From Blastocatellia bacterium (GTDB taxonomy: Bacteria; Acidobacteriota; Blastocatellia; UBA7656; JADIYM01), in contig JAJTWZ010000044.1 in the NCBI GenBank assembly GCA_021463145.1, forward strand, positions 1 through 36,089: 36,089 nt of DNA, written 5' to 3'. Of this stretch, positions 1-36,089 are shown one piece after another (the stretch's first letter is position 1; each line of letters begins with the position of its first letter). Position numbers and translations under genes: made by a program. The notes under the pieces are model-generated. The model made no database searches, was not told where the DNA came from, and saw only the letters and a list, made by a program, of their open reading frames with translations.

Positions 1-140
1 GCGCCAACGGCGCTCCGGAAGAATGCGATGACGACTCGTTCACGCGGCATTGCGACTCGAGGAATACGGCGAGGTTTCGTAACAGCACACCAGCATCGTT
101 TCGATCTGCTTGCAAAGCGCACGCATTCGCTGCCTGGTGC

Positions 141-248
141 GACCGCTCCGCGGTCGGATCGAGGTGGGGGCGCGTTCCGGGGGTCAGGGCAGATCGCTTC
201 GCTCACCGCCCTGACCCCCGGCTATCTTCTGTGACCGCTTCGCGGTCA
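141..248. repeat. Cluster of palindromic hairpins (REP-like)
   Basis: Three inverted repeats lie close together. GACCGC (141-146) pairs with GCGGTC (150-155) over a 3-nt loop. A perfect 14-bp repeat pairs 177-190 (CCGGGGGTCAGGGC) with 208-221 over a 17-nt loop. TGACCGC (232-238) pairs with GCGGTCA (242-248) over a 3-nt loop. The first and third hairpins share the same stem. No T-run follows the large stem, so it is not a standard intrinsic terminator. The arrangement resembles repetitive extragenic palindromes; their copy number elsewhere in the genome cannot be seen here. Confidence 0.6.
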
Positions 249-253
249 ACGCG

Positions 254-274
254 TCACGGTCACGGTCACGGTCA
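254..274. repeat. Short tandem hexamer TCACGG
   Basis: Three perfect copies of TCACGG in a row (254-259, 260-265, 266-271) plus a partial fourth (TCA). They sit directly between the hairpin cluster and the diverged direct repeat. No coding role is visible. Confidence 0.7.
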
Positions 275-544
275 GCGACAGCGGAGTTCTTCTCATTGCT
301 TCGCACTGACAGGGCAGACTGAAACTTCGAAGAGCCTGTACCTGGAATCAAGAACTTACAGGGGAGTTTCTTGAGAGCGCGCTGAGTCCGGTACGGTGTC
401 CCGCGTTGCTCTCTGTCTCCACGTTGCGGGCATCAGCTGCGACATCGGAGCTCATCTCGTCTCTTCGCACTGACAGGACAGGATTAATCCTGGAAACCGC
501 CATACCTGGAATCGGCAACCTGGCTGGGATTTTCTCGAGGGCTG
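275..544. repeat. Diverged direct repeat, about 106 bp, two copies 164 bp apart
   Basis: Copy 1 (about 275-380) and copy 2 (about 439-544) align without gaps. The best shared core is TTCGCACTGACAGG, followed at the same distance in both by TACCTGGAATC and then by a TTTCT-GAG block. Overall identity looks roughly 65-75 percent by eye. No convincing reading frame runs through either copy, and I cannot tell whether this is a decayed mobile element, a structured RNA family or an old duplication. Together with the hairpins it makes 1-580 a gene-free stretch. Confidence 0.6.
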
Positions 545-581
545 ACGCCCGAACTTCGGAAGCGCGATTGAGGTGGAGCGG

Positions 582-893
582 TCAGTCCTGGTCCGTCACC
601 TCTTCGGTCGCCTGCCGTTGTCCCCGATAGAACCCGTAAGCGCCCCGGATCCGGTCGTGACCTGGCTTTGGATCCGCATAGACCCAGGCGACCTTCGACG
701 CTCCGTCCCGGATGCTGACCCAGTTGCACGTGCCCTTGTACGGACACGTGTAGGTCTCGTCGGTGACGACGAGGCAATCGATGCTGACCGTGGCAGGGGT
801 GAAGTACACGTTACCTTCGAAGTCGAAGACGTCCGGCTCGACTCCCGATGCCAGTACCGCGCCCGTCGCGCGGTCGCGAATGCTTCTTGTCAT
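582..893 (-). CDS. DUF427 domain protein
   Basis: A 103-residue protein matching the compact DUF427 fold. Visible hallmarks are FEGNVYF near residue 25, the CPYKG motif near residue 50, the following NWVS strand and AWVYADPKPG near residue 70, which corresponds to the family's AW.Y.DP segment. Biochemical function of the family is not established; no signal peptide or membrane segment is seen, so it is probably cytosolic. The ATG is preceded by GGAGGAG at good spacing. It starts 19 nt after the LOG-family gene on the same strand, so the two are likely co-transcribed with this gene second. Confidence 0.85.
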   Translation of the reverse strand: MTRSIRDRATGAVLASGVEPDVFDFEGNVYFTPATVSIDCLVVTDETYTCPYKGTCNWVSIRDGASKVAWVYADPKPGHDRIRGAYGFYRGQRQATEEVTDQD

Positions 894-912
894 TGAGACT
901 CCTCCGCGTTGT

Positions 913-1689
913 TCAGCTTTCCCAGAGAAACCATCGGCGCGGAATGGAGCGGAACTTCCGCAGCCCGAACTTCTCCACGGCGTGTTTCTGCATGTGGTCC
1001 ATCGCCTCCTCGACAGAGTCGGTGACGAGCAAGAGGTTGAGGTCGTTGGCGTCTATCGTCCGTTCCTTCACGAAGTCGTCCAGGAGCTCGAGGAGATTGC
1101 TCCAGTACTCGCACCCCATGAGCACGATGGGAAATCCTTCGATTTTTTTAGTCTGAATCAGCGTGACGGCTTCGAAGAGCTCGTCCATCGTCCCGACTCC
1201 ACCTGGCAGGACGATGAATCCGAACGAGTACTTTACGAGCATTACTTTCCGCACGAAAAAGTAATTGAACGAGACAACCCGGTCGAGGTAGTCGTTGTGG
1301 CGCTGTTCGTGCGGAAGGATGATGTTCGCACCGACGGATCGCCCGCCGGCTTCGCGCGCGCCTCGGTTCGCGGCCTCCATGATGCCCGGGCCGCCGCCCG
1401 TGATGACGGTGAAGCCAATTTCGGTCAGAGCGGCGCCGACCTTTCTGGCCATCTCGTAATATGGATGCTCTTCGTTGAATCGCGCCGAGCCGAACACGGT
1501 CACACAGGGACCGACGAAGTGGAGCACGCGAAACCCGCGGATGAACTCGCGGACGATGGAGAGAAGTACGACGAACTCGGACGGCCGGCTTTTCGGGCCT
1601 TCCAGGAACCACTGCTCCTTGCGCCCCTCGTCGGTGGGCATCGGTACGGCATTGTTGTCGTGATTGGCTTCTTTCGACTGCTTCGACAT
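913..1689 (-). CDS. LOG-family protein (TIGR00730-type Rossmann fold)
   Basis: A 258-residue protein of the LOG/'lysine decarboxylase-like' family, whose characterised members release free cytokinin-type bases from nucleoside 5'-monophosphates or act as nucleotide phosphoribohydrolases. The diagnostic PGGxGTxxE motif is present (P162-E170) and GGGPGIMEAANRG (98-110) is the upstream nucleotide-binding loop. The N-terminal 55 residues extend beyond the minimal domain, as in the longer bacterial subgroup. The ATG has GGAG 9 nt upstream. It appears to be the first gene of a two-gene unit with DUF427. The exact substrate is unknown; annotation as lysine decarboxylase would be wrong for this family. 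Confidence 0.88.
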   Translation of the reverse strand: MSKQSKEANHDNNAVPMPTDEGRKEQWFLEGPKSRPSEFVVLLSIVREFIRGFRVLHFVGPCVTVFGSARFNEEHPYYEMARKVGAALTEIGFTVITGGGPGIMEAANRGAREAGGRSVGANIILPHEQRHNDYLDRVVSFNYFFVRKVMLVKYSFGFIVLPGGVGTMDELFEAVTLIQTKKIEGFPIVLMGCEYWSNLLELLDDFVKERTIDANDLNLLLVTDSVEEAMDHMQKHAVEKFGLRKFRSIPRRWFLWES

Positions 1690-2092
1690 CCGTCATTGCT
1701 CCTGTCATTCGCAAAACCCGCGCGGCGCGCGATCCTGACTCGGCATACCATTCGGGCCGAGGCCGCGCCTTGCGTCCGCCGTGGATTCGGCAACTAGAGA
1801 CGCCTGGTTTTCCGGTGGCCACTGGGCGCCGTCTCGTGCATCGCAAGTGCGGCGCTAGAGCGTGTCATGTACGTTCCGTCACCGGCAAGTGCCGGGTTCG
1901 GACGCGGTGGAGCGAGTCGTGGATTGACGCCGCCGCCGTAAGGTGCCGCCTCCATAGAGCGCCGGAGCAACGTCGCTCATCAGAAGGACTGGCAACACCT
2001 CGAGCGCTCGCCAGGAATAGACGCTCGATCTCCGGCGCCCTCGAGTAAGCGCCGCACATGGTCCGGCTCTTCCGAACTGAATGCCAATCGTG
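1690..2092. other. Gene-free interval upstream of the LOG gene
   Basis: About 400 nt separating two minus-strand genes. The open frames here are short, overlap one another and resemble no family. It should contain the promoter for the LOG gene and the end of the outer-membrane protein transcript. I see no clear terminator hairpin with a T-run and no RNA gene. Confidence 0.5.
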
Positions 2093-2605
2093 CTAACGCT
2101 CTCCGAATCTGAAGACGATACCGGCCGAAAACCGGGCGTTGTTGGATCGGAAGGTAGTCGCAACGTAGTCGGCCTGAATAATCCTGATGGCGACTCGCTT
2201 CGAGATCTTCGCGTCGATGCCGCCACCGAGAATGAGCGCCCCGGCAGCGTCTGAGCCGCCGAATGCGCCGCCGGCCAGCACGTGCACGAACGGAGTCACA
2301 GCGCCGCGCCGGTAGGTGAACTTCGGACCGCCGACGACGAGCACGTTGTTGTCGAAGTCGTCCTCGGCCGCATAACCCGACACCTCTCCGGTGAATCCGA
2401 GCCAGTTGTTCGCGTTTACGGTGACGGCGCCGATGCCGCCATGGTTATCGACCGAATACAGTCGAAGGTACGAGTATCCGCCAAATACTTCGACACCTGG
2501 CGTAGCCGAATGCGAGTCGCCGCCCGACATCACCGTCGGCGACTGTGCGTTCACTGAGCCTGCGGCAAGCAGGAGTACGGCCATGGAAAATGCAAACTGT
2601 CTCAT
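2093..2605 (-). CDS. Small secreted outer-membrane beta-barrel protein
   Basis: A 170-residue protein with a clear Sec signal peptide (MRQFAFSMAVLLLAAGSVNA, then Q). The mature part shows alternating hydrophobic/polar strands and glycines (VEVFGGYSYLRLY, NNWLGFTGEVSGYA, PFVHVLAGGAFGG, RVAIRIIQADYV) and ends FSAGIVFRFGER, an aromatic C-terminal strand as in OmpA-like 8-strand barrels. It should sit in the outer membrane; ligand or function is unknown. The start at 2605 is chosen over one 30 nt upstream because GGAGGT lies 7 nt before it and the signal peptide starts there. It appears monocistronic, with its own promoter-like element upstream. Confidence 0.82.
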   Translation of the reverse strand: MRQFAFSMAVLLLAAGSVNAQSPTVMSGGDSHSATPGVEVFGGYSYLRLYSVDNHGGIGAVTVNANNWLGFTGEVSGYAAEDDFDNNVLVVGGPKFTYRRGAVTPFVHVLAGGAFGGSDAAGALILGGGIDAKISKRVAIRIIQADYVATTFRSNNARFSAGIVFRFGER

Positions 2606-2647
2606 CGGGGGACCTCCGGTTGTGGTGGGGTACAACGGGTCTTCCCG

Positions 2648-2676
2648 AGCGTAGCACCGCCGCCGTCATCGCTAAA
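2648..2676 (-). promoter_or_regulatory. Putative promoter of the outer-membrane protein gene
   Basis: On the minus strand TTTAGC (2676-2671) is followed by 17 nt and TACGCT (2653-2648), which carries the TGn extension of an extended -10. It lies about 43 nt before the start codon and upstream of the Shine-Dalgarno sequence. A similar string, GGTGCTACACT, precedes the gene at 33143, which supports a shared promoter motif. Assigned by eye only. Confidence 0.4.
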
Positions 2677-2789
2677 GTGCGGCCCGGAAAAAAAGCTCGG
2701 ATGGGGCGGACTCGCGCGCCGATTGACTCCCGTACACATTGACGGCGATCAATCCGGTCCGGCGCAACCGGGTTTCCGCCCATTCGCAA

Positions 2790-3317
2790 TCAGTTGCCGC
2801 TATCGCCGCTGTCCGGTCCAGTCTTCGATCCATCCACCGCCGCGAAAAGCCGGAACGCCGCCGCGATCGGCAGCCCGATGCCCAGGCCGTGAGAAAGAAA
2901 TCCCATCGCGAAGGTCGACACCGTATGGGTGATCCTGAACGGCACGGCCGACAGCGGAAGCACCACGAAGTTCATAACCAGGTAAACACCGATTCCGAAG
3001 GCTAGCCCCGACACGATCCAGGCCCGTTGAACGGCCTTCACCTGGCGCGCAATCAAGACGAATACCGCCGCCGCACCGGTGGCGATCACGAAGTGCGCTA
3101 CGAGCCCGAGCAATGCGGCGCCAAGGCCGCCGTCGAATGCCTCGGACCCGAGCAGTCCGCTCGCCACGGCCTGCAACAGCCATATCGGGGAGCGGCCGTT
3201 CATCCCCGCGCTCACGATGGCATAAACGATGTCGATAGTTCCGGCCACCGCGCCGCCGGCGGCAATGGCGGCGAGCAGTGACCTCGATGCGGAAGCGGTT
3301 GCGTCCGGTCTTGCCAT
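2790..3317 (-). CDS. Small multi-pass membrane protein, uncharacterised
   Basis: A 175-residue hydrophobic protein with four or five likely membrane helices: about residues 12-34 (LLAAIAAGGAVAGTIDIVYA), 62-90 (GLGAALLGLVAHFVIATGAA), 98-122 (IVSGLAFGIGVYLVMNFVVL) and 138-162. It resembles a widespread uncharacterised family with the pattern GTIDIVYA, LLQ-VASG-LG and HF-IAT; no enzymatic motif is seen. The ATG at 3317 is taken because the protein begins just before the first helix; a longer in-frame extension runs into the permease gene and is not supported. It follows the exporter operon by 62 nt on the same strand and may be read through from it. Confidence 0.72.
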   Translation of the reverse strand: MARPDATASASRSLLAAIAAGGAVAGTIDIVYAIVSAGMNGRSPIWLLQAVASGLLGSEAFDGGLGAALLGLVAHFVIATGAAAVFVLIARQVKAVQRAWIVSGLAFGIGVYLVMNFVVLPLSAVPFRITHTVSTFAMGFLSHGLGIGLPIAAAFRLFAAVDGSKTGPDSGDSGN

Positions 3318-3379
3318 ACGGTGGTCCCCGGTTGAGTGGAGTATCTTCCCAACGCGCGAGGACCGCTGAATCTTGCTCC

Positions 3380-4519
3380 CTATCCGAACTGCTTCCGGAA
3401 CCGCCACGCACTGATTCCGACGAGCAGCACGGCCGCGGCGACGAGCGCAAGCAGGTGCGGGTAAAGGACGTCGAGCCCGGCCCCCTTCAGCAGTACTCCT
3501 CTGGAGATCGTCGCGAAATGGCGTACCGGATTGACCAGCGTGAACGGACGGATCCACTCTGGCATGGCCTCGATAGGAGTGACCACGCCCGAGAGCAGCG
3601 CGATCGGCGGATTCACGAAAAATCCCATCAATTGGGCCTGTTGCTGCGATTTCGTGAAGGTGGCGATGAACGTGCCGATTCCGATGCCCGAAAGCACGCA
3701 AAGAATACCCGCCACGCCGAAAAGCGCCAGGCTGCCCCGGACCGGCACGTCGAAAACTATCCTGGCGACAGACAGCGCGATGACGATGTCCGCGGTCAAT
3801 AGCAGGAGCAGCGGAGCCATTTTCGCGACGATGATCTCGGTCGCCGAAGCCGGCGTCATAAGCAGCTGCTCGATGGTCCCGGTCTCTTTCTCTACTACCA
3901 GCGACCCGGAAGCGACAAGTGAACCAACCAGCACCAGCAATGTCCCTATCAGTCCCGTTGTGATGAACCACGAATTGAGCAGGCCGGGGTTGTACAGCAG
4001 CGTAACCGTCGTCGTCAGGCCGATGGGACGCGCGGCGCGCGGGACCTCGGCAAGAAGACTTCGGTTGAGCGACTCGACTATCCGCGCCGCATATCCACCG
4101 GCAATGGCTGCCGTATTGGCGTTCGTGGCGTCGAGAAGCAGTTGCACCGTCGCGGTGTCGCCGCGCACCCGCCTCTCGGCGAAATCGAACGGAATCACGA
4201 GCGCCGCATCGGCATCGCCGTTGGAAATCGACGCGCCGGCCTGCTCGGCCGACGCGAACTGAGCCGGAATGACGAAGGAGCCGCTCGAGGCGAACGCCGA
4301 CACAACCTGTCGGCTCTCGGGCGTCCGGCTCTGGTCGACGACGGCCAGGCGAAGACCGGTCACTTCCGGGTTCAGAGCAAATCCGAACAGCAGCAACTGA
4401 ATCGTCGGCGGAACGACAAGCATGACGACGAGACGGCGGTTGCGCCCCAGTTGCGTCAGCTCCTTCAGAAAGAGCGGGACGAGCCGTCCTTCGGCCAACC
4501 TGCCGCCGAGCGTCCTCAC
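3380..4519 (-). CDS. ybhR: ABC-2 type permease, YbhR-like
   Basis: A 379-residue inner-membrane permease of the ABC-2 (YbhR/YhhJ) type. One N-terminal helix (about 26-46) is followed by a large extracytoplasmic domain and five to six clustered C-terminal helices from about residue 180; the family segment EKETGTIEQLLMTPAS sits at the start of the membrane cluster. It should pair with the adjacent permease and be energised by the double ATPase. The start is a GTG that overlaps the stop of the preceding permease (GTGA, 4 nt), which indicates translational coupling and matches the family length; the longer upstream frame is a shadow. Last core gene of the exporter operon. Confidence 0.88.
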   Translation of the reverse strand: MRTLGGRLAEGRLVPLFLKELTQLGRNRRLVVMLVVPPTIQLLLFGFALNPEVTGLRLAVVDQSRTPESRQVVSAFASSGSFVIPAQFASAEQAGASISNGDADAALVIPFDFAERRVRGDTATVQLLLDATNANTAAIAGGYAARIVESLNRSLLAEVPRAARPIGLTTTVTLLYNPGLLNSWFITTGLIGTLLVLVGSLVASGSLVVEKETGTIEQLLMTPASATEIIVAKMAPLLLLLTADIVIALSVARIVFDVPVRGSLALFGVAGILCVLSGIGIGTFIATFTKSQQQAQLMGFFVNPPIALLSGVVTPIEAMPEWIRPFTLVNPVRHFATISRGVLLKGAGLDVLYPHLLALVAAAVLLVGISAWRFRKQFG

Positions 4520-5619
4520 GCCGACACCTGCATTCGTCGCATCCGCTTCCACGCGATCAGGAGGAATACGAGTCCGATGCCGGCCAGGACGAACGGAATG
4601 TGCCAGACTGCAGGCCATCCACCGCCGCGGATGAACGCATCGCGCGACAGCTCGATGTAGTAACGCGCCGGGACGAAGTAAGAGATCCACCTGATGGATG
4701 CCGGAATATTCGCGACCGGAAAAATGAGACCCGAGAGCAGGAAGGACATGAGGAATCCGACAATCTGCACGGCCTGGATCGCCGCCGCCTGATTCGGAAT
4801 CGCGGACCCGACCATCACGCCGAACGCAACGCAACAGAACAGGTAGGAGACGGTGCCGGCGAGAAACGGCGTCGGGTCGCCCACGAACCAGAGCCCGAAA
4901 AAGAAATAGAGCACGCCGACCCCGATCGCCCACTGCAGGACCGCGACCAGCCAGAACGCAAGTGTCTTTCCGAGCAGGTACTCTCGCGCCGATATACTCG
5001 ACGTGTAGACCTGGATCACGGTCTTCTGCTCACCCTCCCGGGAAAGCGCGAGCGCGGCAAGCAATGGCGGAAAGAGCGCGAACGTCACGGCGAATGCGCC
5101 CGGACCGACGAAGCGCATCGAGTCGCGCCCCGGGTTGTACCAGAGTCTGGCTTCGGCATCGATCGGGAGCGGCGCCACCAGTCTCTGCGAGCGGGCAAAG
5201 GTGGCCGAGACGCCGAAAGCATTACCTCGCATGACATTCGCGGTATTGGCGTCCGTGGCGTCGACGAGGATCTGAACGTCGGCCGGCACTCCACGCAACG
5301 CATCGCGTTCGAAGTGATGAGGGATGACGATGGCCGCTCGCGCGACTCCGCGGTCCAGCGCTTCGGAAGGCTGCTCGTCCAGGCCGAGGTCCACGACGCG
5401 AAACGTAAGCGTCTGCCGCCAGGCGTCGGCATAGGCACGCGAATACGCGGACTGGTCCAGATCCTGGATGACGATCGGAACGTCCTTCACGGTCAGCGAC
5501 AAGGCCGTGCCGAAGAGGGTCAGGAGTATTTGCGGCAGCACGAGGGCAAGGAACAGGACGAGCGCGTCCCTTCGCACCTGCGTGAGCTCCTTGCGCGACT
5601 GGGCGACAATCCTTTTCAC
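4516..5619 (-). CDS. ybhS: ABC-2 type permease, YbhS-like
   Basis: A 367-residue inner-membrane permease with the same design as its neighbour: helix at about 20-40, extracytoplasmic domain (DVPIVIQDLDQS onward) and a C-terminal helix cluster beginning near GPGAFAVTFALFPPLLAALA. The segment REGEQKTVIQVYTSS corresponds to the EKE-type coupling region. Two non-identical half-permeases encoded side by side are typical of YbhS/YbhR. The GTG start overlaps the ATPase stop by 4 nt (GTGA), the same coupling as the next junction. The substrate is unknown; E. coli relatives have been linked to drug and cation export, so a multidrug role is plausible but inferred. Confidence 0.88.
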   Translation of the reverse strand: MKRIVAQSRKELTQVRRDALVLFLALVLPQILLTLFGTALSLTVKDVPIVIQDLDQSAYSRAYADAWRQTLTFRVVDLGLDEQPSEALDRGVARAAIVIPHHFERDALRGVPADVQILVDATDANTANVMRGNAFGVSATFARSQRLVAPLPIDAEARLWYNPGRDSMRFVGPGAFAVTFALFPPLLAALALSREGEQKTVIQVYTSSISAREYLLGKTLAFWLVAVLQWAIGVGVLYFFFGLWFVGDPTPFLAGTVSYLFCCVAFGVMVGSAIPNQAAAIQAVQIVGFLMSFLLSGLIFPVANIPASIRWISYFVPARYYIELSRDAFIRGGGWPAVWHIPFVLAGIGLVFLLIAWKRMRRMQVSA

Positions 5620-7586
5620 GCCGTCTCCCTGCCGCCCGAATCGCGCGCCCGGTTTACGACATCGATGAAAACGTCCTCGAGCGAAAAGCCGATATCGTCC
5701 AATCGCGCGACGTCGATGGCGTGTTCGGCGAGAAGCCCCCGAATCCGGGCGCCGGCAATCTCGACCGGCGTGTCGACGTGAACGTGAACCCGGTCGCCGA
5801 ACTGCGAAACGCGCTGGCTTCCGAATGCTTCCCGGAGCGCCAGGGTCGCTCTGCGTGCATCGCCGACCTGCACCTCCAGCAGTCGCCCGCCCATGCGGGC
5901 CTTCATCTGTGTGGGGGAGCCCTCGGCGACGATCGCACCGGCTGCCATGAACCCGAGCCGATTGCACTGCTCCGCTTCTTCGAGGTAGTGCGTCGTCACC
6001 AGAATGGCCACTCCGCGGTCCGCCATCGCGTTGATCATCTTCCAGAGAGCGCGGCGGGCGAGGGGATCGACCCCGGACGTGGGCTCGTCGAGGAAGAGCA
6101 CGGACGGCGCGTGCATCAGTGAAGCGCCGAAAGCGACTCGCTGTTTCCAACCGCCCGGGAGCGAAGAAGTCATCAGGCTTTCGCGACCGACGAGCCCCGA
6201 CGCTTCCAGCACCCAGGAGATCCGCCTGTCCCGCTCGCCTCGAGGCACGCCGTAGACGCCGGCAAAGAAGCGCAGGTTTTCGGCGATCGTGAGGTCGTCA
6301 TAGAGAGAAAACTTCTGCGACATATAGCCGATACGCGAACGAACCTCGGCCGTGCGCAACGATCCACGTTCGCCGGCAAGCTCGATGTCGCCGCTGGTCG
6401 GTCCGAGCAGTCCGCAGAGCATCTTTATCGTAGTGGTCTTCCCGGCGCCGTTCGCGCCGAGCAGTCCGTACACCTCGCCGTGGCGAACCTCAACGGTCAC
6501 GTCGTCTACGGCCTGGAACGAACCGAACCACTTCCGCACCCCGTATGCTCCGATCGCAACCTTGCCGGACTGCACCGGGCTGCGGGTGCGGTCGAACGGA
6601 AATGGCGGCACCACGATCTCTCCGCCAAGCGAACGCAAAACGGCAACGAATGCGTTCTCGAGGGTCGGCGGTTCGGTCCTGAGATCCGAGATGTCGACGC
6701 CTTCCCGCGCGAGCGCTTCACGAGCAACGGCCTCTCCACCATCGGTTTCGTCCACCATCACGTCGAGACTGTCGCCGAATCGCTGAGTGTCTCGCACGCC
6801 GGATGCGGTCTCGAGGATACGCTCAGCCGCTTCGAGATTCCCGGTGCGGACGCGGATTCGCTTCAAGCGGGGACGTCGCCGCACTTCGCCCGGAGTGCCC
6901 GAATCGTGCAGCCTTCCCTGGTGCATCAGGGCGAGCCTGCCGCATCGCTCGGCCTCGTCGAGGTACGGAGTGGCGACGACTATCGTCATTCCCATTCCGG
7001 AAAGCTCCGCGAGAGCGTCCCAGAACTCACGCCGCGAAACGGGATCCACTCCGGTCGTCGGCTCGTCGAGCAGCAGCAGTCGTGGCCTCGCGATGAGAGC
7101 GCAAACGAGGGCGAGCTTCTGCTTCATACCGCCGCTCAGTCTGCCCGCGAGCCGGTCGCGAAACCTGAGCATGTCGAACATCTCCAGGTAATGGTCGCCG
7201 CGTTCGTCGATCTCGGAGACGCCAAGGCGGCGGAGAGAACCGATATAACGAATGTTCTCGGCGACGCTGAGGTCCAGGTAAAGACTGAACGCCTGCGAGA
7301 GGTAACCGACGGCGGGCCGTGCTTCGACCGGCGAGCGGCCGAATATCTGCACGTCGCCGGAAGTCTCCGCCATCACGCCAGCGAGTATCTGGAACGTCGA
7401 GGTCTTGCCCGCGCCATCTGGTCCGATAAGGCCGAAAATCTCGCCGGCCGATACATCCAGATCGATGCCGCGCACGGCTTCGACCGTCCCGTAGCTCTTC
7501 CGCAGGTCTCGAACGCTAACGGCCGATTCTCGCAGCCGCTCGACGGGCGCGGCCGTGGACTCTCGCGGGCGATCGCCCTGCGTCAT
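5616..7586 (-). CDS. ybhF: Double ABC ATPase, YbhF-like
   Basis: A 656-residue cytoplasmic protein with two complete nucleotide-binding domains. Domain 1 has Walker A GPDGAGKTS, signature LSGGMKQK and Walker B LLLLDEPTTGVD, but its H-loop reads VATPYLDEAE with proline where the switch histidine is usual. Domain 2 has Walker A GANGAGKTT, signature LPGGWKQR, Walker B VLFLDEPTSGVD and an intact H-loop TTHYLEEAE. Each domain is thus missing one canonical feature, an asymmetry also known in YbhF/RbbA relatives. Unlike RbbA, no permease is fused. The ATG overlaps the stop of the HlyD gene (ATGA). It drives the two downstream permeases. Confidence 0.92.
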   Translation of the reverse strand: MTQGDRPRESTAAPVERLRESAVSVRDLRKSYGTVEAVRGIDLDVSAGEIFGLIGPDGAGKTSTFQILAGVMAETSGDVQIFGRSPVEARPAVGYLSQAFSLYLDLSVAENIRYIGSLRRLGVSEIDERGDHYLEMFDMLRFRDRLAGRLSGGMKQKLALVCALIARPRLLLLDEPTTGVDPVSRREFWDALAELSGMGMTIVVATPYLDEAERCGRLALMHQGRLHDSGTPGEVRRRPRLKRIRVRTGNLEAAERILETASGVRDTQRFGDSLDVMVDETDGGEAVAREALAREGVDISDLRTEPPTLENAFVAVLRSLGGEIVVPPFPFDRTRSPVQSGKVAIGAYGVRKWFGSFQAVDDVTVEVRHGEVYGLLGANGAGKTTTIKMLCGLLGPTSGDIELAGERGSLRTAEVRSRIGYMSQKFSLYDDLTIAENLRFFAGVYGVPRGERDRRISWVLEASGLVGRESLMTSSLPGGWKQRVAFGASLMHAPSVLFLDEPTSGVDPLARRALWKMINAMADRGVAILVTTHYLEEAEQCNRLGFMAAGAIVAEGSPTQMKARMGGRLLEVQVGDARRATLALREAFGSQRVSQFGDRVHVHVDTPVEIAGARIRGLLAEHAIDVARLDDIGFSLEDVFIDVVNRARDSGGRETA

Positions 7587-8767
7587 CTCGGCCCCGATGC
7601 CGGCGGCCAGGAATCTCCGTCGACGAGAATCTGCCCATCGGCCGGCATTCCCGGCTTCGCGTATCCTTCCGCCCCGCGAATACGGAGCTTCACGCCAAAG
7701 ACCTGTTTCACCCGATCGTCGCGAAAGTACGTGTTTTCTGGAGTAAAGGACGCCTGGGGATCGATGCGGGACACGTCGGCATCGATGGGCGTCGCAGGAT
7801 TCGAGTCGAGGTAGACGCGGGCGGTCTGGCCCACACGGATGCGCCCGATCTCTCCTTCGGGAATGAAGCCGCGAAGGTAGACTTCGCCGAGGTTGACGAT
7901 GGTCACGATCGGAGTGCCGGGAGCGAGCACCTCTCCCGGCTCGGCGGATCGGGTGGCAACGGTTCCATCGAACGGCGCCCGGACGTTCAGGTCCGCACGG
8001 CTTGCTTCGGCTTCTTCGACAACTGCGCGGGCGCGCGCGAGCTCGGACTCGAACGCAGTGACGTCGGCACGCGCCTGCTCGACCTGCCGGACGAGGGCGG
8101 CCTGCTGCGCGGTCCGAACCGCCGGATTCTTGAGACTGGCGTTCGCGGTTTCGAGGGCGCCCCGGGCAGCTTCCACCTGACGGCGCGCCGCCCGTACCGA
8201 GGCCTCGAGCGCGGTTGCGTGCGCGCGTGCCTGACGAGCGGTGCGCTCGGGTTCGTGGCCCTCGCGGGCGAGCGTCTCGAAACGTTCGGCGTCCCATGCG
8301 GCCTGTTGCCAGTTGGCTTCGGCCTGCGCCAGGGCCGCCTCGGCGGCGGCGAGCTGCCCACGAGCCTGGTCGACACGGCCTTGCGCGTCGAGGCGCGACT
8401 GGTCGATGCCGATTCGTCCCTGCTCGAGCTGTTCTTCGAGGACGCCGATCTGTCGCCGGGCTCGATCGAGTCGAGCCGCGGCCGCGTCGACACCGGATCG
8501 CGCCTGGGCGACGCGGGCCGATACCTGGTCGTCGTCCAGGATTGCGAGGACCTGACCGGCCGAAACGGTGTCTCCCTCACGGACGGTGACTTCGCGCAGT
8601 CGTCCGCCAACCTTGGCGGCGACGATGGCATCGTCGCCCTCGATTCGGCCGCTGACGGCGACGATGCCGGCAGGTTCGGGCGGTGTGCGGATCGCGACGT
8701 ACCAGATCACCGTGCCCACGATGGCCAGAGCCACCACGGCTATCCCGACGCGGATCGGTTTCGGCAT
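7583..8767 (-). CDS. ybhG: HlyD-family periplasmic adaptor, YbhG-like
   Basis: A 394-residue membrane-fusion protein, first gene of the exporter operon. A single N-terminal helix (about 7-27) anchors it in the inner membrane. Then come a lipoyl half-motif (GGRLREVTVREGDTVSAGQV), a long Ala/Glu/Arg-rich coiled coil (about 80-250), the second lipoyl half (LNVRAPFDGTVATR) and a beta-barrel domain. It should connect the YbhFSR transporter to the outer membrane, although no TolC gene is in the window. The ATG at 8767 begins just before the membrane helix; no Shine-Dalgarno is visible, but a -10-like hexamer lies 7 nt upstream, suggesting a leaderless mRNA. Confidence 0.9.
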   Translation of the reverse strand: MPKPIRVGIAVVALAIVGTVIWYVAIRTPPEPAGIVAVSGRIEGDDAIVAAKVGGRLREVTVREGDTVSAGQVLAILDDDQVSARVAQARSGVDAAAARLDRARRQIGVLEEQLEQGRIGIDQSRLDAQGRVDQARGQLAAAEAALAQAEANWQQAAWDAERFETLAREGHEPERTARQARAHATALEASVRAARRQVEAARGALETANASLKNPAVRTAQQAALVRQVEQARADVTAFESELARARAVVEEAEASRADLNVRAPFDGTVATRSAEPGEVLAPGTPIVTIVNLGEVYLRGFIPEGEIGRIRVGQTARVYLDSNPATPIDADVSRIDPQASFTPENTYFRDDRVKQVFGVKLRIRGAEGYAKPGMPADGQILVDGDSWPPASGPR

Positions 8768-8774
8768 GCGTGCA

Positions 8775-8804
8775 TTTGTACACGACTGGCGCCTCGAGCG
8801 TGAA
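8775..8804 (-). promoter_or_regulatory. Putative leaderless promoter of the exporter operon
   Basis: Minus strand: TTCACG (8804-8799), 18-nt spacer, TACAAA (8780-8775), then 7 nt to the ATG at 8767. Transcription would begin at or next to the start codon. It shares geometry with the elements before 9476, 23756, 24999, 28919 and 29019. Confidence 0.4.
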
Positions 8805-9179
8805 TGGCGCGACGGTTCGCGAGGCGGATCGTCTGGCCCGGCGATGGCGTTGCGTTCGATCGTCCGGAACTGCGACGTGCGTAGTCCGTGAAGAAGAGGT
8901 TTGAACGAGCCTGTCAGTGAATTGGCCGGTTGCTGAAATAGCACGGGTCAAGCCGCGGACGGGAGAATGTCGACCGCCGGCATCTTTCACTCCAGGCATA
9001 ACCAGCCTGCGCCGCCTGATGGCGGCGACGCGTCCAGTGTCAACCCGTCCCTTCGAGCTGGTGCTGCTGCCCGGTAACACTGAGGCCTGAAGGGTTCCCG
9101 AGAAGGAATGCATCGCGGCCGGCGCACCGAGCGCTTCAGGTCGGCCGCTCTTGCGGTGGCGGACAGACCGCGTCCCGAT
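8805..9179. other. Gene-free interval
   Basis: About 375 nt between two minus-strand genes. The frames that cross it are short, mutually overlapping and show no family resemblance. It contains the region upstream of the exporter promoter. No terminator, RNA gene or repeat was recognised. Confidence 0.45.
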
Positions 9180-9476
9180 CTAGTCTGGATCGGCGGATGG
9201 ACCTGGCTCACCCCCGAGAGCCTCAACCGCCGTCCTCGCGTCGCACAGCTGTGCGTCAAGGTGATCGATCGCGCCTTGGAGCTGGGCCCGGTATCGCGCG
9301 TCAGCAGTAGAAGCCAATCGCGACTGGACGCCGGCGCGCGACAGTTCCAGAGACGCAATCCGGGCACGCGCCTCTCGAAGTCCCGGCCTCGTCACCGGCG
9401 CATTTCGAATCGCGCGATCTGCCTCGGCGTCCGCGATCTGATCCTCGACCGCTTTGCTGTCCCATCCTCGAGCCAC
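9180..9476 (-). CDS. Small conserved coiled-coil protein (MARGWDSK family)
   Basis: A 98-residue, highly charged, probably cytosolic helical protein. It begins MARGWDSKAVEDQ, a start I associate with a small uncharacterised family in Acidobacteriota-like genomes. The body (REARARIASLELSRAGVQSR, then AQLQGAIDHLDAQL) has heptad-like spacing and should form a helical hairpin or coiled coil. Function is unknown. The start is GTG, with no Shine-Dalgarno but an extended -10-like TGG-CATACT ending 7 nt before it, consistent with a leaderless message. Confidence 0.65.
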   Translation of the reverse strand: MARGWDSKAVEDQIADAEADRAIRNAPVTRPGLREARARIASLELSRAGVQSRLASTADARYRAQLQGAIDHLDAQLCDARTAVEALGGEPGPSADPD

Positions 9477-9483
9477 GTCCGTC

Positions 9484-9492
9484 AGTATGCCA
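9484..9492 (-). promoter_or_regulatory. Extended -10-like element, 7 nt before the start
   Basis: Minus-strand TGGCATACT, with CATACT at 9489-9484, ends 7 nt before the GTG at 9476. No convincing -35 is seen. It has the same spacing as other putative leaderless starts in the window. Confidence 0.35.
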
Positions 9493-9531
9493 GACGCGAG
9501 AAGTGACGCGCCCGGCCGGGATGCGGCCCTG

Positions 9532-9858
9532 CTAGGCTGCGGCGCGGCCGTTCCTCACGATGCGGATTTCCGCGATCTTCGACGTAACGAAACACCGCAC
9601 GGCCATGCCGTCCGGTGAGAGCAGGACGATTCTCGCGTGCTCGCCCGGATGAATCGGCCTCAGCGGAGCGTCCGTTGCCGAGGTCGACTCGGCGGACAAC
9701 CGAACGCGCGTCGGGCCGGGAAGCTTGCCGCCGAACAGAACGCCGACTGCCTGTTCCGGGAACTCCAGCCAGAAACGGTACTGGCTGTGCACAGTGCGGA
9801 ACTCGACACAGTCGCCAATCGCGAGACTGTTCAGGACTAGTGACGTGACCTTTTCCAT
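9532..9858 (-). CDS. Hypothetical protein, 108 residues
   Basis: A beta-rich, probably cytosolic small protein. Visible segments are DCVEFRTVHSQYRFWLEF, RVRLSAEST and ARIVLLSPDGMAVRCFVTSK, which suggest a small barrel or sandwich; I do not recognise the family and no signal peptide or helix bundle is present. The start at 9858 is chosen because GGGGGA lies about 8 nt upstream; an in-frame ATG 27 nt earlier (9885) is the alternative. It is 68 nt from the end of tesA and 55 nt before the coiled-coil gene, all on the minus strand. Composition is like that of the neighbouring genes. Confidence 0.6.
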   Translation of the reverse strand: MEKVTSLVLNSLAIGDCVEFRTVHSQYRFWLEFPEQAVGVLFGGKLPGPTRVRLSAESTSATDAPLRPIHPGEHARIVLLSPDGMAVRCFVTSKIAEIRIVRNGRAAA

Positions 9859-9926
9859 GTCGCATCCCCCGTCCGGTCCACGCATCCCGGACGGCCGTGT
9901 GATGCAAGCCTGGCGCCTCGCCGTTG

Positions 9927-10631
9927 TCAGCGCTCGAGCATTGGCTCGAGCGCCGCGAAGACGTTTGCGGCCACAATCTTCGCACCATCGGGATTCGGGT
10001 GAATGCTGTCCGCCTGGTTCATGCCGGCCTCGCCAGCGACGCCCTCGAGCAGAAACGGAAGCAGAGCGACGCCGCGCTGCTTCGCGACAGCGCCGAACAC
10101 CGACTGAAACTCGCGGGCGTACGCGTCGCCCAGTTGCGGCGGTGCCTGCATTCCGGCAATCAGCACGGTGGCACCCTTCGCTTTCGCGGTGTCGACCATG
10201 CTCTCGAGATTCGCCTTGAGGTCGCCTACGGGAAGGCCACGCAGTCCATCGTTGCCGCCAAGCGCGATGATCGCGATCCTGACGTCGCCATCCAGCGCCT
10301 GATCGATTCGCCGCCGGCCTCCTGCGGTTGTTTCGCCGGAAACTCCCGAGTTCACCACTTCGTAGTGGTAGCCGCGCTCGTCGAGCATCCGTTGCAGAAC
10401 GGCCGGATAGCTCTCGCTCTTTTGAATGCCGTATCCGGCCGTGAGGCTGTCGCCGAAGGCCAGGATGATCGGACGCTTCTCTTTCGGCGATGCGGCGCCT
10501 TTCGGGAGAGACGGAGCGGCGGACGGAGCGGCGGCGCTCTCACTGCCGGCGCGGCTGCATCCGATGGCTGCAACCACGACGGCTGCGACCACGGAAAAGA
10601 GAGCAAGTCGGCGGGTCAGGCAAGCGGTCAT
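9927..10631 (-). CDS. tesA: SGNH/GDSL esterase, TesA-like lipoprotein
   Basis: A 234-residue arylesterase/thioesterase-I type hydrolase that cleaves acyl esters or thioesters outside the cytoplasm. The catalytic set is complete: block I FGDSLTAGYG with S62, block II SGVSGETT, block III GGND with N127, and DSIH with D208 and H211. The N-terminus has a hydrophobic stretch ending AAIGC (C25), a lipobox-like site, so it may be a lipoprotein rather than a soluble periplasmic enzyme like E. coli TesA. It is divergent from the ATPase gene with only 23 nt between the starts (8 nt if the upstream ATG at 10646 is used). The same divergent arrangement occurs at tesA-ybbA-ybbP in E. coli. Confidence 0.9.
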   Translation of the reverse strand: MTACLTRRLALFSVVAAVVVAAIGCSRAGSESAAAPSAAPSLPKGAASPKEKRPIILAFGDSLTAGYGIQKSESYPAVLQRMLDERGYHYEVVNSGVSGETTAGGRRRIDQALDGDVRIAIIALGGNDGLRGLPVGDLKANLESMVDTAKAKGATVLIAGMQAPPQLGDAYAREFQSVFGAVAKQRGVALLPFLLEGVAGEAGMNQADSIHPNPDGAKIVAANVFAALEPMLER

Positions 10632-10654
10632 ATGAAAGGTTACCATCCGTGTCC

Positions 10655-11392
10655 ATGAGCGAACCCATCATCCGCCTCAGCGCGGTCTCGAAGACAGTGC
10701 CTTCGACCGAAGGTCCACTAACCATTCTCCATCCCCTCGACCTGGATGTCGCCGCCGGCGACATCCTTGCGGTCGTCGGGCCGAGCGGAAGCGGAAAGTC
10801 GACGCTGCTTGGACTGATCGCGGGACTCGACGAGCCGACGACCGGAACCATCGAGGTAGACGGCAGCCTGGTCACGGCCCTTGGCGAGGACGCACTCGCC
10901 CGCTTGCGGAGCGCTTCGCTTGGGTTCATCTTTCAGTCCTTTCATCTCATTCCGTCACTTACGGCGCTCGAGAACGTTTCTCTGCCGATCGAGATCACCG
11001 GAAGGCGCGGCGCGACGGCCAGGGCCGCCGAACTGCTCGACCAGGTCGGACTTGGATCGAGACGGACTCACTATCCCTCACAACTGTCGGGAGGAGAGCA
11101 GCAGCGCGTGGCAATAGCCCGGGCGTTCGCAAACGACCCTCCAATTCTGCTGGCCGACGAGCCGACGGGTAATCTCGACACCGCGACCGGCCACCAGGTG
11201 ATCGATCTGCTGCTGCGGCTCAACGAATCGCGCGGCACCACGCTCGTGTTGGTGACCCACGATCGCGAGTTGGCCGCACTTGCTCCAAGGCGCATTGCAC
11301 TGGAAGGCGGCCAGGTGGTCGAGGACACGGCGAGCCGGGCGCAGTCCCCGTCCCTCGACGGCGCGGTCGAAATCGCGGGGGACGTCGCGTGA
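10655..11392 (+). CDS. ybbA: ABC ATPase of the LolD/YbbA group
   Basis: A 245-residue nucleotide-binding subunit with Walker A GPSGSGKST, Q-loop in FIFQSFHL, signature LSGGEQQRVAIARA, Walker B ILLADEPTGNLD and H-loop THDRE. The NLDTATG segment after Walker B is typical of MacB/LolD/YbbA-type ATPases, which drive mechanotransmission or lipoprotein-type permeases rather than classic import. It overlaps the next gene by 4 nt (GTGA) and is therefore coupled to the FtsX-type permease. The ATG at 10655 begins 8 residues before the first strand; the longer upstream frame runs through tesA and is rejected. Only a weak Shine-Dalgarno is present. Confidence 0.92.
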   Translation: MSEPIIRLSAVSKTVPSTEGPLTILHPLDLDVAAGDILAVVGPSGSGKSTLLGLIAGLDEPTTGTIEVDGSLVTALGEDALARLRSASLGFIFQSFHLIPSLTALENVSLPIEITGRRGATARAAELLDQVGLGSRRTHYPSQLSGGEQQRVAIARAFANDPPILLADEPTGNLDTATGHQVIDLLLRLNESRGTTLVLVTHDRELAALAPRRIALEGGQVVEDTASRAQSPSLDGAVEIAGDVA

Positions 11393-13917
11393 AGGTCGCC
11401 TTGCTGCTTACATATCGCGAGCTCCGATCGTCCTGGCGGAGGCTCGCGTTTTTCACGCTGTGCCTCTCGCTCGGAGTCGGGTCGATCGTCGTCCTCAGAT
11501 CCACGATCGAATCCGTGAACGCATTTATCGCCGGCGAGTCCCGGGCCATCAATTCGGGTGACATTACAATCCGCGCGAGCACCAGGGATCTGACCGTCGT
11601 CGGGCCCGTCGTCGAACGTTACGAGGCCGAGGGCCGAATTTCGGGCCGCAGCGAGTACGTCGAACTCCCGACCATGCTCGGCGACGACGCCGGGTCCACC
11701 TCGAAGCTGGTCCAGTTGAAGGCGGTCGAAGCCGGATATCCGCTGTACGGCAAGCTGACGCTGGCTGGCGGCGCCGAGTTCTCGCCCGAGATGCTGGCCG
11801 GCCGGGGTGTTTTGATCGGCTCGATTCTGGCTGGTCAGCTCGGGTTGACCGTGGGAGACGTAGTGAAACTCGGCGATGCCAGGTTCACGATCCGCGGCCT
11901 CGTCGATCGCGAGCCCGACAGCGGTATTCCAACCTTCAGCGCGGGCGCCCGGGCGATCATCGGCAAGGCGGATCTGGGTGACACGAAGCTTCTGGAAAAG
12001 CCCGTTCGCGCGCGTTCGGTAACGATGCTCCTTGTGCCGGAAAGCGAGTACGCCGGAACCGTCGCAGACCTGAAGAAGGAATTCGATTCGAGCAGGATCA
12101 CCGTCCGCGGCTATACGGAGACCGAGCAGAGCATTTCGTCGACATTGAAGACGGCAGGGGATTTTCTGAGCCTGGTTGGACTTGCGATTCTCGCGCTCGG
12201 GGGCGTCGGTATCTGGAGCGTGACGCGGGTCTACATCGCGGAACGCTGGAAGACGATCGCCGTGCTCAAGTGCCTCGGGTGCAGGAATCGGGTTGCCGTT
12301 TTTGCGTACACGCTCCAAATGGTCTTCGTCGGACTTGCGGGAGCTGTGGTTGGAGTGGCTATAGCTGGCGCGACGATTGCAGCGGTCCGGAGCCTGCTGT
12401 CGGACGGACCGCTCGCGACGATCGGCCTGGGACTGACGTGGTCGGCGGTGGGACAGGGGGCAGCCGCAGGCGTGCTCGTTGCGCTTCTCTTCTCGATGAC
12501 GCCGCTCCTCGGTGTGCGCGACATCCGGCCGAACCTTGTTCTGCGAGCAGCCGATCCTCGCCGGGCATCGAGGTGGACCATTTCCAGGTTCCTTTCGGCA
12601 GTTGTAGTGATCGCCGGCCTGCTGACTGTTGCGAGCTGGCAGGGCGGCTCACTCAGGATCGGAGGGTTCTTCCTCGGCGGCTTGCTGGTGGCTGGCGCGG
12701 CTTCCGCGCTCTCCGGTTCGCTGCTGGTCTGGGCGATTCGTTCTTTTGGCAGAATCCCGGTCTTTTCGTTGCGGCACGCGGCCCTTGGCGTGAATCGGCC
12801 GGGCAATCAGACCCGGGCCATTCTCGTCGCGATAGGGCTCGGCGTGTTCTTTCTGGTCGGCGTCAACGGCGTGGAGCGGACGATCCGTCGCGGTCTGGAG
12901 AGGCGACAGAGCGACGATCTCCCCGACATGTACCTGCTCGACGTCCAGAAGGACCAGATAGCCGGCGTCAGGGAATTGCTGCGGAGCAGGACCGGATCCG
13001 AACCGATCCTTGTCGGCACTGTGCGGGCGCGCATTGCCGAGATCGACGGCGTGCCTTTCGATCCCGACTCGCTGGCCGATCCACGGGACCGGAGCCGGCT
13101 GGGCCGTGAGTTCACGGTCGCGACGAGGCCCGAGCTCGACGAAACGGTCGAGGCCGTAAGCAGTGGCAAGTGGTGGCCGTCGGAGCCGTCAGAAGAACCG
13201 GAGGTTTCGGTCGAGTCCGAACTGGCGCAGGACTTCAAACTGGACGTCGGCCGGTCGATCACGTTCGATGTTCAGGGGAAGAAGATTTCCGCTCGGATCT
13301 CCAGCATCCGGACCGTTGACTGGCAGAACGCCCGGCTCGGGTTCATCTTCGTCGTGCGGCCCGGAGGCCTGGATTCGGTTCACGTGGTAGCGAACGGCGC
13401 GGTCAAGGGACCGGAGGACGCTGTCGAGCGGGGCAGACTTGCCAGGGCGTTGTCGGACCGGTTCTCGAACGTCTCGGTAATCGATGCACGTGAAGTGATC
13501 GCCAACCTGACCGGCTTCCTTTCGAAAGTCACGCTGGCCATCTCGGTCGTGGGCTCGATCGTGCTCGCCGCCGGACTTCTCATTCTCGCAGGGTCCGTTG
13601 CGATGGCCCGGTACGTTCGGGAGTACGAGATTGCGGTGATGAAGACGCTTGGAGCGCGGACGAGGACGCTCCTGGCGGTTCTCGTCATCGAGCACGCGAT
13701 CCTTGGCGGTATCGCAGGCGCCGTTGGCGCCAGTCTTGGCGTAGCGCTCGCCTGGTCGCTCTGTACCTGGATACTCCGATTGTCGTGGGCTCTGGAAGCG
13801 GCGCCGGCAGTTTTGGCCGTTGGGCTTGCGATACTGCTTACTACGGCAGTCGGTCTCGCTTCGTCGGCCGATCTGCTGCTGCTCAGGCCGTTGTCGGTCC
13901 TGCGGCGCGTCGACTGA
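11389..13917 (+). CDS. ybbP: Large FtsX-family permease, YbbP-like
   Basis: An 842-residue inner-membrane protein. An N-terminal helix (about 19-40) precedes a long extracytoplasmic domain with MacB-like periplasmic-core character (about 45-255). A first FtsX block of helices follows at about 260-385, more helices at about 400-500, a second extracytoplasmic region, and a final FtsX block at about 710-835. The FtsX segment REYEIAVMKTLGAR is clear; its counterpart in the first block is ERWKTIAVLKCLGCR. This two-FtsX layout matches YbbP. It is encoded directly behind its ATPase and next to tesA, so a role in envelope lipid or lipoprotein handling is plausible, but the substrate is unproven. GTG start. 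Confidence 0.9.
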   Translation: MKVALLLTYRELRSSWRRLAFFTLCLSLGVGSIVVLRSTIESVNAFIAGESRAINSGDITIRASTRDLTVVGPVVERYEAEGRISGRSEYVELPTMLGDDAGSTSKLVQLKAVEAGYPLYGKLTLAGGAEFSPEMLAGRGVLIGSILAGQLGLTVGDVVKLGDARFTIRGLVDREPDSGIPTFSAGARAIIGKADLGDTKLLEKPVRARSVTMLLVPESEYAGTVADLKKEFDSSRITVRGYTETEQSISSTLKTAGDFLSLVGLAILALGGVGIWSVTRVYIAERWKTIAVLKCLGCRNRVAVFAYTLQMVFVGLAGAVVGVAIAGATIAAVRSLLSDGPLATIGLGLTWSAVGQGAAAGVLVALLFSMTPLLGVRDIRPNLVLRAADPRRASRWTISRFLSAVVVIAGLLTVASWQGGSLRIGGFFLGGLLVAGAASALSGSLLVWAIRSFGRIPVFSLRHAALGVNRPGNQTRAILVAIGLGVFFLVGVNGVERTIRRGLERRQSDDLPDMYLLDVQKDQIAGVRELLRSRTGSEPILVGTVRARIAEIDGVPFDPDSLADPRDRSRLGREFTVATRPELDETVEAVSSGKWWPSEPSEEPEVSVESELAQDFKLDVGRSITFDVQGKKISARISSIRTVDWQNARLGFIFVVRPGGLDSVHVVANGAVKGPEDAVERGRLARALSDRFSNVSVIDAREVIANLTGFLSKVTLAISVVGSIVLAAGLLILAGSVAMARYVREYEIAVMKTLGARTRTLLAVLVIEHAILGGIAGAVGASLGVALAWSLCTWILRLSWALEAAPAVLAVGLAILLTTAVGLASSADLLLLRPLSVLRRVD

Positions 13918-14007
13918 TCCGGGCAGGGACCTGCCGTGGTACACTCGCCGCCGGCATCTTCGCGTCTCTGAAGAGCGGCCAGTCTGTTCAAGTACACAAG
14001 CGTTCCG

Positions 14008-15204
14008 GTGTGGGCCGTCGATCCGCACGGGCGGAGCTTTCTGAACGTGGGCGAGTTGCGTCAATCGAGTTTCTGGTGGATCCGATGGGTGCCGGCGGCC
14101 CTCATCGCCCTGTTCTCGATCGTCGTGCTCGTTCGCCTCGCGCGGCCGATCCTGATTCCGTTCCTGGTGAGCATTGCGCTCGTCTACATGCTCGAACCGC
14201 TCGTCGAGTGGTTCGAGCGCCGGAAACTGTCGCGGCACATGTCGGTGCTTGCGGCAATGACTTCCGCGAGTCTGGCGGTCATAGTTCTCGTCGGTGTGCT
14301 CCTGCCGAGCGTCTGGAGGCAGTTGCAGGAATCCATCCGGCAGGTACCACTCGCGCTGCAGGCTGGCGGCGATCTCGTGCGGCAAGGCATCGCCTACCTC
14401 GAATCGCACGTGGATTCGGCGATTCTCGACCGGGTAAAGGATGCGGTCGACGGCGTAAGATCCGATCCGTCCGGAATCACGAGCACGGTCGGCGAATGGC
14501 TGATGGGCGGGCTCTTCGGTATTGCCGGCCTGGGTTCGGCGGCGCTCGGCCTGCTCATCGTTCCGTTCTTCGTCTACTACCTGCTCGTCGACCTAAAGAA
14601 CATTCGCCGTGGCATCGACCGGCGGATACCGGACCGCTTCCGCGTGAAGTGGGGACGCCTTGCGGACGACCTCGGAACGGTGATGCGAGGTTACGTCCGC
14701 GGACGGTTCCTCGTGTCGGTGGGAATGTCGATTACCTACATGATCGGGCTCTGGATTGTCGGAGTGCCGTTGTGGGCCGGTATTGGGCTAATAGCCGGAT
14801 TTCTCGGCATCATTCCGTATCTTGGCGTCATCAGCGGCATCGTCCTCGCGCTGGCCTTCGCCACGTTGTCCGGTGCGTCGGTTGGAAAGCTGGTTGGCGT
14901 GGTCGTGGTGTTCGGTGTCGCGCAGATAGTCGAAGACTACGTACTGACTCCCAGGTTGATCGGAGACCGGTTGGCACTCCACCCGATGCTGGTCTTCATT
15001 GCCCTTATCATCGGAGGAGAGCTGTTCGGATTTCTCGGGCTGGTTCTGGCGATTCCGGTGCTCGCTGCGTTCAAAGTCGTATTCAGCCTGATCGATGCCA
15101 TCTATCGCGACTCCGAGTTCTACCGGAGCGGAGAGCTCGCGGCGGAGACCGGCACGGCGGCCGTGGCGGAACCGCCACTTGCCGATTCTCCGCCGACGAG
15201 TTGA
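14008..15204 (+). CDS. AI-2E family permease
   Basis: A polytopic membrane protein of about 398 residues in the PF01594 (AI-2E/YdiK/PerM) family. A helix at about 25-50 (ALIALFSIVVLVRLARPILI) and the hallmark FLVSIALVYMLEPLVEWFER are followed by a further helix, a soluble segment, and the conserved C-terminal core with GFLGIIPYLGVISGIVLA and YVLTPRLIGDRLALHPMLV. Some members export autoinducer-2 or act as Na+/H+ antiporters; the substrate here cannot be told. The GTG at 14008 gives the longest protein; a GTG at 14047 with GGAG 10 nt upstream is a strong alternative that would remove 13 residues. The next gene begins 2 nt after its stop. Confidence 0.87.
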   Translation: MWAVDPHGRSFLNVGELRQSSFWWIRWVPAALIALFSIVVLVRLARPILIPFLVSIALVYMLEPLVEWFERRKLSRHMSVLAAMTSASLAVIVLVGVLLPSVWRQLQESIRQVPLALQAGGDLVRQGIAYLESHVDSAILDRVKDAVDGVRSDPSGITSTVGEWLMGGLFGIAGLGSAALGLLIVPFFVYYLLVDLKNIRRGIDRRIPDRFRVKWGRLADDLGTVMRGYVRGRFLVSVGMSITYMIGLWIVGVPLWAGIGLIAGFLGIIPYLGVISGIVLALAFATLSGASVGKLVGVVVVFGVAQIVEDYVLTPRLIGDRLALHPMLVFIALIIGGELFGFLGLVLAIPVLAAFKVVFSLIDAIYRDSEFYRSGELAAETGTAAVAEPPLADSPPTS

Positions 15205-15206
15205 GT

Positions 15207-15746
15207 ATGCAGACCTACCCGGGCGACTCGATTCGCTGCGCGAAGTGCGGCGTGCCGAACACGATCGCCGCGTATGCGTGCGCGCGGTGCGGCGATTCGT
15301 TGCTTGGAAACGCTCCAATGCCCGTGCGGGCGCCGCGGCCACAGATGCAGCAGGCAGTGCGGCCCGCCCGTGTGCCGATTCCGTGGAAGAAGCTCGTGTT
15401 GACCGCGGGAATCGTCATCGCCGTCGTCGTTGGTGGCTGGCTCGGAATGCAGTGGGCGGTGGAGAACCGCTACCCTTTCGGCGAGCCGCGGTACGACTAC
15501 CGGCCGGCCTCGCATTGGGTCACGGAACTCCGGAACGACGATGTGTACCTTCGCAGGCGCGCGGCTCTGGCGCTCGTCACCCTTTCGCCAAAGCTGAACA
15601 GGCCGGATGCGGAAGCTACCATTCCGTGGCTCGAGCGCTCGCTTGCCGATGATGACGAGGTCGTGAGAACCCGGGTTCAGGCGGCGCTCGACGAACTCGG
15701 CCGCCAACATCCCGGTGTGACGGGGAAGCCGGCCGTCAGTCCGTGA
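15207..15746 (+). CDS. Zinc-ribbon, single-helix, HEAT-like membrane protein
   Basis: A 179-residue protein with three parts. Residues about 11-32 form a zinc ribbon with two CxxC pairs (CAKC and CARC). A single membrane helix lies at about 62-82 (LVLTAGIVIAVVVGGWLGMQ). The C-terminal 80 residues look like HEAT/armadillo-type helical repeats (LRRRAALALVTLSPKL and VRTRVQAALDEL). The ribbon should face the cytosol and the helical part the other side. This looks like a scaffold rather than an enzyme. It starts 2 nt after the AI-2E gene's stop and is probably co-transcribed. Its stop is immediately followed by the stop of the convergent dehydrogenase gene. Confidence 0.7.
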   Translation: MQTYPGDSIRCAKCGVPNTIAAYACARCGDSLLGNAPMPVRAPRPQMQQAVRPARVPIPWKKLVLTAGIVIAVVVGGWLGMQWAVENRYPFGEPRYDYRPASHWVTELRNDDVYLRRRAALALVTLSPKLNRPDAEATIPWLERSLADDDEVVRTRVQAALDELGRQHPGVTGKPAVSP

Positions 15747-16601
15747 TCAGAGTGTCTCCGGCCACTTGAATCCGGTCAGTTGCTCGCTTAGCTCCCACAG
15801 CCGTCTGGCGCTAGCGGGGTCCATTGCTTCCGTCGATGCCTTTGCGACGTGGCACTTGTCGAAATACTGGCCAGATACGTTGTCGACGTCAGGGCTCGTC
15901 GCGAGGTGAATAGTAGTCCTGGCTCCGTCGGCGGGCGACGTCAGGAACGGACGCAGCAGTTTGAAAAAGAACCTGACGATTCCAGGCCCCTTACTGCCGA
16001 AATTTGTCGAGACGACTCCCGGATGCAGACAGTTTGCAGTCACGCCTGTGCCCTCGAGTCGCCGCGCCAGCTCGACCGTGAACAGCACGTTCGCAAGTTT
16101 CGACTGACAATATGCCGTCCAACCGCTGAAGTTGCGCTCGCCCTGCAGGTCATCCCAATGCATGGAGCCTCGAAAATGGGCGTGGGAAGCAACGCTGACG
16201 ATTCTGGCTGGAGCGCTGTGCAGCATCGTCTCGGCAAGCAGGCCGGTCAGCAGGAAGTACCCGAGGTGATTGACCGCGAATGTAGTCTCGAGCCCGTCGA
16301 CGGTAACGATTCGGTCGCCAACGGTGAGGCCCGCGTTGTTCACCAGGACGTCCAGTCGGCCAAGTTCCGTTTTTACACGCTCGGCAAGGTTGCGAATCGA
16401 CTCCTGTGACGCGAAGTCGGCAACCAGCAGCGAAACGAGCTGGCTGCCACTGCGTCCGCGAATAGCTTCGATTGCCGCGTCGCCTCGCCGCTCGTCTCGC
16501 GAAACGATCCAGACGTGAGCGCCCTTGGAGGCGATTGCGACGGCGGCCTCGAGCCCGATGCCCGAATTGCCACCTGTGATCAGTACGTTCTTTCCGATCA
16601 T
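15747..16601 (-). CDS. Short-chain dehydrogenase/reductase
   Basis: A 284-residue classical SDR resembling retinol-dehydrogenase/WW-oxidoreductase-like members. The cofactor loop TGGNSGIG is at residues 9-16, NNAG lies near residue 88, and the catalytic YCQSK follows the serine segment IVSVASHAHF. The arginine in IVSRDERRGD after the second strand favours NADP(H). It should be a cytosolic NADP(H)-dependent oxidoreductase; the substrate is unknown. The ATG is preceded directly by AGAAGGA, a Shine-Dalgarno that is unusually close. It is convergent, with no gap, to the zinc-ribbon gene and divergent from the sulfurtransferase. Confidence 0.88.
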   Translation of the reverse strand: MIGKNVLITGGNSGIGLEAAVAIASKGAHVWIVSRDERRGDAAIEAIRGRSGSQLVSLLVADFASQESIRNLAERVKTELGRLDVLVNNAGLTVGDRIVTVDGLETTFAVNHLGYFLLTGLLAETMLHSAPARIVSVASHAHFRGSMHWDDLQGERNFSGWTAYCQSKLANVLFTVELARRLEGTGVTANCLHPGVVSTNFGSKGPGIVRFFFKLLRPFLTSPADGARTTIHLATSPDVDNVSGQYFDKCHVAKASTEAMDPASARRLWELSEQLTGFKWPETL

Positions 16602-16719
16602 TCCTTCTGCCCGGAAGCTGGAAGCACAAAGGCGGCCGGTTCACGCGCGGCTCTTGCGCCAGTTCGCGCGCAGCGTAGACGATGCGCTGGCACTGTTCAA
16701 CGTCAGGGGGTGTTCGAAA

Positions 16720-17592
16720 GTGGATTTCTCGACAGTCATTTCGGTTGCCGGGCTGGCAGCCGAGCTTTCCGATCCGTCGTTTGTCGTCATCGATGTCCGG
16801 TCTTCGCTCGCCGATCCTGGATATGGGCGTCGCGCCTTCGAACAGGGCCACATTCCAGGCTCGTCGTTTGCGAATCTCGATGGCGAGCTGTCCGATCCGC
16901 CTGGCCACGGAAGGGGACGGCATCCGCTACCCGATGTTGCACAGATGGCCGCCACGTTCGGCCGCCTGGGAATTGACGGAAGCTGTCAGGTCGTCGCGTA
17001 CGACGATTCGGATGGCATGTTCGCCTCGCGACTCTGGTGGATGCTGCGATATCTGGGACACGACCGCGTCGCCGTGCTGGACGGAGGTTATGCCGCCTGG
17101 AAGGCGGCGGGGATGGAGGTTTCGACCGTGGCGTGCCCTCCGCGCGCCCCGGCCGTGTTCGTACCGCGACCGGCTGCACTTCGAGTCGCCACGGCAGACG
17201 ATGTCGAATCGATGAGGCTGGATCCAGATCGAATTCTGGTCGATTCGCGCTCGCCCGAGCGCTTCCGGGGCGAGAACGAGACGATCGATCCGGTGGGCGG
17301 GCACATCCCGGGCGCGAGAAACCGCTTCTTCAAGCTCAATGTGCGCGAGGACGGTTCCTTTCGCCCGCCGGCCGAGCTCGAGGCCGATTTTCGGGAGTTG
17401 TTCGGCGATACAAGTCCGGGCGATGCGGTTTTCTACTGTGGCTCCGGAGTCACCGCCTGCCACAACGTTCTAGCCGCAACGCACGCCGGCCTTGACTCGC
17501 CGGTTCTTTACGCCGGGTCATGGAGCGAGTGGATCTCTGATCCGTCACGGCCGGTTGCCACCGGCCAGGGGGAGCCCGAGCCCGGCAAATGA
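16720..17592 (+). CDS. sseA: Sulfurtransferase, 3-mercaptopyruvate type (SseA-like)
   Basis: A 290-residue tandem rhodanese protein. The N-terminal domain (about 1-135) is inactive: it keeps the fold motifs VVIDVR, GHIPGS and LDGGYAAW but lacks a catalytic cysteine loop. The C-terminal domain carries C240 in CGSGVTAC, the loop sequence of 3-mercaptopyruvate sulfurtransferases rather than thiosulfate rhodaneses (CRxG). It transfers sulfane sulfur to thiols or cyanide in the cytosol. The GTG start at 16720 is preceded by AGGGGG 9 nt upstream and gives the usual family length; the longer upstream frame overlaps the dehydrogenase gene and is not supported. Confidence 0.9.
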   Translation: MDFSTVISVAGLAAELSDPSFVVIDVRSSLADPGYGRRAFEQGHIPGSSFANLDGELSDPPGHGRGRHPLPDVAQMAATFGRLGIDGSCQVVAYDDSDGMFASRLWWMLRYLGHDRVAVLDGGYAAWKAAGMEVSTVACPPRAPAVFVPRPAALRVATADDVESMRLDPDRILVDSRSPERFRGENETIDPVGGHIPGARNRFFKLNVREDGSFRPPAELEADFRELFGDTSPGDAVFYCGSGVTACHNVLAATHAGLDSPVLYAGSWSEWISDPSRPVATGQGEPEPGK

Positions 17593-17669
17593 GATTGGTG
17601 TAACTGGACGAACCGAACATGGGCGGGCCGGCCCACACCTGACGCTACTGACTAGACGATCTCCGCGCA

Positions 17670-19112
17670 TTGCTCTTCAATTCGTTCCACTTCCTCGTCT
17701 ATTTCCCGATCGTTGCGGCGGTCTACTTCCTGTTGCCCCATCGAGTGCGATGGGGTTGGCTGCTCGCCGCTTCCTACTACTTCTACATGTGCTGGAAGCC
17801 CGCGTACGTCGCGGTCATCTGGCTGCTGACGCTCGTCGACTACATCGCCGGTCGCGCGATAGGCGCGGCGCCGACGCTCGCCCGCCGGCGGCTCTACCTT
17901 GGCATCAGCCTGGCCTCGAACCTCGGGCTGCTCTTTTTCTTCAAGTACTTCAATTTCGTAAACGAGACCCTGCGCGCCGTCACCGGGAACTTCGACATTC
18001 TCTACGGAATTCCCAACCTCGACGTCATCCTGCCGCTCGGGATCTCTTTTCATACTTTCCAGGCGCTCAATTACACGATCGACGTTTACCGTGGAGAGCG
18101 CGAGCCCGAGCGTCATCTCGGGCGATTCGCGCTGTTCATCGCCTTTTTCCCGCAACTCGTCGCGGGACCGATAGAGCGGGCCGGACATCTGTTGCCGCAG
18201 TTTCTGGTCGAACATCGCTTCGACGCGTCGCTGGCCGCTTCCGGGCTCCGGCTCATGCTCTGGGGCTTTTTCAAGAAGCTGGTCATCGCCGACCGGCTTG
18301 CCGTATTCGTCAATGCCGTCTACGACGATCCGTCGTCCCAGTCCGGACTGCGGCTGGTGGTGGCGACATATGCCTTCGCCTATCAGATTTACTGCGATTT
18401 TTCCGGGTACTCGGACATCGCAGTCGGCGCCGCCCGCGTGCTCGGGTTCGACCTGACGCGGAACTTCGAACGCCCGTATTTCGCGCAGTCGATCGGCATG
18501 TTCTGGCGCCGATGGCACATCTCGCTTTCGACCTGGTTCCGTGACTACGTTTTCATTCCGATCGGCGGCAGCCGTGTAGGTTCCTGGCGGCTGGCGTTCA
18601 ATCTGATGATCGTGTTTCTGGTGAGCGGTTTATGGCACGGCGCCAACTGGACATACGTGGCGTGGGGAGGCCTTCACGGCGCATTCATGGTGGCCGGTAT
18701 CACTACCGTTGCCGTTCGCGGACGGTGCTGGGAAGCTCTAGGCCGGGCTGGCCGATGGATTCGTCCGTTCGTTGCCCGGGTCGTGACTTTTCATCTCGTT
18801 GCATTCGCCTGGATCGCCTTCCGGGCCGCTTCGTTGTCCGATATCGGCACGATCGTCGCGCGAATGTGGGCGTGGGCGGACTCGTCACAACCGCTCGCCG
18901 TGCCGGGTTTCGACGGGCTCGAATTAGCCGCGGCCATCGCGTTCGTCGTCGTCCTGGAAGCGGTTCAACTTGTGCAGGAGCGAGGCAGGATATCGGCCGC
19001 GCTTGGCCGCCTTCCGAGCGTCGCCAGGCTGGCACTTTACGCAGCCGTGGCTCTCGTGATCCTGTTGTTTGGACGATTCGAAGAACGTGCGTTCATCTAC
19101 TTCCAGTTCTAG
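17670..19112 (+). CDS. MBOAT-family membrane O-acyltransferase (AlgI/DltB-like)
   Basis: A 480-residue polytopic protein beginning MLFNSFHFLVYFP, the characteristic start of AlgI-type members, here from a TTG codon. The conserved RRWHISLSTWFRDYVF segment and the catalytic-histidine motif LWHGANWTYVAWGGLHG (H323) are both intact. Such proteins move acyl groups, usually acetyl, across the inner membrane onto polysaccharides or teichoic acids with help from an extracytoplasmic SGNH partner, which is exactly the type of protein encoded next with a short overlap. No alginate or dlt genes are nearby, so the acceptor is unknown. Confidence 0.9.
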   Translation: MLFNSFHFLVYFPIVAAVYFLLPHRVRWGWLLAASYYFYMCWKPAYVAVIWLLTLVDYIAGRAIGAAPTLARRRLYLGISLASNLGLLFFFKYFNFVNETLRAVTGNFDILYGIPNLDVILPLGISFHTFQALNYTIDVYRGEREPERHLGRFALFIAFFPQLVAGPIERAGHLLPQFLVEHRFDASLAASGLRLMLWGFFKKLVIADRLAVFVNAVYDDPSSQSGLRLVVATYAFAYQIYCDFSGYSDIAVGAARVLGFDLTRNFERPYFAQSIGMFWRRWHISLSTWFRDYVFIPIGGSRVGSWRLAFNLMIVFLVSGLWHGANWTYVAWGGLHGAFMVAGITTVAVRGRCWEALGRAGRWIRPFVARVVTFHLVAFAWIAFRAASLSDIGTIVARMWAWADSSQPLAVPGFDGLELAAAIAFVVVLEAVQLVQERGRISAALGRLPSVARLALYAAVALVILLFGRFEERAFIYFQF

Positions 19113-20145
19113 CGCCGGCCGCTTCGGCGTCCGTCTCGCCGCGGTTTTTTCCGCGATATGTGCCGCGCTCGCCGCTCTTCACGGCATCGACCGGTACGCC
19201 GACGTGCCGGCAGTCGGAGAAAAGCTCAGCCATCTCGAACGATCGCCGGAGCGGTACGACACGCTGTTCGTCGGGTCGAGCTACGTGTATCGAGAGTTCG
19301 ACCCTGCGCTATTCGACGCGATTTCCGAGGCCGCCGGTGACCCGGTCAGGTCGTTCAACCTGGGTATTCCCGGAATGGATCCACCCGAAACGTACTGGCT
19401 GCTCGACCGCGCACTCGCCCTTTCGAACAGGCGCTGGCGGCTCGTCCTGATCGAGCTCGATTCGTTGAGGTCGCGTGTGCGGCCTGCTAACTCCCATACG
19501 CGCAGGTTCGAGAACTGGCACGATCTGCCGCGTACGCTGGCCTCCATTCGGGCAGTCGCGGAAGGTACGGCCCCGCGTGGTAAGAAGCTGAAGGACATCG
19601 GTACTCATACCGAGGCGTTCTTCCGGCGCCTGGCGATGGCCGGCCGATGGCGCGGCCTGATCGGGATTCCGTTGTCCTCCGAGCGTAGCGCGGGTAACTC
19701 GCCCTCGCTTGGCGCTCGCAACGACGGCTTCGTGTCGCTCGACGAAGAGCGGGCGACGTTGTTTGCAATGCGACGTGACTGGTACGACGCCTTCGAGGAG
19801 GACCGCTACGGCGAGAAGCTCGCGGCGCTGAAGGCCGGCGTCGAGAGCGAGGATGGCGAATCGGCCGTTACCGACTTCGAGATCGATCTGCTTCGAAGCG
19901 CGATCGAGCGTGCACGCGTTCACGGTGCACGCGTCGTACTCGTCGTTCCGCCGTGTCTCGCGACCCGGGCGAGCCTGATACTGCGCGCGAAGGCGATCGA
20001 GGGCGTTTGGGTTCTGGCGTTCAACGACCCCGAGCGTTATCCGGAACTGTACGATCCGGCGCTGCGCTTCGACGTGGGGCACCTCAACGCACGTGGCGCC
20101 GAGCGGTTCACACAGCTGTTGGGCGAGGCGGTATTCGCACGTTGA
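19069..20145 (+). CDS. Membrane-anchored SGNH-like partner of the MBOAT protein
   Basis: A 358-residue protein with one N-terminal helix (about 20-38), which should place the rest outside the cytoplasm. It has a GSS motif (S71 the probable nucleophile, FVGSSYVYREFDP) and a terminal DxxH (D335-H338 in DVGHLNARG), the two ends of an SGNH catalytic set as seen in AlgJ/AlgX and DltD-like proteins. It probably completes acyl transfer begun by the MBOAT protein. The TTG at 19069 makes a 44-nt overlap with the MBOAT gene; a GTG at 19087 is an alternative start. The overlap implies co-expression. I could not confirm the middle SGNH blocks by eye. Confidence 0.75.
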   Translation: MDDSKNVRSSTSSSSAGRFGVRLAAVFSAICAALAALHGIDRYADVPAVGEKLSHLERSPERYDTLFVGSSYVYREFDPALFDAISEAAGDPVRSFNLGIPGMDPPETYWLLDRALALSNRRWRLVLIELDSLRSRVRPANSHTRRFENWHDLPRTLASIRAVAEGTAPRGKKLKDIGTHTEAFFRRLAMAGRWRGLIGIPLSSERSAGNSPSLGARNDGFVSLDEERATLFAMRRDWYDAFEEDRYGEKLAALKAGVESEDGESAVTDFEIDLLRSAIERARVHGARVVLVVPPCLATRASLILRAKAIEGVWVLAFNDPERYPELYDPALRFDVGHLNARGAERFTQLLGEAVFAR

Positions 20146-20227
20146 TCCCGGTTGGAGCCGAATCCTCGCACCGCGGTCGATGGTGGGGCGCCGGACCGCT
20201 GGATTCGTAGGCGAGAAGTCGTGCATT

Positions 20228-20236
20228 TGGTAGAGT
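20228..20236 (+). promoter_or_regulatory. Extended -10-like element upstream of the FHA gene
   Basis: TGG-TAGAGT (hexamer at 20231-20236) lies about 48 nt before the GTG start of the pseudokinase/FHA gene. No good -35 is visible. It uses the same TAGAGT hexamer as the element before 23756, but here there is a leader with a strong GGAGG at 20274-20278. Confidence 0.3.
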
Positions 20237-20284
20237 TCGCGTGTTGCCTGTGGCTCCCAAGGCTCGAACTTCCGGAGGCAATCG

Positions 20285-22207
20285 GTGCTCGCACAGGACG
20301 CAGTCCTCCACGACCGATACAGAATCGCCGGCTTTTCCGGTCTTACACGCACGGCGCGATCGTACGACGCGATCGACGGGCGATTCGGCACGCGCGTCGT
20401 CGTACGCGAATGCGAACGGTCGAAGCCGCGACCGTTTCGCGAGGCTTTCGTTCGCGAAGCCCGGATACTCAATGGCTGCCAGCACGTTGCACTTCCCGTC
20501 GTCACCGACGCATTTGCGGCCGGCGACGCCTTCTATCTCGTCGAGAGGAAGATCCCATCCGAGTCGGTAGCGAACCTTCTCGAGCGCGATCGGAAGCCTT
20601 TCGCGCCCGTTCTGGTCCTGTCGTGGCTCGACGCCATACTGGACCTGCTCGAGTATCTTCACTCCCTGCCGGCTCCGATCATCGTGGCGAACATCTCGCC
20701 GGCCTCGATCGAGATCTCGTCGAGAGGCAGCGTTTTCCTGACCGATTTCAGCGTGGCGATCGAGGGACCGGGAAAGACTCTTGCGTGGACTTACCCCTAC
20801 GCACCGATCGAGCAGATGGAAGGGCAGGACGTGGACGTTCGTGCCGATGTGCACGCGCTGGCTGCGTCGGCGTACGAAATGTTGCTCGGCGTGCGGCCGC
20901 TCAGCCCGCACGAACGCGAACAGACGAAGGGTGGCGTGGCCTTCGATCCGCTCGAGCATTTTGCGCGGGTCGTGTCGCGTCCGCTTGCGGCCGTGCTGGA
21001 CAGGGCGATGTCATTACGTCCCGAAAGTCGCCAGCCGACCGCCACCGAGCTACGCCTCGAGCTGGTAACGGCGGGAACGACAACGGTGCCGGTGGCAAAG
21101 CTGCCATCGTCGGTGGATGCGCCACCGCAGTCTCCCATCGCGTCGGACGCGGCGTTCGGATCGTTTGCTCATCAGCCAACCGCGCCGGTCGAGTCGCTTG
21201 TCCCTGCTTCGGGAAAGACAACGATCATCTGCCGCACATGCGGGAGCACGAACGAGGCGACTCGGGTGTTCTGTCCGCATTGCGGGTCGCTGCTCAGGTC
21301 GGACCGCCGTCCCGGTACGCTCGACGTCGCTGCGCTGCTTCCCGATTTCGTTCCGCTTCACGAGCTTTCGCCGACGGCGCCCGTCGTAAGGCCGGCAGCG
21401 CCAGATACCGTCGTGGACCGGCTGCAGGAGACGTTCTCGGCCGATCTCGTCTCGCCGCCGGTGGTCCAGCCCGTCCAGCATTCGCCCGAGCCAGCGCGTC
21501 CTGTTTCGCCGTTTGCCGGCCGGGCGGAAGTCCGCAGAGGTTCCGACCCACTTCGCACGGCCGAAGGCGGTCCGAATTCGGGCGATCCGACGATGCCCCT
21601 CGCTCGGCTGCTTGTACTCGAGGGCGAAGAGCCTGGAAGGATGCTTCTCATCCGGGCAAAGGTCACGACGCTCGGGCGGTCGGCCGGCGATTACATTTTT
21701 CGCCAGGACGCCTTCATGTCGGGTCGCCATGCGAAGGTGAAGTACGTCGACGATTGCTACCGCCTGGACGACGCGGGCAGCCGGAACGGGACTTTCATGC
21801 GGATCAGGAAAGAAGCGCGGCTCGCCGAGAATGACATCGTGCTGGCCGGGCAGCAGCTGCTTCGTTTCGAACACGATGCGGTATCGCGGGAACCGCAGCT
21901 CCGTCTCCAACTCAACAACGGAGACGCGGCCGCGACATACGATCTTGCCCGCGCGGTTACAGCAATCGGACGAACGCAGGGCGAGATCCGGTTCGCCGAC
22001 GACGCTGCGATGGCGGACATGCACGCCAGGATCGAACGCCGCGGCGACGATTGCTTCGTCGTCGACGGCGGTAGCCGCAATGGAACATTTCTGAGACTTA
22101 CTACCGACCGGCCGCTTTCGGACGGCGACGTGTTCATCATCGGGCGGCACATATTCAAGTTCGAAGCGGACGTCAGCCTGGACGACCAGATTACCGAAGA
22201 CCTTTAA
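20285..22207 (+). CDS. Pseudokinase, zinc-ribbon, double-FHA signalling protein
   Basis: A 640-residue soluble protein. Residues about 10-260 have the fold pattern of a Ser/Thr protein kinase (FVREARIL with E58, YAPIEQ for the APE region, ADVHALAASAYEML), but the catalytic residues are gone: R41 replaces the VAIK lysine, the HRD-K-N loop reads VANISPAS (N136 for the aspartate), and DFG is DFS. A zinc ribbon follows (C316, C319, C330, C333). FHA domain 1 (about 440-528) keeps GR, SGRH and NGT and should bind phosphothreonine. FHA domain 2 (about 541-625) keeps GR and NGT but has ADMH in place of SxRH. There is no membrane helix. GTG start with GGAGG 6 nt upstream. Likely a scaffold reading phosphorylation made elsewhere. 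Confidence 0.88.
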   Translation: MLAQDAVLHDRYRIAGFSGLTRTARSYDAIDGRFGTRVVVRECERSKPRPFREAFVREARILNGCQHVALPVVTDAFAAGDAFYLVERKIPSESVANLLERDRKPFAPVLVLSWLDAILDLLEYLHSLPAPIIVANISPASIEISSRGSVFLTDFSVAIEGPGKTLAWTYPYAPIEQMEGQDVDVRADVHALAASAYEMLLGVRPLSPHEREQTKGGVAFDPLEHFARVVSRPLAAVLDRAMSLRPESRQPTATELRLELVTAGTTTVPVAKLPSSVDAPPQSPIASDAAFGSFAHQPTAPVESLVPASGKTTIICRTCGSTNEATRVFCPHCGSLLRSDRRPGTLDVAALLPDFVPLHELSPTAPVVRPAAPDTVVDRLQETFSADLVSPPVVQPVQHSPEPARPVSPFAGRAEVRRGSDPLRTAEGGPNSGDPTMPLARLLVLEGEEPGRMLLIRAKVTTLGRSAGDYIFRQDAFMSGRHAKVKYVDDCYRLDDAGSRNGTFMRIRKEARLAENDIVLAGQQLLRFEHDAVSREPQLRLQLNNGDAAATYDLARAVTAIGRTQGEIRFADDAAMADMHARIERRGDDCFVVDGGSRNGTFLRLTTDRPLSDGDVFIIGRHIFKFEADVSLDDQITEDL

Positions 22208-22228
22208 CTTCAGGGTGGAGTCATTTTC

Positions 22229-23107
22229 ATGAGGCAGAGTGGGTTGATTTTACTGGCGGCGATGGTGCTGCCGGTCACTGCGGCCCCGGCGCAGGTTGGC
22301 GACGCCCAGCGAGCCATTCACGGTATCGATTTCCGCAACTTCGTATACTCGCCCGCCTGTGTCGAACAGGGAATGACGGTCACCGCGCGGGACGGCGTAT
22401 TCGAGAGCCAGGACCAGGACGAGCGGATCTACTTCGAAGTCCGGAAAGTCAGCTACGGCGACTTGAACGGTGACGGAGTCGACGAAGCCGTCGTCGAGAC
22501 GAACTGCAACACCGGCGGGACGGGACAGTTCTCCGACGGCACGGTTTTCGTGTTTCGTGGCAACAGAGCGGTGCCGGTCGCATCGCTGGGCATTGGCGAC
22601 CGCGCCGACGGCGGTATCCACGCCTTGCGAATCGAGAATGGCCTGCTGGTAGCGGAACGTTACGGGCAGGAGCACAGTGGGGCGTGCTGTCCCGAGTACG
22701 TAGAGACCAGTAAGTGGCGTCTGGCCGGCACGAGGTTGACGAGCGCAGGCCGGCCGGTCCGGAAGGTCTTTCTTTCCGCTTCTCGGAGCGACGACGCAGG
22801 ACCTGTTCGCGTTCGGTTTCTGAAGGGCACCTCTTCAGCCGTGCTTTCCGGCTCTACGAATGGCGGAGAGCGATACGTGCTGGGGGTGCGAAAGGACCAG
22901 ACGATCGAACTTCGGTTCTCGACGGACGACACGGGCGCGTCTGCCGAGATCGTGTTGCCGAGTGGAACGAGGCTGAAGGCGGTCCGGCCCGGAGAAACCT
23001 GGACGGGCCGGATTCCACAGGGCGGCGACGTCACGATTGCGATCGAATCGCCGGCGAGTTCGGACTCGGCCGTGGCGTTCTTCGATCTGGACCTGACGGT
23101 CCGGTGA
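22229..23107 (+). CDS. Secreted protein, unknown function
   Basis: A 292-residue protein with a Sec signal peptide of about 21 residues (MRQSGLILLAAMVLPVTAAP). The segment YGDLNGDGVDEAVVETNC resembles an FG-GAP/EF-like calcium-binding loop, followed by a conserved-looking CNTGGTGQF stretch and a CC pair (GACCPEY). The last 90 residues read as a separate beta-sandwich (VRFLKGTSSAVLSGST and ending FFDLDLTVR), similar in feel to pre-peptidase C-terminal-like domains. It should be periplasmic or extracellular. GGTGGAG lies upstream of the ATG, 21 nt after the FHA gene's stop, so it is very probably in the same operon. Family not recognised. Confidence 0.75.
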   Translation: MRQSGLILLAAMVLPVTAAPAQVGDAQRAIHGIDFRNFVYSPACVEQGMTVTARDGVFESQDQDERIYFEVRKVSYGDLNGDGVDEAVVETNCNTGGTGQFSDGTVFVFRGNRAVPVASLGIGDRADGGIHALRIENGLLVAERYGQEHSGACCPEYVETSKWRLAGTRLTSAGRPVRKVFLSASRSDDAGPVRVRFLKGTSSAVLSGSTNGGERYVLGVRKDQTIELRFSTDDTGASAEIVLPSGTRLKAVRPGETWTGRIPQGGDVTIAIESPASSDSAVAFFDLDLTVR

Positions 23108-23138
23108 TCGAGGTGCACATGAACATTGGAGTTTCAGA

Positions 23139-23660
23139 GTGATGGGGATGATCGCGGCAGCCGGATGGAGGCTCGTTACCTGCGCGGTCTGGCCGTGGCT
23201 TGCTGTCACGCGCCAGCACTTGAAGATCACGACGCTCGTCGTGATCGGTTTCGTATTGCTGGCCTTCGGTACCTTCGTGGCCCTCAGGCTGATCGGGCGT
23301 CTGCGCCGCTCTGCGGAGAAACTCGACGAACCGGTCGAGCTCGAGCCGGTGGACGCGCATCCCCCGGTGCGTCGTGTCGTGGATTCCGGAATCGCGAACC
23401 TCCTGGAGCAGGCCGCTCCGATCGACGGTGACGAACGATCCGACGAGGAGTTGTTTGCTTCGGTCGTTCGCGTGACCGTCGAGGTCGGCGGGGTGTCGAT
23501 TCCCGCGCTTCAACGCCGCCTGCATCTCGACTTCGCGCGCGCATCCGCTTTCGTTGAACGGATGGTGGAGGAAGAGATGCTCCTGGACGGGGCGCCTGGC
23601 GGGAAATTGAAGCTTACGGAGAAAGCGCAGGAGTATCTCGACCGTCTGGCCCGGACGTGA
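23139..23660 (+). CDS. Membrane-anchored winged-helix protein, FtsK-gamma-like
   Basis: A 173-residue protein with a helix at about 30-52 (LKITTLVVIGFVLLAFGTFV), an acidic linker, and a C-terminal domain (about 102-165) whose pattern DEELFASVVRVTVEVGGVS-IPALQRRLHLDFARASAFVERM matches the DNA-reading gamma domain of FtsK (normally LQR-RIGYNRAARL-D-ME). FtsK-gamma binds KOPS DNA and XerD, but here the motor and most of FtsK are absent, so the domain stands alone on a membrane tether. Start: GTG 23139 or ATG 23142, with GGAG at 23128-23131. It follows the secreted-protein gene by 31 nt and overlaps in position with upstream sequence of the DUF1287 gene. Confidence 0.75.
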   Translation: MMGMIAAAGWRLVTCAVWPWLAVTRQHLKITTLVVIGFVLLAFGTFVALRLIGRLRRSAEKLDEPVELEPVDAHPPVRRVVDSGIANLLEQAAPIDGDERSDEELFASVVRVTVEVGGVSIPALQRRLHLDFARASAFVERMVEEEMLLDGAPGGKLKLTEKAQEYLDRLART

Positions 23661-23742
23661 CGGCTGGAGAGAGGATGACGCGAACTTCTTCGCCTCTCGA
23701 CCTTCGAGCACAAACTGCTGGTCGGGCGTGTGCGCTCGCGGT

Positions 23743-23748
23743 TAGAGT
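23743..23748 (+). promoter_or_regulatory. -10-like element 7 nt before the DUF1287 start
   Basis: TAGAGT at 23743-23748 ends 7 nt before the ATG at 23756. No clear -35 or Shine-Dalgarno is present. The spacing is that of the other putative leaderless starts. Confidence 0.35.
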
Positions 23749-23755
23749 TTCTGCA

Positions 23756-24364
23756 ATGCGCTTCGCGTGCACGATCGTCGTCATCGCCATTTCCATTGCT
23801 TCTGCGCACTCGCAGCCGGCGCCCGGCGACGAACCTGTCGCGTCCGAGCCGGTCCTGGAAGTGATCCGGGCGGCCTGCGCGCAGGTCTCGGTGACGAAGT
23901 ACTACGATCCTTCGTACGTTCGGCTTGCGTACCCCGGTGGAGACGTTCCGATCGAGCGGGGTGTCTGCACGGACGTGGTCATCCGAGCGTTCAGGGCAGC
24001 TGGGGTGGACCTGCAACGCTCCGTTCACGAAGACATGCGGCGCGCCTTCGACAGCTATCCGAAGCGATGGGGACTGTCCCGGCCGGACTCGAATATCGAC
24101 CATCGGCGCGTGCCGAATCTCGCTACCCTCTTCACGCGGCAGGGACACTCCGTGGCTGCTTCCCCTGACGCGGAAACGTATATTCCCGGAGACGTCGTTA
24201 CGTGGGATCTCGGCGGGGGCGTCCCGCATATCGGAATCGTCACTGCGAGACGCGATCCTGATTCGAATCGCAGGCTGATCGTGCACAACATCGGCAACGG
24301 CGCGCAGTTGGAGGACGTTCTCTTCCACTGGAAGATCACGGGCCACTTCCGATGTTTTCGGTGA
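23756..24364 (+). CDS. DUF1287 family secreted protein
   Basis: A 202-residue protein with a Sec-type signal peptide (MRFACTIVVIAISIASAHSQ). The mature part carries the DUF1287 hallmarks YDPSYVRLAYPGGDVP, RGVCTDVVIRAFR and the downstream NIDHRRVPNL and PGDVVTWDL segments. The Cys in GVCTDV and the His in VPHIGIV fit an NlpC/P60-like papain-fold catalytic pair, but the family's activity is not established. It should act in the periplasm, perhaps on peptidoglycan or peptides. The ATG at 23756 is taken because the signal peptide begins there; a GTG at 23657 overlapping the previous stop (GTGA) is an alternative that would add 33 residues. Confidence 0.85.
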   Translation: MRFACTIVVIAISIASAHSQPAPGDEPVASEPVLEVIRAACAQVSVTKYYDPSYVRLAYPGGDVPIERGVCTDVVIRAFRAAGVDLQRSVHEDMRRAFDSYPKRWGLSRPDSNIDHRRVPNLATLFTRQGHSVAASPDAETYIPGDVVTWDLGGGVPHIGIVTARRDPDSNRRLIVHNIGNGAQLEDVLFHWKITGHFRCFR

Positions 24365-24380
24365 AGCGGAGGATTCGGGT

Positions 24381-24956
24381 GTGATCGATGGCTCGCAGCT
24401 TCCCGAAATCCGGGTGGACCGAGTGCGGCTTCGCTGGCTCACGCACGACGACGTCGACAGCCTGTTCGAAGTGTTCGGCGACTCCGAGGTAATGAAGTAC
24501 TGGAGCAGCCCGCCGTTCGATCGGCGTTGCCAGGCCGTGGACCTCGTCGACGAGATTCACCGCTTTTTCGAGCGGAAAGTCCTGTTCCAATGGGGAATCG
24601 AGCGGCTGGAGGACCAGAGGGTCATTGGCACCTGCACGCTCGCAGAACCGAGCGTCCAGAATCGCCGGGCCGAGCTGGGCTTTGCATTGGGAAGGGAGTT
24701 CTGGGGACGGGGCTATGCGAGGGAGGCGGTAGAGGCGTTGGTCGAGTTCGCGTTCGAGACGCTTCGGCTTCATCGGCTCGAGGCGGACGTCGATCCGCGC
24801 AACGCGGCGTCGATCACTCTCGTCGAGCGTATCGGGTTCACGAGAGAGGGAACGTTGCGTGAGCGGTGGCTCGTCGGCGGAGAGGTGCAGGATTCGGCCT
24901 TCTTCGGACTTCTTCGCAACGAGTGGAGAAGCCGATCGGGACGTCCCGGTCAGTAG
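24381..24956 (+). CDS. GNAT acetyltransferase, RimJ/RimL type
   Basis: A 191-residue N-acetyltransferase of the Acetyltransf_3 group. The N-terminal RVRLRWLTHDDVDSLFEVF, the acetyl-CoA loop GREFWGRGYAREAV and the C-terminal DPRNAASITLVERIGF are all typical of RimJ/RimL and SpeG-like enzymes that acetylate protein N-termini or small amines. It should be cytosolic. The substrate cannot be assigned from sequence. The GTG start at 24381 has GGAGG at 24368-24372, 8 nt upstream, and lies 16 nt after the DUF1287 stop, so the two may be co-transcribed. Confidence 0.88.
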   Translation: MIDGSQLPEIRVDRVRLRWLTHDDVDSLFEVFGDSEVMKYWSSPPFDRRCQAVDLVDEIHRFFERKVLFQWGIERLEDQRVIGTCTLAEPSVQNRRAELGFALGREFWGRGYAREAVEALVEFAFETLRLHRLEADVDPRNAASITLVERIGFTREGTLRERWLVGGEVQDSAFFGLLRNEWRSRSGRPGQ

Positions 24957-24985
24957 CAGGCTGGCCGGGCACGGATGCCGGGGAG

Positions 24986-24991
24986 TAGACT
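24986..24991 (+). promoter_or_regulatory. -10-like element 7 nt before the hemolysin III gene
   Basis: TAGACT at 24986-24991 ends 7 nt before the ATG at 24999. No convincing -35 is visible. Same geometry as the other putative leaderless promoters. Confidence 0.35.
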
Positions 24992-24998
24992 TCGCCGC

Positions 24999-25640
24999 AT
25001 GTCGAAGCAAAAGCGACGCGAACAGTCGTTTCGCGAGGAACTCTTCAACGCCTTCAGTCACGGCGCCGGACTTGTGGCCATTCTGGCAGGAGCACCGATC
25101 CTGTTGATCGCGGCCAGCGACCGCGACTCCTGGGCCGTCGCCAGTGCCGCCGTATTCGCGTCGAGCGTAGTCCTGCTCTACCTTTCCTCGACCATCTACC
25201 ACGGATGCCGGCCCGGCAGGCTCAAGAAGGTCTTTCGGGTCATCGATCACACGGCGATCTACCTGCTGATTGCCGGAACGTACACTCCGTTCACACTGGG
25301 CGTTCTGCGTGGACCTTGGGGATGGAGCCTCTTCGGACTGATCTGGGCGCTAGCGCTGCTAGGAATAGTGAACGAATCCGTTCGCTGGAAGTACACGAGC
25401 AAGGTTTCGATGGCGCTGTATCTGGGCATGGGTTGGCTGGTAGTCGTCGCGATCCGCCCACTAATCGACCTCGTTGCGCCGGCCGGACTTGCACTCCTCG
25501 TTGCCGGAGGTCTCTCGTACACAGGCGGCGTTGCGTTCTACGCGCTGGATCGTGTCCGTTACGCCCACTTCGTCTGGCACCTGTTCGTTCTTGCGGGCAC
25601 GACTTTTCATTTCTTCGCCGTGCTCATGTATTCGGCCTGA
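24999..25640 (+). CDS. trhA: Hemolysin III / PAQR-type membrane protein (TrhA)
   Basis: A 213-residue seven-helix inner-membrane protein. The PAQR/hemolysin III signatures are all present: FSHGAG near the N-terminus, STIYH after the second helix, DHTAIYLLIAGTYTPF, and the C-terminal HFVWHLFVLAGTTFHFF with its zinc-ligand histidines. Members are linked to membrane-fluidity homeostasis in E. coli (TrhA) rather than true haemolysis. The ATG at 24999 matches the family start (charged N-terminus then EELFNAFSHG); an in-frame ATG at 24975 would add 8 residues, but the TAGACT element then falls inside the gene. No strong Shine-Dalgarno. Confidence 0.9.
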   Translation: MSKQKRREQSFREELFNAFSHGAGLVAILAGAPILLIAASDRDSWAVASAAVFASSVVLLYLSSTIYHGCRPGRLKKVFRVIDHTAIYLLIAGTYTPFTLGVLRGPWGWSLFGLIWALALLGIVNESVRWKYTSKVSMALYLGMGWLVVVAIRPLIDLVAPAGLALLVAGGLSYTGGVAFYALDRVRYAHFVWHLFVLAGTTFHFFAVLMYSA

Positions 25641-25676
25641 GGAGACAAGGCGCGCTGCCTTCGAAGGATCCGGGAA

Positions 25677-26045
25677 ATGGAAACTCGAGCTGTCTCGCTG
25701 GATTCGAAGTTCGCCGCGATCTCCGATCACTGGCGTCCGCGAATCGCGGCTTCGTTCAACGGGCAGGAAATCAAACTCGCCAAACTGCAGGGCGAGTTCG
25801 TCTGGCACCGGCACGACGAAACCGACGAGGTATTCCTCGTGTGGCGGGGAGGACTGAGGATCGAATTCCGCGACAGTGTCGTCGATCTCGGACCCGGAGA
25901 CCTCTTCGTCGTCCCGCGCGGCGTCGAGCATCGGCCGATTGCGGAAGAAGAAGTCGAGTTGCTTTTGCTCGAAGCGGCCGACACTCGCAACACCGGGAAT
26001 GTGGAGGACGCGCTCCTAACGGCGCCGGGCGGCGTCCCGATCTGA
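25677..26045 (+). CDS. Small cupin-domain protein
   Basis: A 122-residue single cupin. Motif 1 is WHRHDETDEVFLVWRG (HxH then E and G) and motif 2 is DLGPGDLFVVPRGVEHRP, so a full 3-His/1-Glu metal site is present. Such stand-alone cupins can be isomerases, dioxygenases or sugar-binding proteins; nothing fixes the substrate here. It should be cytosolic. It begins 36 nt after trhA with only a weak upstream purine run, and may share its transcript. Confidence 0.85.
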   Translation: METRAVSLDSKFAAISDHWRPRIAASFNGQEIKLAKLQGEFVWHRHDETDEVFLVWRGGLRIEFRDSVVDLGPGDLFVVPRGVEHRPIAEEEVELLLLEAADTRNTGNVEDALLTAPGGVPI

Positions 26046-26085
26046 ACGCAGTATTTCGCGAAGGACCCGAACGGGGCGGATCGCG

Positions 26086-26114
26086 TTGCATCCTCGGCCC
26101 GCCGGTCCTAGTCT
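26086..26114 (+). promoter_or_regulatory. Putative promoter of yhbY
   Basis: TTGCAT (26086-26091), 17-nt spacer, TAGTCT (26109-26114), about 70 nt upstream of the GTG start. It falls in the 138-nt gap after the cupin gene. Assigned by eye. Confidence 0.35.
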
Positions 26115-26183
26115 TACGGCACCAGGCGGGAATCGACGATTCACCGATCCCCTGCCGCCGTCCGGACCAGAGTGGAGGTTACA

Positions 26184-26492
26184 GTGGAATCGCTCACGAC
26201 GAAGCAACGTGCGCACTTGCGAGCGCTTGCGCATCCGTTGAAGCCCATCGTTCACATCGGCAAGGAAGGCGTTACCGACAGCGCCGTCCGATCGGTCGAA
26301 CTGGCCCTTACCGGACGCGAACTGATCAAGATCAAGGTCCTGGATACGGCACCCGAAAGCGCCCGGAACGCTGGCGACCTGCTTGCGGAGCGAGTGGACG
26401 GCGGTCATCTCGTTCAGGTGATCGGGCGGACCGTGGTGTTGTACAAACGGGATCCGGAAAAGCCGTCGATAAAGTTTCCGCGCCCGGTGTGA
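26184..26492 (+). CDS. yhbY: YhbY family RNA-binding protein (CRM domain)
   Basis: A 102-residue protein consisting of one CRS1-YhbY (CRM) domain: LTTKQRAHLRALAHPLKPIV, HIGKEGVT (the GxxG-like loop is IGKEG), ALTGRELIKIKVL and the terminal VQVIGRTVVLYKRD. These proteins bind pre-50S ribosomes in E. coli. Length is that of the family. The GTG at 26184 follows GGAGGT by 4 nt; an upstream GTG at 26172 would put the Shine-Dalgarno inside the gene. Confidence 0.93.
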   Translation: MESLTTKQRAHLRALAHPLKPIVHIGKEGVTDSAVRSVELALTGRELIKIKVLDTAPESARNAGDLLAERVDGGHLVQVIGRTVVLYKRDPEKPSIKFPRPV

Positions 26493-26553
26493 GACGGGCG
26501 GGTAAGCGCTCCGTTTCGCCGCCGGCAAACTGAGGCATGCTCGGAGTGAGTTT

Positions 26554-27132
26554 GTGGAGACGGACAAACGAGCCTCGCACCGTCGCGTAATGACCGACTG
26601 GACCGTGTTGTCGCAGGCTGAAATTCGCATCGACGATCTGCACGCCGATGTGGACAACGAGGCCCGGGCGCTTGTTTCCAGGCTGGGAAGCCGGATCACG
26701 TGCCATCGCGGTTGTCTCGACTGCTGTGTCGACGGGTTGACCGTCTTCGAAGTAGAAGCCGAACGGATCCGGCGCGACGCCGGAACGAACCTTACCGGCG
26801 CCGTGCCCCACCCTGCCGGCGCGTGCGTATTTCTGGACCCGTCCGGCGCGTGCAGGATCTATGACTCGCGGCCATACGTGTGTCGGACACAGGGGCTACC
26901 GCTGCGATGGATCGAAGAAGACGAGGCCGGCGCCGCGGTCGAGTATCGTGACATCTGCCCCCGCAACGACGCCGGAACTCCGATCGAATCGTTGGGTGAC
27001 GCCGACTGCTGGACGATCGGTCCGGTCGAGGCGCGGCTGGTGCAAATCCAGCGCGCGAGGGGCGAAGCGTCCGCTTCGCGCGTCGCCCTGCGGACGCTGT
27101 TCGGCGAGCTGTCCGGCAGCGGGTTGACCTAG
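26554..27132 (+). CDS. YkgJ-type cysteine-cluster protein
   Basis: A 192-residue protein with the CxxxCC cluster of the YkgJ/FliB-like family (CHRGCLDCC near residue 50) followed by spaced cysteines ([26 protein letters not shown] and DICPRND), the typical eight-cysteine pattern thought to bind zinc or an Fe-S cluster. The family's biochemical role is not settled. Start: GTG 26554, with GGAGTGA upstream; an ATG at 26590 is an alternative. It ends in a 4-nt overlap with mscL on the opposite strand, both stop codons sharing the palindrome CTAG. Confidence 0.82.
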
Positions 27133-27518
27133 CTCTTCGACGCGAGCAGGTCCCTGATCTCGGTGAGCAGCGACTGCTCCGCCGACGGGCCCGGTGGTGC
27201 CGCTTCGGGAGCGCGGCGCATTGCATTCGCGGCCTTCACGACGATGAAGATGGCGAACGCAACGATCACGAAGTCGATAAGCGTCTGCGCGAACATTCCG
27301 TAATTGACTGTCACCGGCGCCTCGGCCGTTCCGCCTATCACGACCTTCAATGCCTTGAAGTCGACGCCACCGAGGATGAGGCCAAGCGGCGGCGTGAGTA
27401 TGTCGGACACGAACGATGCGGTAACTTTGCCGAAAGCGGCCCCGATCACGACGCCGACCGCAAGATCGAGAACGTTGCCCTTCTGGATGAACTCCTTGAA
27501 CTCCGATGTAAGACCCAT
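27129..27518 (-). CDS. mscL: Large-conductance mechanosensitive channel MscL
   Basis: A 129-residue inner-membrane channel subunit that opens under membrane tension to relieve hypo-osmotic shock. The N-terminal amphipathic segment [20 protein letters not shown] and TM1 with [13 protein letters not shown] are diagnostic, TM2 is [16 protein letters not shown], and the C-terminal helix ends [13 protein letters not shown] as in the pentameric bundle. Between lies a periplasmic loop with a GG pair. Length is normal. GGGAGGG precedes the ATG by 8 nt. Confidence 0.96.
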
Positions 27519-27605
27519 GTGTCGACCCTCCCGTAGTGGATGTGCGGTAAAACGGAGCTAGATTCTTCGGGGAGCGTTCAGCCTCGCGAACCGCGGCCCG
27601 ACCTG

Positions 27606-28919
27606 TCAAGCGGACGGTTGATCGGGACTCTCCGGCGTGCTTCGACGTCGACCCGACGCCACGTACATCAGCGTTCCGGCAAGAACGAAGCCGGCGGTAA
27701 CGAAGACCGCGTCGAGTTTCGTCTGCAGGACGAGCCACAGGCATACGAAGATAGCTACGATCGGGATTGTCAGCCCGCCCGGAAGCCTCAGGGTATCCGG
27801 CCGATTGCCGAATTTTGCGCCGAGGCGCGGGAGTGTGGCGATGCAGAGGCCGTAACCGACGATGCGGGCGAGCGAGCTCATCCCGGCCAGCCAGGCGAAT
27901 GTACCCGACAGTGCCAGGATCAGCGCAAGAACGCCGTACAGAAGGATCGAGACGTGCGGGGTGAGGAATCGCTCGTGAACTCTGGCGAGCGCCACGGGAA
28001 GCGTGCCATATCGCGCCATTGCGTATGTCATTCTCGGCGCCGTGAGCATCGATGCCGCCGTATTGCCGAGAATCGAAACGGCCGCGGTCACGGCGATGAC
28101 GATTACGCCGACCGACCCGAACATGACGCCGGCGGCGTCGGCGAGCGGCCGTTTCGATGTCGCGAGGTCCGGCAGCACGCTCGATACGACGATCTGCATC
28201 AGTACGTAGAAGACGGTAGTCGCTACTCCAGTCACCAGCAGCGCGACTGGCATCGCCCGTTTGGGATCCTTTGTCTCGCCCGCCGGGATGAGCGCGCCCT
28301 CGAAGCCGATGAAAGCATAAACGACCAGCAACATGGTCTCGCCGAAGGTCGCATAGGCAGGCAGCGACTCGGGAAGCATGGTATCGGGCCGGAGCCACGC
28401 GAGTCCGGCGATTAGCAGGACCACGAGCGGCGTCAGCTTCAGGATCGTGATCGCCGTGATCGCGCCCATGCTCGACTTCAATCCAACGATGTTCAGCGCC
28501 GTAAAGAACGAAATGACGAGAACGAGCACCGCGATGCGACCTGGCCCGGCATCGGCTCCGCGAATCAGGCTTCCGAGGTAGGCCGCAAGAACGTTGACGT
28601 TCGCCGCGACGCTCGTCGCGCGGCCGATGTAGAGAATCCAGCCGGTCTGAAATCCGACGAACGGTCCGAACGCCGTCCACGTGTATAGGATCGGTCCGCC
28701 CGTGGCGTCGAAGTAGCTGGCCGCCTTCGCGAACGAGATCATCACCGTGGCCATGACCAAGCCGCACGCGACGAAGATCCACGGGCTGAAGCTGCCGACA
28801 AGGCGCGCGGCCTCGGCCGGCAGCCCGAATATGCCGGCGCCGATGATCCCGTTTACGGCCAGCACCGCAATGCCCGTTCGCGTCAGGTCGCGACGAAGTG
28901 ACTCAGGAGCGCCAGTCAT
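27606..28919 (-). CDS. APC-superfamily amino-acid permease
   Basis: A 437-residue inner-membrane transporter with about 12 helices. The APC unwound TM1 motif GIIGAGIFGLP is at residues 22-32 and the TM6 region VYAFIGFEG with the following IPAGETKDPKRAMP loop is typical of the amino-acid/polyamine permeases. It should import or exchange an amino acid by proton or substrate coupling. The ATG at 28919 is selected because a consensus -35/-10 promoter ends exactly 7 nt before it; an in-frame ATG at 28970 would place that promoter inside the gene. It is divergent from the macro-domain gene. Confidence 0.9.
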   Translation of the reverse strand: MTGAPESLRRDLTRTGIAVLAVNGIIGAGIFGLPAEAARLVGSFSPWIFVACGLVMATVMISFAKAASYFDATGGPILYTWTAFGPFVGFQTGWILYIGRATSVAANVNVLAAYLGSLIRGADAGPGRIAVLVLVISFFTALNIVGLKSSMGAITAITILKLTPLVVLLIAGLAWLRPDTMLPESLPAYATFGETMLLVVYAFIGFEGALIPAGETKDPKRAMPVALLVTGVATTVFYVLMQIVVSSVLPDLATSKRPLADAAGVMFGSVGVIVIAVTAAVSILGNTAASMLTAPRMTYAMARYGTLPVALARVHERFLTPHVSILLYGVLALILALSGTFAWLAGMSSLARIVGYGLCIATLPRLGAKFGNRPDTLRLPGGLTIPIVAIFVCLWLVLQTKLDAVFVTAGFVLAGTLMYVASGRRRSTPESPDQPSA

Positions 28920-28926
28920 CGAAGCG

Positions 28927-28955
28927 ATCAGACGATTCCGCGCTGCCAGTGTCAA
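28927..28955 (-). promoter_or_regulatory. Promoter of the amino-acid permease, leaderless geometry
   Basis: Minus strand: perfect TTGACA (28955-28950), exactly 17 nt, TCTGAT (28932-28927), then 7 nt to the ATG at 28919. This is the best promoter match seen in the window and decides the gene's start. Predicted transcript begins at or beside the ATG, with no room for a Shine-Dalgarno. Confidence 0.65.
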
Positions 28956-28982
28956 GCTCGACTGCACCATGCATCCGGCCTT

Positions 28983-29010
28983 TTCAAACTCTTGCGACGG
29001 CGTGCATAGT
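28983..29010 (+). promoter_or_regulatory. Promoter of the macro-domain gene, leaderless geometry
   Basis: TTCAAA (28983-28988), 16-nt spacer, CATAGT (29005-29010), then 8 nt to the ATG at 29019. It is back to back with the permease promoter in the 99-nt divergent gap. Confidence 0.5.
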
Positions 29011-29018
29011 TTCCCGAA

Positions 29019-30170
29019 ATGCACGACAAAGACGATCTGTCCGTGACTCTCGAGGTGCTGATTGGCGACATCACGACGATGGATGCCGACGCGATCGTGA
29101 ATGCAGCGAACCAATCCCTGCTTGGAGGAGGCGGTGTGGACGGCGCGATCCATCGCGCCGCCGGCCCTGATCTGCTTGCGGAATGCCGGACGCTTGGCGG
29201 GTGCGCGACGGGCGATGCGAAGGCGACCGCCGGGTACCGGCTCGGCGCGAGACACGTGATTCACACCGTCGGCCCGGTATGGCGTGGAGGATCGCAGGGA
29301 GAAGCGGAATTGCTCGCATCCTGCTACAGGCGTTGTCTGGAAGTTGCAGCCGGCCTTGGAGTGCGTTCGATTGCATTTCCGGCTATCAGCACGGGAGTAT
29401 TCGGCTATCCGGTGGAAGAGGCCGCTGCCGTTGCGGTCGATGCCGTGTGCGAATACCTCGGGACGCACGAAGGCATCGATCGTGTCGTCTTCGTCTGTTA
29501 CTCCCAGGAGGCCGCCGATGCGTTCGATTCAGCACTCGACGACGGTGCGGATGCTGTCGACGGCGACGGCGACGGCGACGGCGACGGAACCTGGGAGGGT
29601 CTCGGTCCTGTCGAGTGCGCGGCTACGTTCGACCTCTTTCTCGAGGAATCGCTCGGAGCTCCGGCAGACGCGGCGGAAGGGACGACTCCATCGGGACATC
29701 GCGTCGACGTGCTTCGCTTCGACGACCTACCGTTCGAAGGCACGTCGACGTTCGTGACACGGGGAGTCGGCGCCGAAGCGATGCGACGATTCGACGAAGG
29801 CGAGACTCGGCAGGAACTGTTGATGTGTTGCGACGCAACGTTCGACGCTGCCCGCGTGTTGCGCTGGGCCGCCGATCAGGCGCTCGAGTCCGGGTTCGGC
29901 CTGATGCGCGGCGCTGTCCTCTCGATTGACGAGCCGATAGTGCCGGGATCGCGGCTGGTGGCGCTGTACGCCACGTACCCGGTTTACCACGAGGAGCGAC
30001 TGGCGGCGTGGCGTGGCTCTGACCCTCCGACAGCGATCGTGTGGCTGGTGCCGGTAACCTATGCCGAGGCGAAGTTCGTCGAGAAGCGGGGATGGGAGGC
30101 ATTCGAGGAACTTCTCGAGAAGATGGACCCGGATCTGGTCGACTTCGCGCGACACGGTGTCGCCAAATAG
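29019..30170 (+). CDS. Macro domain fused to a suppressor-of-fused-like domain
   Basis: A 383-residue soluble protein. Residues about 5-175 are a MacroD/YmdB-type macro domain: [43 protein letters not shown] and [14 protein letters not shown], including the Asn and Gly-rich loops used for ADP-ribose hydrolysis in that class. A short acidic linker with repeating Asp-Gly (about 181-190) leads to a C-terminal domain (about 195-383) resembling the SUFU family (PF05076): [46 protein letters not shown] and [13 protein letters not shown]. Bacterial SUFU domains are known among polymorphic-toxin immunity proteins. The fusion suggests a role in removing or sensing ADP-ribose on a target; this is inference. 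A PLD-family gene follows by 13 nt. Confidence 0.82.
29559..29588 (+). repeat. In-frame hexanucleotide repeat (GACGGC) in the macro/SUFU linker
   Basis: Four GACGGC units and a fifth GACGGA encode alternating Asp-Gly in the linker between the two domains. Six-base units keep the frame if the number changes, so linker length could vary between strains by slippage. Confidence 0.75.
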
Positions 30171-30183
30171 GAGACGCCGCCAC

Positions 30184-31665
30184 GTGAACGCAACGGATTC
30201 GTCCGAACCGGGCAACGCCGGGCAGCGGACGCCGGACTGCCCGGTGGATCGTCGCGACGGGCTCGACCTGCTCGACTCGCTGGCTGAGCGGGCGTTCAGC
30301 CGGATCACCGGAGCTGACCTCGTCGGAGGCAATTCCGTTCGCATCCTCAGAAATGCGGTCGAGAACTATCCGGCATGGAAAGAAGCGATAGCAGGCGCCC
30401 GCGACTGGGTGCTCTTCGAGAGCTACATCATTCACGACGATCCAGTCGGCAGGGAATTCGTCGAGTTGATGGCCGAGCGGGCGCGAGCCGGCGTCCGTGT
30501 TTGCGTGCTCTACGACTGGGTCGGCGCACTGGGCAGCTCATCCAGGCGGTTGTGGAAGACGCTACGAGCGGCGGGTGTCGAGGTCCGCTGCTTCAATCCG
30601 CCTCGCGTAGACAGTCCGGTCGGCTGGATCGAACGCGACCATCGCAAGATGATCGCCGTGGACGGCCGTGTCGGGTTCGTCACCGGACTCTGCGTTGGGC
30701 AGCGCTGGGTGGGATATCCGGACCGGAAGGTCGAGCCCTGGCGCGACACGGGGGTGGTCGTCGAAGGTCCGGCCGTGGCCGACATCGTCCAGGCCTTCCA
30801 TCAGACCTGGCGCAATGCCGGGCCGGAGCTGCCAGGCTCGGCATTGCCTGCACGCGAGGCAATTCCGGCTGCGGGCGACGTGCCGTTACGCGTCGTTCCG
30901 AGCGCACCTGCGATGGGGGGCCTATACCGGCTCGACCAGCTAGTGGCGGCGAGCGCCCGTTCGACACTCTGGCTGACCGATGCCTATTTCGTCGGTACAA
31001 CCAGCTACATTCAGGCCCTGCGTTCGGCCTCGCTCGACGGTGTGGACGTGCGCCTGCTCGTTCCGCAGTCGAGCGACATTCCAGTCGTCGGTGCGTTGTC
31101 GCGAACCGGCTACCGGACCTTGCTCGAGGCGGGTGTGCGCGTTTACGAGTGGAACGGACCGATGCTTCACGCGAAGACGGCCGTGGCCGACGGCCGGTAT
31201 GCGCGCGTCGGATCGACGAACCTGAACCTTGCCAGTTGGGTCGGAAACTGGGAACTCGATGTAGTCGTCGTCGAAAGCGGCTTCGCGGAACAGATGGAGG
31301 TGATGTACCTCGACGACCTCGAGCACGCGACAGAGATCGTGTTGAAGAAGCGGCGCAAGGTGCGTCCGATCGTTCCGCGTGTCCAGAAGGCGAGTGGGGT
31401 AGCGATTGGAAGCGGAAGCGCCGGCCGGGCGGCCGCCGGCGCGATCGGCATTGGCAATGCGGTGGGCGCCGCGATCACGAATCACAGGAAACTCGGGGCA
31501 GCCGAGGCCAGGCCGATGGCGTTGTTCGCCGCCTTGCTGGCGGGTGTTTCGACAGTCGGGCTGCTCTGGCCGCGTGTCGTGACGATCCCGATAGCCGTGC
31601 TGGGACTGTGGATGGCGCTTTCGCTGCTATCGAAAGCCATCCGCCTCTGGCGCAGCGGTGGATGA
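30184..31665 (+). CDS. Phospholipase-D family enzyme (cardiolipin-synthase-like), C-terminal anchor
   Basis: A 493-residue protein with two PLD active sites: HRKMIAVD (H153, K155, D160) and HAKTAVAD (H329, K331, D336). Sequence around the first site ([15 protein letters not shown] and [10 protein letters not shown]) is like bacterial cardiolipin synthases, which transfer phosphatidyl groups. Unlike ClsA it lacks N-terminal helices; instead a Gly/Ala-rich stretch (about 404-430) leads to two C-terminal membrane segments (about 445-462 and 466-485). The GTG start at 30184 has GGAG 10 nt upstream. It lies 13 nt after the macro/SUFU gene and is almost certainly co-transcribed. Other PLD-fold activities, such as a nuclease, cannot be excluded. 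Confidence 0.85.
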
Positions 31666-31734
31666 GGGACGGGAAGCGCGCACAGGTGAGGGAGGCGTCC
31701 ATCCGCCGGCTGCTCGAGTAAAGCCTGATCGATT

Positions 31735-32052
31735 TCACTTTCCCGCGAATCTGAGCCCTAGTACGCCGGCGACGACGAGCAGCAACGACAGCAACCTCAT
31801 CGGGTCTCGAGATTCGCCAAACAGCCACATACCGAGGATCGCAGTGCCAGCCGCCCCGATTCCCGTCCAGACCGCGTATGCCGTACCTACCGGCAACTCG
31901 CGGACGGCAAGGCCGAGCAGCACCATACTCGCGGTCAGCGCGATCACGGTCAGTACCGTTGGAATCGGCTGCGTGAAGCCCTCGGTGTACTTCAAGCCGA
32001 TGGCCCACCCGACTTCGAACAGTCCGGCAACGGTCAGCAACACCCAGTTCAT
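31735..32052 (-). CDS. gdx: SMR-family exporter, SugE/Gdx (guanidinium) type
   Basis: A 105-residue four-helix protein that works as a dual-topology dimer. E13 in AGLFEVGWAIGLKYT is the essential SMR glutamate, and the segments VGWAIGLKYTEGFT and GTAYAVWTGIGAAGTAI are those of the SugE/Gdx branch, which exports guanidinium in exchange for protons, rather than of the drug-exporting EmrE branch. Length is normal. It begins 18 nt after the preceding small gene on the same strand. No guanidine riboswitch is visible in the short gap, so regulation, if any, lies further upstream. Confidence 0.9.
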   Translation of the reverse strand: MNWVLLTVAGLFEVGWAIGLKYTEGFTQPIPTVLTVIALTASMVLLGLAVRELPVGTAYAVWTGIGAAGTAILGMWLFGESRDPMRLLSLLLVVAGVLGLRFAGK

Positions 32053-32070
32053 TTCAGTACCTCACGCACG

Positions 32071-32286
32071 CTATTCGGGGATCAGCCGCCGTTCGTCGTA
32101 GTTGACGATCAGTCCGTCGGTGTCGCGCGCGTCGTAGGACGCGCGGTTCAGCCAGACCTGAATGCGGCCGCCTTCGCGGACGCAGACGATGTTGTCGCGC
32201 CGGACGAAATTGCCCGTCAGTTGACCGTACTCGTTGAAAACGAACGGCGGAATGAGGTGACGAATGTCGTCGAAGTCGATCTCCAC
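32071..32286 (-). CDS. Hypothetical protein, 71 residues
   Basis: A small, probably cytosolic protein beginning MEIDFDDIRHLIPPFVF and ending YDERRLIPE. The central part (LTGNFVRRDNIVCVREGGRI and QVWLNRASYDARD) alternates hydrophobic and charged residues, suggesting a small beta-rich fold. Family not recognised. The GTG at 32286 has AAGGAG 7 nt upstream; a longer frame reaching 32394 lacks such a site and overlaps the haemoglobin gene. It lies 18 nt before the SMR exporter gene and is probably in one operon with it. Confidence 0.65.
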   Translation of the reverse strand: MEIDFDDIRHLIPPFVFNEYGQLTGNFVRRDNIVCVREGGRIQVWLNRASYDARDTDGLIVNYDERRLIPE

Positions 32287-32344
32287 GCACACTCTCCTTA
32301 GTTGTATGGAAGCAAGCGGGGATTGTACGCGAGTGAAAGCCCGG

Positions 32345-32785
32345 CTAGGACCCTGGCGTAACCGTGACTCCGATCCCGGGAACGCCCTCGACATCGGAGT
32401 TCCGCATGTGGTCGGCGGTCTGCGCGAAGGCGCGCGCGAGTTGCCGCCTCAGTTCATCGTCCAGACCTGCTTCGTCCAGCGCGCGCACCATGCACGACAG
32501 CCATTGATCGCGCTCGGCGACGCCAATCGGGAAGGGCAGATGGCGCGCTCGCAGTCGAGGGTGTCCAAATCGTTCGACGTAGAGTGGCGGACCGCCAAGC
32601 CATCCGCAGAGGAACATGTAGAGCTTGTCGCGCGAGCTGCCGAGGCTCTTCGCGTGCAATCCACGGATGCCCGCGCAGGCCGGGTCTGAATCCATCAAGT
32701 CGTAGAAGCGGTCAACGAGGGCGCGAACGGCGTCCGCGCCCCCGACCCGATCGTACGGAGTAACCGGCGGTGTGGGCTTGGTCAC
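32345..32785 (-). CDS. glbO: Group II truncated haemoglobin
   Basis: A 146-residue 2-on-2 globin. The group II signature is clear: DRFYDLM with B10 Tyr28, GGPPLYVERFGHPRLRARH with the proximal F8 His82, and ERDQWLSCM with Trp95 at G8. Such proteins bind O2 and are linked to NO or peroxide handling; it should be cytosolic. The C-terminal 15 residues (EGVPGIGVTVTPGS) extend past helix H. The GTG start at 32785 lies 4 nt after the stop of the upstream small gene, and 58 nt separate its end from the next gene, so all four genes 31735-33143 may be one transcript. Confidence 0.92.
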   Translation of the reverse strand: MTKPTPPVTPYDRVGGADAVRALVDRFYDLMDSDPACAGIRGLHAKSLGSSRDKLYMFLCGWLGGPPLYVERFGHPRLRARHLPFPIGVAERDQWLSCMVRALDEAGLDDELRRQLARAFAQTADHMRNSDVEGVPGIGVTVTPGS

Positions 32786-32789
32786 GCCG

Positions 32790-33143
32790 CTACTTCGCCA
32801 TCGGCGCGGCCTCGAGCTGGCGCTGCTGCGGCTCGTCGGCATATCGCTGCCGCATCACGTAGATGTGGTACATCGTGCACGACGGAATGATGTCGGTGCC
32901 AGGCAACAGCTCCTCGATGCCTCCGCCGATCGCCGCACCGATCGAGTCCCACCGATGGTAGGCGAGAAGGATGTAGAGCGCCTGAACGGGAGCAAACGCC
33001 AGGTCCGATCCTTCGGTTGCGGCTGCCCCCGGACCCAGCAGATATCCGAGGTAGCTGCTGCTTCCGAGCACATCCATGCCCACGCTGATGACGAAGCGCA
33101 CGCGATCCCAAGTAGTCCGGCCGATGATTCTGTCTATGGACAA
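32790..33143 (-). CDS. Hypothetical protein, 117 residues
   Basis: A small protein of unrecognised family. An amphipathic start (SIDRIIGRTTWDRVRFVISV) is followed by GMDVLGSSSYLGYLLGPG, a possible membrane-interacting segment at about 44-62 and GGGIEELLPGTDIIPSCTMYH. It shows no enzyme motif and no classical signal peptide. The start is TTG at 33143, chosen because AGGAGG lies 8 nt upstream; the next upstream start at 33164 would put that site inside the gene. It is the first gene of the haemoglobin/SMR group. Confidence 0.6.
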   Translation of the reverse strand: MSIDRIIGRTTWDRVRFVISVGMDVLGSSSYLGYLLGPGAAATEGSDLAFAPVQALYILLAYHRWDSIGAAIGGGIEELLPGTDIIPSCTMYHIYVMRQRYADEPQQRQLEAAPMAK

Positions 33144-33174
33144 CCTCGATCCCTCCTGTTTCAAGCCATTTCGA

Positions 33175-33183
33175 AGTGTAGCA
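33175..33183 (-). promoter_or_regulatory. Extended -10-like element before the haemoglobin operon
   Basis: Minus-strand TGC-TACACT (hexamer 33180-33175) lies about 31 nt before the TTG start, upstream of AGGAGG. It repeats the GGTGCTAC-CT string found before the outer-membrane protein gene. No good -35 was seen at the standard distance. Confidence 0.35.
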
Positions 33184-33395
33184 CCGTTGCCGTCGCAGCC
33201 GCCTCTACGCTAAGGCGGCACCCACGGTTCCGTGCGCGAGACGGGCGTGTGATGCCGGCAGACGTCGAAAGGATGCGGTGGTTCGCCAGATGTATTGCCC
33301 ACGGGTTGGCGATCCGGGCACGTTCGTGCGATGCTGCCGCCTTCCGCGAACCGGTCTCCGGTCCGCGACTCCCGCTACACGACAAGGAAGGTGCT

Positions 33396-34646
33396 ATGGA
33401 TCGGGTGGTCTCTGCCTTCGGCCTGTTCGTCTTCATCGGGCTTGCTTTTGCGTTCTCCACGAATCGAAAGGCCGTCAAGTGGCGGCCGGTGATCTGGGGT
33501 GTCGGGCTTCAGTTCGTCCTTGCTGTGATCGTACTTCGCACGTCGTTCGGATTCGCTGCGTTTTCGTGGCTCGGGGATATGGTGACGACGTTTCTGAACT
33601 TCTCGGATGCGGGCGCGAAGTTCGTGTTCGGCGAGAAGTTCACGGATTACTTCTTCGCGTTCAAGGTACTGCCGACGATCATCTTCTTCTCGGCATTCAT
33701 CTCGGTGATGTATCACTTCGGCATCCTTCAGCGAGTGGTCTCGTTCGTTGCCTGGACGATGATGAGGACGATGGGCACGTCGGGCTCGGAATCGCTTTCG
33801 GCCGCGGCGAACATTTTCGTCGGTCAGACAGAGGCGCCGCTGCTCATCAAGCCGTACGTATCGTCGATGACGATGTCGGAGCTTCACGCAGTGATGACCG
33901 GCGGCTTTGCGACGATCGCGGGCGGCGTCATGGCCGCCTACATCTCGTTCGGTGTGTCCGCACAGCACCTGATTGCGGCGTCGGTGATGTCGGCTCCGGC
34001 TGCGCTCGCGATCTCGAAACTGCTCTATCCGGAGTCCGAAGAGTCGGTCACGGCTGGCGTCGTTTCGATCGAGGTGCCTTCGGAGACTGGAAACGCCATC
34101 GAAGCGGCGGCGAACGGAGCTATCGACGGTATGAAGCTCGTCCTGAACGTAGCCGCGATGATGATTGCGTTTCTGGCGCTTCTCGCATTGTTCAATGCGG
34201 TGCTGGGCTGGGCTGGAGGTCTGGTGGGTCTGCCGCAGCTGTCGCTCGAATGGATCTTCTCGTACCTGCTTTCGCCTGTGGCCTGGTTGATGGGTGTCCC
34301 GTGGAATGAATGCGGTACGGTCGGAGTGTTGCTCGGCAAAAAGACGGCCTTGAATGAATTCATCGCATATGCCGATCTTGCTGCAATGCTTCAGGCGACG
34401 AAGTCGCTTGCCGAGAATCCGGATTTCGTTCCGGCGGCGCCCGTGATCTCCGATCGGGCGGCTAACATTGCGATCTATGCGCTGTGTGGGTTCTCGAACT
34501 TCGGCTCGATCGGTATCCAGATCGGCGGCATTGGAGGAATTGCTCCGGACCGTCGAGGCGACCTCGCGCGGATCGGGCTCCGGGCGATGATCGCCGGATC
34601 GCTTGCGTGCTTCATGACCGCGTGCATCGCCGGGGTCCTTCTCTAG
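33396..34646 (+). CDS. nupC: Concentrative nucleoside transporter (NupC/CNT family)
   Basis: A 416-residue inner-membrane symporter that imports nucleosides with H+ or Na+. The CNT hallmarks are present: GQTEAPLLIKPY, the NEFIAYADL segment and GFSNFGSIGIQIGGIGG. About ten helices are predicted from the N-terminal VVSAFGLFVFIGLAFAFS onward, ending with AGSLACFMTACIAGVLL. Length matches the family. The ATG at 33396 has AAGGAAGG about 5 nt upstream. A long in-frame extension runs back across the divergent gene and is not supported. The upstream gap is about 250 nt and holds both divergent promoters. Confidence 0.94.
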   Translation: MDRVVSAFGLFVFIGLAFAFSTNRKAVKWRPVIWGVGLQFVLAVIVLRTSFGFAAFSWLGDMVTTFLNFSDAGAKFVFGEKFTDYFFAFKVLPTIIFFSAFISVMYHFGILQRVVSFVAWTMMRTMGTSGSESLSAAANIFVGQTEAPLLIKPYVSSMTMSELHAVMTGGFATIAGGVMAAYISFGVSAQHLIAASVMSAPAALAISKLLYPESEESVTAGVVSIEVPSETGNAIEAAANGAIDGMKLVLNVAAMMIAFLALLALFNAVLGWAGGLVGLPQLSLEWIFSYLLSPVAWLMGVPWNECGTVGVLLGKKTALNEFIAYADLAAMLQATKSLAENPDFVPAAPVISDRAANIAIYALCGFSNFGSIGIQIGGIGGIAPDRRGDLARIGLRAMIAGSLACFMTACIAGVLL

Positions 34647-34914
34647 GGCGCGTCGAGGACTTGCAGCCAAAGGCAGACGCCGCCTTCTCGAGGCGCGTAT
34701 TGAAGTGCTTCTCCAGATGTGTCAGTCGATGAAGCGATCTGTACGTGCCCACTATTGGCAGGAATCGGTAGTACGCACGAATCTGGCGAAGCCCTTGAGC
34801 CGCTGGGACTGCCCTCTCATAATGCAATATCCGTTGTTGGAATAGTGAGCCACAACGCGCCACCTGGTTGTGGCAGGCCAATGGCGGCCGGAATGAATCT
34901 CTCGTTATTGTAAT
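34647..34914. other. Non-coding interval with a hairpin, between nupC and the recombinase remnant
   Basis: No gene is recognised in this 268-nt stretch. A perfect 8-bp inverted repeat, GCCACAAC (34849-34856) and GTTGTGGC (34867-34874), has a 10-nt loop. It has no T-run. It may be a structural or recombination-related site of the lost element; no tRNA is present to mark a classic integration site. Confidence 0.45.
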
Positions 34915-35085
34915 TTGAGGAGTGGGATTGAGATTGGAGGGACGAAGATCGAAAAGCGTACTTATCTGACGGAGGAGGAGATCCGAAGACTCCTCGACGC
35001 CGCGAAACAGAGCAAGTACGGAACACGCGACCATCTGATGATCCTGATGGCCTTCCGCCATGCGTTTCGCGTCTCCGAACTCTTA
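34915..35085 (+). pseudogene. Truncated tyrosine recombinase / integrase
   Basis: About 57 residues of a tyrosine-recombinase catalytic domain remain: YLTEEEIRRLLDAAKQSKYG then RDHLMILMAFRHAFRVSEL, where R52 corresponds to the first catalytic arginine of XerC/D- and FimB-like enzymes. The frame is then interrupted at 35086 by a Tn3-type terminal repeat; the remaining residues read from there belong to the transposon. The rest of the recombinase (second Arg, His, Tyr) is missing from the window. The start may be TTG 34915. It must be non-functional as it stands. The other half, if it survives, should lie past the transposon's far end. Confidence 0.75.
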
Positions 35086-35123
35086 GGGGTATGGCAACGA
35101 GTCCTTCGTAAAACAGCCATTTC
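35086..35123 (+). repeat. Putative terminal inverted repeat of a Tn3-family transposon
   Basis: The sequence begins GGGGTATGGCAACGAG at 35086, and Tn3-family ends usually start GGGG. It lies just outside the transposase stop codon, as expected for the tnpA end, and marks where the recombinase reading breaks off. The full repeat length (about 38 bp in the family) and the 5-bp target duplication cannot be confirmed without the other end. Confidence 0.6.
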
Positions 35124-36089
35124 AACTTGAGCGGCTCGGCCACAGGCCCATTTGCAACCGTTTCGGGGCCGTCCGATCTGGTTTTCTGGCCCGAATCGTG
35201 TCCGCGGGGGCCTCGCAGTCCGGTGCCGTCGACGTGCGATCGAGGTTCAGGCTGTACCGGCCGAAGCGATTGATGTGCTGGGTCAGGTACGGGCTGATGA
35301 GCGCGAGCGTTTCCTGATCTGGCGCACGACCCTGCGTCTGGAGGTCCGCCAGAAGCTCGGTAAGCGCCTTGACGTTGTAGAAGATCACACAATTCGCGAC
35401 CAGGTGGTTGTACTTGATGATCTTCCGCTGCTCGTCCCGGTTGTTCTCCGCGATCGTTCCGTCGTTTCCGAAGGCCAGCCACTTCGTGAACCCGTTGAAG
35501 GCCTCGCTCTTGTTCGTCGCTGCCTGAATGGTGGCTCGAAGACTTTCTTCACCGAGGTACTCGAGCAGGAATCCCGTCCGGACGGCTCGTCCGAGCTCGC
35601 GAAATGCCTGGTACAGCCGATTCTTCCGACTGTAGGTGCCAAGCTTTCGCAGGAGCGTCGATGCGGTGATGCGTCCCGCCTTGATCGAAAGCGCCACGCG
35701 CAGCATGTCCGGCAGATGCGTTTCGATCAGTTTCCAGTTCACCGTGTCGGAAAAGAGCCCGTCGATGTGTTCGTACTCGACGGTCTTGTCTGGCCGGAAG
35801 AAGATGAGGTCCTTCCAGTTCCGGATCCGCGGCATCAGGCGAATGCCGAGAGGGTAGGCGAGGCCGTTGACCGGAGTGGACTGGGCCTGTGTATGGCCTT
35901 GCACCACGTCCGGCTGGATGTCCGACTTGTTGTTGAGCCGGCCGTCGATGATGTAGATCGCCTCCCAGACGCCGCACGGGATGAAATGACAGAAGAGCGC
36001 CACGTACGTGTCCGAGACGTGGTAGTAGCCGATCCCGCCGTAGCCTCCGTAGCGGATGTGGTACTCCGAGAGAAGATTCTGTTCGTAGA
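35122..36089 (-). CDS. tnpA: Tn3-family transposase TnpA, C-terminal part, runs off the window
   Basis: About 321 residues of the C-terminal half of a large (about 1000-residue) DDE transposase that makes cointegrates by replicative transposition. Diagnostic segments are EYHIRYGGYGGIGYYH and SDTYVALFCHFIPCGVWEA near the window edge, DGRLNNKSDIQPD, RIRNWKDLIFFRP, ATNKSEAFNGFTKWLAFG (the Glu is presumably the third DDE acid) and IIKYNHLVANCVIFYN. The frame is open from base 36089 to a TGA at 35122-35124. The stop is about 36 nt from the transposon end. No frameshift is seen in the visible part. Confidence 0.92.
   Translation of the reverse strand, partial: YEQNLLSEYHIRYGGYGGIGYYHVSDTYVALFCHFIPCGVWEAIYIIDGRLNNKSDIQPDVVQGHTQAQSTPVNGLAYPLGIRLMPRIRNWKDLIFFRPDKTVEYEHIDGLFSDTVNWKLIETHLPDMLRVALSIKAGRITASTLLRKLGTYSRKNRLYQAFRELGRAVRTGFLLEYLGEESLRATIQAATNKSEAFNGFTKWLAFGNDGTIAENNRDEQRKIIKYNHLVANCVIFYNVKALTELLADLQTQGRAPDQETLALISPYLTQHINRFGRYSLNLDRTSTAPDCEAPADTIRARKPDRTAPKRLQMGLWPSRSS

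Follow-up and report, generated by a model that had tools for sequence, protein, structure and literature searches.

A predicted dead kinase fused with a zinc ribbon and a pair of FHA domains in one protein of a Blastocatellia genome

Gene and domain organisation

The window (the whole stretch of DNA that was analysed, 36,089 nucleotides) belongs to a genome of 5.28 Mb in 173 contigs, from the phylum Acidobacteriota. An ORF of 640 codons lies at 20285–22207 on its forward strand, the coordinates, frame and strand given in a preliminary description being correct. It starts with GTG at 20285, with GGAGG just 5' of the start, and its codon-position GC of 69/49/74% is as in the adjacent genes. On the basis of its start, ribosome site and codon-position GC, the ORF is a real gene. 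The following features were identified within it and next to it:

20285–22207, forward strand: gene for a 640-aa protein with the order pseudokinase, zinc ribbon, linker, FHA, FHA
20285–21085, forward strand: pseudokinase domain, residues 1–267 (Pfam Pkinase, E-value 1e-13; AF2; Foldseek)
20339–20365, forward strand: former Gly-rich loop GLTRTARSY, residues 19–27, in which G21, G22, G24 and V26 of the relatives are all changed
20405–20407, forward strand: R41 replacing the beta-3 VAIK lysine, which is Lys in all aligned relatives
20684–20707, forward strand: former catalytic loop VANISPAS, residues 134–141, replacing HRDIKPxN
20744–20752, forward strand: DFS replacing DFG, residues 154–156, followed by the shortened activation segment
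21221–21298, forward strand: zinc ribbon CxxC-x10-CxxC, residues 313–338 (Pfam Zn_Ribbon_1; four Cys)
21299–21595, forward strand: Pro-rich linker, residues 339–437, containing D-T375-V-V-D
21596–21874, forward strand: FHA1, residues 438–530, phosphothreonine-site residues present
21896–22168, forward strand: FHA2, residues 538–628, with Ser changed to A577 and Arg to M579
22229–23107, forward strand: next gene, 21 bp downstream of the pseudokinase gene, 292 aa with a signal-peptide-like start

The match to Zn_Ribbon_1 (E-value 3e-5, 23.9 bits) falls slightly below the Pfam cut-off of 25 and was accepted together with the four cysteines read from the sequence (C316, C319, C330 and C333). Two FHA matches were found by Pfam (E-value 6e-19). 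The most hydrophobic 19-residue stretch of the protein averages 1.47 on the Kyte-Doolittle scale, and thus no membrane segment is expected.

Kinase fold and active site

An AF2 model of the kinase domain, built from 37 sequences, showed pLDDT values mostly above 90 and about 84–98 across most of residues 1–265, with drops near residues 160–170 and 211–230. Foldseek comparison of this model with the PDB returned PknB, Stk1 and PknA as well as human kinases including TLK2, with an E-value of 2.8e-16. Structure prediction, which the preliminary description had named as a check, gave a confident kinase fold and not another fold. By its predicted bilobal fold and by homology, the N-terminal domain belongs to the protein kinase superfamily.

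The active-site residues reported to be lost were all read as described, with R41 in place of the beta-3 Lys, N136 for the HRD Asp, S138 and S141 for the catalytic-loop Lys and Asn, and D154-F155-S156 for DFG, which is not the residue set of an active Ser/Thr kinase. The extent of the loss had been underestimated: the Gly-rich loop is also altered (GxGGMGxV to GLTRTARS), V134 and A135 replace the HRD His and Arg, and the activation segment is about nine residues shorter than in relatives. Other kinase landmarks, namely the alpha-C Glu (E58), the APE Glu (E176), the F-helix Asp (D188) and R249, are all present.

The selectivity of this loss was assessed in an alignment with 36 relatives containing 70 columns at least 90% conserved, of which 16 were picked as active-site columns from general kinase knowledge. 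Twelve of these 16 were changed (G21, G22, G24, V26, A39, K41 to R, H134 to V, R135 to A, D136 to N, K138 to S, N141 to S and G156 to S), leaving G19, E58, D154 and F155, whereas 41 of the 54 other conserved columns were kept (Fisher p = 6e-4). Some of the lost columns outside the active-site set adjoin the site (M23, A25, M87 and G92). The relatives are intact at the same aligned positions as those lost here, so that the catalytic residues have not simply shifted. Judged from its residues, the kinase half is catalytically dead, the active site having been selectively lost while the fold was kept.

By alignment, 29 kinases of this genome have the K/D/K/N/D residues intact. Of 139 complete kinase rows, drawn both from this genome and from relatives, 136 were intact, the exceptions being the pseudokinase (counted twice) and L117; these rows were partly gathered with active-kinase patterns, which biases the count towards intact, and some are duplicated. 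The same-genome sequences L060, L066, L073:2366, L075 and L077 also deviate at K/D/K/N/D, some of them being possibly misaligned. L077 (positions 1362–2270 of contig C91) encodes a 303-aa kinase-like protein that by alignment also lacks the beta-3 Lys and the HRD Asp, and it forms a long branch near the clade of kinase-zinc ribbon-FHA proteins.

Comparison with known pseudokinases

In a rival reading the domain is a non-canonical enzyme or a nucleotide sensor, with ATP still bound (by R41 with E58/D154 and basic loop residues) for other chemistry or as a structural ligand. This is considered rather improbable. The kept kinase fold with E58 and D154, and R22 and R25 in the loop, would fit with it. 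SidJ is a pseudokinase with new chemistry, and SelO is reportedly another. The pair of changes Lys to Arg and HRD Asp to Asn, seen here as R41 and N136, also marks the ActPs2 family, where AlphaFold3 places ATP in the predicted structure (PMC12599244). However, the present protein has lost the Gly-rich loop and the catalytic Asp along with both the Lys and the Asn of the catalytic loop, and MviN, in which all motifs are lost, binds neither ATP nor Mg (PMC12599244).

Bacterial pseudokinases are described in PMC12599244 as largely unexplored experimentally, and the protein was compared with the families defined in that paper. Despite its shared substitutions, ActPs2 differs by a 32-aa insertion before alpha-C and an activation-loop insertion of about 250 aa, found in about 90% of its members, and commonly by a C-terminal membrane segment (PMC12599244); the present protein lacks these features and has one extra residue before alpha-C. 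Membership is likewise contradicted for the GLW family by VAN at the HRD position, for the DYD family (alpha-C Glu lost, DYD motif) by the kept E58 and by DFS, for the DLHK family (catalytic Asp kept) by N136, and for the CP1 family (linked COG3899 ATPase domain) by the absence of any ATPase domain match in Pfam. On sequence features, therefore, five of the seven families appear excluded, with ActPs1 and ActPs3 compared by description. ActPs1 has all three motifs substituted, lacks the G-helix in about 60% of cases and commonly carries a PQQ domain (PMC12599244), which Pfam did not find in the 640-aa protein. ActPs3, the family of MviN, has all motifs degraded and an activation-loop deletion and is mainly actinobacterial and often membrane-bound (PMC12599244); the shortening of about nine residues seen here was set beside this description.

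The closest functional parallel is also MviN, a mycobacterial pseudokinase which PknB phosphorylates and to which FhaA binds through its FHA domain (PMC12599244), so that a dead kinase with all catalytic motifs lost and an FHA phosphothreonine reader likewise act together. MviN and FhaA are two proteins, membrane-bound and actinobacterial, whereas the present protein is one chain with no membrane segment. EssB/YukC and EssC of type VII secretion likewise bring a pseudokinase scaffold and FHA domains into one system; EssB/YukC differs in belonging to a secretion machine where a separate protein carries the FHA domains, and no EssB/YukC/EssC-type genes were recognised among the window genes scanned. 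In the open-access PMC text that was compared, the known bacterial pairs (MviN/FhaA, EssB/EssC) act in trans, the pseudokinase and the FHA reader being in different proteins, and here the two are united in a single chain.

FHA domains, relatives and origin

FHA1 retains GR (464–465), S479, R481, H482 and NGT, in agreement with the SGRH and NGT described for it, and by these residues (GR, SxxH with Arg, NGT) it is a predicted phosphothreonine-binding domain. FHA2 retains GR (562–563), H580 and NGT, and has A577 and M579 where Ser and Arg would precede the His, also as had been described. A577 is the one Ala at the phosphate-contact Ser position among 71 aligned FHA domains; M579 is weaker evidence because its position varies elsewhere, being Arg in 46 of the 71. 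FHA2 still matches the FHA family, though without this Ser it is predicted not to bind phosphothreonine in the usual manner. The model of the FHA pair, for which 13 rows were added, just two of them containing two FHA domains, was weaker than that of the kinase (pLDDT 77, pTM 0.52). Its top PDB matches were the FHA domains of GarA and OdhI.

Both FHA domains carry the signature (GRxxGDIxFPHDGYMSxRHARI...SRNGTF...GKQLFRFE) of class-wide standalone zinc ribbon-linker-FHA proteins (L010–L031 and, in the same genome, L054:1222-2523), and they are 41% identical to L030 of the same genome and 47% to L010/L011. These standalone proteins also share with the 640-aa protein a zinc ribbon and a long, Pro-rich linker that contains T[VI][VI]; they differ in having one FHA and no kinase domain. 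The order kinase, zinc ribbon, FHA is also that of a conserved active kinase (L053 and L055 of the same genome; L037–L039, L042, L043, L047 and L051), which is present in every genome of the order. The preliminary description was thus right about a dead kinase being joined to FHA domains, while the domain order itself is not unusual. These active proteins differ in their intact catalytic residues (YRDLKPAN, DFG), in belonging to another kinase clade and in their single FHA of another subfamily. Descent from them was rejected on the FHA subfamily and the tree.

The kinase half most resembles kinases that carry other C-terminal parts, such as L002 (38% identical), and its closest clade is one of active kinases. 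In both trees it lies outside the active kinase-zinc ribbon-FHA clade, the exact position of its long branch being unsure. A sister-group placement with L002/L127 seen in one tree was set aside in view of the very long branch and of the careful tree, which gave no clear sister. It is suspected from these comparisons that a lineage-specific fusion took place, accompanied by duplication of the FHA domain and death of the kinase.

Two scans of genome contigs and a search of the 8 genomes of the order, where all candidates were scored, yielded no full-length relative. The same was true of 162 genomes of the class (best 7 candidates scored per genome listed) and of a 396-genome sample of the phylum (best 3 candidates per genome), all of these searches giving matches to the kinase half only; a distant or reshuffled ortholog could have escaped these searches. 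A search of viral contigs with the FHA alignment gave no match. A dead kinase, a zinc ribbon and two FHA domains in one chain were seen in a single genome.

The branch of the pseudokinase is very long (about 6 changes per column, where the median is 0.55), and together with the lack of an ortholog in the class genomes and phylum sample and the erosion of FHA2 this could indicate a decaying gene, in which the kinase half drifts without function and FHA1 alone, or nothing, is in use. Such decay is judged distinctly unlikely. The frame stays open over 640 codons, codon-position GC is normal across the whole kinase part and the Shine-Dalgarno site is good. The changes cluster in the active site, positions important for the fold are retained, and the AF2 fold is confident.

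The T-[VI]-[VI] motif

The linkers of 22 zinc ribbon-FHA proteins contain 95 copies of T[VI][VI] against 7.0 in shuffles (s.d. 2.7), a count inflated by tandem PPTVVAQP-like repeats and shared ancestry. S[VI][VI] occurs in the same linkers once against 6.6 expected and the reversed V[VI]T six times against 5.1, and [PDE]T[VI][VI] was found in 17 of the 22 proteins compared with a mean of 1.6 in shuffles. The tails of 155 kinases (L002, for example) hold 64 copies of T[VI][VI] against 33 expected, subject to the same inflation. The preference for Thr and the occurrence next to FHA domains suggest that T-[VI]-[VI] may be a phosphothreonine motif and a candidate FHA ligand. No report of it was found in the literature (open-access PMC text), and it represents a concrete candidate ligand motif relevant to the whole class.

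The 640-aa protein has one copy, T375-V-V-D, between the zinc ribbon and FHA1. Its position raises the possibility of a self-contained switch of the OdhI/GarA type, in which a live kinase would phosphorylate a linker Thr (best T375 in DTVVD) and FHA1 would fold back on it, opening or closing pseudokinase and FHA surfaces with no need of a scaffolded kinase. The best PDB matches of the FHA model (GarA and OdhI) and the strong enrichment of the motif in linkers of the related family point in the same direction; nevertheless, most relatives have several motifs instead of one, and similarity of FHA fold is not specific to function. This switch is regarded as a doubtful alternative.

Proposed role and genomic context

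We consider, with some reservation, that the gene probably encodes an adaptor, a soluble Ser/Thr pseudokinase with no catalytic activity, which docks by FHA1 on phosphothreonines placed by active kinases. A live kinase, one of the 29 apparently active in the genome, would phosphorylate a Thr, for which T-[VI]-[VI] is the candidate ligand, and FHA1 would bind it. The dead kinase domain may then offer a second, protein-binding surface, as a dimer partner of the live kinase or as a substrate decoy, so that the protein would gather, or compete away, members of a phosphothreonine network. FHA2 may be structural, or may bind without phosphate. All steps beyond the intact site of FHA1 are put forward by inference, with MviN/FhaA as the nearest precedent by analogy. 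The group to which the host belongs has dozens of kinases per genome.

In a wider version of this idea, which is tentative and on balance unlikely, the protein would act as decoy or adaptor in a phosphothreonine code shared across the class: T-[VI]-[VI] in kinase tails and zinc ribbon-FHA linkers would become phosphorylated, this FHA subfamily would read it, and fusion of a dead kinase copy to a duplicated reader would tap or damp the circuit.

Against the adaptor reading, no partner emerges, the neighbourhood shows no kinase and, with no ortholog at hand, co-occurrence gives no signal. The pseudokinase domain may also still bind ATP, as R41 with the kept E58 and D154, together with R22 and R25, resembles ActPs2. 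The preliminary description had proposed a scaffold for a kinase encoded elsewhere, which may be so: the genome has 29 kinases with intact catalytic residues, none of them among the window genes scanned, and nothing ties the protein to a particular kinase. The neighbours of the pseudokinase gene encode an MBOAT protein, an SGNH-like protein (by eye) and a secreted protein, and this neighbourhood is not conserved. The gene at 22229–23107 is possibly co-transcribed with the pseudokinase gene and encodes a separate protein, whose homologues in G005 and G002 do not adjoin a pseudokinase; a search of the order's other genomes gave no match to the upstream SGNH-like protein. A pathway named by neighbouring genes was rejected on these two observations. 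PADLOC matches to defence systems (PD-T4-6, mad6 and others) cover the kinase domain only and were not counted as evidence.

Elsewhere in the genome, L054:1222-4095 (contig C89) comprises a standalone zinc ribbon-FHA gene (1222–2523) with a PP2C phosphatase gene 39 bp downstream. On contig C141, L073:2366-8730 encodes on one strand a zinc ribbon-pseudokinase-PP2C protein, a zinc ribbon-FHA protein, an active kinase-zinc ribbon-FHA protein, a zinc ribbon protein whose C-terminal part is hydrophobic (RDD-like by eye) and an FHA-GAF-SpoIIE phosphatase. These two loci link FHA proteins of this kind to Ser/Thr phosphorylation. A zinc ribbon-FHA gene is also adjacent to the kinase-zinc ribbon-FHA gene in the order's other 7 genomes.

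The zinc ribbon-pseudokinase-PP2C fusion (L073:2366-4171, forward strand; homologues L169–L179) lacks the HRD Asp (HNG, YNG, HNA and similar) and does not keep DFG in 12 aligned copies. It was found in 14 of the 162 genomes of the class, among them every one of the 8 in the order, and is a conserved pseudokinase joined to a phosphatase.

It should also be noted that the window contains, on the forward strand, a small protein at 23139–23660 that has a hydrophobic stretch in its N-terminal part and contains an FtsK-gamma-type domain (Pfam E-value 3e-8), and Macro and SUFU domains within one ORF at 29019–30170.
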